Below, piece after piece: positions 1 to 64,000 of a DNA stretch of 64,000 bases. The stretch is from assembly GCA_903839845.1 (NCBI GenBank), contig CAIMEA010000019.1, positions 1 through 64,000 on the forward strand, given 5' to 3'. The notes beneath the pieces are model-generated. The model searched no databases. It was not told the DNA's origin and was given only the letters and a program-made list of their open reading frames with translations. How positions within the stretch are numbered: the stretch's first letter is position 1; each line of letters begins with the position of its first letter. A program made the translations under genes and the position numbers. The DNA comes from an uncultured Hyphomicrobiales bacterium (lineage in GTDB: Bacteria > Pseudomonadota > Alphaproteobacteria > Rhizobiales > Xanthobacteraceae).

Positions 1-100
1 CTTGTTCTTTCGAGGACGCAACGAGAATGCGAGATCAAGCGACGGCCTGCCCGGGGCCGATAAACAATACGGGCGATGAGTCACGTCTGGATGTCTTCCT

Positions 101-248
101 TACCCTCCCCTGGAGGGGGAGGGTCGAACGCTTGAACGACAGTGAAAGCGTTCGGGGTGGAGTGAAAGCCACGCGCAAGGAAGTCACCCCACCCCGGCTG
201 CACTCGCTTCCGCTCGAGCAGCCGACCCTCCCCCTCCAGGGGAGGGTA
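101..248. repeat. Palindromic intergenic repeat, cloverleaf-like
   Basis: A 26-bp perfect inverted repeat forms the ends (101-126 and 223-248). Each arm is itself a small hairpin of CCCTCCCC/GGGGAGGG type. Between them lie further pairings: GAACGCTT with AAGCGTTC (about 125-153), GGGGTGG with CCACCCC, and CGGCTGC with GCAGCCG (about 195-224). The folded form would be multi-branched. It lies about 80 bases upstream of the first gene. No ORF in it looks coding. It is related in style to the CTCTCCC elements at 17.8, 54.0 and 63.8 kb but has a different core. Confidence 0.8.
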
Positions 249-330
249 AGAAGAAGCGCTCCTCGCCATCCTAAAAACCCCCTACCATCCGCCACCCGGA
301 TTTCCGCCCTCACACCGAATGAGCCTCGCA

Positions 331-1266
331 ATGTCACAACCAACCACGCCGCAACGCATCGCCGTCATCGGCGCCGGCACCATCGGCGCCAGCTGGGCCG
401 CCCTGTTTCTCGCGCGCGGCAACGATGTGCAGGCCAGCGATCCGTCGCCGAACGGCGAAGCCTTCGCGCGCCGCTTCATCGACAATGCCTGGCCGGCCTT
501 GCAGGCGCTTGATCTCGTCGTACCGGGTGCCGCGCCCACGCGCTTTTCGTTTCACGCCACGCCGGCGGAAGCCTGCAAGGGCGTGTCCTTCGTGCAGGAA
601 AGCGGGCCGGAGCGCGAGGATCTGAAAATCGAACTGCTGGCGGCGATCGACGCGGCCTGTCCGAAGGATGTGGTGATCGCCTCGAGTTCGTCGGGCCTGT
701 TGATCTCGCGCGTCACGGTCAAATGCAAATATCCGGAGCGCTGCGTCATCGGCCATCCGTTCAACCCCCCGCATCTCATTCCGCTGGTCGAAATTGTCGG
801 CGGCGACAAGACATCGCCGCAATCAATCGCCGCAGCGATGGACTTCTATCGCGCGCTGGGAAAACATCCGATCCATATCAAGAAGGAAGTGCGCGGCCAT
901 GTCGCCAACCGGCTGCAGGCGGCGTTATGGCGCGAGGCTGTGTCGCTGGTCGCCGATGGTGTGGTGTCGGTCGCCGATGCCGACGCGGCGATTGCCTATG
1001 GCCCCGGCCTGCGCTGGGCGCTGATGGGCCCGCATCTGACGTTTCATCTCGCCGGCGGCGACGGCGGCATGGCGCATTTCATGGCGCATATCGGCCCGGC
1101 GGTGCAAAGCTGGATCGACGATCTCGGCAATCCGAAGATCGCCGACGTTTCGCAGCTCATCGTCGATGGCGTCGCGCAAGAAGCAAACGGCCGCACCATT
1201 TCCGATTTACAGAAATGGCGCGACCGCAAGTTGATCGAGATATTGAAAGTATCGGCGTCGCCGTGA
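331..1266 (+). CDS. 3-hydroxyacyl-CoA dehydrogenase family oxidoreductase (carnitine/gulonate dehydrogenase-like)
   Basis: The 311-residue product is a soluble NAD-dependent 3-hydroxy dehydrogenase. The Rossmann loop GAGTIG is at residues 14-19. The family catalytic region follows: the SSSSGL stretch near 122, the GHPFNPP block with His at about 142, and the paired Glu in VEIVGG at about 154, then the C-terminal helical domain with GHVANRLQ. A single dehydrogenase unit without a hydratase domain fits the L-carnitine or L-gulonate 3-dehydrogenase branch as well as a short-chain hydroxyacyl-CoA enzyme, so the substrate is not assigned. I chose ATG 331 because translation then begins just before the dinucleotide fold. 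ATG 319 in the same frame is the alternative. It stands alone on the plus strand and converges on the next gene. Confidence 0.85.
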   Translation: MSQPTTPQRIAVIGAGTIGASWAALFLARGNDVQASDPSPNGEAFARRFIDNAWPALQALDLVVPGAAPTRFSFHATPAEACKGVSFVQESGPEREDLKIELLAAIDAACPKDVVIASSSSGLLISRVTVKCKYPERCVIGHPFNPPHLIPLVEIVGGDKTSPQSIAAAMDFYRALGKHPIHIKKEVRGHVANRLQAALWREAVSLVADGVVSVADADAAIAYGPGLRWALMGPHLTFHLAGGDGGMAHFMAHIGPAVQSWIDDLGNPKIADVSQLIVDGVAQEANGRTISDLQKWRDRKLIEILKVSASP

Positions 1267-1281
1267 CGCCGACCTTCGGAT

Positions 1282-1388
1282 CAAAGCGTTTTCGAGCGAA
1301 GTGGGTACCGGTTCGCGTGAAGAAAACGCGTCAAAGCAAGAAGCTAGAGCCCGGCTTTGATTTTATCAAAGCCGGAAAGGCTCTAGCG
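1282..1388. repeat. Rhizobiales-type intergenic repeat with nested hairpin
   Basis: The sequence from the AAAGCGTTTTCGAGCG segment to the nested palindrome is a repeat type I recognise from Bradyrhizobium-like genomes. The 3' half is a hairpin with outer arms CTAGAGCC (1344-1351) and GGCTCTAG (1379-1386) and inner arms CCGGCTTTGAT (1351-1361) and ATCAAAGCCGG (1365-1375). It sits between two convergent genes and could terminate both. The outer arm contains the stop codon of the minus-strand gene (CTA at 1383-1385). Confidence 0.8.
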
Positions 1389-1826
1389 CATCGACAGCGC
1401 GAGACCGCTGAGGTCGGCGCTGACGATCAGGCCGGCCTGACGGCCCGACAGCGCCAGAACCGCGCCGTTCTGGTTGGTCAGCACCACGGCCTGCGCACCA
1501 CCGCGGCCGACAGCCGCGCCGGCGCCGGCCTGGCCATAAACACCGGCCACGTCGGACGGACGGCGGATGTTGCTCACGGTGCCGTAAAAGTTTGTTTCCG
1601 AGGCGCCGAAGGTGAAGCCGTAGCTGAGGCCGCCGATCGACAGCGGATACTGCCGGCCGTGGAAGGTCAGCGTGCCGCTGCCGCCCGAGCCGCCGATGAC
1701 GAAGCCCGCCTTGACGATACGAATGTGGATTTTGCCGCTATCGGCCATCGCCGCGGTGGACGCGCTGATCCCGACGAGAGCGGTGAGCGCAACGAGGCCG
1801 GCACGTAAGCCTTTGGAAAGACGCAT
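1383..1826 (-). CDS. Small exported beta-rich hypothetical protein
   Basis: The 147-residue product begins with a clear Sec signal peptide (MRLSKGLRAG, a hydrophobic core, cleavage near AMA-DS at about 28). The mature part is rich in Gly, Ala and Ser, with alternating hydrophobic residues that suggest beta strands. No catalytic motif is visible. Its tail slightly resembles the DUF992 type of exported alphaproteobacterial protein, but I do not assign it. An AGGAGA ribosome-binding site precedes the ATG by six bases. The TAG stop lies inside the arm of the adjoining repeat, so the original C-terminus may have been different. Function unknown; probably periplasmic. Confidence 0.7.
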   Translation of the reverse strand: MRLSKGLRAGLVALTALVGISASTAAMADSGKIHIRIVKAGFVIGGSGGSGTLTFHGRQYPLSIGGLSYGFTFGASETNFYGTVSNIRRPSDVAGVYGQAGAGAAVGRGGAQAVVLTNQNGAVLALSGRQAGLIVSADLSGLALSMR

Positions 1827-1995
1827 GGAAAATCTCCTGGCAGCCGGCCTGCCGTGTTACGGGCGCGGCCAGCAAGCAGCGCGGCATCCGCCCGAGGGTT
1901 CAGACGGTGCCGGGGGCCGCGGGTGGAATCGCATTGGAACAATACGCCGCGCCCGGAAAAGTTCCATAGTTTGCAGCAAAACGCGGCCGGTCCGA

Positions 1996-2490
1996 TTACC
2001 GCTTGAACAGGCCCATGATCGCGGCTTTGGCCAGGGTTTTGAAATGCAGGTTGAAGCCGACCACGGCGGCCGAGGTATCGGCGCCGACGCCGAGCACGTC
2101 GCTCACCGCGAACACCGTGAACAGATAGCGGTGCGGGTGATCGCCTTCCGGCGGACACGGTCCGCCATAGCCGGGCTTGCCGAAATCGGTGCGGGTCATC
2201 AGCGCGCCTTTGGGCAGCGCGCCGCCGGCGCTGCCGGCCCCCTGTTTCAACTCGGTCACGTCGGCAGGAATATTCACGACCAGCCAATGCCAGAACCCAG
2301 AGCCGGTCGGCGCGTCGGGGTCGTAGCAGGTGACGGCGAAACTCTTGGTGCCGGCCGGCGCGCCCGACCATGCCAGATGCGGCGAGGTGTTGCCGCCGGC
2401 GCAGCCGAAACCGAAATCCGCCGACAGGATAAAATCGCGGCCGAGATAATCGCCGTCCTTGAAACCGGTGCTGGTGACGCTGAAGGCCAT
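1996..2490 (-). CDS. YbhB/YbcL family Raf kinase inhibitor-like (PEBP) protein
   Basis: The 164-residue product has the two ligand-pocket signatures of phosphatidylethanolamine-binding proteins: DPDAPTGSGFWHW in the middle and GPCPPEGDHPHRY about 35 residues later. Bacterial members are small cytoplasmic or periplasmic proteins of uncertain role. The start at 2490 is chosen because GGGAGAG lies seven bases upstream and the family begins near FxVTSxxFKDG. A longer in-frame reading to 2580 would run into the start of the divergent CvpA gene. Monocistronic, diverging from CvpA. Confidence 0.9.
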   Translation of the reverse strand: MAFSVTSTGFKDGDYLGRDFILSADFGFGCAGGNTSPHLAWSGAPAGTKSFAVTCYDPDAPTGSGFWHWLVVNIPADVTELKQGAGSAGGALPKGALMTRTDFGKPGYGGPCPPEGDHPHRYLFTVFAVSDVLGVGADTSAAVVGFNLHFKTLAKAAIMGLFKR

Positions 2491-2579
2491 GGCTGTCTCT
2501 CCCGAGTGCTGTCGTGCCAAAGCGTAGCCGAATCCGGACAAAGTGCCTACTCTCGCGATAACCAAACCGGGATTTGCCA

Positions 2580-3125
2580 ATGAACGCGCTGCTCAATGCC
2601 GACCTGCCGGTCAATCTGTTCGACGGCGCGGTCTATCTGTGTCTCGCGGTCGCCATTATTTCCGGCTATCGCTCCGGCCTGCTGCGCGCGCTTGCCACCA
2701 TCTTCGGCTATGTCATCGCCGCGCCGGTGGCGGTTGCCATGATGCCCTACGTGACGCCGGTCCTGAACGAGCGTTTGAAATTGCCGCCGGCGCAATCGTC
2801 GCTGGCGTTCTTCGTCGTGTTCCTGGTGATCGGTTTCGTTCTGGGTGCATTGATGCGGCACGCGATCAGCGAGGTGTCCGGCGCGCAAATCAGCGCGCCC
2901 GATCGCGCCGCCGGCGCCTTTCTCGGCGCCATCCGCGTCCTGCTGCTCGCGGTTGTCATGGTCATGGTGTTCGAGCGCATCATTCCGCCGGGACGCGAGC
3001 CGGCGTTTCTCACCGGCTCCAAACTGCGGCCGATTTTGTCGGCGGCAGGTCAGGAAGGCCTGCGCAAGCTGCCGCCCGACGTCACCGAATTCATCGACCG
3101 CATGAAGCGCGAGCGCGGCCTGTAG
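2580..3125 (+). CDS. CvpA family membrane protein
   Basis: The 181-residue product has four hydrophobic segments (about 15-35, 36-55, 72-95, 115-133) and the family layout of N-terminal membrane half and short polar tail (KLPPDVTEFIDRMKRERGL). CvpA-like proteins are inner-membrane proteins linked to colicin V export in enterobacteria and to envelope stress more widely; the specific role here is unknown. The ATG at 2580 is preferred to an in-frame TTG at 2574. In many bacteria cvpA precedes purF; here it does not. Confidence 0.85.
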   Translation: MNALLNADLPVNLFDGAVYLCLAVAIISGYRSGLLRALATIFGYVIAAPVAVAMMPYVTPVLNERLKLPPAQSSLAFFVVFLVIGFVLGALMRHAISEVSGAQISAPDRAAGAFLGAIRVLLLAVVMVMVFERIIPPGREPAFLTGSKLRPILSAAGQEGLRKLPPDVTEFIDRMKRERGL

Positions 3126-3234
3126 CGTTCCCGCCGGCTCCGTGTCCGGATACCGGCCGATTGGGCCTGTGCAACCAACCCATGGCCCGCTACGTTGACA
3201 CCTTGAGATTTCAGATCAATCCGAGAGGCAACCG

Positions 3235-3480
3235 ATGTCCAAGGTCACGTATGAAATTGTCGAGCACGATGGCGGCTGGGCCTACAAGGTCGACGGCGTT
3301 TTCTCCGAACCGTTTCCGTCGCACGCGGCGGCGCTGAAAGCGGCGCAGCGCGCCGCCGCCGAGCAGCGGGTTCCCGGGCACACCGAGGAAATCCTGTTCG
3401 AGGATGAAAAAGGCCGCTGGCACACCGAGACCGCGCGCGGCAGCGATCGCCCCGACACCTCGGTCAAGGACAAGGGTTAG
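3235..3480 (+). CDS. DUF2188-like small protein
   Basis: The 81-residue product begins VTYEIVEHDGGWAYKVDGVFSEPFPSH, followed by an Ala-rich helix (AAALKAAQRAAAEQR) and a charged tail. This matches the short beta-beta-alpha pattern of DUF2188 proteins (pattern memory, not a search). These are small soluble proteins with no established function. ATG 3235 is preceded by GAGAGGCAACCG, which provides a plausible ribosome-binding site. A DoxX-like gene follows 43 bases after the stop and may be co-transcribed. Confidence 0.7.
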   Translation: MSKVTYEIVEHDGGWAYKVDGVFSEPFPSHAAALKAAQRAAAEQRVPGHTEEILFEDEKGRWHTETARGSDRPDTSVKDKG

Positions 3481-3523
3481 CATTACGGCCTATCCGAACT
3501 GCTGCGCCGTCATCCGCGGCGTC

Positions 3524-3904
3524 ATGCGCTGGTTGATGGCGGCATTCTTCGCCGTCGCCGGTTATTTTCACCTCACGGCGCCGGCCCCGCTTCTGGCGAT
3601 CACGCCGGACTGGGTGCCGTTCGCGCCATGGCTGATTGCCGTCACCGGTTTATGCGAATGCGCCGGCGCGATCGCTTTGGTGACACGGCCCTTGCGCTGG
3701 CATGCCGGCATCGCGCTGGCGCTTTATGCGTTGTGCGTGTGGCCGGCCAATTTCAAGCATGCCTTCGCCGGCGTCGATATCGCCGGTCTGCCCTCGAGCT
3801 GGTGGTATCACGTCCTGCGGCTGGCGTTGCAGCCGGCGATCATGTGGTGGGCTTTGTTTTCGGCCGGCGTGATCGATTGGCCGGTGGATCAATGCAAGCG
3901 TTAA
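3524..3904 (+). CDS. DoxX-like small integral membrane protein
   Basis: The 126-residue product has four predicted membrane segments, beginning MRWLMAAFFAVAGYFHL and including a CxCAGAIALV helix and a C-terminal PAIMWWALF helix. The size and the ATPDWVPF-type loop match the DoxX/DoxX-like superfamily. Members are inner-membrane proteins of mostly unknown function, some linked to thiosulfate oxidation or redox stress. An upstream in-frame extension overlaps the preceding gene, so the start at 3524 is preferred. The ribosome-binding site is weak. Confidence 0.75.
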   Translation: MRWLMAAFFAVAGYFHLTAPAPLLAITPDWVPFAPWLIAVTGLCECAGAIALVTRPLRWHAGIALALYALCVWPANFKHAFAGVDIAGLPSSWWYHVLRLALQPAIMWWALFSAGVIDWPVDQCKR

Positions 3905-3926
3905 GCGACAATGTGAGCATCAGACA

Positions 3927-4622
3927 ATGAGAAAATTTGTCGGCCCCGCGCTCACAGCCGGTCTGTTGTCGTTCAATGGCGGCTTCGTCGACACCGCGGG
4001 CTTCCTCGGATTGCACGGCCTGTTCACCGCGCATGTCACCGGCAATTTCGTGACGCTGGGCGCGGCGTTGGTGCTCGGCAGTCACGGCATCATCAGCAAA
4101 ATATTGGCGTTGCCAGTCTTCATCGTTGTCATCGCGCTGGCGCGCCTGGCCGGCGCCGCCTTGCGCAAACGCGGAAAACCGGTGCTGCGCATTCTGCTGT
4201 CCGCCGAGGTCACCCTGCTGGCCGCCTTCTTTGTGCTTGCCGTGGCCTTCGGTCCGTTCGAGGACGCCGATAGTCCGGCGGCCTTGCTCACCGGCTTTGC
4301 CGGCATCGCCGCCATGGCGTTGCAGAACGCGGTGCAACGCGTGCATCTGGCTAACCTGCCGCCGACCACCTTGATGACCGGCTCGACCACGCAGGCCACG
4401 ATCGACGCCGTCGATCTGCTGAGCGGCGCCGATCCGGAAAACGCGGCAGCGATCCGCACGCGCTTCGACAGGCTGGCGTTCAGCATTCTTTATTTCGCCG
4501 CCGGTTGCGCGGGCGCGGCCTTGCTCTATTGGCTGGCTGGATTCTGGTGCCTCGCGGTACCGGTTATTGTCGGGGCGGTGGCGGCGCTGATGCGGGCTGA
4601 GGCCGCGCCGCCGCGGTCTTGA
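3927..4622 (+). CDS. YoaK family (DUF1275) membrane protein
   Basis: The 231-residue product has about six hydrophobic segments and the family signatures FNGGFVDTAGFLGLHGLFTAHVTGN near the N-terminus and AMALQNAVQR...TTLMTGSTTQATID in the middle. YoaK/DUF1275 proteins are inner-membrane proteins suspected to be transporters; the substrate is unknown. It lies 22 bases after the DoxX-like gene on the same strand and converges with the DUF930 gene, whose stop is only a few bases away. Confidence 0.88.
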   Translation: MRKFVGPALTAGLLSFNGGFVDTAGFLGLHGLFTAHVTGNFVTLGAALVLGSHGIISKILALPVFIVVIALARLAGAALRKRGKPVLRILLSAEVTLLAAFFVLAVAFGPFEDADSPAALLTGFAGIAAMALQNAVQRVHLANLPPTTLMTGSTTQATIDAVDLLSGADPENAAAIRTRFDRLAFSILYFAAGCAGAALLYWLAGFWCLAVPVIVGAVAALMRAEAAPPRS

Positions 4623-4628
4623 AGACTG

Positions 4629-5042
4629 TCAGTCAAACAGGCCGTAGGTGGCCCATTTCGCTTCGGGGATTTCGCCGCCGATCGTGTACTGGAACGACAG
4701 CACCTGCATATGATCCGGCGTCGCCGAACAGGTGTAGGCCATGCCGTACCATTTGCCGCGGCTGCGAAACGCGCCGGCACTCGCCACGATCGTATCGTTC
4801 TTCACCTTGACGTCGGCGCCGGCATTGGCGATCGCGCGCTCGGGGCGGAAATTTCCAGCATCCTTGCGAATGCTGCTCATCGCGGTGTAGTCGCACAATT
4901 GCTCGAGCCGCTCTGCCGGCGCCAGCATGCGCAGACTGCGCTCAAGGCGCGCATCGGCGGCGGCGGCCGGAACCGCGATCGGCACCACGGTTTGCGACAG
5001 AAACACCACGGCCGCGCCGGTCGCCATTCCCCAAACCCGCAT
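4629..5042 (-). CDS. DUF930 family exported protein
   Basis: The 137-residue product has a signal peptide (hydrophobic to about residue 28, ending AAAADA), then the DUF930 pattern: LERSLRMLAPAERLEQLCDYTAM, a FRPERAIANA strand, GAFRSRGKWYGMAYTC, and IGGEIPEAKWATYGL at the end. Two Cys (LCDY, YTC) could form a periplasmic disulfide. The family is characteristic of Rhizobiales and has no known function. The family assignment is from memory of its conserved blocks. Confidence 0.8.
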   Translation of the reverse strand: MRVWGMATGAAVVFLSQTVVPIAVPAAAADARLERSLRMLAPAERLEQLCDYTAMSSIRKDAGNFRPERAIANAGADVKVKNDTIVASAGAFRSRGKWYGMAYTCSATPDHMQVLSFQYTIGGEIPEAKWATYGLFD

Positions 5043-5121
5043 TCGACTGCCCTCTCAACTAAAGGCCCCTGCGGGCGGATTTAAGCGGCGGCGATAGCAA
5101 ACAACGATGACGATTTCGCGA

Positions 5122-5517
5122 TCAGCTATATTTCGGATCGCGGTCGAGCAGCTCAATCGAGATTCCCTGCGGACCGCGCAGGAAACAGATTTTTATGCCC
5201 GGCCTCGGCACGGTCGGTTCCATGGTGAACTCGACTCCCTTGGCCCTGAGATCGGCCGCCACCGCGTCGATGCCGGACACCGTCAGTCCGAAATGATCGA
5301 GGCCCTGATAAGGCGTTACCGGCGGCGCATTGACGCCATCGCCCGGCTTGACCGGGGCCAGAAAAATACTGGCGCCACCGAGCTTGAGATCGATGCGCGG
5401 CGTTCCCTGCTGGGTGCTGCGGATCACTTGGGCGCCCAGCATGCGCTCGAACCACTGCGCGGTCGCTTCCGGGTCCGGCGTCCGCAGATGGACATGATCC
5501 CACGTGTAATTCGGCAT
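5122..5517 (-). CDS. VOC family (glyoxalase/dioxygenase-like) protein
   Basis: The 131-residue product has the paired beta-alpha-beta-beta-beta modules of the vicinal oxygen chelate fold: WDHVHLRTPDPEATAQWFERMLG at the start and GLDHFGLTVSGIDAVAADLRAKG in the second half. Candidate metal ligands are His8, His around 74 and the Glu in GISIELLDRD. The family covers glyoxalase I, fosfomycin and bleomycin resistance proteins and extradiol dioxygenases; nothing nearby identifies a substrate. Monocistronic. Confidence 0.85.
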   Translation of the reverse strand: MPNYTWDHVHLRTPDPEATAQWFERMLGAQVIRSTQQGTPRIDLKLGGASIFLAPVKPGDGVNAPPVTPYQGLDHFGLTVSGIDAVAADLRAKGVEFTMEPTVPRPGIKICFLRGPQGISIELLDRDPKYS

Positions 5518-5569
5518 AGCGGCCCCCGGTGCAACGAGGCGGCAATCTAGAACAGGCCGGGGGCAAAAG

Positions 5570-6748
5570 TCACATGGTGCGGTGCAGATTCTTCTGCATA
5601 CCGATCCGCGCGGCGAGGAAAAATATTGGCGCGATAAACAGGGGGCCGAGACATAAACCGGTTATATTGGCTGTTGCCGCCGCCAGCAGCGGCAGGATGA
5701 GCAACAATGCGGCGGCGACCGGCAAGGTGCGCTCGAATCCCGCGGCCGGTTCCCGCCACAGCCAGATCACGATCAGCGCGCCGAAGACCAGATCGTAGTC
5801 CTGCAAATAAGGCGTCGCCAGGCAGGTGCCGCTGAGCAGGACCGCGTTCTTCACGCCCAACGGTGCGTCCTTGCGCCACCACACCAGCGCGACAGCGATC
5901 AGGGCGAGGGCACCGGTGAGCGCCTGGATCGCGTAAGCAGCATCGATCGGCGCGCCTAATCTGCGCGCGGCAACAAACACCGAGACGAAGCGGTGCCAGA
6001 CGCCGGTGCCGTCCTCGAGAACGATCTGCCGCAGCACAGCGAGATTGCGCAGATAGTCGGTCCAGAGCGCCGGACCCAGCCAAATCACGCTGATCGCCAG
6101 CAGCGCACCGGCCGAAATTCCGGCAAACAAAAAAGCGCGCCAATGCCGGCCGGCCAGCAAAGCGACCGGCACCAGCAGGCCGAATTGCGGTTTGTAGATC
6201 AGCAGGCCGAGCAAGCCGCCCGCCAGCGCCGGCCGTTTTTCAATCAGGCCGAGGCCAAAGCCGAACAGGGCCGCGGTCCAGGTGCCGTTTTGCCCGCCGA
6301 CCGCGTTGATGAAAACGGCCGGTGCGCTCAGCGCCAGCAGCAACGCGCCGCGCCCCGGCAGGGCCAGCCGCACGGCGCGATAGAAGGCATACCAGCCGCC
6401 GGCAAGCCACAGCGCCAGGCCCGGCACGTAGGGCACGAACGCCAGCGGCGCGGTCAGCAGCAAAAGCACCGGCGGATAGCTGTAATGATAGCCCTGGATC
6501 GGCGCGCCGGCGACGCTTTCCTGGAAAAGATGGAACGCGACCGGATCGTAGATCTCGGCGGCGTGGCCGTGCCAGGCAAGATAGGCGCCCGACCAGTAAT
6601 TGATGAAATCGTCGCCGAACGGCCGCAGCGCGCCATTGGTCAGATGGTCACGGGTTTGCTGCCAGAGATCGAACAGATAGATCGCCGCCGCGACAGCAAT
6701 AAAGCTGCGCGCGAGCGTGATCGTCAGGTCCGGTAGCGGGCGGCGCAT
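5570..6748 (-). CDS. GT87-like polytopic membrane glycosyltransferase (DUF2029)
   Basis: The 392-residue product has about ten membrane segments. The N-terminal periplasmic loop (GDDFINYWSGAYLAWHGHAAEIYDPVAF) carries acidic residues in the position of the catalytic Asp of GT-C enzymes, and YHYSYPPVLLLLTAPLAF is typical of the DUF2029/GT87 family, which uses polyprenyl-phosphate-linked sugars. No glycan locus surrounds it, so the product is not predicted. Confidence 0.78.
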   Translation of the reverse strand: MRRPLPDLTITLARSFIAVAAAIYLFDLWQQTRDHLTNGALRPFGDDFINYWSGAYLAWHGHAAEIYDPVAFHLFQESVAGAPIQGYHYSYPPVLLLLTAPLAFVPYVPGLALWLAGGWYAFYRAVRLALPGRGALLLALSAPAVFINAVGGQNGTWTAALFGFGLGLIEKRPALAGGLLGLLIYKPQFGLLVPVALLAGRHWRAFLFAGISAGALLAISVIWLGPALWTDYLRNLAVLRQIVLEDGTGVWHRFVSVFVAARRLGAPIDAAYAIQALTGALALIAVALVWWRKDAPLGVKNAVLLSGTCLATPYLQDYDLVFGALIVIWLWREPAAGFERTLPVAAALLLILPLLAAATANITGLCLGPLFIAPIFFLAARIGMQKNLHRTM

Positions 6749-6941
6749 GGCAGCAATGAAACGCCAGGCCCGGTTAGAATGGGGTTAAGACATGCTTGGA
6801 CAGGGAGTTGCCGGGACGGGGCAATTTCAGCGACACTGGCGCGCCGCTCGAATCAAACTGGCGGACAGTGAACAGTCTGGATACACGACAATGCGACAGT
6901 CCCTATTCTCGCCCACAGCCCCATCACATGGACCTGCCGCG

Positions 6942-7235
6942 ATGCGCCGCAAGGCCAGCATGTTGGTCGTCCTGGCGGGAGCTTTGGCTTTACTGACCGG
7001 CTGCCAGACCGACGGCAGTTCGACCGATCCGCTATCGGATCTGATGTCTTCAAATGACAAGAAGGCCGAACCGGCCAAGGCGGCGGAGCCGCCAATGACG
7101 CATTCGCGCGCCGCCATGGAATGCTGGATGAAAACCGAGAAGGGCCAGCCCGGCGGCGATCTCGACAAGCGCGCCGACGTCGTCAACAAATGTATTGATG
7201 AAAAATTGAAGACGGCGCAGGCGCCTAAGTCCTGA
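6942..7235 (+). CDS. Small putative lipoprotein
   Basis: Read from ATG 6942 the 97-residue product begins MRRKASMLVVLAGALALLTGC, a lipoprotein signal peptide with the lipobox LTGC (Cys21). The mature part is short, charged and Ala/Lys-rich, with two further Cys (MECWMK, NKCIDE). An in-frame ATG at 6891 would add 17 residues that spoil the signal peptide. No strong ribosome-binding site is visible at either start. Function unknown. Confidence 0.65.
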   Translation: MRRKASMLVVLAGALALLTGCQTDGSSTDPLSDLMSSNDKKAEPAKAAEPPMTHSRAAMECWMKTEKGQPGGDLDKRADVVNKCIDEKLKTAQAPKS

Positions 7236-7246
7236 CGCAGCGCCGA

Positions 7247-7273
7247 GGGCCCGAACCCTTCGGTTCAGGCCCC
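7247..7273 (+). terminator. Hairpin after the lipoprotein gene
   Basis: GGGCCcGAACC and GGTTCaGGCCC pair around a CTTC loop, 12 bases after the lipoprotein stop. The T-run is poor (CTGTCGTTTC), so this may be a weak terminator or mRNA-stabilising hairpin. It could also serve the convergent gene ending at 7308. Confidence 0.55.
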
Positions 7274-7307
7274 CCTGTCGTTTCAACTGCTAAATCCGGT
7301 CCACCGG

Positions 7308-7688
7308 TTATTTGGCCGACGTCACGCTGCATAAAGGCGACTGTGCCTGGCATTTTGCCTGCGCGTCGGCGCGATTTTTGCCGGTCTCGGTGCAGGTCGA
7401 ATGGCTCAGCGGCAGCAACGCCGGACAGGCCACATCGAATTTATAGCCGGCTATTCTTTTCCAGGCGCGTTTGACTTTCTTCTTCACCTCGGCCGTTTCT
7501 TCCTTGACCTCGCGCTTGACCTTCTGCGTGGTCGTCTCCGGCTTCTTCGTCTCGGCCTGCGCCAGCATAATCGGCGGCCGCATGCCGTCCGATGTCGCCC
7601 CTGCGTTGGCAGCCCGCGCCGAATTCAAAGATCCCGTGCCGACCGCCAGCAGCCCGATGGCCGCCGCACCCATAATCCAAAAGCGCAT
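7308..7688 (-). CDS. Exported Lys-rich hypothetical protein
   Basis: From ATG 7688 the 126-residue product starts MRFWIMGAAAIGLLAVGTGS, a signal peptide. A very charged helix follows (KKPETTTQKVKREVKEETAEVKKKVKRAWKR split over residues about 55-85). The C-terminal domain has four or five Cys (VACPALL, HSTCTETG, AKCQAQSPLCSV). A GGGAGC Shine-Dalgarno precedes 7688. A longer ORF to 7898 adds an Arg-rich leader with no coding appearance. Not recognised; probably periplasmic with disulfides. Confidence 0.6.
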   Translation of the reverse strand: MRFWIMGAAAIGLLAVGTGSLNSARAANAGATSDGMRPPIMLAQAETKKPETTTQKVKREVKEETAEVKKKVKRAWKRIAGYKFDVACPALLPLSHSTCTETGKNRADAQAKCQAQSPLCSVTSAK

Positions 7689-7953
7689 GTCCCAGCTCCC
7701 TGTGCCGGCCACCGGCCACCCTGGTGAATCCAGGCGATCATTCGGAGGCGGGCACGCAAACAACGGCCGATGGAACCGGAAAGTTCCATGCGCGCGCCGG
7801 CAAAGATTGCGCCTGTGCATGGCGACCCGGCGGACCGGTGCCCCCCTCTTGCCGAAGGCTTCCCGCCGTACCACCATTCGCCCGTTCACAACCGCCATGA
7901 TTCTCGGCCGTATTCGGCTGACATCATGCGCCAGCCAAGATTAGGGGTTCGTC

Positions 7954-8076
7954 ATGGCAAAGGGTCAGATGCGCGTGCCGAAGGAAAAGAAAAAGCCGAA
8001 GGCCGACAAGGACAAGCCGAAGCAAGTGTCGGCCTACAAAGCCTCGCAGTCCGCCGGCTCGGCCGGCAAGAAATAG
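7954..8076 (+). CDS. Small basic Lys-rich protein (40 aa)
   Basis: ATG GCA AAG GGT CAG ATG starts a 40-codon ORF ending AAG AAA TAG. The product begins MAKGQMRVPKEKKKPKADK and ends QSAGSAGKK; about a third of the residues are Lys. I recall short MAKGQMR-type basic proteins as conserved in Bradyrhizobium-like genomes, which supports its being real despite its size. GGGGTTCGTC upstream gives a modest ribosome-binding site. The charge suggests nucleic-acid or ribosome association, which is inference only. Confidence 0.65.
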   Translation: MAKGQMRVPKEKKKPKADKDKPKQVSAYKASQSAGSAGKK

Positions 8077-8083
8077 CGACGGC

Positions 8084-8419
8084 CTACTGCTCGATGCGCG
8101 CGCCCATCTGGCGTTCGTCGGGCAGTTTCTTCGCCGCGCTGTCCAGCTCAAGACAAGTCAGCAATTCGATATAACTCGGCCAAGCGCCGATAGCCTGACG
8201 CAGTGGCCTTGCTGCTGCGCGGTGAACTGGTTCCATTCCTGTTCGAGTTTGGCGCGCGCCTCTTTCTCCGAGCGTGCGCAAGTTTCTTCATTGCGGTTGG
8301 GCATCACCGCGGCAACTTCCGCCGCGCGGCAGCTCGGCGTTACATCCAGTTGCGGCACGCGATCGGCCGCCAGCAGAAGATGCGAGGTTGCCACCAGAAT
8401 AGGCAATAAGACGGCCATG
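8084..8419 (-). pseudogene. Frameshifted small exported protein gene
   Basis: From ATG 8419, preceded by an excellent GGAGGA site, the reading frame encodes a signal peptide (MAVLLPILVATSHLLLA) and a Cys-containing domain (TPSCRAAEVAAV, EETCARSEKEARAKLEQEW, QGHCVRLSA) but stops at 8158. The adjacent frame continues in step with AIGAWPSYIELLTCLELD and ends at 8084. The two pieces look like one protein of about 110 residues, matching a small Rhizobiales family that ends in WPSYxELLTCLE. One base missing (or two extra) around 8190-8205 explains it: either a true pseudogene or a sequencing error. Confidence 0.7.
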
Positions 8420-8549
8420 TTGTCCTCCATCGGTCCAGCCGGCGGGACAACGCGCGTCGCGATTGACGGTTCATTTCCTGCCCTTGCCGCTCCACACCTT
8501 CGCCCAAGTTCCATGGGACAAGCCTCCCGGTGAACGGTGGGGTCATGGA

Positions 8550-9473
8550 ATGCCGATCGGGTTAAGAGAGAGGCGTATCGCTATCGCCTTTATCGGGTTT
8601 TGCACTGCGCTGCCGGTCGCCGCAGCGGCGCAGGATGCGCCTGAATCTGCAATCGTTTCTCCCGACCCAAGCAGTTCTGACCCGGATTTGCGCCCGGCAA
8701 TCGCCGACGATGGGCAGACGCCGGCCCCGACGGCCGAGGACAATGCCATTATCGACAAGGCGCTCGCGGTCGATCCCGCGAGCTATTTGAATATGCCGGC
8801 GCGACCGCTACGCCTGCCGGCGCTGGCCGCCGGCAAAGGTCTCGATTTGTCGCGCACCGACCGACCGGACGGCTCCGGCACCGTTGTCGTCAAGAAGCCG
8901 CTGGCCAGCGAATGGGACGCCAATGTCGGCGCCGATCTCGGCTATGCCGCCGATACACCTTACGGTTACGATCCGAGGAATCCCCTGCGCGCGACCCGTA
9001 ACGCGGGCGGCGCCGCCTGGGCCTCGGTCGGCCTGCCGAATTTCGCCAGCATCGACGCGCGCGTCGATCCGAATAACGAGCAGGGCCGCATCGGCACCAC
9101 GTTCAAGCGATCGCTGCCGGTCGGCGACAAATTCTCCGTCAGCGTGCAGAGCCGCTATTCAGTGACCGAATCCTTGGGTCAACCGCAACCGACAGCCTCC
9201 GATATTCCGCTGCGCATCGCGCCGCCAAGCGACCCCGCCGCGCCGGTGCCACGGGTGTGGGGCAATGAAAATCTCGCCAAATTCAACATCCTGCCGACCG
9301 GCACGACACTCGGCGCCGGTCTGAGCTCGACCAGCACCGATCCGGTCACGCACAACACGCTCAGTGCCGAGCAGAAAATATACGGCCCCCTCGGCGTCAC
9401 CACCGCGGTGACCGATGTCGGCCGCGTCAACGAAAACAAGAGCGTCACGGCCCGTTTCAAGTTGACCTGGTGA
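8550..9473 (+). CDS. Exported hypothetical protein, possible outer-membrane beta-barrel
   Basis: From ATG 8550 the 307-residue product has a signal peptide (GLRERRIAIAFIGFCTALPVAAAAQDA). A Pro/Asp-rich linker runs to about residue 85, and from about 105 there are alternating strands (VGADLGYAAD, ASIDARVDP, GRIGTTFKRS, FSVSVQSRYSV, SVTARFKLTW). The C-terminus ends in an aromatic Trp, as outer-membrane barrels do. Domain family not recognised. A start at 8463 is possible but lacks a signal-peptide N-region. Monocistronic. Confidence 0.7.
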   Translation: MPIGLRERRIAIAFIGFCTALPVAAAAQDAPESAIVSPDPSSSDPDLRPAIADDGQTPAPTAEDNAIIDKALAVDPASYLNMPARPLRLPALAAGKGLDLSRTDRPDGSGTVVVKKPLASEWDANVGADLGYAADTPYGYDPRNPLRATRNAGGAAWASVGLPNFASIDARVDPNNEQGRIGTTFKRSLPVGDKFSVSVQSRYSVTESLGQPQPTASDIPLRIAPPSDPAAPVPRVWGNENLAKFNILPTGTTLGAGLSSTSTDPVTHNTLSAEQKIYGPLGVTTAVTDVGRVNENKSVTARFKLTW

Positions 9474-9623
9474 TCCGCGCGCCTAGGCGCGCCAAAAATC
9501 CCGCCGCGAAGCTGCCCTGCCCCGGCCCTGTGTCGGCCCCACCATCGCCCTACTCGCATGCGGCAATCGTTGCCGCCGGGGGGCGTCAGCGCAATCGACT
9601 TTGCGCCTGTGCAGGAGTTGACC

Positions 9624-10169
9624 ATGACGGCCATCAGACCCGATCGGTTTGGAGCGGATAGAATTGTCCCGGATAAATCCGTCGCCGATAAATTCGGCCC
9701 GGAAAAATACGCTCCCGACCGACGCGCGGCGGACAGAGCGGCGCCGGAGCATTTTCCCGGCGAACGCATCGCGCCGGAAAAGCTCGGCGACATCGGCCTG
9801 GCCGCAGCCAATGCCGTTGAAGGCGAGATCCGCGAATTTGTCCGGCGCGACGTCACCGCGCTGCGCCGGCCGCGGGCCGAGGTCGATACTGCCGGCGATC
9901 CAGTGGCCGACAATCTCAATACGCTGATCCGGCGCGTTTCGGGCGCCTCGATGGAGGAAATCGACCGCGTCATTCTCGAACTGCAAAGCGTGCGCGACAT
10001 GTTGCGCAACGAAGGCGACCGGGTCAGCCGCGAAGTCGCCGGTTACGCAAGCCTGAGCCACGCAGCGATGACAGCAATGACAGTGATCGCCGACAGCCTG
10101 ACGCAATGGAAAGGCGAGCCGCCCAGACAGCCGACAAAGGCCAATCCGGCGCAACGCTCCGCCGGCTGA
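9624..10169 (+). CDS. Hypothetical protein with ten tandem charged pentapeptides
   Basis: The 181-residue product starts MTAIRP (AGGAG six bases before ATG 9624). Residues 7-56 are ten consecutive five-residue units whose first residue is Asp or Glu and second is Arg, Lys or His: DRFGA, DRIVP, DKSVA, DKFGP, EKYAP, DRRAA, DRAAP, EHFPG, ERIAP, EKLGD. Residues 57-160 are predicted helical with coiled-coil potential (EGEIREFVRRDV, SMEEIDRVILELQSVRDML). No signal peptide or enzyme motif. The helical part recalls small cytoplasmic proteins common in Bradyrhizobium. Function unknown. Confidence 0.75.
   Translation: MTAIRPDRFGADRIVPDKSVADKFGPEKYAPDRRAADRAAPEHFPGERIAPEKLGDIGLAAANAVEGEIREFVRRDVTALRRPRAEVDTAGDPVADNLNTLIRRVSGASMEEIDRVILELQSVRDMLRNEGDRVSREVAGYASLSHAAMTAMTVIADSLTQWKGEPPRQPTKANPAQRSAG
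9642..9791 (+). repeat. 15-bp-periodic coding repeat, ten units
   Basis: Every 15 bases from 9642 a unit begins with a GAN codon followed in most units by AGA, AAA, AAG or a CGN codon. The units are diverged at DNA level but strict in protein phase, indicating selection for an acidic-basic pair every five residues. Confidence 0.8.
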
Positions 10170-10186
10170 GCAAACAAAACGCGAAA

Positions 10187-10215
10187 CGCCATCGCCGGTT
10201 TGTAAGGCGATGGCG
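10187..10215. terminator. Bidirectional terminator-like hairpin
   Basis: CGCCATCGCC (10187-10196) and GGCGATGGCG (10206-10215) form a perfect 10-bp stem with a nine-base loop between two convergent genes. On the minus strand it is followed by TTTCGCGTTTTG, so it best suits the gene ending at 10241. Confidence 0.75.
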
Positions 10216-10240
10216 TCAGACTCTTCGCTCTTTCTGCAGA

Positions 10241-11044
10241 CTACAGGGTGATCGCGTCAACCACGATGCGCGTCGCCGGCCAGACCAACAGTACTTTGTC
10301 CTTGGCCTTGATGTAACGCAGCCCCTTGAGCAGATCGATGTCGCCGAGGCTATCCGGCAAGGCCTGCGTCTCGTTGAGCGCCTGTTCGGTGGACAGAATT
10401 GTCGCCGGCGCCAATGCTTGAGCGTCGGCCTTCGGCTGCTGTGACGTGTCGGCCATGACCGACTGATAGATCCGCTGGCGCTGCGCTTCCGTCAGCGCCA
10501 TGGGCATGGCCATGATCGGCACGCGGTCGAGAATGTCATTCCGTTCCGAAAATTTCGACGGCATGGTCTGCCCGGTGGCGCCGATCGGACCGGGCCGGGT
10601 GTCCGACGGTGTGCCGGCCGGACGCGCGCCCGTCGTTTCCGCCGATGCGCTGCTCTGACCGGAGGAAGCCGAGGAACCGCCCGGGCTGGAGGAGTTCGCG
10701 CCGCCAGCGGACGCGCCGGGTGTCATCGGGCCGCCAACCGCCGCCTGGCCGCCGGTCTTCGCCGTCGGATCGCCATCGCCCGAGGACGTCGTCGCCTTGT
10801 CGCCTGCGCCGCCCGTCGTCGCCGCAACGAGTGGCTGTCCGGGCACCGGGTTCGGGTCGTCCGGCATGAGCTTCGCCGCGCGGGCTTGCTCGGTCGTCGG
10901 GATATTTTCACCGCCGGCGGTCGTATCGCTGGCGCTCTTTGCGCCTTCGGCCGCTTGCGCGAGACCGAACGTCAATGGCGCGGCAAAGATCACGCCCGCG
11001 GCTAAGGCCGCAGCCGGCAGGAAGTGACGATTTGATAATTTCAC
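10241..11044 (-). CDS. Exported DUF1236-like protein with Ser/Gly/Thr-rich linker
   Basis: The GTG at 11044 is chosen because GGAGG lies five bases upstream; another GTG at 11056 has none. The 267-residue product has a signal peptide (hydrophobic to about 31, ending AQAAEG). A long low-complexity linker runs from about 75 to 155 (GGANSSSPGGSSASSGQSS). The C-terminal domain (about 160-267) ends LLKGLRYIKAKDKVLLVWPATRIVVDAITL. The short beta-rich end with a V(L/V)xxPxTRxIVxxI pattern resembles DUF1236 proteins of Rhizobiales. Probably periplasmic or surface; role unknown. Confidence 0.68.
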   Translation of the reverse strand: MKLSNRHFLPAAALAAGVIFAAPLTFGLAQAAEGAKSASDTTAGGENIPTTEQARAAKLMPDDPNPVPGQPLVAATTGGAGDKATTSSGDGDPTAKTGGQAAVGGPMTPGASAGGANSSSPGGSSASSGQSSASAETTGARPAGTPSDTRPGPIGATGQTMPSKFSERNDILDRVPIMAMPMALTEAQRQRIYQSVMADTSQQPKADAQALAPATILSTEQALNETQALPDSLGDIDLLKGLRYIKAKDKVLLVWPATRIVVDAITL

Positions 11045-11174
11045 GGGAGCCTCCACGGACTATTGTTGAATGACAACGGCCGGGAAGCGCAGAGGTTGCG
11101 TAAATTCGGGAAAATGTTTTAACGCCAAGGGAAAAGTTTTGGCGCCGGGAAGGAAAAACCAAGCAATCGAGCGC

Positions 11175-11333
11175 TCAGCGCTCCGACACCGGCTGCGCCA
11201 CGGCGAGGCCGTCCTCGAGATGCAATTTGCCGGACAAGTGATCCGCGACGACAACGGCGCCCATCATCATGACGAACAATGTGGTCGCGCCAAACAACAA
11301 GCCGATCATTCCAAGCGCATTTCTATCGGCCAT
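11175..11333 (-). CDS. Small single-membrane-span protein (52 aa)
   Basis: A 53-codon ORF begins MADRNALGMIGLLFG, has one hydrophobic span (MIGLLFG to VMMMGAVVVA), and ends with a polar tail (LAVAQPVSER). The N-in, charged-tail design is typical of genuine small membrane proteins. It lies in what would otherwise be a 440-base gap. No clear Shine-Dalgarno is present, which lowers confidence. It lies upstream of the DUF1236-like gene on the same strand, 130 bases away. Confidence 0.5.
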   Translation of the reverse strand: MADRNALGMIGLLFGATTLFVMMMGAVVVADHLSGKLHLEDGLAVAQPVSER

Positions 11334-11481
11334 CGTCGGGGTCCAGACAAATTAAGTCGTGTTGCGTGAAAATCCGCTCTAGCGGAGGCGTCCTTATCAA
11401 CGGGTAAACGCGGCCAAAGCATGGCGGTTCCACAGTTTCCAGACTGTGTCGCCAATCACGTAAATATCGGGAAAACGGGGA

Positions 11482-11754
11482 TTAGTTGGCTGCGACAGCC
11501 TTGTCCGGCTTCACCGCTTTGCGCGGCAGCGGATAGTCGGCGCTGTCATAAAGCTGGCGGATTCCGTTACCGTCGAAGCGTTTTTCCTCAACTTCCAGGT
11601 AGGCGCCAAGCAGCAATTCCGGCGGCAATTCCTCGATGGCAAAGCGGATTGCTTCCGCCGCGGTCGGAAAACGCTTGTAGCCGATGGGACGGCGGGACTT
11701 GCGGCTGCGGCTCGGAAATAGTTCGGACGGGGCCCGGTAGTTGATCATCGACAT
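11482..11754 (-). CDS. Conserved small hypothetical protein (90 aa)
   Basis: The product [16 protein letters not shown]... contains a basic stretch ([15 protein letters not shown]), a helix [26 protein letters not shown] and a YDSADYPLP segment. It has no signal peptide or membrane span. AGGAG lies nine bases upstream of ATG 11754; the second ATG at 11748 is also possible. I recall similar proteins as lineage-restricted in Bradyrhizobium relatives but know no function. A small cytoplasmic, possibly nucleic-acid-binding protein is a guess from its charge. Confidence 0.6.
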
Positions 11755-12118
11755 CAGAAGAAACTCCTCAGGGCCTAATATGGCCCTTTAAAGCCGGAAA
11801 ATCCAGCGCTAGTGGAGCGGCGCAAAGCATCCCGGCGGCGAAAGGTAAACCATCGCGCCAGTCAAAAATACCGGACGGCACGGCTTTGCCGGCACGCACC
11901 GCCCATCCAGGCATCGACGGAACGCGGGTGCAAAGAAAATAATCAACCGGAGCCTGCGGCGGCGCTCCCCCGCCGACGCCGGGCCCCTTGCCAAGTGACG
12001 CTCGCCGCCTGCGGGCAATCCGGTTAGCGGTGCATTTCATACGTGCACCCAAACTATTTACTGCGGGGCGAGAGGGGCTGCGTTACCAAAGAGGTGTCTC
12101 TGATTCGCGGGTCCCACA
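11755..12118. other. Intergenic stretch, no gene supported
   Basis: The 364 bases between two divergent small genes hold overlapping ORFs on both strands (for example minus 11768-12052) with Arg/Pro/Gly-rich, non-protein-like translations. It presumably carries the two divergent promoters. I see no clear hairpin or motif. Confidence 0.5.
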
Positions 12119-12514
12119 ATGATCGTCACATCCCTGATGGGGTTGTCGCTTGTGTTGAGTGTCTCGCTGGATGTCCAGACGCCGATGCCGGCCAGCCCGC
12201 CGGACTGGTCGCAAATGTCATTGCACCAGAGGGAATCCAAACTGCTGCCTTTGGTTCTGCGCGCCACCGACTGCATCGTGCGCAACGTGTCGGCCGATCG
12301 CCGCTACAACAACGAAGCCAGCCGTACCGCCGATATCAACGACCTGATCATCGATTCAATTTCGGCCTGCGCACGGCCGGTGCGGGCGATGATCGACGCG
12401 CATAACCGAATGTATGGCGACGGTTCCGGCGAAGCCTTCCTGCTCGGGCCCTATCTCGATGTATTGCCGGCCGCGTTGGTCAGGCAGGTCAAGGCCAAGG
12501 TCAAGACGCGCTGA
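12119..12514 (+). CDS. Exported hypothetical protein
   Basis: The 131-residue product begins MIVTSLMGLSLVLSVSLDVQTPMPA, a signal peptide. A mostly helical domain follows with two Cys (ATDCIVRNVSADRRY and ISACARPVRAMIDAHNRMYG) and ends in a basic tail. Family not recognised; the two Cys could form a periplasmic disulfide. The last 14 bases overlap the end of the convergent MFS gene. The ribosome-binding site is weak (GCGGGTCCCACA). Confidence 0.6.
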   Translation: MIVTSLMGLSLVLSVSLDVQTPMPASPPDWSQMSLHQRESKLLPLVLRATDCIVRNVSADRRYNNEASRTADINDLIIDSISACARPVRAMIDAHNRMYGDGSGEAFLLGPYLDVLPAALVRQVKAKVKTR

Positions 12515-13697
12515 TGAGCGCCGGCCGCAACGCCAGCGTGAGCGGCAGTGTGATCAGCACGACAGCCGCCACAACAATCAACGCGGTCGACACGCCGACC
12601 GAGTCGCCGAGCAAGCCAAACAGCGCCGGCGAGATCGCACCGGCGCCGATGGTTCCGGTATATAAGATGCTGAAGGCTCGCTGACGCTTGGGCGGCTCGA
12701 CCAGATCCGGCACCGATCCATAGACCACCGACGACGTGCCATTGAGCGCGATGCCGACGATCGGCAATAGCAGGAGCGCGGCTTCGAGCGGCAATGGCAG
12801 CAGCGCGACAATGCCGATCGCGGTCACGATTTCGGTGAGCCACACGGTCGTGACGACACCGACGCGCGCACCGATAAATCCGCAAACCAATTTACCGACC
12901 GCGCCGCCGGCAAACACCAAAGTGAGCGCGAGACCGACGGTCGGAAGACCGGCGCCCTTGGCCGTCAGCACAAAAGGCAGGAAAGTGAGAAAGGCCATGC
13001 GGGACGTGCTGTCGATGATGCCGATCGACAATAGCAACGGAAACCCATAGGCGCGATGGCGACCTGCCGCGCGGCCGTTCTGTTCGCTCTTGCGCGTCTC
13101 CGCGCTGGTTGCTTGAACACGCGGCATGAGAATGTAGATCGCAATGCCCGCGAGCAAACCGAGCCCCCCCAACATCGCGACGGCTTGGCGCCAGGGCAGC
13201 ACGACAAACATCAACGAAGCCATCGCCGGCACCGTCATCTTGCCGATATCGCCGGCGAAATTGTAGGTGCCGAATGCCTTCATCGAGCGCGGTCCGGCGA
13301 AAATCCGAGTCACCAGCGAGGAACCAATCGGGTGTTGCGTACTGGCGCCGAGGCCGCCGACAAACAGCGATGCGACAAGCAGCATGACGCCCTGACTCAA
13401 GCCCGCCAGGCAATATCCCAATCCGGCCAGCGCAGTGCCGAGCGCGAGGACGAGCGGCGCCCCATATCGATCGGCGAGAAAGCCGGAGGGAATTTGAAAG
13501 CCGGCCAGCGTGCCGGAAAAGACCGTACGCATCAGACCGAGCGCCGCATAGCCAAGTCCGAATTCGGCCTGCCAGATCGGCAGCATCAGATAGACCAAAT
13601 CGGTGTAGCCGTCATGCAGCACATGCGCGCCGCACGCCACGCCCAAGGCGTGACGTTCTTCGGCCTTGGTGGCGCCGGCAGCGGTGACGGCGGTCAT
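12501..13697 (-). CDS. MFS transporter, Fsr (fosmidomycin resistance)-like
   Basis: The 398-residue product has twelve hydrophobic spans. The N-terminus CGAHVLHDGYTDLVYLMLPIWQAEFGLGYAALGLMRTVFSGTLA and GASTQHPIGSSLVTRIF match the Fsr branch of the major facilitator superfamily, whose members export drugs or metabolites by proton antiport. Its start overlaps the stop of the upstream MaoC gene by four bases, indicating one operon of MaoC, MaoC and transporter. The partnership suggests export or uptake of an organic acid or acyl compound, which is inference. Confidence 0.83.
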   Translation of the reverse strand: MTAVTAAGATKAEERHALGVACGAHVLHDGYTDLVYLMLPIWQAEFGLGYAALGLMRTVFSGTLAGFQIPSGFLADRYGAPLVLALGTALAGLGYCLAGLSQGVMLLVASLFVGGLGASTQHPIGSSLVTRIFAGPRSMKAFGTYNFAGDIGKMTVPAMASLMFVVLPWRQAVAMLGGLGLLAGIAIYILMPRVQATSAETRKSEQNGRAAGRHRAYGFPLLLSIGIIDSTSRMAFLTFLPFVLTAKGAGLPTVGLALTLVFAGGAVGKLVCGFIGARVGVVTTVWLTEIVTAIGIVALLPLPLEAALLLLPIVGIALNGTSSVVYGSVPDLVEPPKRQRAFSILYTGTIGAGAISPALFGLLGDSVGVSTALIVVAAVVLITLPLTLALRPALISAS

Positions 13698-14176
13698 GGC
13701 TTCTCCCGCCGGCGTTCAACGAAAGCCGTACTGATGAATGAGATAACCGGCGCGGCATTTTGATTGGTGCCAGTCGTCAGAATGACCACCAATCCGAAGC
13801 CGGGCCGGCTTCCGGATGGCCGCACCTCGGTCACTTCGCTTTTGTAGTCGATGACATCGCCGGCATAGACCGGCTTGAGCCATTTGAGATCGCGCAGGCC
13901 CACCGCCGGCGCATTGCCGGCAACCGTTTCGCCGCGCGCGCGGGCGGCGTCGCTTTCGGCACGGCGATAGTCGACCATCAGCCGCATCCAGGCCGACGCG
14001 GTGTGCCAGCCGGAGGCGCACAACGCGCCGAAATGCGAGCGCGCCGCGGCTTCTTCGTCAACGTGAAACGGCTGCGGGTCGAAGCGCGTGGCGAAGGATT
14101 TGATTTCCTCGGCGGTGAAGCTGTGCCGGCCGGTCATGACCACGTCGCCGATCCGGATGTCGTCGAAATATTTCAT
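13694..14176 (-). CDS. MaoC family dehydratase
   Basis: The 160-residue product has the hot-dog-fold MaoC pattern: YFDDIRIGDVVMTGRHSFTAEEIKSFATRFDPQPFHVDEEAA with the catalytic Asp-His pair, and GALCASGWHTASAWMRL after it. MaoC-like enzymes hydrate or dehydrate enoyl-CoA thioesters. The gene is flanked by a second MaoC gene (ATGA overlap) and the MFS gene (four-base overlap). Two tandem, diverged MaoC domains may form a heterodimer in place of a fused two-hot-dog hydratase. Confidence 0.88.
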   Translation of the reverse strand: MKYFDDIRIGDVVMTGRHSFTAEEIKSFATRFDPQPFHVDEEAAARSHFGALCASGWHTASAWMRLMVDYRRAESDAARARGETVAGNAPAVGLRDLKWLKPVYAGDVIDYKSEVTEVRPSGSRPGFGLVVILTTGTNQNAAPVISFISTAFVERRREKP

Positions 14177-14676
14177 GACGCCCCGCCCGGCGCGCGGCGG
14201 CCCATCATCAACGTATTGACCTGCGTCATGATGACAGCATCGGCCTCGTCGATCATTTCAAACTTGAATTTGATCAGCCCGACCGTGGGCTTGCTGTTGG
14301 ACGCGCGCGTCTCCAGCACCGTCGCCCGCGCCCGGATGCGGGTGCCGGGCCGCAATGGCCTGTGCCAGTTCACTTCGTCGACGCCGGGCGCGCCCATCGA
14401 CGCGGAGTTCAGGATGAAGCCATCGGCGATCAGGCGCATCATCAGGCCGCAGGAATGCCAGCCCGAAGCTGCCAGTCCGCCCAGCAGCGTGGTGCTGCCG
14501 GCCGCCTCGTCGAGATGCATCGGCTGCGGGTCGAACTCAGCGGCGAAGGCGACGATTTCCTCGCGCGTCACCAGCCGCGGCCCGTAAATGGAGACCGCGC
14601 CCGGCTCGAAGTCTTCCCAATGGAGTTTCTTTTGCGGCACGGCGACGCTTTTACCGCGTGCGGCGAGGCTTGTCAC
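14173..14676 (-). CDS. MaoC family dehydratase
   Basis: The product of up to 167 residues has the same fold signatures as its downstream neighbour (LVTREEIVAFAAEFDPQPMHLDEAAGSTTLLGGLAASGWHSCGLMMRL). It opens the MaoC-MaoC-MFS operon and overlaps the next gene by ATGA. The start is uncertain: GTG 14676 is used, but conserved homology begins only near LHWEDFEPG, so an internal GTG is possible. Probable enoyl-CoA hydratase subunit; substrate unknown. Confidence 0.85.
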   Translation of the reverse strand: MTSLAARGKSVAVPQKKLHWEDFEPGAVSIYGPRLVTREEIVAFAAEFDPQPMHLDEAAGSTTLLGGLAASGWHSCGLMMRLIADGFILNSASMGAPGVDEVNWHRPLRPGTRIRARATVLETRASNSKPTVGLIKFKFEMIDEADAVIMTQVNTLMMGRRAPGGAS

Positions 14677-14717
14677 ATGCCCGTCATGGTCGATCCGCGC
14701 AGGGCCGATGCGCGAAT

Positions 14718-15824
14718 TTAGTTGGCAAAGCGGAAATGCAGCACGTCGCCGTCGGCGACCACATATTCCTTGCCTTCGAGGCGCATCTTGCCGTGTTCCT
14801 TGGCGCCGACTTCGCCCTCGTAACGGATGTAATCGTCATAGCCGATGGTTTCCGAGCGGATGAAGCCTTTCTCGAAATCGGTGTGGATGACGCCGGCGGC
14901 CTGTGGCGCCTTGGTGCCGGCGGTGATGGTCCAGGCGCGCGTCTCCTGCGGGCCGACGGTGAAATAAGTCACCAGATGCAGCAGCGCGTAGCCGGCCTGT
15001 ACCAGACGGTCGAGGCCGGTTTCCTTCAAGCCGACGGCTTCCAGATAATCGGCACGCTCGGCCTGCGGCAGTGCGGCGATTTCGGATTCGATCTTGGCCG
15101 AGATGACGACGGCGACGGCGCCCTCTTGCTTGGCGCGCGCTTCGACCAGCCGCGAGAAATCATTGCCGGTTGCGGCGGAGGCTTCCTCGACATTGCAGGC
15201 GTAGAGCACCGGCGCCGAAGTCAGAAGGCCGAGCGAGTGGAAAAGTTTTTCCTCGTCGGGCTTGCGCTCGACCAGGCGCGCCGGCTTGCCGTCCTGCAGC
15301 AGCGCCAGAGACCGCTTGACCAGATCGAGCATTTCCTTGGCGAGCTTGGCGTCCTCGCCGGAGCCCTTGGCTTTCTTCTCGAGATTATCGACGCGCTTTT
15401 CCAAAGAGTCGAGATCGGCCAGCATCAGTTCGGTCTCGATGATCTCGATGTCGGCGATCGGATCGATCTTGCCTTCGACATGGGTGACGTCGGTGTCGAT
15501 GAAGCAGCGCACGACATGGACGATGGCATCGACCTCGCGGATGGTGGCAAGGAACTGATTGCCGAGGCCCTCGCCTTTCGACGCGCCGCGCACCAGGCCG
15601 GCGATATCGACGAAGGTGATGCGGGTCGGGATGATCTGCTTGGAGCTGGCAATGGCGCACAGCTTTTCGAGCCGCGGATCCGGCACCGCGATCTCGCCGA
15701 CATTCGGCTCGATGGTGCAGAACGGATAATTGGCGGCCTGCGCCTGCGCGGTCTGCGTCAGCGCATTGAACAAAGTCGATTTGCCGACGTTCGGCAGGCC
15801 GACGATACCGCATTTGAAACCCAT
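14718..15824 (-). CDS. ychF: Redox-regulated ATPase YchF (Obg/OLA1 family)
   Basis: The 368-residue product is full length for YchF. The P-loop GLPNVGKST is at residues 9-17, switch I NYPFCTIEPNVG follows near 33, and DIAGLVRGASKGEGLGNQF is the G3 region. A coiled-coil insertion (ADLDSLEKRVDNLEKKAKG) and a C-terminal TGS domain follow. YchF binds ribosomes and prefers ATP to GTP. It lies 13 bases downstream of pth, an arrangement conserved in many bacteria. Confidence 0.96.
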   Translation of the reverse strand: MGFKCGIVGLPNVGKSTLFNALTQTAQAQAANYPFCTIEPNVGEIAVPDPRLEKLCAIASSKQIIPTRITFVDIAGLVRGASKGEGLGNQFLATIREVDAIVHVVRCFIDTDVTHVEGKIDPIADIEIIETELMLADLDSLEKRVDNLEKKAKGSGEDAKLAKEMLDLVKRSLALLQDGKPARLVERKPDEEKLFHSLGLLTSAPVLYACNVEEASAATGNDFSRLVEARAKQEGAVAVVISAKIESEIAALPQAERADYLEAVGLKETGLDRLVQAGYALLHLVTYFTVGPQETRAWTITAGTKAPQAAGVIHTDFEKGFIRSETIGYDDYIRYEGEVGAKEHGKMRLEGKEYVVADGDVLHFRFAN

Positions 15825-15836
15825 GGCGCCTTGTCC

Positions 15837-16439
15837 TTACTTGTCGTCTGCCGCGTCGCCGCCGAACCCTTTGGCGTCCATGCTCAGATGAATCTTGTTC
15901 TGAAACGTCGAATCTTTGCCCGCGGTCAACAGTCCGGCATTGTCGGCGATCACGTCGCACAATGTCTCGACCCAGGGCCACTCGCTCTTGGCGAAATCCT
16001 GCAACACGTAGTTCTCGACCAGCTTCTTGTCGCCGGGATGGCCGATGCCGAGCCGGACGCGGCGGTAATCGTTGCCGACATGCGCCGAGATCGAGCGCAG
16101 GCCGTTATGGCCGGCATTGCCGCCGCCGGTCTTGACCCGCACTTTGCCCGCCGGCAACTCAAGCTCGTCGTGAAACACAACGATGTCGCCGACGCCGAGC
16201 TTGTAGAAACTCAGCGCCTCGGCCACGGCGCGTCCGGACTCGTTCATGAACGTGCCCGGCAGCAGCAGCATCACCCGATCGCCCCCGACCGTGCCTTCCA
16301 CCGAGACGCCCTGAAAGCGTTTGCGCCACGGCGCGATGTTGTGGCTACGCGCGATCGCCTGCACCGCCATGAAACCGATATTGTGGCGGTTGCCGACGTA
16401 GCGCGGACCTGGGTTACCGAGGCCGACGAAAAGCAGCAT
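15837..16439 (-). CDS. pth: Peptidyl-tRNA hydrolase
   Basis: The 200-residue product cleaves peptidyl-tRNA released from stalled ribosomes. It begins [22 protein letters not shown] with catalytic His near 19. [41 protein letters not shown] and the closing [11 protein letters not shown] are the remaining signatures. A short acidic C-terminal extension ([10 protein letters not shown]) is present. It sits between rplY and ychF; a hairpin separates it from rplY. Confidence 0.97.
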
Positions 16440-16475
16440 GATTTAAACCGGCGTTGCCGCCTCGTGACTATTTTT

Positions 16476-16510
16476 GAGAAAAACCCGCCCCGGAAAAATT
16501 CCGGGACGGG
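16476..16510 (-). terminator. Rho-independent terminator between rplY and pth
   Basis: CCCGCCCCGGAA and TTCCGGGACGGG (16484-16495 and 16499-16510) form a 12-bp stem with one mismatch. Read on the minus strand it is followed directly by TTTTTCTC. It lies 54 bases after the rplY stop and 45 before pth, so it should end most rplY transcripts or partly attenuate pth. Confidence 0.85.
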
Positions 16511-16563
16511 CATTTTCAGGTTCACGCTTGCATCGAAGAACGTTTGGCGAAAGACGCCGGACG

Positions 16564-17283
16564 TTACTTCTTGGCGGGCGCGGCGCCGGCAGCCGGAGCA
16601 GCCGGGGCAGGCGTCGCACCGGGCGCGCCGGTCGGCGCGGCAGGCGCGGCAGCAGCGGCGGCAGCGGCGGCAGCGGCCGCGGCGGTCGCAGCAGCGGCGG
16701 CCTTGAGTTCTTCCGCGTAGCCGGACGGCGGCACGACGGTGACGAGCGTGATGTCGCCCTGGGCGAGAACGCGCACACCCTTCGGCAGTTTCACGTCGCT
16801 GAGATGCTTGGAGTGGTTGATGTCCACATCCGAGATATCGACGTCGATCGATTCCGGAATCGATTCAGCCGGGCACTCGACGTTGACGGTGTGGGTCACG
16901 ATGTTGACCGCGCCGCCGCGCTTGACGCCCGGCGAGCTGTCCGCATTGAGGACGTGCACCGCGACCTTGACGCGAATGGTCGCGCCTTCGGCGACGCGGA
17001 GGAAATCCACGTGCATCGGCAGGTCCTTGATGGCGTCGAGCTGGAAGTCGCGCGGAATCACGCGATGCTTGGTGCCGTCGACATCGACATGGAAAAGCGT
17101 GGTGAGGAAGCGCCCGGCGTAAATACGCTTGCGCAGTTCGGCATGGTCGAGCGTGACCATCAGAGGGGGTTTGTTGTCGCCATAGATCACTCCCGGAATA
17201 CGACCGGAAATGCGTGCTGCCCGGGAGGCCCCCTTGCCACCTTTCGGACGCACCGCCGCTTTCAGTTCTTGGACGGTAGCCAT
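16564..17283 (-). CDS. rplY: 50S ribosomal protein L25 (Ctc/TL5 long form)
   Basis: The 239-residue product has the 5S rRNA-binding domain (about 1-95: GKGASRAARISGRIPGVIYGDNKPP). The C-terminal TL5/Ctc beta domain (about 100-190) includes HVDFLRVAEGATIRVKVAVHVLN and DIDVDISDVDINHSKHLSDVKLP. The tail (about 195-239) is almost wholly Ala and Pro, a common variable extension. Its transcript leader contains a terminator-like hairpin. Confidence 0.96.
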   Translation of the reverse strand: MATVQELKAAVRPKGGKGASRAARISGRIPGVIYGDNKPPLMVTLDHAELRKRIYAGRFLTTLFHVDVDGTKHRVIPRDFQLDAIKDLPMHVDFLRVAEGATIRVKVAVHVLNADSSPGVKRGGAVNIVTHTVNVECPAESIPESIDVDISDVDINHSKHLSDVKLPKGVRVLAQGDITLVTVVPPSGYAEELKAAAAATAAAAAAAAAAAAAPAAPTGAPGATPAPAAPAAGAAPAKK

Positions 17284-17309
17284 ATCGAGATCCTTGTCTA
17301 ACCCAATGG

Positions 17310-17333
17310 AAAAAGGCGGCTTTTAAGGCCGCC
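17310..17333 (-). terminator. Hairpin plus T-run in the rplY leader
   Basis: On the minus strand GGCGGC pairs with GCCGCC around a short A/T loop and is followed by TTTTT, about 27 bases before the rplY start codon. It could terminate transcripts from the upstream ubiK-like gene (stop 17436), or act as an attenuator within the rplY leader if the promoter lies upstream of it. Confidence 0.7.
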
Positions 17334-17435
17334 CCGAACGCAGCAAGCCTCCAGGGGTGCCGGGGGCTGCGTATCGGCCGGGGTTATAGCTTCGGACCCC
17401 CAAAAGGGCAAGGAAGGTCGGATCGAGCAGAAACC

Positions 17436-17717
17436 TTAATCGGCCGACGGTTCTGAGCCCTTTCTAGCCTTGCCGGCCTTCCCCTCCAGCGCCTCGATCC
17501 GGGCCTTCAGCGCCTCATTTTCCTCGCGGGCCAAGCGGGCCATATCCTTGACCGCGTCGAATTCCTCGCGCGGCACCACGTCCAGTTCGCGCAAGATGCG
17601 CTCGGCCTGGCTGCGGAACAGGGTGTCGAACTCGCGCCGTACGCCCTGGGCCACGCCGGCGGCGTCGTTCATCAGCCGCGCCATTTCATCGAAAATCCGG
17701 TTGCTGGTTTGGGTCAT
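17436..17717 (-). CDS. ubiK: Ubiquinone biosynthesis accessory factor UbiK (YqiC/BMFP family)
   Basis: The 93-residue product is the usual short, coiled-coil BMFP protein: MTQTSNRIFDEMARLMNDAAGVAQGVRREFDTLFRSQAERILRELDVVPREEFDAVKDMA, then a coiled-coil ENEALKARIEALEGK and a basic tail. The family trimerises, associates with membranes and assists the UbiJ/UbiI quinone-modification complex in enterobacteria; the role in this lineage is inferred. Confidence 0.8.
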   Translation of the reverse strand: MTQTSNRIFDEMARLMNDAAGVAQGVRREFDTLFRSQAERILRELDVVPREEFDAVKDMARLAREENEALKARIEALEGKAGKARKGSEPSAD

Positions 17718-17820
17718 GCTTCGTCTCCGGGGATCGTTCAGGTAACAATGGCGGCACGGTCATGCTGCCGCAAGGGCCGGTGTGCTACTGATGTTTAGAA
17801 TTGTCGCTTGCTCTCTCTTT

Positions 17821-17931
17821 CACCTCTCCCATAGGGAGAGGTCGACGCGCGAAGCGCGGCGGGTGAGGGGTTTTGGTCTAACGAGGGATCTAGCCCCCCT
17901 CACCCCAACCCTCTCCCCCAAGGGGAGAGGG
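17821..17931. repeat. CTCTCCC-type intergenic repeat
   Basis: The element begins with the hairpin CACCTCTCCCATAGGGAGAGGT, split as CACCTCTCCC and GGGAGAGGT. It continues through GCGCGAAGCGCGGCGGGTGAGGGG and a centre TTTTGGTCTAACGAG, and ends CCCCCTCACCCCAACCCTCTCC with a second hairpin. The same order, reverse-complemented, is found at 54041-54186 and 63845-63988. It lies 54 bases upstream of lgt. Confidence 0.88.
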
Positions 17932-17984
17932 AGCCCACTGAGTCTGCCGCCCCTATCGGCTTCACTGACTTCCCGGAAAACGTA

Positions 17985-18809
17985 ATGCCCCTTTTCGTCA
18001 TCCCCTTCCCCTATATCGATCCGGTGCTGGTGCAACTCGGCCCCTTCGCCATCCGCTGGTACGCGCTCGCTTACATCTGCGGCATTCTCGGCGGCTGGGT
18101 CTATTCGCGCGCGGTCATCCGCAACGATGCGCGCTGGGGCGGACCCGCGCCCTTGTCGGTGGTCGACTTCGACGATTTCGTTTTGTGGGTAACGCTCGGC
18201 ATCATCCTCGGCGGCCGCACCGGCTATGTGCTGTTCTACAATCTGCCGCACTTCATCGAACACCCGTTCGAGATCTTCCAGTTGTGGAACGGCGGCATGT
18301 CGTTTCACGGCGGCTTCACCGGCTGCGTTGTCGCCGTCGTCCTGTTCGCGCGGGCGCGCGGTATCCCAATCCTGTCGCTTGGCGACCTCACCTGCGCCGC
18401 CGGCCCGATCGGCATTTTCCTCGGCCGCCTCGCCAACTTCATCAACGGCGAATTATGGGGCCGGCCGACCGATGTCCCCTGGGCGATCGTGTTTCCGCAT
18501 GGCGGGCCGTCGCCGCGCCATCCGAGCCAGATTTACGAAGCCGCGCTGGAAGGCCTTGTCCTCTTCACCGTTCTCGCCGTGTTGGTCCGCTTTGGCGCCT
18601 TGAAGCGGCCGGGCCTGATCATCGGCGCCTTCGCCTGGGTCTACGCGGTCGCCCGTAGCATCTGCGAATTCTTTCGCGAGCCCGATGCGCAGCTCGGCTT
18701 CCTGTGGGGCGGCGCGACCATGGGACAATTGCTGTCGATCCCGCTGTTTTTTGTCGGCGCCGGCTTTGTTTGGTATGCCTTGAAGCATCCCATTCAACAG
18801 GCGCCATGA
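17985..18809 (+). CDS. lgt: Phosphatidylglycerol:prolipoprotein diacylglyceryl transferase
   Basis: The 274-residue inner-membrane enzyme transfers diacylglyceryl to the lipobox Cys of prolipoproteins such as Pal and the small lipoproteins in this window. Seven hydrophobic spans are visible, with the family signatures [28 protein letters not shown] and [22 protein letters not shown], the last containing essential Arg, Asn and Glu. HPSQIYEA follows. The stop overlaps the next gene's start as ATGA, so lgt and midA are co-translated. Confidence 0.97.
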
Positions 18810-19909
18810 TGGACACCCGAACGCCGCTGGAAACCGAAATCCGCCGGCGTATCGAAGCCGCCGGGCCAATGCCGGTCGATGAATATATGGCCCTTTGCCT
18901 CGCCGACCCGGAGCACGGCTACTATATGACGCGCGATCCGCTCGGTCGCCGCGGCGATTTCATCACCGCGCCCGAGGTCAGCCAGATGTTCGGCGAGTTG
19001 ATCGGTCTGTGGATGACCACGGTGTGGAAGCAGATGGGTTCGCCACCGCAGGTCAACATCATCGAACTGGGCCCCGGCCGCGGCACCTTGATGAAGGACG
19101 CGATGCGCGCGGCGCAAGTAGCGGCCGGTTTTCGCGAGGCGGTATCGATTCATCTGGTCGAGATCAGTCCGGTGCTGGAGGACCTTCAGGAACGCACGCT
19201 CGAGCCGCTGGCGATGCCGATGTTCTGGCACCCCGAACTCGCCAACGTTCCCGAAGGACCGGCGATTGTTGTGGCCAACGAATTTTTCGATGCATTGCCG
19301 ATCAAGCAAGCCATCAAGGGCGGCAATGGCTGGCACGAACGCCGGATTGGTATCGGTGACGACGGCAAGTTTTTCTTCGCGGCTGACAGCGAAACAATTC
19401 CACACTTCGACCGGCTACTGCCGCCATCCGTGCGCGGCGCGCCCGAGCAATCAATCTATGAATGGCGCGCCGACGGCGCGGCGATCGACCTCGGCAAGCG
19501 GGTCGTCAAAGGCGGCGGCGCCGCGCTGGTCATCGATTATGGCCATGCCTTAAGCGCCGCCGGCGACACCTTGCAGGCGGTCGGCCAGCACGCTTATGCC
19601 GATCCTCTGATCGCGCCCGGCACGGTCGACCTGACCGCGCATGTCGATTTCCAGCCGCTGATCCGCGCCGCCGAAGCCATGGGCGCGCAAGGCCATGGTC
19701 CGATCGAACAGGGAATGTTCCTGCGCCGCCTCGGCATCGAGACGCGCGCCGCGACCTTGAAGGCCAAGGCCAGCCGCGGCGTCGCCGGTGAAATCGACGC
19801 GGCGCTGACGCGCCTCATCGGCCAGGGCCGCACCGGCATGGGCAGTCTGTTCAAGGTCGCGGCGCTGGCGCACCCAAAGCTCGGCGTGCCGCCGGGCTTT
19901 GAAAGCTAG
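18806..19909 (+). CDS. SAM-dependent methyltransferase, MidA/NDUFAF7 family
   Basis: The 367-residue product has the family blocks [20 protein letters not shown] (about 50), [12 protein letters not shown] (SAM-binding loop, about 88) and [13 protein letters not shown] (about 155), and CHHALSAAG-like and DLTAHVDF segments toward the end. NDUFAF7 dimethylates an Arg in the NDUFS2 subunit of complex I, so a role in NADH dehydrogenase assembly is likely. ATG 18806 overlaps the lgt stop; ATG 18809 follows immediately. In related genomes pgeF usually follows directly; here reverse-strand genes intervene. Confidence 0.9.
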
Positions 19910-19974
19910 TTACAGCCAACAATCCCCAAAAGCGCGCTTTCGGTTGCTTTCGGCACTTAACGTCTGCGCCCGCG

Positions 19975-20793
19975 CTATTTCGCAAAAGCCGGGAACACCG
20001 GCAATTTTTCGACGTCGCGCGCGTCGTGCTGGATGATGATCGTCGCCTTCAGATTCGCTGCGATGGCCTTGAGGCGCTCGACCGAAGCCACCGTCTGGGC
20101 GCGATCATAGTTGAACGCCGGCACGCCGCTCGAACTGGCGTTCTCGCGGAAGTGGATCGCATCGCCGCTCAGGATGACGGCGCCCATCTGCGGCAACTTC
20201 ACCAGCAGGCTCGAATGTCCCGGGGTGTGCCCGGGCGTGCGCAGCATGATCACGGTGCCATCCTCGAACACATCCTTATCGAGCGTGAGCGCTTCGAGCT
20301 TGCCCTCACCTTTGATCCAGCTTTCGAAGGGCTTGAAGTTCACGCCTTGGCCCGGCTTCGGGCTGGAGATCGCGTCCCAGTCGGCTTTGCCGATCAGCAC
20401 CGTCGCTTTCGGAAAGGAGGCCACCTGGCCGGTGTGATCGGCGTGGTAATGGCTGATGCCGACATATTTGATCTGATCGGGCTTGACGTCGATCTTCGCC
20501 AGGTAATCGACCAGGCTCACTTTCGGCGCGACGTTGGGCGCAGTCGTGGCGTGGCCCGTATCCCACAGTAGATAGTCGTCGCCATGCTTGATCAGATAAC
20601 AGCTGAAGACGAACTGAATCTTGAGATCGCCGTAGGCATAGGTGTCCGAGAAGCGCTGGTTGACGGGCACCGGGGCCTGCGGCGTGCCGCAATCGAAGCG
20701 CGCGAGCGAGACATCCGGCGCGGCTTGCGCGGGCGCCGCGAGACCGGCGAGCAGGCTGGCGCCGAAGGCGAGGATGAGCGGTGTTCGTTTCAT
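19975..20793 (-). CDS. Exported metallo-beta-lactamase-fold hydrolase (AHL-lactonase-like family)
   Basis: The 272-residue product has a signal peptide (MKRTPLILAFGASLLAGLAAPAQA). A complete dinuclear metal site follows: HYHADHTG (HxHxDH), a His in TPGHTPGHSSL, the Asp in LSGDAIH and a final His in QHDARD. YLLWDTGHATT and the overall length match the N-acyl-homoserine-lactonase family. Most such annotated proteins have untested substrates, and the signal peptide is unlike cytoplasmic AiiA, so quorum quenching is only a possibility. It is flanked by copies of a 13-bp direct repeat. Confidence 0.85.
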   Translation of the reverse strand: MKRTPLILAFGASLLAGLAAPAQAAPDVSLARFDCGTPQAPVPVNQRFSDTYAYGDLKIQFVFSCYLIKHGDDYLLWDTGHATTAPNVAPKVSLVDYLAKIDVKPDQIKYVGISHYHADHTGQVASFPKATVLIGKADWDAISSPKPGQGVNFKPFESWIKGEGKLEALTLDKDVFEDGTVIMLRTPGHTPGHSSLLVKLPQMGAVILSGDAIHFRENASSSGVPAFNYDRAQTVASVERLKAIAANLKATIIIQHDARDVEKLPVFPAFAK

Positions 20794-21116
20794 TGTTTCT
20801 CCCCCTGAGAATTATTTAAGGCCCGGCCTTTTTCGGCCGGTTAGAGCGCGCAAGCATGAATGCCGCAAACCCAACAATCGGATAGCGCACGCAGGATACA
20901 CGGGCGTGAGGATTGATGGAATGTCCGTTCTCGGCACTTAACGGACAATTCTGCCGGGTCCGGCAATGTCCGACCTTGCGAAGCCTGATCTATTCGGGTG
21001 TAGCCCTGTGCCTGGCACATCGCCGCGTTCGCTGCGCCGCGAAATCCAGGACGCTGTTGGGACAACAGCGGACAAGCGGGCGCTCACCAACTTCAGTCGA
21101 TGAGCACCCGGCCTCG
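20794..21116. other. Intergenic stretch with short repeat sequence, no gene
   Basis: ORFs here are overlapping and compositionally poor. TCGGCACTTAACG at 20931-20943 repeats exactly at 19950-19962 on the other side of the hydrolase gene. Several nearby GGACA/TGTCC words (20925-21080) resemble degenerate repeat tracts common in Bradyrhizobium-like genomes. It also holds the promoter of the hydrolase gene. Confidence 0.5.
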
Positions 21117-21500
21117 TTACGGGCAACGATGGCGATAGCCGTCATTGCCGAGATAGGTGCCGCTGTTCGGATCGTAGCTGCGGAAGCGCCGCATGCAGTA
21201 ATCGACGGTCCGGCCGCCGCGCTGCGACTGGCTGGCGATGATCGCGCCGAGCATCAACCCGCCAATAATGCCGGCGGCGATTCCCGCGCCATCGTCGCCG
21301 CCATCGTGATGTCGGTAGCCGCCGCGATAGCCGCGCCGATACTGAACGGGCGTGACCAGAGGTTCGTCCCCGTTCTGCGTCTGCGCAGTAATACTCTTCG
21401 GCACCGCAGCGCCGAGCGGCGCCGCGACCGCCGGAACCGCCGGAACCGCCAAAAGGCTGGTTGCGACCAGGATACTGGTTATCGCCAAGGACAATCGCAT
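21117..21500 (-). CDS. BA14K family protein
   Basis: The 127-residue product has a signal peptide (to about APL at 29) and a Gly/Arg/His-rich middle (YRRGYRGGYRHHDGGDDG). A hydrophobic Gly-zipper span (GIAAGIIGGLMLGAIIASQ) precedes the C-terminal BA14K signature VDYCMRRFRSYDPNSGTYLGNDGYRHRCP, recognised in parts (YCMRRFRSYDP, GTYLGNDG). BA14K is the immunoreactive 14-kDa, lectin-like envelope protein of Brucella; relatives are common in Rhizobiales. The two Cys of the signature probably form a disulfide. Confidence 0.88.
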   Translation of the reverse strand: MRLSLAITSILVATSLLAVPAVPAVAAPLGAAVPKSITAQTQNGDEPLVTPVQYRRGYRGGYRHHDGGDDGAGIAAGIIGGLMLGAIIASQSQRGGRTVDYCMRRFRSYDPNSGTYLGNDGYRHRCP

Positions 21501-21625
21501 GATGGAACTCCACTCGTGATGTTTCGCGGCACGTCTTATATGATGTATCAGAGCCTGCGGCCGGGCCGGCCTTATTGATCCAGATCACGCCGAACACGTC
21601 ATTTTTGAACCGCTGGAAGGTATCA

Positions 21626-22393
21626 TTGCTGCAATCCGCTTCACTCGCCGCGCTTGCCGGAATCCGCCACGGCTTCTTCACCCGCACCGGCGGCGTGTCG
21701 CAGGGCGTCTATGCCTCGCTCAACGGCGGCGTCGGTTCGAACGACAATCCCGAGCAGGTGGCGGAGAACCGCGCCCGCATGGCGCAAGCGCTCGGCGTTG
21801 CGCCGGAGCGGTTCCTGACGCCGTATCAGATTCATTCGCCGGACGTGGTCGCCGCCGACCGTCCGTGGACCGCCGACACGCGGCCGCGCGCCGATGCGAT
21901 CGTGACGCGCGAGCCGGGACTGGCCATTGGCGTATCGACCGCCGACTGCGGACCGCTTTTGTTTGCCGACGCCAAGGCGCGCGTCATCGGCGCGGCGCAT
22001 GCCGGCTGGCGCGGCGCATTGACCGGCGTGATCGACGGCACCGTCGCCGCGATGGAAAAGCTCGGCGCCGAGCGTGCCAACATCACTGTCACGCTCGGGC
22101 CGACCATCCGGCAGGACAATTATGAGGTCGGCCCCGAGTTCGTTGAGCGGTTTCTGGCGGCGGATGCCTACAATGCCCGCTTCTTCAGCGACGCGGCCCG
22201 CGCCGGCCACGCTTTATTCGATCTCACCGGCTATATCGCCGCGCGGGTACAACAGGCGGGAATCGAGAAATTCGAGGATATCGGTCTGTGCACCTATGCC
22301 GATCCGGCGCGGTTCTACAGTTTCCGCCGCGCGACCCACCTCAGCGAGCCGTATTATGGCCGCCATATCAACGCGATCGCGCTTACCGCCTGA
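21626..22393 (+). CDS. pgeF: Peptidoglycan editing factor / purine nucleoside phosphorylase (YfiH/LACC1 family)
   Basis: The product of about 255 residues has the signatures IRHGFFTRTGGVSQGVYASLNGG, STADCGPLLFADAKARVIGAAHAGWRGALTGV (catalytic Cys and His) and RFYSFRRATHLSE. The family acts on purine nucleosides and, in E. coli, limits mis-incorporation into peptidoglycan. TTG 21626 is chosen because GGAAGG lies five bases upstream and the family starts just before IRHGFFTR; the frame is open to a TTG at 21575. The next plus-strand genes are a lipoprotein and prs. Confidence 0.9.
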   Translation: MLQSASLAALAGIRHGFFTRTGGVSQGVYASLNGGVGSNDNPEQVAENRARMAQALGVAPERFLTPYQIHSPDVVAADRPWTADTRPRADAIVTREPGLAIGVSTADCGPLLFADAKARVIGAAHAGWRGALTGVIDGTVAAMEKLGAERANITVTLGPTIRQDNYEVGPEFVERFLAADAYNARFFSDAARAGHALFDLTGYIAARVQQAGIEKFEDIGLCTYADPARFYSFRRATHLSEPYYGRHINAIALTA

Positions 22394-22535
22394 TCTTTGC
22401 GCCTGTCGTTGGCGCCTGAGCCGTTAACCGCAGGGCGGTGATACCCTACCGTTAAGCTTTACTTAACCATGCTCCAGCCGCTACGTTTGCCCCAAGGCCC
22501 GGGGGAACGACGCTAAAAAGGCCGTAGGGGTATCG

Positions 22536-23294
22536 ATGAGTGTGGGTCTCGGCTGGGACGCTTTTCGCGTCCACGTGTCTCCCTTTTCACGCCGGTTTGT
22601 AGCCGCCGCGAGCCTGACTTTGGCCGCTGCGCTGGCTGGCTGCACAACCGACGGCCAACCGGGCGTCGCCGCCATGCAGCCGCGTGGCGCCACGGTCGCC
22701 TTCGAATCCATCGACGGCCCACCGCCCGGCCAATTCCAGACGCTGGTGCGCAATCTCAATGACGAAGCGCAAAGCCGGCGCCTCGCGGTCCTGTCGCGCG
22801 AGACGGCCTCGGCCTATCGGGTGCGCGGCTACCTCGCCGCCAAAGTGGCCGATGGCCAGACGACGATTTCCTGGGTCTGGGACGTGTTCGATCGGGATGA
22901 GCGGCGGACCTTGCGCATCAATGGCGAAGAGGTCGTCAAAAAGTCCGGCAAGGCCGCCGACGCCTGGAACGTGGTCGACGACGCCATGTCGCGGCGGATC
23001 GCCAGCGCCAGCATGGAGCAGCTCGGCGCCTTTCTGACCGCGCCGGATACGGTTCCGGTCGCTTCGGCGCCCAGCGTGACGCCCGTGGCGTTTATGGGCA
23101 TGACCGATACCTCGCCGGAAGCCGCCGGTATTTTCCGCATCTTCCGCGCCGACGCCGACCCGGCGTCGCCGCAACCGGCCGATGCGCAGGGACACGCAAC
23201 GGCGAGCGGCCCGGTGCCGTTGCCGCCGCAGCGACCGGACACGTCGGCCGCCAATGGCCCGGCCGGCCGCGCCACCGTGCAGGCGAGTCTCTAG
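22536..23294 (+). CDS. Putative lipoprotein, conserved next to prs
   Basis: The 252-residue product has a long lipoprotein signal (RRFVAAASLTLAAALAGC, lipobox LAGC, Cys about 36). A globular domain of about 120 residues follows (FQTLVRNLNDEAQSRRLAVLSRETASAYRVRGYLAA, ISWVWDVFDRDERRTLRINGEE) and then a Pro/Ala/Ser-rich tail from about 185. The middle domain looks like a short periplasmic binding fold; no family is recalled with certainty. It lies 117 bases before prs on the same strand. Confidence 0.72.
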   Translation: MSVGLGWDAFRVHVSPFSRRFVAAASLTLAAALAGCTTDGQPGVAAMQPRGATVAFESIDGPPPGQFQTLVRNLNDEAQSRRLAVLSRETASAYRVRGYLAAKVADGQTTISWVWDVFDRDERRTLRINGEEVVKKSGKAADAWNVVDDAMSRRIASASMEQLGAFLTAPDTVPVASAPSVTPVAFMGMTDTSPEAAGIFRIFRADADPASPQPADAQGHATASGPVPLPPQRPDTSAANGPAGRATVQASL

Positions 23295-23411
23295 AGCCTT
23301 CCATCCGCCGAGCATCCTGCCCGGAAAAGGCGCGGGACAACGAATTCGAGCCGTATTGCCGGGCCCGCCGCGCCTTGTTATGACCCGGCTCCTGTTCATG
23401 AGGGCGTCGGA

Positions 23412-24365
23412 ATGTCGGGCAAAAACGGTGCGATCAAGCTGGTCGCCGGCAATTCCAACCCTGCGCTCGCCCAGGAAATCGCCGAATATCTCAAGACGCC
23501 GCTGACCAAAGCCGTGGTGCGGCGCTTCGCCGACATGGAGGTCTTCGTCGAGATCCAGGAAAACGTCCGCGGCGCGGACTGCTTTGTCATCCAGTCGACG
23601 TCGTTTCCGGCCAACGACCACTTGATGGAATTGCTGATCATCATCGACGCGCTGCGCCGTTCATCGGCGCGCCGCATCACCGCGGTGATCCCCTATTTCG
23701 GTTACTCGCGCCAGGATCGTAAGCCCGGCCCGCGCACGCCGATCTCGGCCAAGCTGGTCGCCAATTTGATTACGCATGCCGGCGCCAACCGCGTCATGAC
23801 GCTCGACCTGCACGCCGGCCAGATCCAGGGTTTCTTCGATATCCCGACCGACAATCTCTACGCCTCGCCGGTGATGGTGCGTGACATCAAGGAGAATTTC
23901 GACCTCGCCAATGTCATGGTGGTATCGCCCGACGTCGGCGGCGTGGTGCGCGCGCGCGGATTGGCCAAGCGCATCAATGCGCCGCTGGCCATCATCGACA
24001 AACGGCGCGAGCGCGCCGGTGAATCCGAAGTGATGAACGTGATCGGTGAGGTCGAAGGCTATACCTGCGTACTCGTCGATGACATTGTCGACTCCGGCGG
24101 AACGCTGGTGAACGCGGCCGAGGCGCTGCTCAAGAACGGCGCCACGGCGGTCTATGCCTATATCAGCCACGGCGTGCTGTCCGGCGGCGCGGTCGCGCGC
24201 ATTGCCAAGTCGCGGCTCAAGGAACTCGTCATCACGGATTCGATTCAGCCGACGGTCGAAGTCCGCGCGGCGGGAAATATCCGAGTCCTGCCAATCGCTT
24301 CGCTGATCGGCGAAGCGGTCGCGCGCACCGCGCATGAAGAGTCGGTGTCGTCGCTGTTCGATTGA
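23412..24365 (+). CDS. prs: Ribose-phosphate pyrophosphokinase
   Basis: The 317-residue enzyme makes PRPP from ribose 5-phosphate and ATP for purine, pyrimidine, His, Trp and NAD synthesis. Signatures: [65 protein letters not shown], and the PRPP loop [13 protein letters not shown]. Length is standard. Confidence 0.98.
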
Positions 24366-24677
24366 TGACTTGATTCAGGCCGGCCGCGCTCCAAGAGTTA
24401 TCCCCAAAAGACTCGTCTTGACGGCGCATTGGCTGTGGAGAGTCGAGTCGGCCCGGTTGCCTAGCACCCCCAAATCACTGCTCATTAGGGCTTGAGAATG
24501 CCTCTGGCGGGCTGAATCGAGAAGGTTATAGTCGTATCGCTCTGTGATTCGTGCGCGCCGTCAAGGCAACCGTATTCCCGCGTTACATTGTAGTTCGTGC
24601 TCAGTTCGGGTGCCTTTCGCCCGATCATGCGCCGTGCCGTGCGTTTCCCTTTAGACTCACTTTCGCGCGGAGACGTC
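24366..24677. other. Intergenic stretch, no gene supported
   Basis: The 312 bases between prs and the YbjN gene hold no convincing ORF or strong hairpin. The prs transcript end and the promoter for the YbjN-proC pair must lie here. Confidence 0.5.
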
Positions 24678-25178
24678 ATGTCCCTAACGAGCTACACCGA
24701 CGAAGCGCGCTTCAATCCGCTCGACGTCGTCGAACGGCTGGCAGCCGGCAATGACTGGTCTTTCGAGCGCGCCAGCGAGGACGAGATCACCATTCTGGTG
24801 ACCGGCCGCTGGGCCGAGTATCAGCTGTCCTATACCTGGATGGTCGACATCGAGGCGCTGCATCTGGCCTGCGCCTTCGATCTGAAAGTTCCCGAGCGCC
24901 GCTGCGCCGAGGTTCACACCTTGATCGCGCTAATCAATGAGCGGCTGTGGGTCGGGCATTTCGATCTGTGGCCGACCGAAGGCATCGTCATGTACCGCCA
25001 CGCGCTGCAATTGCCGGCGGGCATGGAGCCATCCGGCAAGCAGTGCGAGGCGCTGCTCGGCACCGCGCTCGATACCTGCGAGCGCTACTTCACGGCGTTC
25101 CAGTTCGTCGTCTGGGCCGGCAAGACCGCCAAGGAAGCGCTCGAGGCCGCGATGTTCGAGACCTCCGGCGAGGCGTGA
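24678..25178 (+). CDS. YbjN domain-containing protein
   Basis: The 166-residue product (RFNPLDVVERLAAGNDWSFERASEDEITILVTGRWAEYQLSYTWMVDIEALHLACAFDLKVP) has the alpha-beta T3SS-chaperone-like YbjN fold, ending FQFVVWAGKTAKEALEAAMFETSGEA. YbjN-type proteins affect stress and motility in enterobacteria; in alphaproteobacteria this gene is commonly next to proC. GGAG lies five bases before ATG 24678. The stop is 12 bases before proC. Confidence 0.82.
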   Translation: MSLTSYTDEARFNPLDVVERLAAGNDWSFERASEDEITILVTGRWAEYQLSYTWMVDIEALHLACAFDLKVPERRCAEVHTLIALINERLWVGHFDLWPTEGIVMYRHALQLPAGMEPSGKQCEALLGTALDTCERYFTAFQFVVWAGKTAKEALEAAMFETSGEA

Positions 25179-25190
25179 TATAGTCGCGGT

Positions 25191-26051
25191 ATGAAAAAAC
25201 CCGCGAAGAAGTCAGCCAATTTGAAAACGCTTGCCGCATTCCCCGGCCGCCTTGTCCTCCTTGGCGCCGGCAAGATGGGCGGCGCTATGCTCGACGGCTG
25301 GACCGGGCGCGGGCTTAAGGCCAAACAGGTCGTCGTCATCGATCCGCAGGCCGGCAAGCCGATCAAAGCGCTGGTGAAAAGCGGCCTGGCGCTCAATCCG
25401 AAACCCGGTCCGAAATCCAAAGCCGACGCTGCCGCCATTATCATCGCGGTGAAGCCGCAGATGGCGCCGGAGGCAATCCCGCCGCTCGGGCTTTATGTCG
25501 GCAACTCGACGCTGGTGATCTCGATCATGGCCGGGCGGACGATCGGGTTTCTCGAGAACATTCTGCCGCCGGGTACCGCGATCGTGCGCGCCATGCCGAA
25601 CACGCCCGCCGCAATCGGCCGTGGCATCACCGTCGCGGTGCCGAACCCCAAAGTGTCGGCGCGCCAGCGCAAGCTTGCGACGGAATTGCTCGCCGCCACC
25701 GGCAAGGTTGAATGGGTCTCGGACGAGAAACTGATCGATGCGGTGACAGCGACGTCCGGCTCGGGGCCGGCCTATGTGTTCCTGCTGGTCGAGGCGATGA
25801 CAAAGGCGGGTATTGCCGCCGGACTTCCGGCAGACCTTGCCGGACGTCTGGCGCGCGAGACGGTGGCCGGTTCCGGCGAACTGCTGCACCGGTCGGATTT
25901 GGACGCCGCGACCTTGCGGCAGAATGTGACGTCGCCCGGCGGCACCACCGCCGCGGCGTTGGCCGTGCTAATGGGCCCGGCCGGTTTTGACGATCTGCTG
26001 ACCAGGGCCATCGCCGCCGCCACCTCACGTTCGCGCGAACTCGCCGGTTAG
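25191..26051 (+). CDS. proC: Pyrroline-5-carboxylate reductase
   Basis: The 286-residue product performs the last step of proline synthesis. After a Lys-rich N-terminal extension (MKKPAKKSANLK) come the dinucleotide loop LLGAGKMGGAML, AVKPQ, RAMPNTPAAIGRG, DAVTATSGSGPAYVFLLVEAM and the C-terminal signature VTSPGGTTAAALAVL. Length is slightly above the family norm because of the N-terminus. It probably shares a transcript with the YbjN gene. Confidence 0.97.
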   Translation: MKKPAKKSANLKTLAAFPGRLVLLGAGKMGGAMLDGWTGRGLKAKQVVVIDPQAGKPIKALVKSGLALNPKPGPKSKADAAAIIIAVKPQMAPEAIPPLGLYVGNSTLVISIMAGRTIGFLENILPPGTAIVRAMPNTPAAIGRGITVAVPNPKVSARQRKLATELLAATGKVEWVSDEKLIDAVTATSGSGPAYVFLLVEAMTKAGIAAGLPADLAGRLARETVAGSGELLHRSDLDAATLRQNVTSPGGTTAAALAVLMGPAGFDDLLTRAIAAATSRSRELAG

Positions 26052-26126
26052 CAGTTCACTGCCCTGGAACGGTCGCCTTCGCAGGCCTACATTAAAGGCT
26101 AGTTGAACCGTGCAACGGAGGCCGTC

Positions 26127-26855
26127 ATGGCCCGCAAGCCCGCCCGCCAATCCGCCGACAAGACCAAGCCCGAACGCAAGGCCCAAGCTGCGCCACCGCG
26201 CGGCACCTCGAACCGTGACAAGGCCGTCGACGCGCTTCTGGACTTGCTCGGCGAGAACTCTTTCGAGCAGATCGGCCTCGCCGAAGTCGCCGGCCGCGCC
26301 GGCATCAAGTTGTCGGCGCTGCGCGCCGAATTCGGCTCGACGCTGCCGATCTACGCCGCGCACATCAAGGACATCGACACGATCGTACTCGACGGCGGCG
26401 ACGCCGACATGGCGGACGAAGCGGCCCGCGAACGGCTGTTCGACGTCGAGATGCGCCGGATCGAGGCGCTGGCGCCTTACAAAGAGGCAGTGCGTTCGGT
26501 GATGCGCTCGGTCCGCCGAAATCCGGGTCTGGCGCTGGCGCTCAATGGCATGGCCGTGCGTTCGCAGAAATGGATGCTGGAAGCGGCCGGCATCGGCGCT
26601 TCCGGCCCACGTGGCGCTTTGCGCGCGCAAGGCGCGGCCTTGATGTTCGCTCGCGTAATCAATGTCTGGCTCGATGACGACGAGGAAGGTCTCGACGCTA
26701 CCATGGCGGCGCTCGATCGCGGCCTGTCGAGCGCCGAGCGCTGGGACGGCTTCGTCGGCGATGTGTGCAGTATCCCGAAATGCGTGCTGCGCGGCCCGCG
26801 CCGCCGCCGGGCGCGGCCGGTCGATGAAGGCGCGGTCGAAGCGGATGCGGCGTAG
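26127..26855 (+). CDS. TetR/AcrR family transcriptional regulator
   Basis: The 242-residue product has a basic, Ala/Pro-rich leader (to about 30). A TetR-type helix-turn-helix follows (NRDKAVDALLDLLGENSFEQIGLAEVAGRAGIKLSALRAEFGS), then an all-helical ligand domain and a basic tail (RGPRRRRARP). The start at 26127 follows GGAG at six bases; an in-frame TTG at 26103 is the alternative. It is 75 bases after proC. No operator-like palindrome was seen at its start. Confidence 0.82.
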   Translation: MARKPARQSADKTKPERKAQAAPPRGTSNRDKAVDALLDLLGENSFEQIGLAEVAGRAGIKLSALRAEFGSTLPIYAAHIKDIDTIVLDGGDADMADEAARERLFDVEMRRIEALAPYKEAVRSVMRSVRRNPGLALALNGMAVRSQKWMLEAAGIGASGPRGALRAQGAALMFARVINVWLDDDEEGLDATMAALDRGLSSAERWDGFVGDVCSIPKCVLRGPRRRRARPVDEGAVEADAA

Positions 26856-26938
26856 CGCTGACTTGCCCCGGACGCGGTCCATTACGAAGTGATGGGCCGC
26901 AGAGCCGGGGCCGTTCCACACTCCGCGTTCGTAACGAT

Positions 26939-26984
26939 CCCGGGTCTGCAGCGCACCACCAAGTGGTGCTGCGCTGCGCCCGGG
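26939..26984. repeat. Long imperfect hairpin between convergent genes
   Basis: CCCGGG (26939-26944) pairs with CCCGGG (26979-26984), then GCAGCGC with GCGCTGC and CCACC with GGTGG around the centre. The surrounding 26870-26935 is also partly palindromic, as in Rhizobiales intergenic repeats. Lying between the TetR and kinase 3' ends it may terminate both, though T-runs are absent. Confidence 0.7.
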
Positions 26985-26990
26985 AAAAGC

Positions 26991-28445
26991 TTACACCGGC
27001 ACCTTCACCGTCGCGCGTAATCCGCCCATCGGTGAATCGCTGAGCGCGATGTCGCCGCCATGCGAGCGGGCGATGTCGCGCGCAATGGCGAGGCCCAGAC
27101 CGGTGCCGCCCTCGTCCTGATTGCGCGCGTCGTCGAGGCGCAGAAACGGCTTGAACACATCCTCGCGCTGCGCGGGCGGAATGCCCGGGCCGTCGTCGTC
27201 GACCATGATCGTCAGATAGCGATGGTCGCGATGGCCGGTGATGGCAATCGACGAAGCGTAACGCGCCGCGTTCGACACCAGATTGGCGAGGCAGCGCTTG
27301 AACGCCGCCGGCCGCACCGTGACGATCGGCGCGCCGTGAAACAAAACGGTCGCCTTGTGGCCGTGCCGCGCGGCGTCGTCCTTGAGCTCCTCGATAAACG
27401 CCGCCATGTCGGTCGGCGCCGCGCTTTCGCCCAGATCGCCGCGGGCGAAGGCAAGATAGGCCTCCAGCATGCGTGCCATCTCGTCGATGTCCTTTTTCAT
27501 CGCCTCGACTTCCGGACTGTCGTCGATCAGCGCCAGCTCCAGCTTGAAGCGCGTCAGCACCGTGCGTAAGTCGTGCGACACACCGGCCAGCATAGTGGTG
27601 CGCTGCTCGATGGCGCGTTCGACGCGCGTCTTCATCTCGATGAAAGCCTGCGCCGCGCGCCTCACCTCGCGCGCGCCGCGCGGCCGGAAATTCGGCGCGT
27701 CGCGGCCCTTGCCGAAGGCCTCGGCGGCGTCGGCGAGTTTGAGGATCGGCTTGATCTGGTTGCGCAAGAAGATGATGGCGACGAACAGCAGGACCGCCGA
27801 GGTGCCGACCATCCACAACAGGAAGATTTCCGAGTTCGAGGCGTAAGCCGCGTTACGTCGCGCATAGATGCGCATCACGTTGTTGTCGAGCTGGATGCGG
27901 ATTTCGACCAGCGCCGATTTGCCGACGGTGTCGATCCAGTAGGGCCGCGCGATCTGCTTGCGCAGTTCCTCCGACAGAGTCTGATCGAGCAGCGAGAAGA
28001 ACGGCTTCGGCCCCGGCGGCGGCATTTCGCCGGCGGGGAGGAAATCGACCACCAGGCCAAGCCGCTGCTGCGCGATGGTGCGAATGAGCGTCTGGTCCTT
28101 GTCCTGCGGGTAGGCGCGATAGACGTCGATCAGCGCGGCGATATCCTGCACCACGCCGGCCGACAGGCGCTGCGTGACGACATTCCAGTGCCGCTCCATG
28201 AACACGAAAGCGATGACCGATTGCAGGATCACCATCGGCAGAATGATGATGAGCAGCGCGCGGGCGTAGAGACCCTTCGGCATGACGCTGTTGAGCCAGC
28301 GGCTGAGCCGCCGCCAGCCGTCGCGGATGCGCGCGAGCTGCGCGTGAATGCGGCGGATCGGCGGGATGGCGTCGTACCATTCCCACAGCGCCCGCAACCG
28401 CGCGATCGCCGTGCGCATGTTGTGAGCCATATCGAGACTGGTCAT
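26991..28445 (-). CDS. EnvZ-type sensor histidine kinase
   Basis: The 484-residue inner-membrane kinase has TM1 (about 63-85, ARALLIIILPMVILQSVIAFVF), a periplasmic domain, and TM2 (about 208-228), followed by HAMP. The H-box AGVSHDLRTVLTRFKLELAL puts the phospho-His near residue 290; in EnvZ a Pro stands where this protein has Val (LRTV). The ATP-binding blocks NLVSNAARYA, VDDDGPGIP and GGTGLGLAIARDIARSHGG are complete. It lies eight bases after the response regulator, its probable partner. Ligand unknown. Confidence 0.92.
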   Translation of the reverse strand: MTSLDMAHNMRTAIARLRALWEWYDAIPPIRRIHAQLARIRDGWRRLSRWLNSVMPKGLYARALLIIILPMVILQSVIAFVFMERHWNVVTQRLSAGVVQDIAALIDVYRAYPQDKDQTLIRTIAQQRLGLVVDFLPAGEMPPPGPKPFFSLLDQTLSEELRKQIARPYWIDTVGKSALVEIRIQLDNNVMRIYARRNAAYASNSEIFLLWMVGTSAVLLFVAIIFLRNQIKPILKLADAAEAFGKGRDAPNFRPRGAREVRRAAQAFIEMKTRVERAIEQRTTMLAGVSHDLRTVLTRFKLELALIDDSPEVEAMKKDIDEMARMLEAYLAFARGDLGESAAPTDMAAFIEELKDDAARHGHKATVLFHGAPIVTVRPAAFKRCLANLVSNAARYASSIAITGHRDHRYLTIMVDDDGPGIPPAQREDVFKPFLRLDDARNQDEGGTGLGLAIARDIARSHGGDIALSDSPMGGLRATVKVPV

Positions 28446-28452
28446 GACGGCC

Positions 28453-29160
28453 TCATGGCGCGCTCACCAGCCGGTAGCCGATGCCGCGCACGGTCTGCAC
28501 AAACAAAGGATTGGCCGGATTGGACTCGATCTTGCGGCGCAGCCGGTTGACCTGCACGTCGACGGCGCGCTCGCTGGTCTGGTCGCCATTGCCGGCCAGC
28601 GCCAGGCGCGTGACCGTTTCGCCCGGCGTCGCGGTGAGGATGCGCAGCATCTCGCGCTCGCGGTCGGTCAGGCGGATGACGTCGTCGCCCTTGCGCAGTT
28701 CGCCGCGCGCCAGATGATAGACGAAAGGTCCGAAACGCACCGACTCGACCGGCGGCGCCACCGCCGGCTGCGCGCGCTTGAGAATATTGGCGATGCGCAG
28801 CGACAATTCGCGCGGCTCAAAAGGCTTCGAGAGATAATCGTCGGCGCCGATCTGCAGACCCTCGATGCGGCTTTCGGCGCCGTCGCGCGCGGTCAGCATC
28901 AGGATCGGCACGCTCGACGTGCCGCGGATCGCCTTGGCCAGATCGAAGCCGGTTTCGCCCGGCATCATCACGTCAAGGATCAGAAGATCGAAAGACAGGC
29001 CGGTCAGCTTGGCACGCGCATCCTTGGCGTTATCGGCGGTGGTGACGCGGTAGCCTTCGCCGGCCAGAAAGCGCGACAGCAGATCGCGAATGCGGCGGTC
29101 GTCGTCGACCACCAGAAGATGCGGCGCGTCGTCGGCTGGTTTTGCGGCGAGGTGGGGCAT
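28453..29160 (-). CDS. OmpR-family response regulator (PetR-like)
   Basis: The 235-residue product has a receiver domain (acidic pocket VVDDD at about 17-21, phospho-acceptor Asp about 63 in LILDVMMPG, Thr in LTARDG, Lys in DDYLSKPF). It also has a winged-helix C-terminal DNA-binding domain (LTDREREMLRILTATPGETVTRLAL, RAVDVQVNRLRRKIE, FVQTVRGIGYRLV). The preceding MarR gene plus this regulator is the arrangement of the petP-petR pair of Rhodobacter; here a kinase gene follows. The three genes are spaced by 11 and 7 bases. Confidence 0.92.
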   Translation of the reverse strand: MPHLAAKPADDAPHLLVVDDDRRIRDLLSRFLAGEGYRVTTADNAKDARAKLTGLSFDLLILDVMMPGETGFDLAKAIRGTSSVPILMLTARDGAESRIEGLQIGADDYLSKPFEPRELSLRIANILKRAQPAVAPPVESVRFGPFVYHLARGELRKGDDVIRLTDREREMLRILTATPGETVTRLALAGNGDQTSERAVDVQVNRLRRKIESNPANPLFVQTVRGIGYRLVSAP

Positions 29161-29171
29161 GGGTGAGGACC

Positions 29172-29729
29172 CTAGCCCCGCGTCTTGGCGCGGTCGGCGC
29201 GCGCGATCTGCCGCAGCACACCCTCGCGATTGTCGCTGTCGATCATCGCGGTGAGAAAGCGCCGTGCCGCCTCGTGCGCGCCGGGGCCCAATTCGCCGAA
29301 GGCGCGGTTGATGCGCTCGGTCTGCAAATGCGCCAGCTTCAACGACAGGGCCTCGCCCTTCGCCGTCGCATATAAAAGCCGCTGGCGGCGGTCCTGCGCG
29401 CCTTCCTTCTGGACGATGAAGCCCTGATCGACCAGCTGCTTGAGAACGCGGCCGAGCGACTGCTTGGTGATGTTGAGAATGTCCAGGAGGTCGGCGACCT
29501 TCATGCCTGGATTGCGGTTGACGAAATGCAGCACCCGGTGATGGGCGCGGCCGAAGGCGTATTTCAGCAGCACCGCGTCCGGGTCGCCGACGAAGTCGCG
29601 ATAGGCAAAGAACAAGAGTTCGATGATGTCCCACGCCGCGTCGGCCTCGCGCGGCTGGGCGCCGGCGGCCATCGCCCCTTCGCCGCCGTTTGGCGGTGGG
29701 ATTTTCGCAGTGGAATTTATGTCAGCCAT
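29172..29729 (-). CDS. MarR family transcriptional regulator (PetP-like)
   Basis: The 185-residue product has a winged helix: VLHFVNRNPGMKVADLLDILNITKQSLGRVLKQLVDQGFIVQKEGAQDRRQRLLYATAKGEAL. The NITKQSLGRVL recognition helix and DRRxRLL wing are typical of MarR. It heads an operon with the response regulator and kinase. A perfect 7-bp inverted repeat covers its start codon and is a likely autoregulatory site. It diverges from ilvE. Confidence 0.88.
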   Translation of the reverse strand: MADINSTAKIPPPNGGEGAMAAGAQPREADAAWDIIELLFFAYRDFVGDPDAVLLKYAFGRAHHRVLHFVNRNPGMKVADLLDILNITKQSLGRVLKQLVDQGFIVQKEGAQDRRQRLLYATAKGEALSLKLAHLQTERINRAFGELGPGAHEAARRFLTAMIDSDNREGVLRQIARADRAKTRG

Positions 29730-29738
29730 GTTGACATA
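29718..29738. promoter_or_regulatory. Candidate MarR operator over the regulator's start codon
   Basis: TATGTCA (29718-29724) and TGACATA (29732-29738) form a perfect inverted repeat with a seven-base spacer. The regulator's ATG (29727-29729) lies in the spacer. A related half-site, ATGTTACA, follows at 29749-29756. Palindromes of this size are typical MarR sites. Confidence 0.55.
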
Positions 29739-29957
29739 TTTTGGTTTTATGTTACAAAAACTCGGCTACGAACGTAATGATCGTTCCCGAAAGGCCTTTT
29801 AAGCCGCTCGGGATGCCCCGTTGAGCCGCTTCCCGCGGACGTTCGCCACTCATACCGGGACTTGCCCGGCGACGCAAAGTGTTGGAATTGGCGCGCAAAA
29901 TGCGCCATCACAGCGGCGGACAGGCACCTGCCGCCACGAGAGTTCAAGGAGGAGACC

Positions 29958-30845
29958 ATGGCTGCGCAATCCTACGACCGGCTCGATGGCGTCATCTGGT
30001 ACGACGGCAAGCTGGTTCCCTGGGCCGACGCCAATCTGCATGTGCTCAGCCATGGCCTGCACTATGCCTCAGCCGTGTTCGAGGGCGAACGCGCCTATGG
30101 CGGTCAGATTTTCAAGTCGACCGAGCATTCGGAACGGCTGAAGCGTTCGGCCAATATTCTCGACTTCGAGATTCCCTTCTCGGTCGCCGAAATCGACGCC
30201 GCCAAGAAGCTGGTGGTCGACAAGAACGGGCGCAAGGAAGCCTATGTCCGTCCGATCGCCTGGCGCGGTTCGGAGATGATGGGCGTGTCGGCGCAGAACA
30301 ACAAAATCCACCTCGCCATCGCCTCCTGGGAATGGCCGAGCTATTTCGATCCCGAGCAGCGGCTCAAGGGCATCCGGCTCGATCTGGCGGAATATCGCCG
30401 GCCCGATCCGCGCACCGCGCCCTGCCGCGCCAAGGCCGCCGGCCTCTATATGATCTGCACCATCTCCAAGCACGCGGCCGAGCGCAAAGGCTATGCCGAC
30501 GCCATGATGCTGGACTGGGAAGGCCGTGTCGCCGAGTGCACCGGCGCCAATATCTTCTTCGTCCAGGACGGCAAGATCCACACGCCGTTGGCCGACTGCT
30601 TTCTCGACGGGCTGACCCGGCAGACCGTCATCGGTCTCGCCAAAAAGCGCGGCATCGAAGTGATCGAGCGGCGCATCCTGCCCGACGAACTCACGTCCCT
30701 GGGCGAATGCTTCATCACCGGCTCGGCGGCGGAAGTCACCGCGGTGTCGGAGATCAAGGACTGGAAATTCACGCCCGGCGCCATCACCAAGCAATTGATG
30801 GATGACTACACCGCCGAAGTGAAGCCGAAAGCGGTTGCGGCTTAA
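29958..30845 (+). CDS. ilvE: Branched-chain amino acid aminotransferase
   Basis: The 295-residue class IV PLP enzyme transaminates Leu, Ile and Val. Signatures: WADANLHVLSHGLHYASAVFEGERAYGG near the N-terminus, the probable PLP Lys in CRAKAAGLYM, and ADAMMLDWEGRVAECTGANIFFV, followed by ITGSAAEVTAV. AAGGAGGAGACC before ATG 29958 is a very strong ribosome-binding site and settles the start. A longer reading from 29862 adds unrelated sequence. Confidence 0.96.
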   Translation: MAAQSYDRLDGVIWYDGKLVPWADANLHVLSHGLHYASAVFEGERAYGGQIFKSTEHSERLKRSANILDFEIPFSVAEIDAAKKLVVDKNGRKEAYVRPIAWRGSEMMGVSAQNNKIHLAIASWEWPSYFDPEQRLKGIRLDLAEYRRPDPRTAPCRAKAAGLYMICTISKHAAERKGYADAMMLDWEGRVAECTGANIFFVQDGKIHTPLADCFLDGLTRQTVIGLAKKRGIEVIERRILPDELTSLGECFITGSAAEVTAVSEIKDWKFTPGAITKQLMDDYTAEVKPKAVAA

Positions 30846-30869
30846 GACCGACGACCGCAAGCACCTATT

Positions 30870-30992
30870 CGTCATGCCCGGCTTTATGCCGGGCATCCAC
30901 GTCTTAGTTTGTTATAATAAGGCGTGGATGGCCGGGAACCAGGCGTTCTGAAAGAACGCCGTCCTTACGGACGGCTATGCCCGGCCATGACG
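30870..30992. repeat. ATGCCCGG-type intergenic repeat
   Basis: CGTCATGCCCGGC at one end pairs with GCCGGGCAT locally, and CCCGGCCATGACG stands at the other end. CATCCACG (30896 on) pairs with CGTGGATG, and GGCGTTCT with AGAACGCC. The far end stops at the ribosome-binding site of the next gene. A shorter relative is at 41393-41416. Confidence 0.85.
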
Positions 30993-31001
30993 GAGTTGGG
31001 T

Positions 31002-32516
31002 ATGACCACTGATCCACAGCAGCCGGTCACCGATTTCCTCGCCGACCCGGCCACGCATGGCGGCAGCGCCGTCACGCGCATCGACACCCATGCCGCCTCT
31101 GTGTTCTTGACCGGCCAGCGTGCCCTCAAGATCAAGCGCGCGGTGCGGTTTCCCTTTCTCGACTTCTCGACGCTGGAAAACCGCAAGGCGGCTTGCGCGG
31201 CCGAGATCGAGGTTAACCGGTTTTATGCCCCGGGCCTTTATCGGGGCGTCGTCGCCATCACCCGCGCCGCCGACGGCCGGCTTGCCATTGGTGGCGCCGG
31301 AGAACCAGTCGAATGGGCGGTCGAGATGGCCCGCTTCGATGAGACCCAGACACTGGACCATCTCGCCGAGGATGGCCGTATTGATGCGGCGCTGGCCGAT
31401 CAACTGGGCCGCGCCGTCGCCAAAGCGCACGCCGCGGTGCCGGTTGTTGAAAATGCCGGATTTGCCGACACGCTCGCCGAGATTCTCGAGCAGAATGATG
31501 GCGAATTGCGCGCCGCGTCCGATCTATTCCCTGCCGATAGCGTCGCCGCCCTGACAGCGGCAAGCAACAGCGCACTCGAACGTCTCCGTCCTCTTCTCGA
31601 CGTCCGCGAGCGCGACGGCTTTGTGCGGCGATGTCATGGCGACCTGCATCTCGGCAATATTGTGTTGATCGACAACGCGCCTGTGCTGTTCGACGCCATC
31701 GAATTCAACCCGAAGCTCGCGACCATCGACGTGTTCTACGACCTCGCCTTCCTGCTGATGGACCTGATCGAGCGCGATCTGATCGCCGCCGCCAACGCCG
31801 TTCTCAACCGTTATATCGCCGAGAACAGGCGCGACATCGATCTCGATGCTCTCGCCGCCTTGCCGCTGCTGATGTCGTTGCGCGCGGCGATCCGCGCCAA
31901 GGTCACCGCCGCGCGGCCACAGCGAGACGCGACAATGGAGAAAAGCGCGCGCGACTATTTCGCGTTGGCGCGCAAACTGATCGCGCCGCCACGCGCCACT
32001 TTGGTCGCGGTCGGCGGCCTGTCCGGCACCGGCAAGTCGGTGCTGGCGCGCGCGCTTGCACCCGTCGTCATGCCGCTGCCCGGCGCGATCTATTTGCGCA
32101 GCGACGTGATGCGCAAAACCCTGTTCGGCGTGGCGGAGACCGAGCGCCTGCCCGCTTCGGCCTACACGCCGGAGGTCACGGCCAAGGTCTATGCGACTTT
32201 GGCCGCGCGGGCGCGCCGCATTCTTGCCGCCGGGCATTCGGCGATTGTCGACGCGGTCTTTGCCAGACAGGCCGAACGCGACGCGATCGCGCAGGCCGCG
32301 CCCGGCACGCCGTTCCATGGCCTGTTTCTCACCGCCGATCTCGGCGTGCGCGTCGCCCGCGTCGGCGGCCGCACCGGAGACGCTTCCGACGCCGACGCGG
32401 CCATTGCCCGCGCCCAGGAGCAATACGATCTTGGTGCTCTGGATTGGCATGAGGTCGATGCCTCCGGCACGCCGGAAGAAACGCTGCGGCGCGGCCAGGC
32501 GGCGCTCGGCCAATAG
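31002..32516 (+). CDS. Two-domain protein: aminoglycoside-phosphotransferase-like kinase plus P-loop kinase
   Basis: The 504-residue product has an APH/protein-kinase-like N-terminal part (about 30-320) with CHGDLHLGNI near 211 and the metal-binding Asp in LFDAIEFNPKL. The C-terminal AAA_33-type P-loop domain has VGGLSGTGKSVLA at about 338-350, then YLRSDVMRKTLFG and AIVDAVFARQAERDAI. The architecture is known in proteobacteria as an uncharacterised gluconate-kinase-like family; the substrate is unknown. ATG 31002 is chosen because GGAG lies six bases upstream; ATG 30987 lies inside the repeat. Confidence 0.85.
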   Translation: MTTDPQQPVTDFLADPATHGGSAVTRIDTHAASVFLTGQRALKIKRAVRFPFLDFSTLENRKAACAAEIEVNRFYAPGLYRGVVAITRAADGRLAIGGAGEPVEWAVEMARFDETQTLDHLAEDGRIDAALADQLGRAVAKAHAAVPVVENAGFADTLAEILEQNDGELRAASDLFPADSVAALTAASNSALERLRPLLDVRERDGFVRRCHGDLHLGNIVLIDNAPVLFDAIEFNPKLATIDVFYDLAFLLMDLIERDLIAAANAVLNRYIAENRRDIDLDALAALPLLMSLRAAIRAKVTAARPQRDATMEKSARDYFALARKLIAPPRATLVAVGGLSGTGKSVLARALAPVVMPLPGAIYLRSDVMRKTLFGVAETERLPASAYTPEVTAKVYATLAARARRILAAGHSAIVDAVFARQAERDAIAQAAPGTPFHGLFLTADLGVRVARVGGRTGDASDADAAIARAQEQYDLGALDWHEVDASGTPEETLRRGQAALGQ

Positions 32517-32632
32517 CCAGCCATGCACCCGGCGGCGCACAGCCCTCGGCCTTTCCCTCTTGGCGTCGGTGGCAAAATCAATGCATAGCTTTCCTTGATG
32601 CTACTTCCGCTTTGCCCCGCCGGGTTCCTGTC

Positions 32633-33841
32633 ATGAGATCTGCGCCCCGCTTTGGACTGACTGCGCGCCAATGGGCGGTCGGCCTCGCCGGCTATTGCAC
32701 CTTCGTCAATCTCTATTCGCCGCAGGCGATCTTGCCGCTGCTGTCGGTCGAATTCGGCGCCGGCGCCGCAGAGATTTCCACCATCATGACGGCAAGCACC
32801 TTGGCCGTGGCGCTGACCGCGCCCTTCACCGGCACCGTCGCCGATGTGCTTGGCCGCAAGCGCGTCATCGTCACCGCCATGCTGCTGCTCGGCCTGCCGA
32901 CCTTGATGTGCGCTCTTGCGCCGAACCTGCACGCTCTGGTGTTCTGGCGTTTCGTGCAGGGTCTGGTGATGCCGCCGGTCTTTGCCGTCACCATCGCCTA
33001 TATCGGCGACGAATGGGAACCGCACGAGGCGACCGCGGCCGCCGGCGTCTATACCTCAGGCGCCAGCATCGGCGGCTTCAGCGGACGCTTCATCACCGGA
33101 GTTCTGTCCGACATCATCGGCTGGCGCCATGCGCTCGATTGCATCGCGCTGATGACGTTCGCTGGCGCCATCGCCGTGCTGCTTCTGCTGCCGCGCGAGC
33201 GCAAATTCATCCGCTCCGAGGGTTTGCTCGCCTCCAGCAAACAGATGCTGCAGCATTTCCGCAACAGGCAATTGCTGGCGACCTACGCGGTCGGCTTTGG
33301 CGTGTTGTTCTGCTTCGTATCGACATTCACCTACATCAACTTCCGGCTCGCGGCGTCGCCCTACGATTTGTCGGCAACCTGGCTGGGCGCGATCTTCGTC
33401 GTCTATCTGGTCGGTTCAGCTCTGGTGCCGATGGCCGGCTGGGCGGTCGGCCGCTTCGGCCGCCGGCGATTCATGATTCCGCTCATCGGCGTCTGGATCG
33501 GCGGCGTCCTGCTGACCCTGTGCGGACCGCTCTGGCTGATCGTTGTCGGGCTTACCATCTGCGCCGCGTGCGGATTGATCTGCCAGGCCATCTCGACCGG
33601 CTACGTCACCATCACCGCCAAGGTCGGCCGCTCCTCGGCTGTGGGACTGTATGTCACAAGCTTCTATACCGGCGGCAGCTTCGGCGCGGCGCTCGGCGGC
33701 TTTGCCTGGATCGTCGGCGGCTGGCCGGCCTGCGTCGCCATGATCGTCGCGATCCAGCTTGGCATGGCGGCGATCGTTTATTTCCTTTGGGCGCGCCGAG
33801 TGCCGCCGGCGCCGGCCATCACGCCGGTCGAGCCGGCGTGA
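32633..33841 (+). CDS. MFS transporter, YnfM/AraJ-like
   Basis: The 402-residue product has twelve hydrophobic spans. The N-terminal SPQAILPLLSVEFGAGAAEISTIMTASTLAVALTAPFTGTVADVLGRKRVIV contains the MFS loop 2-3 motif (GxxxDxxGRKR). The family exports sugars, drugs or acids; no substrate is predicted. ATG 32633 is preferred to an in-frame TTG at 32612. It converges with nnrS, with only four bases between the stop codons. Confidence 0.88.
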   Translation: MRSAPRFGLTARQWAVGLAGYCTFVNLYSPQAILPLLSVEFGAGAAEISTIMTASTLAVALTAPFTGTVADVLGRKRVIVTAMLLLGLPTLMCALAPNLHALVFWRFVQGLVMPPVFAVTIAYIGDEWEPHEATAAAGVYTSGASIGGFSGRFITGVLSDIIGWRHALDCIALMTFAGAIAVLLLLPRERKFIRSEGLLASSKQMLQHFRNRQLLATYAVGFGVLFCFVSTFTYINFRLAASPYDLSATWLGAIFVVYLVGSALVPMAGWAVGRFGRRRFMIPLIGVWIGGVLLTLCGPLWLIVVGLTICAACGLICQAISTGYVTITAKVGRSSAVGLYVTSFYTGGSFGAALGGFAWIVGGWPACVAMIVAIQLGMAAIVYFLWARRVPPAPAITPVEPA

Positions 33842-33845
33842 GCGG

Positions 33846-35048
33846 TCAGCACCGCGCTTCACCCCATGCCGGTTTGCGTCGCGCCAAAAGAGGGCCGTAG
33901 GTGAAGGCGAAGCCGGCGAAACCCGCGATCCATAACGCGCCGCCGCATTCCAAGAGTATGATCGATCCGCTGAAAGCGGCGGCGATGCGCAGCAGCGCCG
34001 CCAGCAGGACGCAGGCATAGATCGCCTGCGTCGGCAGACTTGCCTGCAACGGCTGTCCGGTATGCCCGAGCGTTGCGCGCGTCATCACCGCCAAAGTCAT
34101 CAGGCCGACCGCGCCGGCGGTCCAGGCGTGAATGCCGGTGCTCGCAGGAACGGCGCTGAGAAAAACCGAAGCGCCAATCAAAAGGAAGCCGAGCGGCACG
34201 AAGGCGTAACCGACATGCAGCACCAGCACGAGGCGATCGGCGGCGGTGCGGTCGCCGGCCCAGCGCGCCAGCCGCGCCGCGTGCAAAGCCCCGGCCAGCA
34301 ACATCAACGCGCCGGTGACCGGATGCGCGGGCAGCCCGATCCAAGCCAGCAGAGCCGCCGCGCCGGCGGCGATAGCGGCCATATCGAAGCGGGCGAACGA
34401 TATCGGCAACCGGCCCGGATTATTCTTCACCAGCCAGTTGTTGGTGAAGCTCGGCACGATGCGGCCGCCGATCACCGTGAGCAGCGCGATGACACCGGCG
34501 ATGCCGATACGCACGCCATAGTCGGCCGCGCCGGCGCGTAGCACTTCGATGTGAAAGACGATATTGCCGGCGATCAACACGCCCAGCACGACGAGGACAC
34601 GAAGATTGCGCCAGTTTCGGCCGGCGACGATCTCGCGCGCGGCAACGCCCGCCAGCACGGCCAGAAAGCTGATATCCACCACCGCGGCGGCGACCGCGCC
34701 GATATCGGACGAAAACAGGATCGCGACGCGGCCGGCGAGCCATAGCGCGGCGAGCCCGGCAAGCGGCCAGCCATTGACCGGCAATCGCCCGGTCCAGTTC
34801 GGAATCGCGGTGAGCAAACAGCCGGCGATGCTGGCGGCGACGTAGCCGTACAGCATTTCGTGGACGTGCCAGTCGAGCGCACCGAAATGCGTCGGGATCG
34901 TCATCGCACCGAGATATTGCGGCAGCCACAACAAGATGCCGAACGCCGCCCACAGACCGGCGGCAAGAAAGAACGGGCGAAAGCCATAGGCGAATAGAGC
35001 CGGACCGCTGTAATCGCGGCGGCGCTGCAAAGCCGGACTTGTCGTCAT
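33846..35048 (-). CDS. nnrS: NnrS family heme/copper membrane protein
   Basis: The 400-residue product has about twelve membrane segments and the family blocks PALFAYGFRPFFLAAGLWA, FGALDWHVHEMLYGYVAASIAGCLLTAIPNWTGR (conserved His) and GGRIVPSFTNNWL; LHVGYAFVPLGF and TRATLGHTGQPL follow. NnrS protects against nitrosative stress and accompanies denitrification in other bacteria, but no nitrogen-oxide genes are nearby. CAGGAGG precedes ATG 35048. I saw no clear FNR/NnrR box upstream. Confidence 0.93.
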   Translation of the reverse strand: MTTSPALQRRRDYSGPALFAYGFRPFFLAAGLWAAFGILLWLPQYLGAMTIPTHFGALDWHVHEMLYGYVAASIAGCLLTAIPNWTGRLPVNGWPLAGLAALWLAGRVAILFSSDIGAVAAAVVDISFLAVLAGVAAREIVAGRNWRNLRVLVVLGVLIAGNIVFHIEVLRAGAADYGVRIGIAGVIALLTVIGGRIVPSFTNNWLVKNNPGRLPISFARFDMAAIAAGAAALLAWIGLPAHPVTGALMLLAGALHAARLARWAGDRTAADRLVLVLHVGYAFVPLGFLLIGASVFLSAVPASTGIHAWTAGAVGLMTLAVMTRATLGHTGQPLQASLPTQAIYACVLLAALLRIAAAFSGSIILLECGGALWIAGFAGFAFTYGPLLARRKPAWGEARC

Positions 35049-35121
35049 AAAGGCCTCCTGAGCAACCTTATTAGACGGATTGCCCGGTGACCTCTTTAAT
35101 CCAGCGCAATGTTCCCGACGT

Positions 35122-35727
35122 TTACGTCCCGGCCCCGGCGCTCGGATGCCAGAACGGCGCATAGCCTTTGGCCAGCACGGTCAGGATCGCCGGCGGCGTC
35201 AGCACATCGACATCACCAGCCCGCGGGCGCGAGCGTTTCCGGTCGTAACCCGAGGAAGTCCAGCGCAAAAGAGATGTGTCACGCACAGCATAGGCCTCAT
35301 CACCGAGCACGACCATCGCGCCATCCGGCAAGGCATTGATGGTATGGCGATGCTGGCGCTTCGCTTTTCCGTCAAGGCGCTCGCCATGCAGCACCGCATC
35401 CATGTCCGGCGCCTTGTGCTTGCCCGGAAACAATGCGGCAAAGGCCAGGGCATCCTTGCGCCGGCATTCGAAGCACGGCCGGTGACCGGCGGCGAAGGCC
35501 GTCACCTCGTCGAGAAAGAACAGTTCGCTGTAGCTGTTGCCCCAGACCGTGCGGTGGCGATTGTTGAAATCGAGCTTGCAGCAGATCCATTGCTTCGACG
35601 CCCAGCGCCGGGCGCCCAATTGGCGCCGCGCATCGTGCAGCCGCCCGCCGCGATTGCCCATCAGCAGGCCGCGCGCCGGCGCAATCGTCAGGTCGCCGAA
35701 AGGCGTGACGCGATTTTGCAAGGTCAT
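35122..35727 (-). CDS. Conserved hypothetical protein with HRPCFECRR motif
   Basis: The 201-residue product starts MTLQNRVTPFGDLTIAPARGLLMGNRGGRLHDARRQLGARRWASKQWICC and contains YSELFFLDEVTAFAAGHRPCFECRR around residues 68-92. I recall this as a conserved proteobacterial family without known function. The CxxC after a helix resembles the Zn-binding element of Ada-type nucleic-acid-binding modules, so a metal-dependent nucleic-acid role is conceivable. Likely soluble. It follows azlD on the other side of a short gap. Confidence 0.75.
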   Translation of the reverse strand: MTLQNRVTPFGDLTIAPARGLLMGNRGGRLHDARRQLGARRWASKQWICCKLDFNNRHRTVWGNSYSELFFLDEVTAFAAGHRPCFECRRKDALAFAALFPGKHKAPDMDAVLHGERLDGKAKRQHRHTINALPDGAMVVLGDEAYAVRDTSLLRWTSSGYDRKRSRPRAGDVDVLTPPAILTVLAKGYAPFWHPSAGAGT

Positions 35728-35745
35728 CGAGACGCTATTGTACGG

Positions 35746-36057
35746 CTAAAGTCCGAGCGCGAAAGCCCCGGCGGCGACGGCGGCGCCGGCCAGCACCGCG
35801 AAGAAGTCCCGGCGCAAGAAGATCATCACCAGCGCGGTCGCGGAAAGCGCGACAAGCGCGCGCGGCCCGCCCTGCACCAATGTCGGCACCACCGTCGCCG
35901 CGATAATGGAACCCGGAAGAGCGTCAAGCATCCGGCGCACGCGCGGTCCGATGACGAGGCGGCCGATCAGCCAGTAGCCAGCGATCCGGGTGACATAAAC
36001 GACCGCGGTCATGCCCGCGAGCACGACGAAAAAGCCGAAGGCGTCCTTCTCAATCAT
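35746..36057 (-). CDS. azlD: AzlD family branched-chain amino acid export subunit
   Basis: The 103-residue product has four hydrophobic spans and the small-subunit pattern MTAVVYVTRIAGYWLIGR...MLDALPGSIIAATVVPTLVQGGP. With AzlC it forms a branched-chain amino acid (and azaleucine) exporter. ATG 36057 overlaps the end of azlC by eight bases, which fixes the start. A longer ORF to 36159 is not needed. Confidence 0.9.
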   Translation of the reverse strand: MIEKDAFGFFVVLAGMTAVVYVTRIAGYWLIGRLVIGPRVRRMLDALPGSIIAATVVPTLVQGGPRALVALSATALVMIFLRRDFFAVLAGAAVAAGAFALGL

Positions 36058-36796
36058 CGTTGAACACTCCGGCGAGGCAGCCGGCCAGCGCACCGACGAT
36101 GAGATACCAGAAGCCGCCGAACAGAAAGTCCGTGGCGAACGCCGCCAGCCCGCCGACAATCAAGCCATAGGAACGGCGCGGGCCGCGCCACAGCGGCACC
36201 AGAATAGCGACGAAGAACGCCGGCATCACCAGATCGATGCCGAACTGTTTCGGATTGCCCACCGCCGCGCCGGCGATGAATCCAGGCACCGCCATCGTCA
36301 CCCAGGTTAGGTACATCGCAACGCCGCCGCCGAGCATATGCGCCGGGTCGCGCCCGCCCTTGCTGTAGTAACGCAACGACATCAGCCAGTTCGGCTCGAC
36401 CAGAAAAAACAAGGTCGGATAGACCTTGCGCGCCGGTTCGCCGCCGAATAGCGGCCGCAACGTCGCGCCAATCATCAGATAGCGGGCGTTCACCAGCGCG
36501 GCCAGCGCCAGAATGCCGACGATGGCGGCAAAGCTGAGTGTCCCGGGCCAACTGTCGAGCACCACCATTTGCACCACGCCGGCGAAAACGGTGGCGCTCA
36601 TCAACAGCGCCTCGAACAAGGTCATGCCCTTGCGCGCCGCGACCGTGCCATAGGCCATGGCAAAGCCGGTGATGCCCGGCACGAATGGCAGCACATCGAG
36701 CGCGCCGCGCCGGAAACCGGCGAAGGTCCAGCGCGCATTGTCGGGATCGGCCTTGTCGGGATTGGTATCGGCGGGAGTGGTTTCAGGCGATGTCAT
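36050..36796 (-). CDS. azlC: AzlC family branched-chain amino acid permease
   Basis: The 248-residue product has about seven hydrophobic spans: GALDVLPFVPGITGFAMAYGTVAARKGMTLFEALLMSATVFAGVVQMV near the start, and NARYLMIGATLRPL and LFFLVEPNWLMSLRYY later. Translation is coupled to azlD by overlap. The pair would relieve Leu/Ile/Val excess, a job related to ilvE 6 kb away, although no shared regulation is visible. Confidence 0.93.
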   Translation of the reverse strand: MTSPETTPADTNPDKADPDNARWTFAGFRRGALDVLPFVPGITGFAMAYGTVAARKGMTLFEALLMSATVFAGVVQMVVLDSWPGTLSFAAIVGILALAALVNARYLMIGATLRPLFGGEPARKVYPTLFFLVEPNWLMSLRYYSKGGRDPAHMLGGGVAMYLTWVTMAVPGFIAGAAVGNPKQFGIDLVMPAFFVAILVPLWRGPRRSYGLIVGGLAAFATDFLFGGFWYLIVGALAGCLAGVFNDD

Positions 36797-36840
36797 GATC
36801 GAACAGCGCTATCGCAGCCGCGCCCGCCGGGGAAGCCACA

Positions 36841-36883
36841 AAAACAAACGCCCGCCATGCTCGTTAAGAGTCTGCGGCGGGCG
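36841..36883 (-). terminator. Rho-independent terminator of ftsH
   Basis: CGCCCGCC (36849-36856) pairs with GGCGGGCG (36876-36883). Read on the minus strand the stem is followed by TTTGTTTTTG. It lies 25 bases after the ftsH stop and upstream of nothing else on that strand. Confidence 0.9.
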
Positions 36884-36907
36884 CTTCAGGTTGTTGCAGC
36901 GACCGCT

Positions 36908-38833
<1,926 letters not shown>

Positions 38834-38978
38834 GGAGCGTTCCTACTCCGCGGCGCATGGCGCCAGCGGCCCTTGTCTGTTCGCGTGATTTGCCGATTAG
38901 CTCGGGGTCTTGTCGTGCGTCCCGAAACCAATGTAGGCACCGCAAGCCCGCATGGAAAGGGCTCGAATCCGAGATATC

Positions 38979-40112
38979 CTAGCGCGTTTTCCGCCTCTTG
39001 GCGCGTCCAGGCCGCGCTTTGGTTAAGGACTTGGGCTGGTTTTTGGGCTGGTTTTTGGGCCGGGTTTTGGGCCGGGCTTTGCGCCGCGCCGGTGCCCGTT
39101 CCACCACGATTTTACCGCCAATCTTGTCGCCGGTCAGCGTCACAATCGCCCCTGCCAGGCTGCGGCGGAAGGCATTGCCCGTCATTCGGGCCGCATCCAG
39201 AGCCGCTTTCAGGGTCTCCAGCTTGGCCAATTCGACCGGGCCCTCAATTCCAACCGTGGCAATCGCCCGGCCCAGCAGGCGAAGGGCGATTTCGTCCGGG
39301 AGTTGGCAGATGCCGGCGGCATCAAATACGAACGGCTCCTGTCCCACGCCCGATCCCGGCATCAATTCAGACATGGCCCGGTCCACCGCCGCTTCGATCG
39401 CCAGATCGGCCCGTTTCAGCCGCCGCGCAAGCAGCGCCAGACGGGCGGCATCGAGCCCCTCCTCGGCGAGCCGCGGCATCAGGCCGCGCAAGCGTGCCCG
39501 GGTAAAGGCCGTGTCGCGGTTGGTCGGGTCATCGGCGAAGGGGATGTCTTCTGCACGAAGCGTGGCGATCAGCCGCGCCTTCGGCACGTCAAGCAACGGG
39601 CGTACGAGAAAAATCCCGCCGGCTTCCGGCATGTCCGACGTCTTTTGCATCGCCGCCAGGCCGGTCAGCCCGCTGCCGCGCATCAGACGAATGATCACCG
39701 TCTCGGCCTGATCGTCGCGCGTATGCGCGGTGAGAACATGCCTGGCGTTTAGCCGTCGCGCGGCGCCGGCGAGCAGGCCATAGCGCGCCTGGCGCGCGGC
39801 CTGCGGCAGTCCGCTTTTCGGTTTCTTGCCGGTCCAGCGCAAGGTGCGATGGGGGATGCCAAGTTTTTTCGCCAGCCGCGCCACGTCCGCGGCTTCGCGG
39901 CGAGACTCCGGACGCAAACCATGATCGACGGTGATTGCGGTCAATGCGGGACCGCGCTTGAGCGTGGCACGCCAGCGCGCAGCAAGCACCATCAGCGCCG
40001 TCGAATCCGGGCCGCCGGAGACGGCTAGCACGAGCGCCGGCGCACCGATGAGATCGGAAAATAACGCGGCGGCTTCGGCTGGCGTGACGCTCGATGCTTC
40101 AGGCGCGGGCAT
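38979..40112 (-). CDS. tilS: tRNA(Ile)-lysidine synthase with basic repetitive tail
   Basis: The 377-residue enzyme converts C34 of tRNA-Ile(CAU) to lysidine. The PP-loop LAVSGGPDSTALM is at about 29-41, DHGLRPESRREA and LTAHTRDDQAETVIIRLMRGSGLTGL follow, and FADDPTNRDTAFTRARLR is present. The C-terminal 40 residues are Lys/Arg/Pro-rich and include a four-unit tandem repeat (see below), replacing the C-terminal domain of longer TilS proteins. It lies between cpoB and ftsH as in many alphaproteobacteria. Confidence 0.96.
   Translation of the reverse strand: MPAPEASSVTPAEAAALFSDLIGAPALVLAVSGGPDSTALMVLAARWRATLKRGPALTAITVDHGLRPESRREAADVARLAKKLGIPHRTLRWTGKKPKSGLPQAARQARYGLLAGAARRLNARHVLTAHTRDDQAETVIIRLMRGSGLTGLAAMQKTSDMPEAGGIFLVRPLLDVPKARLIATLRAEDIPFADDPTNRDTAFTRARLRGLMPRLAEEGLDAARLALLARRLKRADLAIEAAVDRAMSELMPGSGVGQEPFVFDAAGICQLPDEIALRLLGRAIATVGIEGPVELAKLETLKAALDAARMTGNAFRRSLAGAIVTLTGDKIGGKIVVERAPARRKARPKTRPKNQPKNQPKSLTKARPGRAKRRKTR
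39031..39078 (-). repeat. Four 12-bp tandem repeats in the tilS tail
   Basis: Units TTGGGCTGGTTT, TTGGGCTGGTTT, TTGGGCCGGGTT and TTGGGCCGGGCT (plus strand) encode consecutive PK-containing tetrapeptides on the minus strand (RPKT, RPKN, QPKN, QPKS phase). Multiples of 12 keep the frame, so copy number can vary without destroying the enzyme. Confidence 0.9.
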
Positions 40113-40132
40113 GATCGATCATGCCCCACGGC

Positions 40133-41278
40133 TCAGCATTTCGCACGCTTGATTTCCTGCTCGACGCCGCGCTTCACGCTGGCGGAGGCTTTCGGATATT
40201 TGCGGCCGACCTCGCTCAAGGTGGCGCAGGCGGCTTCCTTCTGGTTCATCGCCGCCAGCGACTGGCCGAGGCGCAGCAATGAATCCGGCGCCTTGCCGGC
40301 TCGATCGAATTTGGTCGAGACCGCGAGGAAGGACTCGGCGGCGTCGCGATAGCGCTGGCGCTGATACAGGCTTTCGCCGAGCCAGTATTGGGCATCCGGC
40401 AGCAGACGCTCGTTCGGATATTTCTTGAGGAAGTCGCGGAAGGCCTGTTCGGCCAGCGCGTAGTCCTTATGCAGGATGTAGCCATAGGCCATGTCGTATT
40501 CATCCTGCGGCGAAGCCGACGGCGGCAGCGTTGCAAGCCTGGTGTCCGCCGGCGGATTCGACGTGGCGTTGCGCACCGGACCTGCCGGCGGTTGCGCGGC
40601 ATTCGACGCCGAAGCCATGACCGGCGGATTCGTGACCGGCGGCACCGGCAAGCCAGCGGCCGGCGCATTGGCCGGCGGCGGATTGCCAGACAAAGTCGAC
40701 AGGTCGAGCGGCGCACCGGCTTCGCGGCCGCCGGGTGCGCCGACCGGCGGGACGTTCTGCGCTACCGGACCACCATTCGACGATAGGCTGCCAAGCGCGC
40801 GCGGCGCGCCGGGTGCTTCCGGCTGCTGCGACGGATCGAACACGTCGGAGCGCCGGCCTGAGGGCGCGGCCGGGATCTGGCCATTCTGCGGTGTTGCGCG
40901 CGGCGGCGGCGGCAGCGCCGGCGTCGCGACCGAAGGCTGTGGCGGCACAACCGCGCCACCCTGCTGCAAAGCCCTGACCTGCGTTTCGAGCTGCTGGTTG
41001 CGGTACTGCAATTGCTCGATGGTGCCGGTCAATTGACGCAGCGCGTTTTCCAGCCGGTCAAGCCGCACGGTGAGTTCGGCCGGATCGCCGGCATCGGCCT
41101 GCGCCACCGGCTCGCCGCGGCCGCGAGACGCTGGCGCGTTTTGCCCCTCGCCGCGCGAGAACAAATTATCGAGAAAGCCGGGACCGCGATCGCGCTCTTG
41201 CGCCGTCGCCGCGCCGGCGAAAGCCAGAACGCAGAACGCGGCCAGAAATCCGCTGCGGAGAAGTGTTTGTCGCGTCAT
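40133..41278 (-). CDS. cpoB: Cell division coordinator CpoB (Tol-Pal system protein YbgF)
   Basis: The 381-residue periplasmic protein has a signal peptide (to about 27, GAATAQ) and a short coiled coil (LTVRLDRLENALRQLTGTIEQLQYRNQQLETQVRALQ, about 68-105). An unusually long Pro/Ala/Gly-rich linker (about 108-255) leads to a C-terminal TPR domain (DEYDMAYGYILHKDYALAEQAFRDFLKKYP onward). CpoB links peptidoglycan synthesis to Tol-driven outer-membrane constriction. It follows pal after a hairpin. Confidence 0.94.
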   Translation of the reverse strand: MTRQTLLRSGFLAAFCVLAFAGAATAQERDRGPGFLDNLFSRGEGQNAPASRGRGEPVAQADAGDPAELTVRLDRLENALRQLTGTIEQLQYRNQQLETQVRALQQGGAVVPPQPSVATPALPPPPRATPQNGQIPAAPSGRRSDVFDPSQQPEAPGAPRALGSLSSNGGPVAQNVPPVGAPGGREAGAPLDLSTLSGNPPPANAPAAGLPVPPVTNPPVMASASNAAQPPAGPVRNATSNPPADTRLATLPPSASPQDEYDMAYGYILHKDYALAEQAFRDFLKKYPNERLLPDAQYWLGESLYQRQRYRDAAESFLAVSTKFDRAGKAPDSLLRLGQSLAAMNQKEAACATLSEVGRKYPKASASVKRGVEQEIKRAKC

Positions 41279-41392
41279 GTGAGGTGATATCCGGTTGCCG
41301 TCTTTTGGCGGGACACCGTTAGCATAAGATCGCCGGTGTCGGAATTGTGACTAGTCCCCGTTTCCGAAGAGGAACGGCATCCCAAAAGCGAA

Positions 41393-41416
41393 ATGCCCGG
41401 CCAGATGGCCGGGCAT
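41393..41416 (-). terminator. Perfect 11-bp palindrome between pal and cpoB
   Basis: ATGCCCGGCCA and TGGCCGGGCAT are separated by two bases. On the minus strand the stem is followed by TTCGCTTTTGG, so it may act as a weak terminator or stability element. The ends match the ATGCCCGG-type repeat at 30.9 kb, suggesting a mini-copy. Confidence 0.7.
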
Positions 41417-41441
41417 GACACAGTTAGTAATGCGCGGCGCC

Positions 41442-41942
41442 TCAGGACCCGGCGTTGAGCACCGTGACCGCGCGGCGGTTCTGCGACCAGCAGGAGATGT
41501 CGTTGCAGACCGCGACCGGCCGTTCCTTGCCGTAGGAAATTGTCTTGATGCGGCTGGCCTGAATGCCGCGCGAGATCAGATAGTCGCGCGCCGCCTGCGA
41601 GCGGCGGGCGCCGAGCGCGATGTTGTATTCGCGCGTGCCGCGTTCGTCGGCATGGCCTTCGACCGTGAACCGGTACTGGCCGTAATTGGTGAGCCACTGC
41701 GCCTGCTTGTCGAGCGTCGCGCGCGAGGTCGCCGTCAACTCGGTTGAATCGGACTCGAAGAACACACGGTCGCCGACATTGACCACGAAATCCTGCTGGC
41801 TGCCGGGCGACGCAGCGCCGGCCCCGGCGGTGCCCGGCGTCGTGCTGTCGGCCACCTGATTGGCGCAAGCGGAAATCGCCAGGGCCACTCCCAGGACGGC
41901 GGCGATCCGCACCCCGCGCAAAATAGTTCCGATCTCGATCAT
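41442..41942 (-). CDS. pal: Peptidoglycan-associated lipoprotein Pal
   Basis: The 166-residue outer-membrane lipoprotein has a signal peptide ending ALAISAC (lipobox, Cys about 26) and a short linker. The OmpA-C peptidoglycan-binding domain follows, with RVFFESDSTELTATSRATLDKQAQWL and the GHADERGTREYNIALGARRSQAARDYL motif that binds diaminopimelate. It ends with a Cys-containing NDISCWSQNRRAVTV. ATG 41942 gives the usual signal length; ATG 41966 adds eight residues. Confidence 0.96.
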   Translation of the reverse strand: MIEIGTILRGVRIAAVLGVALAISACANQVADSTTPGTAGAGAASPGSQQDFVVNVGDRVFFESDSTELTATSRATLDKQAQWLTNYGQYRFTVEGHADERGTREYNIALGARRSQAARDYLISRGIQASRIKTISYGKERPVAVCNDISCWSQNRRAVTVLNAGS

Positions 41943-42226
41943 TCCCGTGACTCCATAGTCGCGCATTGAGTGAAACCTGCGCGCCGCGTGGCCTTCGAGA
42001 GCCGCACGTCAGCCCTCACGTTTACCAGCGGGTGGGTTAAGCCAACCTTCCATCAACCTTGATGAAGCCTTGCGCAAGCCCGTTAAACCTGACGCATACT
42101 GTCGAACCGCCGCTCTTGGTTAAGAGCCAGTGAATAAGACTTTGATTAGACTTACAATATTCGTGCCGCCCGCCGGTTCCCGGCTTTCGTGGGATAATTC
42201 GCTGCTTACGGCGCCAAAACCGAATC

Positions 42227-43558
42227 TTATGACAATAATGGCGACCAAGCGGGGTCGGACGCAAGGCTTGGAGTCGGAATTTTCAGTTCATTGCGCCCGG
42301 TAATGTCGATTGTGAAAAGCGACGGCCCCTGCCCCAGATCGCGGAAGAACATCAGAACCCGGCCGTTCGGCGCGAAAGTCGGGCCTTCATTGTGGTAGCC
42401 CGATGTCAGCAACCGCTCGCCCGACCCGTCCGGCTTGAGCACGCCGATCGAAAACTGGCCCTTCGCCTGGCCGGTGAAGGCGATGAAATCGCCGCGCGGC
42501 GACCAGACCGGCGTCGAGTGGTTGCCTTCGCCAAAGGAGATGCGCTGCGCCGGCCCGCCCGTCGCCGCCATGACATAGATCTGCTGGCTGCCGCCACGGT
42601 CGCTCTCGAAGCAGATATATTTGCCGTCCGGCGAATAGCACGGGCCGGTGTCGATCGCCGGCGTGTCGGTCAATCGTGTGGTCTGTTTCGAACGCAAATC
42701 CATCGTGAACAGATTGGAGTTGGCGCCCTGCTGCAGGCTCATGATGATGCGCTGGCCGTCCGCCGAAAAGCGCGGCGCAAAGGTCATGCCCGGAAAATTG
42801 CCGACGATCTCGCGCTGCCCGGTCTCGATGTTGAGGAGGTAAACGCGCGGGTCGGACTGCCCGTAGGACATATAAGTGATTTCCTGCGACGACGGATTGA
42901 AGCGCGGCGTCAGCACCAGATCGTCGCCGCGCGTCAGATAGCGCGTGCCGACGCCGTCCTGGTCCATGATCGCCAGCCGCTTGATGCGCCGCTCCTTCGG
43001 GCCGGTCTCGTCGACGAAGACGATGCGGCTGTCGAAATAGCCCTTCTCGCCGGTCAGCGTCTGGTAGATCGCATCCGAGATGATGTGCGCGATGCGGCGC
43101 GAATTGTCGGGCGTGGTGAAATACTGTTTGCCGTCGAGTTGCTGGCCGGCGAACACGTCCCACAAGCGGAACTCGGCCTTGAGCCTGCCATCGGTTTGCT
43201 TGGTGATGCGGCCGGTGACCAGCGCCTGCGCGTTGATGACGCGCCAGTCGGCGAAGCGCGGCACGGTATCTGAATTGGTGATCTTCTCGGTGAAGGCGGC
43301 CGGGTTGATCGGCGCGAACAGACCGCTGCGCTGCAGATTGCCGGAGATGATCGAGGTGACGTTACGCGCGACCTCCGCCTCGGTCGGCGAACCGGCGACA
43401 AATTCGGGCAAGGCGATCGGCATCGGCTGCGGATTGCCCTGCGTGATCTCGAGCCGCAATGCGGCCGAAGCGGGACGCGCCGCGACCGCCGCCAGGGCGC
43501 CGGCACCGGCGCCGACCAGAAGGCGGCGGCGATTTAACGCGAGTCTATCAATGTTCAT
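42227..43558 (-). CDS. tolB: Tol-Pal system beta-propeller protein TolB
   Basis: The 443-residue periplasmic protein binds Pal and is released by TolA. The N-terminal domain (about 35-160) is followed by a six-bladed propeller with repeats such as [25 protein letters not shown] and [23 protein letters not shown]. The signal region has RRR followed by [20 protein letters not shown], a twin-arginine-like signal. Its start overlaps the tolA stop by four bases. Confidence 0.96.
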
Positions 43559-44445
43559 TGTCTTCTCACCGGAATGTCACTGTACATCTTGCTGCTGTCG
43601 AAGACGAAGTCGATTTCCTGCCACATCTCGTAATGATCGGGACGCAGCATCGAATAGGGTTGGCCGACCAGCACCGCGCGCACCGCGCTGTCGCGCATGG
43701 CATTGAACACCGGGCCGCTGCCGCTGGTGATGACCTGCGGCCCCGCCGCCAATGTGCCGTCGCGCTTGAATCTGATGCGAATGGTGATCTGGACATTGCC
43801 GGCGTCCTGCGCGCCGGCCGGCGGCGACCATAACGCATAAAGCCGCGCCTTGAGCGCGTCGATTTCCGACTGCGACAATTGCGCGGCGGAGCCTGCAGCG
43901 GTGCCGAGCGAGGGCGCGGAATTCAGCTCAGCGCCGGTAATCGATTTGCGGGTCGGATCGCGCTTGTCGAGCAGCGCCGCGATCTTGTCCGGATTGAATT
44001 CTGGCTTCTTCGGTTGCGGCTTGGGCGGCGGCGGCTTTTTCGGCGGCAGCGGCTGCGGCTCGGCCTTAGCGGCTTCCTGCTTTTCCGGCGGCTTTTCCTG
44101 CGGCTTGAGCTTGTCGGCGATCGGATCCGGCGGCGGCGGCTCCTGCTTCACTTCCTTGTTCGGCGCGACTTCCCGCTTCTCGTCGATCTTGGGCTTGATC
44201 TCCTCGACCGGCTTGGGCGGCTCCTCGGCCTTTTTCTCGACGATAGGCTTGGGGATTTCGACCGGCTTGGGCGCGTCCTTGATGCCCTTCGTCAGTTGCG
44301 AGAATTCCTTCTCGCTGACGATATCGACCGGCAGCGATTCAGCCGGCGTCGTCTCGAACGGCTTGCCGCTAAACGACAACGTCGCCCAGGCCAGCACCAG
44401 AACGTGCAGCCCGGTCGAAATCGCCGATGCCGTCTTGATCTGCAT
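43555..44445 (-). CDS. tolA: TolA, TonB-like energy transducer of the Tol system
   Basis: The 296-residue product has one N-terminal membrane anchor (about 8-25, [16 protein letters not shown]). A long Pro/Lys/Glu-rich periplasmic rod follows (about 50-165), and a C-terminal domain (about 190-296) with [30 protein letters not shown] and [10 protein letters not shown]. It couples the TolQR motor to TolB and Pal. ATG shares its A with the tolR stop region (44445) and its stop overlaps tolB. Confidence 0.92.
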
Positions 44446-44900
44446 TATTTCGCTTTTGCGCCCGTTTCGTATTCCGTCACCAAGGCGACCTTGCTGAAAC
44501 CGGCGCCGGACAGACGGCCCATGACGGCCATGACCGCGCCGTAGTTCACATTCTTGTCGCCGCGCACATAGATGCGCGTCTCGTTGCCGCCGCGCGTCTC
44601 GGCGATGGCCTTGAGCTTGACCACCAGATCGTCGACGCCGATCTCGTCGTTCTGCAAAAACACCTTGCCCTTGTCGTTGACCGACAGGGTCAGCGGCTCC
44701 TTGTCCTGATCGATGGTCTTGGCCTGGCTCTGCGGCAGATCGATCGGCACGCCGACGGTCAGGAGCGGCGCCGACACCATGAAGATGATCAGCAGCACCA
44801 GCATCACGTCGACCATCGGCGTGACGTTGATCTCGCTCATCACCCGCTGGCGTGGCCGCCTTCTGCCGCCGCTCATCGGTGTTCCGGCATTTGCCGCCAT
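44445..44900 (-). CDS. tolR: TolR, ExbD-type motor component
   Basis: The 151-residue inner-membrane protein has a basic N-terminus (GGRRRPRQRVMSEINVTPMVDVMLVLLIIFMVSAPLL) containing one membrane helix. The conserved Asp of ExbD/TolR is in MVDVMLVLL. A periplasmic domain follows (VYVRGDKNVNYGAVM-like: IYVRGDKNVNYGAVMAVMG). It uses the proton gradient with TolQ. It overlaps tolA by one base. Confidence 0.97.
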   Translation of the reverse strand: MAANAGTPMSGGRRRPRQRVMSEINVTPMVDVMLVLLIIFMVSAPLLTVGVPIDLPQSQAKTIDQDKEPLTLSVNDKGKVFLQNDEIGVDDLVVKLKAIAETRGGNETRIYVRGDKNVNYGAVMAVMGRLSGAGFSKVALVTEYETGAKAK

Positions 44901-44921
44901 ATTTATTTCCCCTCAGGCGCT

Positions 44922-45638
44922 TTAGCCGCGTTCGTCGATTTGCCGCGATAGGATCGCGGCGAATTCGTCGGCGAAGCCTTCCATCCGCTGCGCCTGCTTG
45001 TTCACCTCGCCGGCGAACTTATTGTAGAAAATTGTCGCCGGAATGGCGGCGACAAGGCCGATGGCGGTCGCAAAAAGCGCCTCGGCGATACCCGGCGCGA
45101 CCACCGCCAGCGACGTATTCTTCGACGCCGCGATCGACTGGAACGATGTCATAATGCCCCAGACCGTACCGAACAGGCCGACGAAAGGGCCGGCCGAGCC
45201 GACGGTGGCCAGAACCAGCAGCCGGCGCTCCAGCCGCTCGATCTCGCGGGCGATGGTCACCTGCATGACCTTTTCAATTCGCATCTGAAGGCCGGCGAAG
45301 GATTTCTGCGGCGAGCCTTCGAAACTGCGTTTCCACTCCCGCATCGCCGCGACGAACAAAGCCGCCATCGAGTGGTTCGGCTTGGACGACAGCGAGCGGT
45401 ACAATTCCTCCAGCGACTGGCCCGACCAGAACGCGGTCTCGAAGCGGTCCATCGACTTGCGCGAGCGCGTGTAGAGCACCGTCTTGTCGATGGCGATGGC
45501 CCAGACCCAGACCGAGCAGACCATCAGCCCGACCATCACGAATTTGACGATCCAGTGGGCGTGCCAGAACAGCGTGAACAGCGAAAGGTCGGAAGAGGTC
45601 AGGGGAAGCACCGACTGTGCCACATCGGCAGGATTCAT
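44922..45638 (-). CDS. tolQ: TolQ, ExbB/MotA-type proton channel
   Basis: The 238-residue product has three membrane helices (about 28-50, 140-165, 175-200). The signatures are IEKVMQVTIAREIERLERRLLVLATVGSAGPFVGLFGTVWGIMTSF and VAPGIAEALFATAIGLVAAIPATIFYNKF. It heads the tol operon. In most relatives ybgC lies just upstream; here the two are separated by about 3.2 kb of accessory genes. Confidence 0.97.
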   Translation of the reverse strand: MNPADVAQSVLPLTSSDLSLFTLFWHAHWIVKFVMVGLMVCSVWVWAIAIDKTVLYTRSRKSMDRFETAFWSGQSLEELYRSLSSKPNHSMAALFVAAMREWKRSFEGSPQKSFAGLQMRIEKVMQVTIAREIERLERRLLVLATVGSAGPFVGLFGTVWGIMTSFQSIAASKNTSLAVVAPGIAEALFATAIGLVAAIPATIFYNKFAGEVNKQAQRMEGFADEFAAILSRQIDERG

Positions 45639-45853
45639 GGGGCACGTCCTTTGCGCTGTCCGGTCCGCAAACCGGCACGGCGTCGCTGGTCACAACAATT
45701 GGGGCGCTCGGCAGACCGAACGGAATTCCCGTTAAACTTGGCCAAATGAGGGCGCAAACGAAGTCCTGGCACCCCTTCGCCCCCCGTTAGCTGCGCTAAA
45801 CAGCGCTGATTATGGTTAAGGATTCGTTAGCATTCTCCTAACGCAGGGAGCTT

Positions 45854-45896
45854 CAAAAACGCAACGGCCGCCCGCCTCGGGGAAGGCGGACGGCCG
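45854..45896 (-). terminator. Rho-independent terminator of the DUF2852 gene
   Basis: CGGCCGCCCGCCT (45865-45877) pairs with AGGCGGACGGCCG (45884-45896), perfect except one G-U in RNA. On the minus strand the stem is followed by TTGCGTTTTTG. It lies 26 bases after the stop and isolates tolQ from upstream transcription. Confidence 0.92.
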
Positions 45897-45921
45897 CGTG
45901 CGCAGGCTATCGGTCGGGGGG

Positions 45922-46374
45922 TTAGCTCTGCGAGGGGGACGACGGAGGATTGTCCTGCGGCGGGCGATTGCGCCGTTCGGCCATGAAGGAGTCGAACTCG
46001 GTCTTGTCCTTGGCGAAGCGCAGGCGCTCGAGGAAGTCCTTGAACTCGCGCTGCTCGTCTTCGAGCCGTCGCAATGTCTCGCTGCGGTAATCGTCAAAGG
46101 CGCGATTGCCGCTCGACGGCGCGCTCGACCACGGTGAGCCGCCGGTCGGGGCGCCGCCCATCTTGCCGCGCATCCAGTCCATTTTGGCCTGCATGCGCTC
46201 CATCTTGTGCTGCCAGCGGTCGTGACCGCCGTGATATCCGCATCCCATTCTTCCGCTCCCGATTGTAAAGGCGAGGACTGCCAGGCCGACCGGCCACCAG
46301 GCCATGAACCCAAGGACGGTCAGGGCAATCCAGGCGGGCTTGCCGAATTCGTCGAGCTTCGCGGTGATTGGCAT
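45922..46374 (-). CDS. DUF2852 membrane protein
   Basis: The 150-residue product starts MPITAKLDEFGKPAWIALTVLGFMAWWPVGLAVLAFTIGSG, one or two membrane spans. A His/Met/Lys-rich region (GCGYHGGHDRWQHKMERMQAKMDWMRGKMGG) and a C-terminal helical DUF2852 pattern (FDDYRSETLRRLEDEQREFKDFLERLRFAKDKTEFDSFMAERR) follow. The His/Met cluster could bind a metal, which is inference. A perfect palindrome lies 43 bases upstream of the start. A longer ORF to 46545 runs through that AT-rich leader and is rejected. Confidence 0.85.
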   Translation of the reverse strand: MPITAKLDEFGKPAWIALTVLGFMAWWPVGLAVLAFTIGSGRMGCGYHGGHDRWQHKMERMQAKMDWMRGKMGGAPTGGSPWSSAPSSGNRAFDDYRSETLRRLEDEQREFKDFLERLRFAKDKTEFDSFMAERRNRPPQDNPPSSPSQS

Positions 46375-46687
46375 TGTTGGCCTCGTTTCAGGGTCCAAGT
46401 GTCGATCTAAGTGTGAATGTAAATAACATTTACATGGATAAGGGTGCGGCAGGCCGATGTCAAGACCCTTCACATAGGCTGATTTGGTCAAGTTTTGAGA
46501 GGGAGCGATGGATATTAGTCGCAAAGCGACAAGGCAGATTGGCAATTCACATCAGGCCGAAACTTAGAAAAATATGTATTGAAACTAGAATATGAAGCTT
46601 GGAGGCGCGGACCGCGTTCCCGCGTATGGATTCGGAATCGCTCCTAACCTAACCCCGCTAAAACATTTTGCCGGAGGCAATACCGAG
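46375..46687. other. AT-rich divergent intergenic region
   Basis: This 313-base stretch is visibly richer in A/T than its surroundings. It holds the 19-bp palindrome at 46417-46435. It also holds a possible 19-codon leader ORF, ATG 46508 to TAG 46567, with GGGAG before it, and a small hairpin GGCGCGG/CCGCG near 46605. It must carry divergent promoters for the DUF2852 and CZB genes. The leader ORF is speculative. Confidence 0.5.
46417..46435. promoter_or_regulatory. 19-bp perfect palindrome, candidate operator
   Basis: ATGTAAAT-AAC-ATTTACAT is a perfect inverted repeat with 8-bp arms, 43 bases upstream of the DUF2852 start, in a position suited to repressor or activator binding. No cognate regulator is identified; the TACAT half-site also occurs in the TetR-DoxX intergenic region 1.3 kb away. 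Confidence 0.6.
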
Positions 46688-47050
46688 ATGGCTCTAGAAG
46701 ACGAAATCACCAAAGCAATCGGCGCTCACGGCATGTGGAAGAACCGCCTGCGCGGCGCCATCGACAGCGGGAAAGCCGACGCCAACCCGGCCGACGTCGC
46801 CAAGGACAACGCCTGCCCATTCGGACAATGGCTGCACGGATCAACGATTACGGCCAGCATGCGCAACGGCGCGAATTATAACGCCGTCAAAAAACTGCAC
46901 GCCGATTTTCATCGGTGCGCTTCGAACGTAATGACCTGCGTCGCGAGCGGAAAAAAGGAACAAGCCACCTCGTTGCTGGGCGGCGAATTCTCCAAGATTT
47001 CTGGTGAGTTGACGAATGCCATGATGAAGTGGAAAGCCGCCGGCGCCTAG
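46688..47050 (+). CDS. Stand-alone CZB (chemoreceptor zinc-binding) domain protein
   Basis: The 120-residue product is a single CZB domain. The expected zinc ligands are present: His14 (GAHGMWKNRL), Cys43 (NACPFGQWL), and His71 and His75 (LHADFHRCA). No membrane span or MCP signalling domain accompanies it. In other proteins CZB domains sense zinc or hypochlorous acid in chemoreceptors and diguanylate cyclases; a free domain could act as a soluble zinc-responsive partner. GGAGG lies ten bases before ATG 46688. The gene is in an AT-richer pocket. Confidence 0.88.
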   Translation: MALEDEITKAIGAHGMWKNRLRGAIDSGKADANPADVAKDNACPFGQWLHGSTITASMRNGANYNAVKKLHADFHRCASNVMTCVASGKKEQATSLLGGEFSKISGELTNAMMKWKAAGA

Positions 47051-47070
47051 CGCCAGCTATTCGCCCAATC

Positions 47071-47733
47071 TCAGCCGCGCGGCAATCCGGTCGTCAGCCC
47101 CAGCCCGCGCAGATAAATCAGCATCGCCGCTTCCAGCAGTTCCTCCGGCGGCATGGGCAATGCGCGGCGCGCCGCGTCGCCGCGGCCGAACAGCGAGGCG
47201 ATGCCGTGCGTCATCGACCAGACATGCAGCGCGACCATCAGTGCCGGCGGCCGCCCTTGCGACGGCATTAGCGCCACCAGTTTCTCCGCCGCCGATCGCA
47301 GCACCGCGAAGGCGGTTTCGCTCGCGGTGCGCAAGGCCGGATCGGTGTCGAGCGAGACGCCGGCCTCGAACATCGCCGAATAATAGGCCGGCTGGTGCTT
47401 GGCGAAATCGAGATAGGCGCGCCCTAACCGGTCGAAGGCCTGCATCAACTCCGGCTTGCCGTCGTCCCACGCGGTGGTCAGCGCCTCGGCGAACAACTCG
47501 AATCCGCGCCGCGCGACATTGGCGATCAGCTCGTCGCGGTCGCGAAAATGACGATAGGGGGCGGCGGGTGAGACGCCGGCCCAGCGCGCCGCGTCGGCGA
47601 AGGTGAAACCGGCCGGGCCCTTCTCGGCAATGAGTTCGAGCGCCGCGCGCAGCAGGGCCTCTTTGAGATTGCCGTGGTGATAGCCGCGCGGACCCGGGGG
47701 CCCGCCGTCCCGGTCGCCTTTGGTCCATCTCAT
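47071..47733 (-). CDS. TetR family regulator with WHG-type C-terminal domain
   Basis: The 220-residue product has a TetR helix-turn-helix (GNLKEALLRAALELIAEKGPAGFTFADAARWAGVSPAAPYRHFRDRDELI) with the recognition helix VSPAAPYRHF. The ligand domain contains QPAYYSAMFEAGVSL and MVALHVWSMTHGIASLFGRGD, typical of the WHG group. The ATG at 47733 is 13 bases from a 25-bp palindrome that is probably its own operator. It diverges from the DoxX gene, its likely target. Confidence 0.88.
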   Translation of the reverse strand: MRWTKGDRDGGPPGPRGYHHGNLKEALLRAALELIAEKGPAGFTFADAARWAGVSPAAPYRHFRDRDELIANVARRGFELFAEALTTAWDDGKPELMQAFDRLGRAYLDFAKHQPAYYSAMFEAGVSLDTDPALRTASETAFAVLRSAAEKLVALMPSQGRPPALMVALHVWSMTHGIASLFGRGDAARRALPMPPEELLEAAMLIYLRGLGLTTGLPRG

Positions 47734-47745
47734 GTGTGGGTAGCT

Positions 47746-47770
47746 CTCATGTGAAGGGGCTTTACATGAG
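47746..47770. promoter_or_regulatory. Candidate TetR operator
   Basis: CTCATGT (47746-47752) and ACATGAG (47764-47770) are a perfect inverted repeat across 25 bases. A third CTCATGTG half-site lies at about 47729-47736, over the regulator's start codon. The position between divergent tetR and doxX genes is what a TetR operator would occupy. Confidence 0.6.
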
Positions 47771-47865
47771 TCCGCGGGCGAAGGCGAGCCTGCTGAGGCA
47801 CTGGACAAAGCGCGCAGGCGCTATTTTATCCCTCTCCAGGCCATCGACCCGAAAGGCAGCGCCCG

Positions 47866-48264
47866 ATGACGATGACAAACACTGTATCAATTCTGCTGGC
47901 CCGGCTGATTTTCGCCGCGGTCTTTGCCATGGCCGCCACGTTCAAATTCCTCGGCATGGACGCGACCGCGACCTATATCGCCGCCGCCGGATTTCCGATG
48001 CCGCTGACACTGGCCTGGGTCGCCGCCTTCTTTGAAGTGGCCTTGCTTATTGCCCTGCTGACCGGCGCGTATTTCAGCTACGCCGCTTATCTCGCGGGGG
48101 CTTACGTGCTGTTCCTCGGCTTTGCGTTTCACGGCCCGTCACACTGGGCGGATAATCAGGCCGAGTTCGGCTTCTTCATCGATCACTTCACGTTTTTCGC
48201 CGGGCTTCTGTTCGCCGCCGTGCATGGCCCCGGCGACAAACTTGTCTGGCGCGTCCCGCGCTAG
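47866..48264 (+). CDS. DoxX family membrane protein
   Basis: The 132-residue product has four hydrophobic spans and the DoxX pattern ILLARLIFAAVFAMAATFKFLG, VAAFFEVALLIALLTGAYFSYAAYLAGAYVLFLGFAFHG and FFIDHFTFFAGLLFAAVHGPG. It is divergent from a TetR gene and probably repressed by it. Its TAG stop overlaps the TAG of ogt in the shared CTAG at 48261-48264. Confidence 0.85.
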   Translation: MTMTNTVSILLARLIFAAVFAMAATFKFLGMDATATYIAAAGFPMPLTLAWVAAFFEVALLIALLTGAYFSYAAYLAGAYVLFLGFAFHGPSHWADNQAEFGFFIDHFTFFAGLLFAAVHGPGDKLVWRVPR

Positions 48265-48824
48265 CGCCGCGCCTGCAACGGCAGATCGTCGAACAGAGTC
48301 GGCCCGCTCGGCTGCGCACCTTCGATGGTCAGCAGCTTGAGTTTCGTCGTAACGCCGCCCGGCGCGGAGAAACCGCCGGTCTTGCCGGACGCCGCCAGTA
48401 CGCGGTGACACGGCATGACGATGGGGCAGCGGTTTTCGCCCATCGCCTGGCCGACCGCGCGCGCCAGCGATTTATCGCCGAGCCGTTCGGCGATCTCGCC
48501 ATAGGTGATGGTCTGGCCCGGCGGCACCTGACGCACGATCGCATAGACCCGACGGTTGAACTCCGGCACGCCGTCGTCGTCGATCGGCACGTCTTTCAAA
48601 TCGCGGCGTTCGCCATTGAGCAACGCGACAATGCCGCTCATTGCATTGGCAATCTCGCACGGCGGCGGCGTTTCCTGCACGTCCGGAAAACGCTTCAGCA
48701 TCCGCGCCCGTGTCGCGGCTTCGTTCGTTTCCGGAATTTGCACGCCCAGCATGCCGCGTTCGCTCCAGACGATGGCGCAAGGGCCGATGGCCGTGTCGAA
48801 AAGTGCGAGGCCGTGCTCTTTCAT
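48261..48824 (-). CDS. ogt: Methylated-DNA-[protein]-cysteine S-methyltransferase
   Basis: The 187-residue suicide DNA-repair protein removes methyl groups from O6-methylguanine. The C-terminal active site is PIVMPCHRVLAASGKTGGFSAPGG with the acceptor Cys in PCHRV; FNRRVYAIVRQVPPGQTITYGEIAERLG is the DNA-binding helix-turn-helix. No Ada N-terminal domain is present, so Ogt type. It is 22 bases from ybgC on the same strand. Confidence 0.95.
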   Translation of the reverse strand: MKEHGLALFDTAIGPCAIVWSERGMLGVQIPETNEAATRARMLKRFPDVQETPPPCEIANAMSGIVALLNGERRDLKDVPIDDDGVPEFNRRVYAIVRQVPPGQTITYGEIAERLGDKSLARAVGQAMGENRCPIVMPCHRVLAASGKTGGFSAPGGVTTKLKLLTIEGAQPSGPTLFDDLPLQARR

Positions 48825-48846
48825 GTCGGCATTATAGCCACAGCGT

Positions 48847-49305
48847 TTACGTCGCGCCGCCCGATTCCTGGTCGGCTTTCATCGCAATTCGCAACGGCTT
48901 CGGGATCGGCCGTGCCCGCCCGCCCGAGACGAAGGCCACCTGGACATGCGCTTCGACCAGCAGTTCGTCGCCGCGCATCACCTTCTGATGCATGGTGATA
49001 GAGGCGCCCTTCACCTCTTCCGCCCGGGTGACGACTTCCAGCACGTCATCCATCCGCGCCGGCTTCTTGAAGGCAATGTCCATGTGGCGCACGACGAAGG
49101 CAAAGCCCGGCGTTTCCGCCGCCGCCTGTTCGAACAGCGCGCGATGGTCGGCGCCCAAGAGCCGCAGATAATTGGTGCGGCCGCGCTCCATGAAGCGCAA
49201 ATAGCTGGCATGATAGACGATGCCGGAAAAATCCGTGTCCTCGTAATAAACCCGCACCAGTTGCTTGTGCAGGCCGTCGCCAAGAATGCCGTCGATGGAA
49301 GTCAT
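48847..49305 (-). CDS. ybgC: YbgC/FadM family acyl-CoA thioesterase (Tol-Pal associated)
   Basis: The 152-residue hot-dog-fold enzyme has VRVYYEDTDFSGIVYHASYLRFMERGRTNYLR with the catalytic Asp, followed by ALFEQAAAETPGFAFVVRHMDIAFKKPARMDDVLEV. Members act on acyl-CoA or acyl-ACP at the membrane; the gene normally precedes tolQ. ATG 49305 lies eight bases after the hicB-like stop, so it is still in the ruv operon, but detached from tolQ. Confidence 0.94.
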   Translation of the reverse strand: MTSIDGILGDGLHKQLVRVYYEDTDFSGIVYHASYLRFMERGRTNYLRLLGADHRALFEQAAAETPGFAFVVRHMDIAFKKPARMDDVLEVVTRAEEVKGASITMHQKVMRGDELLVEAHVQVAFVSGGRARPIPKPLRIAMKADQESGGAT

Positions 49306-49313
49306 GCGGTTGA

Positions 49314-49535
49314 TCAACCGGCGCGCGCCAGCGGCGCCGAAGGTTTGGGAATTTCCTGCTTCCATTCCTTGGCAGCCTCGATCCAGGAACCAATCGCTTC
49401 CTGAACGTTTTTCAGCGCTTCTTCCGGCGTCTCGCCGTCCGACATGCAACCCGGCAGATCGGGCACGGTGGCGAGATAGCCGCCACCATCGCTCTCCGCC
49501 AGCCGTTCGATATGCACCGCATATTCAAGTTTCAT
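49314..49535 (-). CDS. hicB: HicB-like antitoxin
   Basis: The 73-residue product MKLEYAVHIERLAESDGGGYLATVPDLPGCMSDGETPEEALKNVQEAIGSWIEAA has the partial RNase H-like fold of HicB. It contains the PDLPGCxSDGxTxEEAxxN pattern and a short tail. It lacks the C-terminal ribbon-helix-helix or HTH found in longer HicB proteins, so it should neutralise the toxin but may not repress transcription. ATG overlaps the hicA stop by four bases. Confidence 0.88.
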   Translation of the reverse strand: MKLEYAVHIERLAESDGGGYLATVPDLPGCMSDGETPEEALKNVQEAIGSWIEAAKEWKQEIPKPSAPLARAG

Positions 49536-49774
49536 GACGCCTCTCCGTGGGCCTCAATATAACGCACGAGCTTGCGAATGTAGACCGGTTTAATCGGCCG
49601 GCGCGCCGGGATGGTTAGGATTTCACGCGCGGCCGGATGTTTTAAATGGCAGTGCGATGTGCCTTTTCCGGGGCGGAACAAGAGGCCGTATTCCCGGCAT
49701 GCAGCTTCCACGTCCCTGATGGTCCAATCGCCAACTGGGTTACGCTTTATGCGCTCCAGCAGGTCGCTCGCCAT
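49532..49774 (-). CDS. hicA: HicA-like mRNA interferase toxin
   Basis: The 80-residue product has the HicA double-stranded-RNA-binding-like fold: SDLLERIKRNPVGDWTIRDVEAACREYG, then RPGKGTSHCHLKHPAAREILTIPARRPIKPVYIRKLVRYIEA. The conserved catalytic His is in GTSH, which here reads GTSHCHLKH. ATG 49774 overlaps the ruvB stop as TGATG, so toxin translation is coupled to ruvB. The toxin-first order is standard for hicAB. Confidence 0.87.
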   Translation of the reverse strand: MASDLLERIKRNPVGDWTIRDVEAACREYGLLFRPGKGTSHCHLKHPAAREILTIPARRPIKPVYIRKLVRYIEAHGEAS

Positions 49775-50817
49775 CAATCGTCCTCACCCTCGCCGAACAA
49801 CCCGAACTGGCTGGCGTCGCGCTGCGGTTCCTTCATGCCGAGATGCGTGAAGGCCTGCGGCGTCAGCAGGCGGCCGCGCGGCGTGCGCTGCAGAAAACCT
49901 TTCTGAATCAAGTAAGGCTCGATGATATCCTCGAGCGCATCGCGCGGTTCCGACAATCCGGCGGCGATGGTTTCGACGCCGACCGGCCCGCCGGCGTAAT
50001 TCTCGGCGATCATGCGCAAGTAACGCCGGTCCATCGCATCGAGCCCGCTGGCATCGACTTCCAGCGCCTGCAATGCCTTGTCGGCGATCTTGCGGTCGAC
50101 CGCCTTGTCGCCATCGACATGGGCGAAGTCGCGCACGCGGCGAAGCAGCCGCCCGGCAATGCGCGGCGTGCCGCGCGACCGCTTGGCAATCTCGTTGGCG
50201 CCGTCCGGTGTCATGCCGATGCCGAGGACGCGCGCGCCGCGCGACACGATCAGCTCGAGCTCGGCCTCGGTGTAGAAATTCAGCCGCACCGGAATGCCGA
50301 AGCGGTCGCGCAGCGGATTGGTCAGGAGCCCGGCGCGCGTCGTCGCGCCGACCAGCGTGAACGGCGACAGATCGATCTTCACAGAACGCGCCGCCGGGCC
50401 CTCGCCGATGATGAGATCGAGCTGGAAGTCTTCCATCGCCGGATAAAGGATCTCCTCGACCTGCGGGCTGAGGCGATGAATTTCGTCGATGAACAGCACA
50501 TCGCGCGGCTCGAGGTTGGTCAACAGCGCGGCAAGATCGCCGGCCTTGGCGATCACCGGTCCGGACGTGGCGCGAAAATTGACGCCGAGTTCGCGGGCGA
50601 CGATCTGCGCCAACGTTGTCTTGCCGAGGCCCGGCGGGCCGACGAACAGCACATGGTCGAGCGCTTCCTGCCGCGCCTTGGCCGCCTCGATGAACACGCT
50701 CAAGTTGGCGCGCGCTTTTTCCTGGCCGATGAATTCGGATAACTTCTGCGGCCGCAGCGACGAGTCGACGTCGTCTTCACGCTTCTCGCCGGCAATCAGG
50801 CGCGGGTTTGAACTCAC
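49774..50817 (-). CDS. ruvB: Holliday junction branch-migration ATPase RuvB
   Basis: The 347-residue AAA motor drives RuvA-bound Holliday junctions. Walker [10 protein letters not shown] (about 65), Walker [12 protein letters not shown], sensor 1 LVGATTRAG and the arginine-finger region [10 protein letters not shown] are intact. A C-terminal winged helix ends [23 protein letters not shown] 50817 overlaps the cytidine deaminase stop as GTGA; the longer open frame upstream is out of register with known RuvB starts. Confidence 0.97.
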
Positions 50818-51236
50818 GTCATGCCCCGGCGGTATTTGTTCGGCAGCAATTCGCCGATGGTCGTCACTTCCGGCGTTTTGCCGTTCGGCACGATGACGCG
50901 GGCCTTGGCGTCGTAGTCGTGTATGAGTTCGCGGCAGGCGCCGCATGGCGAGACCACGGCGATGTCGCCCTTCTCGCCGGGTTTCGGGTGACGCACGGCG
51001 ACGATGGTGTCGATGCCCTGGTCGCCTTTCGCCGTCAAAGCGGTGCCGATGCAGATCGCCTCGGCGCAGACCGCGCCGCGCCCGACATAGGCGTCGAGAT
51101 TGACACCGGTGATGACGCGGCCGTCGCGGGTGCGCATCGCGGCGCCGACTTCCTGCCAGTCATTGCGATAGCGCGACTTGATCGCTGCCGTCGCGGCGTC
51201 GATCAGTTCCTGATCCTTGTCCGTCAATTTACTCAT
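50814..51236 (-). CDS. Cytidine deaminase family protein, blasticidin-S-deaminase-like
   Basis: The 140-residue zinc enzyme has CAEAI (the CAE form of the HAE/CAE motif, after [13 protein letters not shown]) and [10 protein letters not shown]. The ending [15 protein letters not shown] and the spacing resemble blasticidin-S deaminase as much as housekeeping Cdd. It overlaps ruvA by ATGA and ruvB by GTGA, so it is an integral member of the ruv operon. Substrates could be cytidine, deoxycytidine or a nucleoside antibiotic. Confidence 0.9.
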
Positions 51237-51850
51237 TTAGCCAGCTCTTTCAGTCCTTGCCGTATCAATGTTTGCACGTCGGCGGCATCACCCACGTTGC
51301 GCGCCGCCGCGGCAATCGCCGCCGCCGCCTGCGACTGGCCATAGCCGAGATTGACCAGCGCCGACACCGCATCCATCACCGGCCGCGGCGCGCGCTTCTC
51401 GTCGAGCGCGCCGGCCAGATGCGCGGCGCCGGCATCGATCTCCGAGAAAGCCGGCACCTTGTCCTTCAACTCCGTGACAATCCTCTCGGCAACTTTCGCG
51501 CCGACGCCGGGCGAACGCGACACCGCCGCCTTGTCGCGCATCGCAATCGCGGTGGCCAGTTCGCCGACCTTCAACGTCGACAGCACCGACAGCGCCACCT
51601 TGGCGCCGACGCCCTGCACTGTCTGCAACAGCCGAAACCATTCGCGCTCGCTGTCAGAGGCAAAGCCGAACAACTTGATTTGGTCTTCGCGCACGTAAGT
51701 TTCAATGGAGAGCGTCGCCGCTTCGCCCGGCGCCGGCAGCATGGTCAGCGTGCGCGCCGAGCAATGCACCTGATAGCCGACGCCATTGACGTCGAGGATA
51801 AGAAAATCAGTGCCGAACGAGTCGACAATGCCTTTGAGTTTGCCGATCAT
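51233..51850 (-). CDS. ruvA: Holliday junction DNA-binding subunit RuvA
   Basis: The 205-residue product tetramerises on four-way junctions. [31 protein letters not shown] is domain [21 protein letters not shown] and [20 protein letters not shown] are the two helix-hairpin-helix motifs of domain II. The C-terminal domain III (about 155-205) binds RuvB. ATGA-type overlaps join it to ruvC and the deaminase gene. Confidence 0.97.
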
Positions 51851-52356
51851 TGCGCCACCGCCTTCAACACCACGCTGATACGATGATGCGCATGACAGAT
51901 CGCAATCGCCAGCGCGTCGGCCGCGTCCTCGGATTGCGGGTCGGCCTTCGGCAGCAGCACGCCGATCATCATGCGGATCTGCGCTTTCTCGGCATGGCCG
52001 GCGCCGACCACCGTCTTCTTCACCAGGTTGGGCGCGTATTCGGCGACAGTTAAGCCCGCGCGCGCCGGCACCAGCATGGCGATGCCGCGCGCCTGGCCGA
52101 GCTTCAATGTCGCCGCCGCATTGGCATTGACGAAGGTGTTTTCAACCGCCGCCTCATGCGGCGCGTATTGCTCGATCACCTTGATCAAGCCGTCATGGAT
52201 CGCCACCAGACGCACGGCCAGGTCCGCGCGCTCGCTGGTTTCCACCGAACCGCAGGCGACGTGAATAAGCCTGTTGCCGTCGCTCTCGATCAGGCCCCAG
52301 CCGGTGCGGCGGAGGCCCGGATCGATGCCGAGAATGCGAATCGCTTGGCCAGCCAT
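51847..52356 (-). CDS. ruvC: Crossover junction endodeoxyribonuclease RuvC
   Basis: The 169-residue resolvase has the acidic tetrad of the family: Asp in [14 protein letters not shown], Glu in AAVENTFVN, and the C-terminal Asp pair in [17 protein letters not shown]. It heads the ruvC-ruvA-deaminase-ruvB-hicA-hicB-ybgC series. No obvious LexA box was found in the short gap to the divergent TSUP gene. Confidence 0.96.
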
Positions 52357-52418
52357 GCCCCGTTGATAGCCCCGGCAGCGATAGCCTGCTAGAGAGACCG
52401 GCCGCCGGGATTAACGCC

Positions 52419-53195
52419 ATGTTTCACCTGCCGCTTTGGTCGGCCTTTGCCGACGCCGCTGCCGATCCGCGCTTTGCCTATGCCCTCGGCATCGCCACTT
52501 TGGCCGGGCTGGTGCGCGGCTTTTCCGGCTTCGGCTCGGCGCTCATCTACATGCCCCTGATTTCGGCCATTTACAGCCCGGCGGTCGCCGCGCCGACGAT
52601 CCTGCTGATCGATACGTTGTGCGGCCTGCCCTTCGCCATTCACGCCTGGCCGCAGGCCAACCGGCGCGAAGTGCTGCCGGTCGCCGTGGGCGGCGTCGTC
52701 GGCGTGCCGCTCGGCGTCTTGGCGCTGGTTTATGTCAGCCCGCTAAGCCTGCGCTGGTTCATCGCGGGGCTTGTCCTGATCGCCGTGGCGGTGCTCGCGG
52801 CCGGCTGGCGCTATCACGGCAAGCCGACGGTGCCGGCGGCGCTCGGCGTTGGCGCACTCTCCGGCTTCGGCGCCGGCGCGGTGCAGATCGGCGCGCCGCC
52901 GCTTCTGGTGTTCTGGCTCGGCGGCAAGAACTCAGCCGCGACCGTGCGCGCCAACATCATGGTCTATTTCATTCTGCAAGGGACGCTGTCGATGCTGCTG
53001 TATCTCTATAGCGGCTTGTTCGACGCGCAGACGACCGTGCTTTCGCTGATGTTCGGCGTGCCCTTCGCGCTGGCGATGTTTGCCGGCGCCTACTGGTTTC
53101 ACGGCTCGAGCGACGCGCTGTACCGCCGCGTCGCTTACCTAATCATCGGATTCGCGGGGCTGGCCAGTTTGCCGTTGTTTGACGGCCTAAGGTAA
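52419..53195 (+). CDS. TSUP family (TauE/SafE) permease
   Basis: The 258-residue product has about eight membrane spans and the duplicated family motif: LAGLVRGFSGFGSALIYMPLIS near the N-terminus and LGVGALSGFGAGAVQIGAPPLLVFWLGG in the second half. TSUP members export sulfite, sulfoacetate or related organic anions. It sits divergent from ruvC and convergent with yebC (three bases between stops), breaking the frequent yebC-ruvC adjacency. Confidence 0.9.
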   Translation: MFHLPLWSAFADAAADPRFAYALGIATLAGLVRGFSGFGSALIYMPLISAIYSPAVAAPTILLIDTLCGLPFAIHAWPQANRREVLPVAVGGVVGVPLGVLALVYVSPLSLRWFIAGLVLIAVAVLAAGWRYHGKPTVPAALGVGALSGFGAGAVQIGAPPLLVFWLGGKNSAATVRANIMVYFILQGTLSMLLYLYSGLFDAQTTVLSLMFGVPFALAMFAGAYWFHGSSDALYRRVAYLIIGFAGLASLPLFDGLR

Positions 53196-53198
53196 TTC

Positions 53199-53945
53199 TC
53201 ACTCGCCCATCTTCTGCATCAGCGCGTCCGACACCTCGAAATTGGCGAAGACATTCTGCACGTCGTCGTCATCGTCGAGCGCCTGCATCAGCTTCATCAT
53301 CTTCTCGCCGGCTTCGTCGCTGAGCATCACCGTGTTCTGCGGCTTCCAGATCATCGCCGCCTTGCGCGCCTCGCCATATTTGGCTTCCAGCGCCTTGGCG
53401 ACGTCGCGCAAAGTCTCGTGCGTGGTGAAAATCTGGTGGCCATCCTCGGTCGAGGACACATCCTCGGCGCCCGCCTCGATCGCCGCTTCCAGCATGGCGT
53501 CGGCGTCCGCCACCTTGGCGTCGTATTCGACGACGCCGACATGGTCGAACATGAACGACACCGAACCGGTGGTGCCGAGATTGCCGCCCGCTTTGGTGAA
53601 AGCCGACCGCACTTCGCTGGCGGTGCGGTTGTGATTGTCGGTCAGCGCCTCGACGATGACGGCGACGCCGCCCGGGCCGTAGCCCTCGTAGCGCATGTCG
53701 TCATAGCTTTCGGACTCCGAGCCGGACGCCTTCTTGATGGCGCGCTCGATATTGTCCTTGGGCATGTTCTCGGCGCGGGCTTCCAGGATCGCCGCGCGCA
53801 GGCGCGGGTTGAAGGCCGGATCCGGCTGGCCGAGCTTGGCGGCAACCGTGATTTCACGGGCCAGCTTGCCGAACACCTTGGAGCGGACTTTGTCCTGCTT
53901 CCCCTTGCGGTGCATGATGTTTTTGAATTGGGAATGACCGGCCAT
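53199..53945 (-). CDS. yebC: YebC/PmpR/TACO1 family protein
   Basis: The 248-residue product begins [39 protein letters not shown] and has the three-domain YebC pattern: [64 protein letters not shown], and an acidic C-terminus. Family members act as transcription factors or as translation factors that relieve ribosome stalling. Confidence 0.97.
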
Positions 53946-54040
53946 GATGCGCTCTAAAGCTATCTGAGTTGAAACCGGCGCGGTTATAGGCTGGGACGAT
54001 CAGAAAATAAACTCCAACAGCGCCGCATATGCGGGTGCAC

Positions 54041-54186
54041 CCCCTCTCCCCCATAGGCGAGCGGACGCTCGCCGTTCGGCGAGCTATGGGGGAGAGGGTT
54101 GGGGTGAGGGGGTCTAAGCCTCTCGATAGTTTTCAACCCCTCACCCGCCGCGCTTCGCGCGTCGACCTCTCCCTATGGGAGAGGTG
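54041..54186. repeat. CTCTCCC-type intergenic repeat with extra stem
   Basis: Read on the minus strand it has the same order as 17821-17931: CACCTCTCCCATAGGGAGAGG hairpin, GCGCGAAGCGCGGCGGGTGAGGGG, a variable centre, then CCCCCTCACCCCAACCCTCTCC. The closing hairpin is enlarged with GGCGAGC and GCTCGCC stems around 54055-54090. It lies between yebC and the fusion gene and may terminate the latter. Confidence 0.88.
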
Positions 54187-54194
54187 AAGAAAGG

Positions 54195-55547
54195 CTAATT
54201 TGCCACCGCCACATTGCGCAGCATGGCCTCGATGCGCTCGCCAACTTTGGCGACGTTGCGGTGCACCCGCGCCTTGTAGCGCGTGACCGCATCGCGATCG
54301 ACCATGAAGAACTCCCGCTCCGGATAGCTCCGGCCGAAGATATCGACCAGCATGCTGCGGAATTTGCCGGAGACGATGCCCGGCATGTGCCGCGAGGGCT
54401 CCTCGCTATAGGCCGCCAGATGCGCCGAGGTCAGCGCGCACAGCAACGGATGCAGCCTCGCCGAGTAAACCTGTTTGTGGCGCTGGATGGTCTGGATTGC
54501 GCGGTCGAGCGTAATGTCGGCGCCGATCTCGGCGCCAATCTGCAATGGCTCGTCGAGCGTCGCCTCGGCCAGCGGAAACTGGTCGATCAGCCAATCGCCG
54601 AGATGCTCGACATTGCTGCGGCCGCGGCCATACATCATCGCGTCGTCGGCATAGGGCGCGTACCAGGTATCGAGCCGGTCGATGACGCGGTCGATGGCCG
54701 GACGCGGAATGAGTTCGCGATAGGCCGTGCCGAAAATGCCGATCGCCGATTTCGCCCGCGACAGGATGTCGAGCACGCCGTCGCCGATCAGCGGCTGGAA
54801 CATGCTGTTGCCGACGCCGAGCACGACGAGATCGTAATTATCGCGCGCCTGCCCCAGTGTATTGAAGGTCAGATGCTGTACATTGGCCTGCCCAGGCAGC
54901 AGCGCGTTGATCATGTGCAGGCCAAGCCGGTCGCCGAAATTGCCGGCGTCGCTTTCCGAAATTACCGCCACGCTGCACGACGCCACCGGCGCGAGACGGT
55001 CGGATGGCGTCAGCCGCATCAGCATTTGCCGTCCGTCGACCGGCGCCGTGCACTGGATGCGGAAGCCGTAACGGTCGAACAAGAGCGTCAGGTCGAAATA
55101 GCTCAGGTCATTGGCAAAGCCGAGCGCTTTGCGCTCCGGCCCGTTCACCAGATCGGTCGGGGTGTAGCTGAGGATGACGTCCTGCTTGCAGAAACGCAGA
55201 TGCGTGAACAGGTTTTCCAGATCGGCGATATTCTCAAGAACGCCGAGCATGACGACGATGTCGGATTGCGTCGCCGCGTGTGTCGGGAAGTCGCCGCCGA
55301 CAAGATCGCCGATCAGCGAGCCCTTGCCGTGCGAGAGCCGTTCCGCGGCCTGATAGGCGCAACCGAGCGGCAACAGGTCGCGCAAGGATTCGCCGCCGCC
55401 GGAGCCGAGATCGAGCACACGCGAGCCGGACGGAATGAATTGCGCGGCCAGTTGCGCGCGGGAGTCCGTTTTAGAGGAAGCGTCCGGGCGGCGCGCGTCG
55501 TCGGCGAGGGAGACGAGCGCAAGGTTCGCGTTGACGTGCAGAGCCAT
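54195..55547 (-). CDS. Fusion: SAM methyltransferase plus polysaccharide pyruvyltransferase-like domain
   Basis: The 450-residue product has a class I methyltransferase N-terminal half (about 20-180) with SAM motif RVLDLGSGGGESLRDLLP (about 42-59) and VMLGVLENIADLENLF. The C-terminal half (about 190-430) resembles WcaK/CsaB pyruvyltransferases: SVAVISESDAGNFGDRLGLHMINALLP, with the N-x-GD motif near 201, DLVVLGVGNSMFQPLI and HPLLCALTSAHLAAY. The first half has MALHVNANLALVSL as its start; a longer ORF to 55640 is unlikely. Function is inferred only: sugar or polymer modification. No other glycan genes are adjacent. Confidence 0.75.
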   Translation of the reverse strand: MALHVNANLALVSLADDARRPDASSKTDSRAQLAAQFIPSGSRVLDLGSGGGESLRDLLPLGCAYQAAERLSHGKGSLIGDLVGGDFPTHAATQSDIVVMLGVLENIADLENLFTHLRFCKQDVILSYTPTDLVNGPERKALGFANDLSYFDLTLLFDRYGFRIQCTAPVDGRQMLMRLTPSDRLAPVASCSVAVISESDAGNFGDRLGLHMINALLPGQANVQHLTFNTLGQARDNYDLVVLGVGNSMFQPLIGDGVLDILSRAKSAIGIFGTAYRELIPRPAIDRVIDRLDTWYAPYADDAMMYGRGRSNVEHLGDWLIDQFPLAEATLDEPLQIGAEIGADITLDRAIQTIQRHKQVYSARLHPLLCALTSAHLAAYSEEPSRHMPGIVSGKFRSMLVDIFGRSYPEREFFMVDRDAVTRYKARVHRNVAKVGERIEAMLRNVAVAN

Positions 55548-55672
55548 GGTCACCGTGCCAGATTTTATTGCCGGACCCAGCACGAACCGGCGAGAATCGA
55601 CGAAGCGCGCCCCCGGCGCGCCGCGTTCATAGAGCGTCAATTATGGTTAACAGGGCGTTAACGGAAACATAT

Positions 55673-55764
55673 CCCGTTCGTCCCCGCGAAAGCGGGGACC
55701 CAGGGAAACGCGCACAGATCTGCAATTTAAGAACTGGATTCCCGCTTGCGCGGGAATGAACGGG
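55673..55764. repeat. TCCCCGC-type intergenic repeat
   Basis: CCCGTTCG at 55673-55680 pairs with GAACGGG at 55758-55764. Inside are the hairpins TCCCCGC-GAAA-GCGGGGA and TTCCCGC-TTGC-GCGGGAA. The 90-base element lies between the fusion gene and ymdB and has no coding sequence. Confidence 0.85.
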
Positions 55765-55785
55765 GGTTGCGTCGGCGTTCGTCGC

Positions 55786-56607
55786 CTATTCCCAGAAGCG
55801 GGGCCTGGCCTCTTCCAGCAATCCGCCAATCCGCACCGCGCCGACTTTTTTCGCCAGCCCGGTCTTGGCGTCGGTCTCGACCGCGACGCCGCACAGGGTC
55901 GCAGGCCCCCCGGCCGCCTCGAATTTCGAACCGGGCAGCTTGCGCAGGAAGCGGCTGAGCGGCTCGTCCTTGACCATGCCAATGACCGAGTCGAAATCGC
56001 CTGTCATGCCGGCGTCGGTCTGGAAGGCGGTGCCGCCAGCCAGAATGCGATGGTCCGACGTCGGCACATGCGTATGGGTGCCGACGACGAGCGAGGCGCG
56101 GCCGTCGCAGAAATAGCCCATCGCCTGCTTTTCGCTGGTCGCCTCGCAATGCATGTCGACGAGGATGGCGTCGGCGGCGTCGCCGAGCGGACAGGCCGAA
56201 ATCTCGCGCTCGACGCCGGCGAAGGGATCGTCCATCGCGTCCATATAGACGCGGCCCATGGCGTTGATGACCAGCGCGCGCTGGCCGTTCTTGCAGTCGA
56301 CCAAAGCCGCGCCGCGGCCGGGCGTGCCTTTCGGATAATTCACCGGGCGGATGAGACGCGGCGCCCGCTCGATGAACACCAGCGCCTCGCGCTGATCCCA
56401 GGAATGGTTGCCGAGCGTGATGGCGTCGGCGCCGGAGTCGATCAGTTCGTTATAGATCGTCTCGGTGATGCCGAAGCCGCCGGCGGCGTTCTCGCCATTG
56501 ATGACGACGAGGTCGAGCTTCCAGTCGGCGATCAGACCCGGCAGACGCTCGTGCACGATGGTGCGGCCGGAACGCCCGACAATGTCGCCGATGAACAAAA
56601 TGCGCAT
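55786..56607 (-). CDS. ymdB: YmdB family metallophosphoesterase
   Basis: The 273-residue product has the dinuclear phosphoesterase motifs: MRILFIGDIVGRSGR (Asp8), NGENAAGGFG (Asn/Glu), LGNHSWDQ (Asn-His) and VGTHTHVPTSDHRIL. In Bacillus YmdB is a 2',3'-cyclic nucleotide phosphodiesterase affecting RNA turnover and multicellular behaviour. It lies 10 bases downstream of the fthC gene and is probably co-transcribed with it. Confidence 0.95.
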   Translation of the reverse strand: MRILFIGDIVGRSGRTIVHERLPGLIADWKLDLVVINGENAAGGFGITETIYNELIDSGADAITLGNHSWDQREALVFIERAPRLIRPVNYPKGTPGRGAALVDCKNGQRALVINAMGRVYMDAMDDPFAGVEREISACPLGDAADAILVDMHCEATSEKQAMGYFCDGRASLVVGTHTHVPTSDHRILAGGTAFQTDAGMTGDFDSVIGMVKDEPLSRFLRKLPGSKFEAAGGPATLCGVAVETDAKTGLAKKVGAVRIGGLLEEARPRFWE

Positions 56608-56617
56608 AGGGGAGGAC

Positions 56618-57202
56618 CTACCGGAAAGCGATGATTTCTTTTTCCGTTAGCACGAAGTCGAGGCGCTCGTCGCGTTCCGTCGCCGGAACCTGGGCTATTT
56701 CCTGCGCGGCGAAGGCAACGCCGATGGCGACCACTTTCTTCTTCGCGCGCAGCACGTGAATGGTCATGTCGTAATAACCGGCGCCATAGCCGATGCGATG
56801 ACCCGCGCGGTCGAAGCAGGCGAGCGGGACGATCAGAATATCGGGCGCTACCTCGGGCGCGTCCGGCATGGGTTCACGAATGCCCCACTGGCCTTCCTTG
56901 AAGGCGTCGCCAAATTTCCACGCCCGCATGATCAGAGCCTTGCCGCGTCCGGCAATGCAGGGCAGCGCCAGTTGCGCGCCTTGCCCGGCGATCTTGCGCA
57001 GCAAAGGCAGCGGATTGATCTCGGTCTTCATCGGCATGAAGCCGGAGACGATCGCGCCCGGCGTCACCTCGATGGGTAATCCGCGCGCGGCAATCATCTC
57101 CGCAGCCGCCTGTCGCTCGGCGGCCAGCATAGCGTCGCGCAAAGCGAGGGCCGAAGCGCGGAGGGCGGATTTTTGCTCGGTGATGGCTGACGGCTGGGAC
57201 AT
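56618..57202 (-). CDS. fthC: 5-formyltetrahydrofolate cyclo-ligase
   Basis: The 194-residue enzyme (YgfA/MTHFS) converts 5-formyl-THF to methenyl-THF. Motifs: SGFMPMKTEINPLPLL, GKALIMRAW, PDILIVPLACFDRAGHRIGYGAGYYDMTIHVLR with the GxGxGYYD substrate loop. Its start at 57202 follows the 6S RNA gene by about 30 bases, the classic ssrS-ygfA linkage. A longer open frame to 57553 passes through the RNA gene and is rejected. Confidence 0.95.
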   Translation of the reverse strand: MSQPSAITEQKSALRASALALRDAMLAAERQAAAEMIAARGLPIEVTPGAIVSGFMPMKTEINPLPLLRKIAGQGAQLALPCIAGRGKALIMRAWKFGDAFKEGQWGIREPMPDAPEVAPDILIVPLACFDRAGHRIGYGAGYYDMTIHVLRAKKKVVAIGVAFAAQEIAQVPATERDERLDFVLTEKEIIAFR

Positions 57203-57230
57203 GGGTCGACGCTTGCCGTCACGAAAGAGA

Positions 57231-57395
57231 ACAAGTGCGGAGCCGCAATGGCCGTCAGAGCGTGATCCCGGGAACCTACTGTTGTAGGTGGGCGCCATAT
57301 GACCAAGCCCACGAGCCTGGCCAGGGACAGCTCCCGAGGGAATCGTAAGGCCCCGGGGAATGTGTCTCCGACGCACCTCGCAGCCCCGCCTTCGC
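57231..57395 (-). ncRNA. ssrS: 6S RNA
   Basis: On the minus strand the ends pair (GCGGGGC near 57389-57383 with GCUCCGC near 57243-57237). The 3' part has the hairpin CACCUACAACAGUAGGUU followed by CCCGGG, corresponding in place to the CACCUUGAACCAAGGGUU hairpin of E. coli 6S RNA, and then GACGGCCAUUGCGGC. The centre contains CCUCGGGAGCUGUCCCUGG. It is immediately upstream of the cyclo-ligase gene, the conserved genomic position of ssrS. The RNA sequesters sigma-70 polymerase in stationary phase. Exact ends are estimated. Confidence 0.82.
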
Positions 57396-57433
57396 AATGT
57401 AGGCGTTCGGAAGGGCCAGCGCCATGCTTCTTC

Positions 57434-57462
57434 TCCCTCTCCCCGCAGGGCGGGGAGAGGGA
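57434..57462. repeat. Mini palindrome of CTCTCCC type
   Basis: TCCCTCTCCCCGC and GCGGGGAGAGGGA are a perfect 13-bp inverted repeat with a three-base loop, starting three bases after the zapA stop. It may end the zapA transcript and insulate the 6S gene, although no T-run follows. It looks like one terminal hairpin of the larger elements. Confidence 0.8.
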
Positions 57463-57464
57463 AA

Positions 57465-57851
57465 CTACCCAATCCCCACACCGCTGCTGCTGAGGCTCTG
57501 ATTGAGCTTGCGGGTGATGGTTTCCAGCCGCTCGGCGGCGGAGTTGAAGGCAATGACCACCGCGTCGGAGGCCGCGCGCGCCCGGTCGGAGGACACCATG
57601 CGGGCGTCCTGCAAGGCGGTGACTTCTTCCTCGAGCCGGCGCAGCTTGCGCTGGATTTCGGTATTCTCGTCCGCCACCATCAAGGCGGCCATCACGGTCA
57701 GCCGCGTATCGCCGATTTCGCCGAAACGATTGCGCAGTTCGACGATGCGCGCGTCGATATCGGCGGCGAGCGCCTGCAAATGCGCCTCCTGCCCGTCCTC
57801 GCAGGCGAGGCGGAACTGGCGGCCAGCAATCGTCGCGTTGACGCTTCCCAT
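57465..57851 (-). CDS. zapA: Cell division protein ZapA
   Basis: The 128-residue product has the ZapA N-terminal domain (VNATIAGRQFRLACEDGQEAHLQALAADIDARIVELRNRFGEIGDTRLTVMAALMVADE). A coiled coil (IQRKLRRLEEEVTALQDA) and a hydrophilic tail follow. ZapA bundles FtsZ filaments at the septum. The DUF4164 gene lies 43 bases upstream on the same strand. Confidence 0.92.
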   Translation of the reverse strand: MGSVNATIAGRQFRLACEDGQEAHLQALAADIDARIVELRNRFGEIGDTRLTVMAALMVADENTEIQRKLRRLEEEVTALQDARMVSSDRARAASDAVVIAFNSAAERLETITRKLNQSLSSSGVGIG

Positions 57852-57894
57852 GTCTATCCTTCGCGGTCCGGTAACCGGTCCGTACTTTGCGGGA

Positions 57895-58173
57895 TCATTC
57901 GCTACCTTCCAGCACAGACTGAATCGAGGCAATCGCCGTGTCGAGGCGCTCGGCGATTTCGCGGTTGGTCGCTTCCAGCTTGCGCGCCCGCGCCGTCTCG
58001 CCGTCCAGCACCGAGGCCAGCCGCGCGCGATCGAGGCCGAGGGTCTGCACCTGCGCAGCCAACGTGTCCTCGTTGCGGTCGACCTCACGCCGGCGCTCCA
58101 CGGCGGCGTCGAGCGCGTCCAGGGCCATGGCCAGGCGTTTGACGGCGTTGTCGATGGCGCTCTGCTCACTCAT
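57895..58173 (-). CDS. DUF4164 coiled-coil protein
   Basis: The 92-residue product is almost entirely helical with heptad character (AIDNAVKRLAMALDALDAAVERRREVDRNEDTLAAQVQTLGLDRARLASVLDGETARARKLEATNREIAERLDTAI). The position beside zapA and ahead of divergent tkt is conserved in Rhizobiales; a role in division as a ZapB-like partner is possible but not shown. Confidence 0.85.
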   Translation of the reverse strand: MSEQSAIDNAVKRLAMALDALDAAVERRREVDRNEDTLAAQVQTLGLDRARLASVLDGETARARKLEATNREIAERLDTAIASIQSVLEGSE

Positions 58174-58400
58174 GCTGCTGACACGGCCCGCGATTTTACA
58201 AAAAATCCTGCGGCGGCAACTGTTTAGACCAATAAGCTTACGTGCGACGCGATCCACACGTCAACGCCGGCGGGCACATATGCCCCGTTGTTTTCGAGCC
58301 CCTGTGCACGGCGCGGCAATTGTGCCGGCCGCCTTGCGCCGTCACATTGACTCAAGGGCCTGCCATGCTATGCGAACCCCTTCAAACAGGCCCATTTTCC

Positions 58401-60422
58401 ATGACAGCACACGCCGCGCCGACATCCGCCACCGCAACCGCGGGCAAGGCTGAAAAGGATATGGCCAATGCCATCCGCGCGCTGGCCATGGATGCCGTCC
58501 AGCAGGCCAATTCGGGCCATCCCGGCCTGCCGATGGGCGCCGCCGACGTCGCAACCGTGCTGTTTACCCAGTTCCTGAAGTTCGACCCGGCGGACCCGAA
58601 ATGGCCCGACCGCGACCGGTTCGTGCTGTCGGCCGGCCACGGCTCGATGCTGATGTATTCGCTACTCTATCTTACCGGCTACCCGGCCATGACGATCGAT
58701 CAGATCAAGCGGTTCCGCCAGTCCGGCTCGATCACGGCCGGTCATCCGGAATACGGCCACACGCCCGGCGTCGAGACCACCACCGGCCCGCTCGGCCAGG
58801 GTCTGGCCAATGCCGTCGGCATGGCCATGGCGGAGCGGCACATGGCGGCCGTGTTCGGCGATGCGGTCGTCGATCACAAGACATACGTGCTCGCGTCCGA
58901 CGGCGACCTGATGGAAGGCATTTCGCAGGAAGCCATTGCGCTCGCCGGCCATCTGAAATTGTCGAAGCTGATCGTTTTGTTCGACGACAACGGCATTTCC
59001 ATCGACGGCGCCTTGTCGCTGTCGGATTCGACCGACCAGGTGAAGCGGTTCGAGGCCTCCGGCTGGAACGCGGTGCGCGTCGACGGCCACGATCCGAAGG
59101 CGATCGCCGCGGCGCTGACCAAGGCGCAGACCTCCGACAGACCGACGCTCATCGCCTGCAAGACCACCATCGGTTTCGGCGCGCCGACCAAGGCCGGCAA
59201 GTCGTCGTCGCACGGTTCGCCGCTTGGCGCCGACGAGATCAAGGGTGCGCGCGAAGCGCTCGGCTGGACCTCGCCGCCGTTCGAAGTGCCGAACGAAATT
59301 CTCAGCAACTGGCGCGCCGCCGGCGAACGCTCCAAGGGCGCACATGCCGACTGGAACAAGCGCTTCGCCGCGCTCGATGCCGCGCAACGCGCCGAATTCA
59401 CCCGCCGCATGAACGGCGAAATTTCCAAACCCGCGCTCGCCGCCGCCGTCAAGGCGGTGAAGGACTCGCTTCATGCGACGCCGAAAGAAATCGCCACGCG
59501 CACGGCCTGCGAATTCGCGCTGGAAAGCCTGATCCCGGCGCTGCCGGAAATGATCGGCGGCTCGGCCGATCTCACCGGCTCGAACAACACGCGCACCAAG
59601 TCGATGAAGGCGATCACGCCGACGGATTTCTCCGGCCGCTTCATCCATTGGGGCATCCGCGAGCACGGCATGGCGGCGGCGATGAACGGCATGACGCTGC
59701 ATGGCGGCATCATTCCTTATTCCGGCACCTTCCTGGTGTTCTCGGATTACTGCCGCCCGTCGATCCGGCTTGCCGCGCTGATGGGCATTCGCGTCATCCA
59801 CATCATGACGCACGACTCCATCGGCCTCGGCGAAGACGGCCCGACGCATCAACCGGTCGAACACATGGCCGCGTTGCGCGCTATACCGAACGTGCTGGCG
59901 TTCCGCCCCTGCGACGCGGTCGAAACCGTCGAATGCTGGCAGCTCGCGCTCGAGCACAATGACCGCCCGAGCATTCTGGCGCTGACCCGCCAGAATCTGC
60001 CGCAATTGTCGTCGAACTTCCTCGACAAGAATCGTTGCGCCGCAGGCGCCTACGAAATCATCCCGGCGAACGGCAAGGCGCAGGTTTCGATTTTCGCTTC
60101 CGGTTCGGAAGTCGCCATCGCCGCCGACGGCGCCAAGTTGCTCGCCGCCAAGGGCATCGCTGCCCGCGTCGTCTCGGTGCCGTGTTTCGAGTTGTTCGCC
60201 GCGCAGCCGGAAGCGGCGCGCCGCGCCGTCATCGGCGATGCCGCGGTGAAAATCGGCGTCGAGGCTGGCGTGCGCCAGGGCTGGGACGCGATCATTGGCA
60301 ATGACGGCGCCTTCGTCGGCATGAATTCGTTCGGCGCCTCGGCGCCGTTCAAGGAACTGTACAAGAAATTCGGCATCACCGCCGAAGCCGTGGCCGACGC
60401 GGCGATCAAGAAGCTGGGCTAG
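58401..60422 (+). CDS. tkt: Transketolase
   Basis: The 673-residue TPP enzyme moves two-carbon units in the pentose-phosphate pathway. Signatures: [77 protein letters not shown] (TPP motif) and [26 protein letters not shown] 58401 is used; the open frame extends to 58242 with no homology. First gene of the tkt-gap-pgk-fba run. Confidence 0.97.
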
Positions 60423-60449
60423 TTCGAGCAAGACCGGGAGTAAAAGACA

Positions 60450-61457
<1,008 letters not shown>

Positions 61458-61478
61458 GCGGGCGCGCCGGGGCCGCTC

Positions 61479-62675
61479 ATGAGCAACACCTTCCGCACCC
61501 TCGACCACGCCGACGTCAAAGGTAAGCGCGTGCTGATGCGCGTCGACCTCAACGTGCCGTACGAGAACGGCGTCGTCTCCGACGCCACCCGCATCGAGCG
61601 CATCGCGCCGTCGATCACCGAACTGGCCGACAAGGGCGCGAAAGTCATCTTGCTTTCGCATTTCGGTCGGCCGAAGGGCAAAGACGCGTCGCAGTCGCTG
61701 AAACCCGTTGCCGCCGAAGTCGCGCACACGATCAAGCGGCCGATCAAGTTCGTCGGCGACTGCATCGGCGAGGAAGCCGAGCGCGCGGTCGCGGCGATGC
61801 ATTCGGGCGAGATCGTCTGCCTTGAGAACACCCGCTTTTATCCGGGCGAGGAAAAGAACGATCCGGATTTCATCAAGGCGCTCGCCAAACTGGGCGATCT
61901 CTACGTCAACGACGCCTTCTCGGTGTCGCACCGCGCGCATGCTTCGACCGAAGGCCTGAGCCATCTGCTGCCGGCTTTTGCCGGGCGCACCTTGCAGGCC
62001 GAACTGGAAGCCTTCGAGAAGGTGCTCGATAAGCCGGCACGCCCGCTCGTGGCTATCGTCGGCGGCGCCAAGATTTCCACCAAGCTCGATCTGCTCGGCA
62101 ACCTCCTTGAGCGCGTCGATGTGCTGATCATCGGCGGCGCCATGGCCAATACCTTCTTGATGGCGCAGGGCAAGGCCGTCGGCCGCTCGCTGGTCGAGCG
62201 CGACCTCATCGACACCGCGCAAAAGATCATGGATGAGGCCAAGGCCGCCAAGCGCCAGATCCTGTTGCCGGTCGATGCCGTGGTCGCGGAAAAATTCGAG
62301 GCCAATGCGCCCTCGCGCGTGGTCGATGTCGATCACATCGGTCCGGCCGACATGATGCTGGATATCGGCCCGCGCAGTGTCGAACAGGTCATCTCCGTGT
62401 TGGCCCGCGCCAAGACTTTGGTCTGGAACGGCCCGTTCGGCGCCTTTGAAATGGAGCCGTTCGACAACGGCACCGTCGAAGTGGCGGAAGCCGCGGCGGA
62501 ACTCAACGACAACGGCAAGCTCGTCACCGTCGCCGGCGGCGGCGACACCGTCGCGGCGCTCAATGTCGCGGGCGTTGTCGACCGCTTCACTTATGTCTCG
62601 ACCGCCGGCGGCGCCTTCCTGGAATGGCTGGAAGGCAAGCCGTTGCCGGGAGTCGAAGTGTTGCGCGCGAAGTAG
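61479..62675 (+). CDS. pgk: Phosphoglycerate kinase
   Basis: The 398-residue product has KRVLMRVDLNVPYENG, LLSHFGRPKG, ENTRFYPGEEKND, NDAFSVSHRAHASTEG and the nucleotide-binding GGGDTVAAL near the C-terminus. Length is standard. An intergenic repeat separates it from fba. Confidence 0.98.
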   Translation: MSNTFRTLDHADVKGKRVLMRVDLNVPYENGVVSDATRIERIAPSITELADKGAKVILLSHFGRPKGKDASQSLKPVAAEVAHTIKRPIKFVGDCIGEEAERAVAAMHSGEIVCLENTRFYPGEEKNDPDFIKALAKLGDLYVNDAFSVSHRAHASTEGLSHLLPAFAGRTLQAELEAFEKVLDKPARPLVAIVGGAKISTKLDLLGNLLERVDVLIIGGAMANTFLMAQGKAVGRSLVERDLIDTAQKIMDEAKAAKRQILLPVDAVVAEKFEANAPSRVVDVDHIGPADMMLDIGPRSVEQVISVLARAKTLVWNGPFGAFEMEPFDNGTVEVAEAAAELNDNGKLVTVAGGGDTVAALNVAGVVDRFTYVSTAGGAFLEWLEGKPLPGVEVLRAK

Positions 62676-62681
62676 CCTCCG

Positions 62682-62775
62682 GTCATTCCGGGGCGCGCGC
62701 AGCGCGAACCCGGAATCCAGAGGTGTGTTATTGTATATGGATTCCGGGTTCGACCTTCGGCCGCCCCGGAATGAC
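62682..62775. repeat. CATTCCGGGGCG-type intergenic palindrome
   Basis: GTCATTCCGGGGCG and CGCCCCGGAATGAC are the outer arms; GAACCCGGAATCCA and TGGATTCCGGGTTC are the inner arms, around an A/T-rich loop (TGTTATTGTATA). The whole would fold as one long hairpin inside the pgk-fba transcript. This is a typical Bradyrhizobium-type repeat. Confidence 0.92.
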
Positions 62776-62796
62776 GAATTTGAGGGGAGACGACAT

Positions 62797-63822
62797 ATGA
62801 ACCTGAGAGATCTGAACAAAGTGGCGGTCGCCATGACCGCGAACGGCAAAGGCATTCTCGCCGCCGATGAATCCACCGGCACCATCAAGAAGCGCTTCGA
62901 CGCCATCGGCACCGAAAACACCGAGGACAATCGCCGCGACTATCGCGAGTTGATGTTCCGCACCACCGAGGCGATGAAGAACCACATCTCCGGCGTCATC
63001 CTTTATGATGAGACCATCTGGCAAAAGGCCAAGGACGGCACGCCCCTGGTCGACATCATCAAGGCCGCCGGTTCGATCCCCGGCATCAAGGTCGACGAAG
63101 GCACCAAGCCATTGCCCGAATGCCCCGGCGAATTGATCACCGTCGGCCTCGACAAGCTCGCCGACCGGCTGACCAAATATTACGACGCCGGCGCGCGCTT
63201 CGCGAAGTGGCGCGCGGTGATCGATATCGGCAAAGGCATCCCCTCGCACAACGCGATCCACGCCAATGCACATGCGCTCGCCCGCTACGCGGCTTTGTGC
63301 CAGGCCGCCAACATCGTTCCCATCGTCGAACCCGAAGTGCTGATGGATGGCGATCATGACATGGCGACCTGCGAACGCGTCACCAAATGGATTCTGACCG
63401 AGACCTTCCAGGAACTGTTCATTGCCAAGGTCGCGCTTGAAGGCATCGTGCTCAAGCCGAACATGATCGTGCCGGGCAAGAAGAGCGGCAAGCCGGCGTC
63501 GGTCGATGCGGTCGCCGAGGCGACGGTGCGCGTGTTGAAGAATTGCGTGCCCGGCGCGGTGCCGGGCATCGCTTTCCTCTCCGGCGGCCAGAGCGACGAA
63601 GAAGCCACCGCCCATCTCGACGCCATGAACAAGATCGGCAACCTGCCCTGGGCGCTGACCTTCTCCTACGGCCGCGCCCTTCAGGCCGCGCCGCAGAAGG
63701 CCTGGTCGGGCAAGGCGGAAAACGTCGCCGCGGCGCAGCGCGCCTTCATGCACCGGGCGAAGATGAATTCGCTGGCCGCGCTCGGCCAGTGGAAAGCCGA
63801 CATGGAAAAGAAGGCGGCGTAA
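62797..63822 (+). CDS. fba: Fructose-bisphosphate aldolase, class I
   Basis: The 341-residue product is a class I (Schiff-base) aldolase: KGILAADESTGTIKKRF near the N-terminus, KWRAVIDIG, EPEVLMDGDHD, and the active-site Lys in GIVLKPNMIVPG, then FLSGGQSDEEATAHLDAMN. It needs no metal, unlike class II enzymes common in bacteria. GGGGAGA precedes ATG 62797. It ends the central-carbon run. Confidence 0.97.
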   Translation: MNLRDLNKVAVAMTANGKGILAADESTGTIKKRFDAIGTENTEDNRRDYRELMFRTTEAMKNHISGVILYDETIWQKAKDGTPLVDIIKAAGSIPGIKVDEGTKPLPECPGELITVGLDKLADRLTKYYDAGARFAKWRAVIDIGKGIPSHNAIHANAHALARYAALCQAANIVPIVEPEVLMDGDHDMATCERVTKWILTETFQELFIAKVALEGIVLKPNMIVPGKKSGKPASVDAVAEATVRVLKNCVPGAVPGIAFLSGGQSDEEATAHLDAMNKIGNLPWALTFSYGRALQAAPQKAWSGKAENVAAAQRAFMHRAKMNSLAALGQWKADMEKKAA

Positions 63823-63844
63823 ATTTAACAACACGCGCGGTGCG

Positions 63845-63988
63845 CTCCCTCTCCCCATCGGGGAGAGGGTTGGGGTGAGGGGGCCTAGCTCTCTCGTTAG
63901 ACCAAAACCCCTCACCCGCTCGCCGTAGCGCGTCGAAGACGCGCGTTAACGCGCTTTAGTCTCGCGACCTCTCCCAATGGGAGAGGTG
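63845..63988. repeat. CTCTCCC-type intergenic repeat with extra stem
   Basis: Read on the minus strand it has the same order as 17821-17931, including the shared centre TTTTGGTCTAACGAG and TAGxCCCCCTCACCCCAACCCTCTCC. The other end carries an added GCGCGTTAACGCGC palindrome region near 63935-63955 before CACCTCTCCCAATGGGAGAGG. It lies 22 bases after the fba stop. Confidence 0.9.
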
Positions 63989-64000
63989 AGGACAAAAAAA

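Follow-up and report, generated by a model that had tools for sequence, protein, structure and literature searches.

A conserved two-domain protein of Pseudolabrys as a possible orphaned tail of a modular enzyme for protein glycosylation

What would a methyltransferase joined to a pyruvyltransferase-like domain do in a place where no glycan locus surrounds it? The gene that raises this question lies on the minus strand at positions 54195..55547 of the window, the 64,000-nucleotide stretch of Pseudolabrys DNA that was analysed here, and encodes 450 amino acids between an ATG at 55547 and a stop codon at 54195-54197. An alternative TTG start at 55640 would extend the frame to 481 amino acids; the ATG is preferred because the homologues begin at the same MALHVN... 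methionine. The initial annotation, made from the sequence alone, described a fusion protein that could methylate and pyruvylate the same glycan.

The open reading frame is a real gene and not a chance one: stop-free homologues, 45-91% identical to it, occur in 14 of 23 further genomes of its genus, and pairwise comparison with the closest homologue gave dN/dS values of 0.27 for the N-terminal half and 0.08 for the C-terminal half, showing that the protein is under purifying selection. None of 16 genomes drawn from other families in the order contained the gene, and the named records that carry it belong to Pseudolabrys, the genus of the window, and to its relatives. Searching further across the order added a single same-genus relative of G731. 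Searches for a plasmid or viral origin gave no matches, the hit at locus L092 (genome G283) was false, the protein being unrelated, and a sequence search of the PDB with the window protein returned nothing useful.

The N-terminal half (amino acids 28-184; 54996..55466, minus strand) is a predicted class I SAM methyltransferase, as first proposed. Pfam Methyltransf_23 matches residues 31-120 with 30.2 bits against a cut-off of 27, and the VLDLGSGGGE SAM loop is intact at residues 44-53. In an AlphaFold model built on 39 relatives (mean pLDDT 83) this half adopts a Rossmann fold that aligns to 3cc8 with a Z score of 14.3 over 149 residues. The protein thus shares its fold, its SAM loop and its Pfam match with the Methyltransf_23 class I methyltransferases and differs from them by its C-terminal partner, a domain of predicted GT-B fold.

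This second domain (amino acids 190-443; 54219..54980, minus strand) is harder to place. Its leading structural matches included SenB (8jjn, Z 14.2), 2-epimerases of the UDP-GlcNAc type (Z 14.0), WbbZ (6x1l, Z 13.4 over 206 residues) and yeast Pvg1p (5ax7, Z 13.2 over 217), values so nearly tied that the fold alone leaves the reaction type undecided between GT-B families. WbbZ is a proven pyruvyltransferase, and the authors who described it treat its own 2-epimerase matches as fold-level only (PMC10629545). The two halves match different folds, which rules out a single continuous fold of a known family and upholds the fusion that had been claimed. A hit to the polysaccharide pyruvyltransferase family PF04230 in this half had been named as the test of the assignment, and none was obtained: Pfam found no match in the second half of the window protein, the gathering score of PF04230 being 25.3 bits, and the relatives stayed below threshold (best E value 0.013; 14.4 bits at locus L040). 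NCBIfam named neither half above its cut-offs.

Profile comparison points to a distant relationship nevertheless. The C-domain family was compared with a PF04230-type alignment of 26 proteins from the same order, and the local comparison, which aligned the RLH region, scored 28.7; none of 40 column shuffles exceeded 17.3, and the reversed profile reached 13.4. The local score alone serves as the statistic, the hhalign -glob control being unstable (one shuffle reached 124). A longer profile alignment kept in register the NxGD motif, the GG loop, the strand ending in a conserved arginine, the following strand with its aspartate, and RLH. Taken together, motif register and model suggest a GT-B domain distantly related to the polysaccharide pyruvyltransferases, with a fold like that of Pvg1p and WbbZ, though other GT-B families score alike. 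Because PF04230 itself never matched above its cut-off, the domain is termed pyruvyltransferase-like here and not counted as a family member; to that extent the original assignment stands.

Given the equally good matches to SenB and other sugar-nucleotide GT-B enzymes, the domain might instead be a nucleotide-sugar glycosyltransferase that adds a sugar which the attached methyltransferase then methylates. The family does hold invariant residues of its own outside the published pyruvyltransferase motifs (R207, R277, H315, W319 and D348-R349). However, NxGD, the arginine and RLH fall in register with those of the pyruvyltransferases, and none of them is missing from those members of the motif table that are linked to FlmG-like TPR–glycosyltransferases (TPR-GT9, discussed below); we consider this explanation rather unlikely.

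The motifs of characterised pyruvyltransferases are NxGD, R-xxx-S/T and the histidine of RLH, and D106, R217 and R337 of Pvg1p are proposed to act in catalysis (PMC10629545, PMC4872226). R-xxx-S/T corresponds to R121 of WbbZ and R217 of Pvg1p, and RLH to H226 of WbbZ and R337 of Pvg1p. The window protein has a counterpart of NxGD in N203-F-G-D206 (54930..54941, minus strand), as seen in the motif table and the profile alignment (motif from PMC10629545), with N203 varying among close relatives; VVLGVGNS stands at residues 241-248, and R364-L-H366 (54450..54458, minus strand) is the counterpart of the conserved RLH. At the R-xxx-S/T motif it carries Pro298 (codon CCC, 54654..54656, minus strand) and Asp302. 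The correspondence of residue 298 to the conserved, putatively PEP-binding arginine rests on a weak profile alignment with matching secondary structure (strand 294-297, helix 300-306). Arginine is found at this position outside the window clade, in 27 of the 40 members of the tree, and proline in all 13 members of the window clade, the window protein and 12 relatives, which form one group with support 100/99. Compared with the PF04230 proteins (Pvg1p, WbbZ, CsaB, WcaK), the window domain has in common the GT-B fold, NxGD, RLH and the order of elements, and differs in scoring below the Pfam cut-off, in having proline for the arginine and Asp302 for the S/T of R-xxx-S/T, in its fusion to a methyltransferase and in having no polysaccharide locus nearby.

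Judged from these positions, the C-terminal domain of the window protein has probably ceased to be a normal PEP-dependent pyruvyltransferase, the R298P change having presumably cost it pyruvyl transfer. Methylation and pyruvylation of one glycan by the same protein, as first suggested, is thus weakened and doubtful for the window copy, because the proposed PEP-binding arginine is Pro298 in the whole clade. A working bifunctional enzyme of this kind would explain why SAM loop, NxGD and RLH are retained in the window copy on a fold like that of Pvg1p and WbbZ, and why the pyruvyltransferase motifs are complete in most relatives outside Pseudolabrys; set against the proline at the proposed PEP contact, the failure to reach PF04230 and the variability of N203 within the window clade, it appears unlikely. 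All of N203, G205, D206, R298, R364 and H366 are kept in 16 of the 39 aligned relatives, and 14 of these 16 do not belong to the main Pseudolabrys groups; among the 14 is every TPR-glycosyltransferase-linked relative of the motif table.

In a second, sister group within Pseudolabrys Arg298 is kept but the glycine SAM loop is gone, and several proteins of this group also lack RLH or D206. As selection is still purifying, both halves could be catalytically dead in Pseudolabrys, the protein persisting as a binding or scaffold protein; but the window clade keeps its SAM loop and its methyltransferase half scores above the Pfam cut-off, which makes a pseudoenzyme quite improbable here.

The surroundings of the gene agree with the earlier statement that no glycan locus lies nearby: its neighbours, both identified from sequence and not by profile search, are a YebC family gene downstream (53199..53945, minus strand) and a YmdB-type phosphodiesterase gene upstream (55786..56607, minus strand). 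yebC adjoins the gene in Pseudolabrys and near kin (L016, L035, L043, L044 and L048), and ymdB lies on its other side where that side was read (L016, L043 and L044), so that the order represents a fixed vertical synteny. The gene had also been described as isolated between two repeats. On the upstream side this holds: the palindrome at 55739..55759 (TTCCCGCNNNCGCGGGAATGA / TTCCCGCTTGCGCGGGAATGA) has 31 exact-pattern copies in its own genome, against 0 for the reversed control, and is a REP-like element. On the downstream side the raw sequence has only a palindromic block of the CCCTCTCCCC/GGGGAGAGGG type, at 54040-54190 between the stop codon and yebC; a search with one pattern of this block found no copy.

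The relatives provide the most informative context. At 17 loci of Bradyrhizobium and other proteobacteria (L039-L042, L046, L047, L049-L052, L055, L057, L059, L105, L106, L134 and L135) the module is fused or adjacent to a TPR-GT9 protein, and seven of these are fusions. L042 and L047 encode full TPR-GT9-methyltransferase-C domain proteins, at L055 and L106 a single frame holds GT9, methyltransferase and C domain, L134 joins TPR-GT9 to the C domain with a weak methyltransferase part, the L105 fusion is without methyltransferase, and the parts of L135 are degenerate. Flagellar filament genes surround three of the 17: L042, from a Bradyrhizobium MAG, is flanked by flagellins and, on the opposite side, by FlgK and FlgE, L105 is preceded by MotB and followed by FliS, FliD and flagellin, and L135 adjoins FlaG and FliS. 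L106 adjoins an ABC transporter, the type I secretion protein HlyD and a 2431-aa RTX protein.

The RTX reading frame of L106 (6703-13998) contains 32 calcium-binding repeat stretches and is a possible glycosylated T1SS substrate. At L047, three consecutive prepilin-like genes with N-terminal GFSLIE/GFTLIE motifs directly follow the fused gene (6180-10668), and pseudopilins may be another substrate of that fusion. In the Alphaproteobacteria MAGs of L049-L052 and L057, an adenylate/guanylate-cyclase-type reading frame and a TonB-receptor-like one recur beside a convergent pair of TPR-GT9 and methyltransferase-C domain genes.

FlmG of Caulobacter is a TPR-GT-B protein whose TPR part binds flagellin and whose GT domain glycosylates it (PMC7591256). 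The relatives resemble it in their N-terminal TPR array and GT-B-type transferase, several of them beside flagellar filament genes, whereas the window protein has neither TPR nor GT9-like domain; conversely FlmG, with 596 residues of TPR plus GT, has no methyltransferase-pyruvyltransferase tail by the description in that paper. By analogy with this precedent, the extra modules should decorate protein-linked glycans, as fusion and neighbourhood suggest, and the module resembles an accessory to a cytoplasmic enzyme of protein O-glycosylation, one that decorates the glycan. The context of the relatives points to glycosylation of protein (flagellin or adhesin) rather than exopolysaccharide. Separate PF04230 and Methyltransf_23 genes have been inferred to decorate flagellin glycans in the flag-2 flagellin glycosylation islands of Enterobacterales (PMC6993521); there the two are separate genes, not necessarily of this subfamily, and here they are one polypeptide.

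Does Pseudolabrys retain such a partner? The window genome has flagellar genes, as judged from weak profile hits and sequence, and no full-length TPR-GT9 among the matches listed, the best match to the partner being TPR-only. Across the genus, TPR-GT9 was among the matches listed for 9 of the 15 genomes that carry the gene and for 6 of the 9 that lack it, giving no co-occurrence signal. The TPR proteins of about 850 aa near Pseudolabrys flagellins are ruled out as the missing partner, being GT41-type. Such TPR-GT41 (OGT-like) proteins, encoded within or close to flagellin/FlgE/FlgK/FlgL clusters at L126, L127 and L128, are a second type of candidate flagellin glycosyltransferase in Pseudolabrys.

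We favour, at a probability of roughly 0.55, the reading that the window protein is an orphaned tail, detached from a modular enzyme that glycosylates proteins, with substrate and reactions deduced from its relatives. In these, a cytoplasmic FlmG-like TPR-GT9 would bind a filament or adhesin protein and add a sugar, and the fused or neighbouring methyltransferase and pyruvyltransferase-like GT-B domain would then decorate the glycan by O-methylation and by transfer of an acidic or other group. In Pseudolabrys this pair of domains forms a gene of its own, in a fixed position between ymdB and yebC. By this analogy the window-type protein probably decorated sugars on flagella or on secreted adhesin proteins; methylation of a sugar is most likely retained in the window copy, while its C-terminal domain may bind the glycan or acceptor, and our best guess is that the orphan protein methylates a protein- or lipid-linked sugar. 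The equally good fit of UDP-GlcNAc 2-epimerases and SenB to the C domain counts against the orphaned tail, and so do the TPR-only best match to the partner in the window genome, the missing co-occurrence signal within Pseudolabrys and the GT41 type of the TPR proteins in its flagellar clusters. To our knowledge, no member of this methyltransferase–pyruvyltransferase-like subfamily has been biochemically characterised.

What is new here is the domain combination, together with an unannotated subfamily tied to FlmG-like enzymes, whose C-terminal domain is unnamed in Pfam and NCBIfam. The strongest surprise, a single-chain TPR-GT-methyltransferase-pyruvyltransferase-like protein in flagellar loci, is found in relatives and not in the window. 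More tentatively, and at less than even odds, such single-chain TPR-GT9-methyltransferase-pyruvyltransferase-like machines may form an undescribed class that binds flagellin or a secreted adhesin in the cytoplasm, adds a sugar, and methylates and acidifies it, and from which Pseudolabrys would have split off the capping half and re-purposed it as a conserved stand-alone gene. FlmG opened the class of cytoplasmic flagellin O-glycosyltransferases, the decorations of whose glycans are little known, and a family fused to FlmG-like enzymes in flagellar and RTX-secretion loci is a candidate for methylating or pyruvylating protein-linked glycans. The Pseudolabrys lineage, for its part, offers a natural case of a conserved protein that loses catalytic motifs while purifying selection persists.
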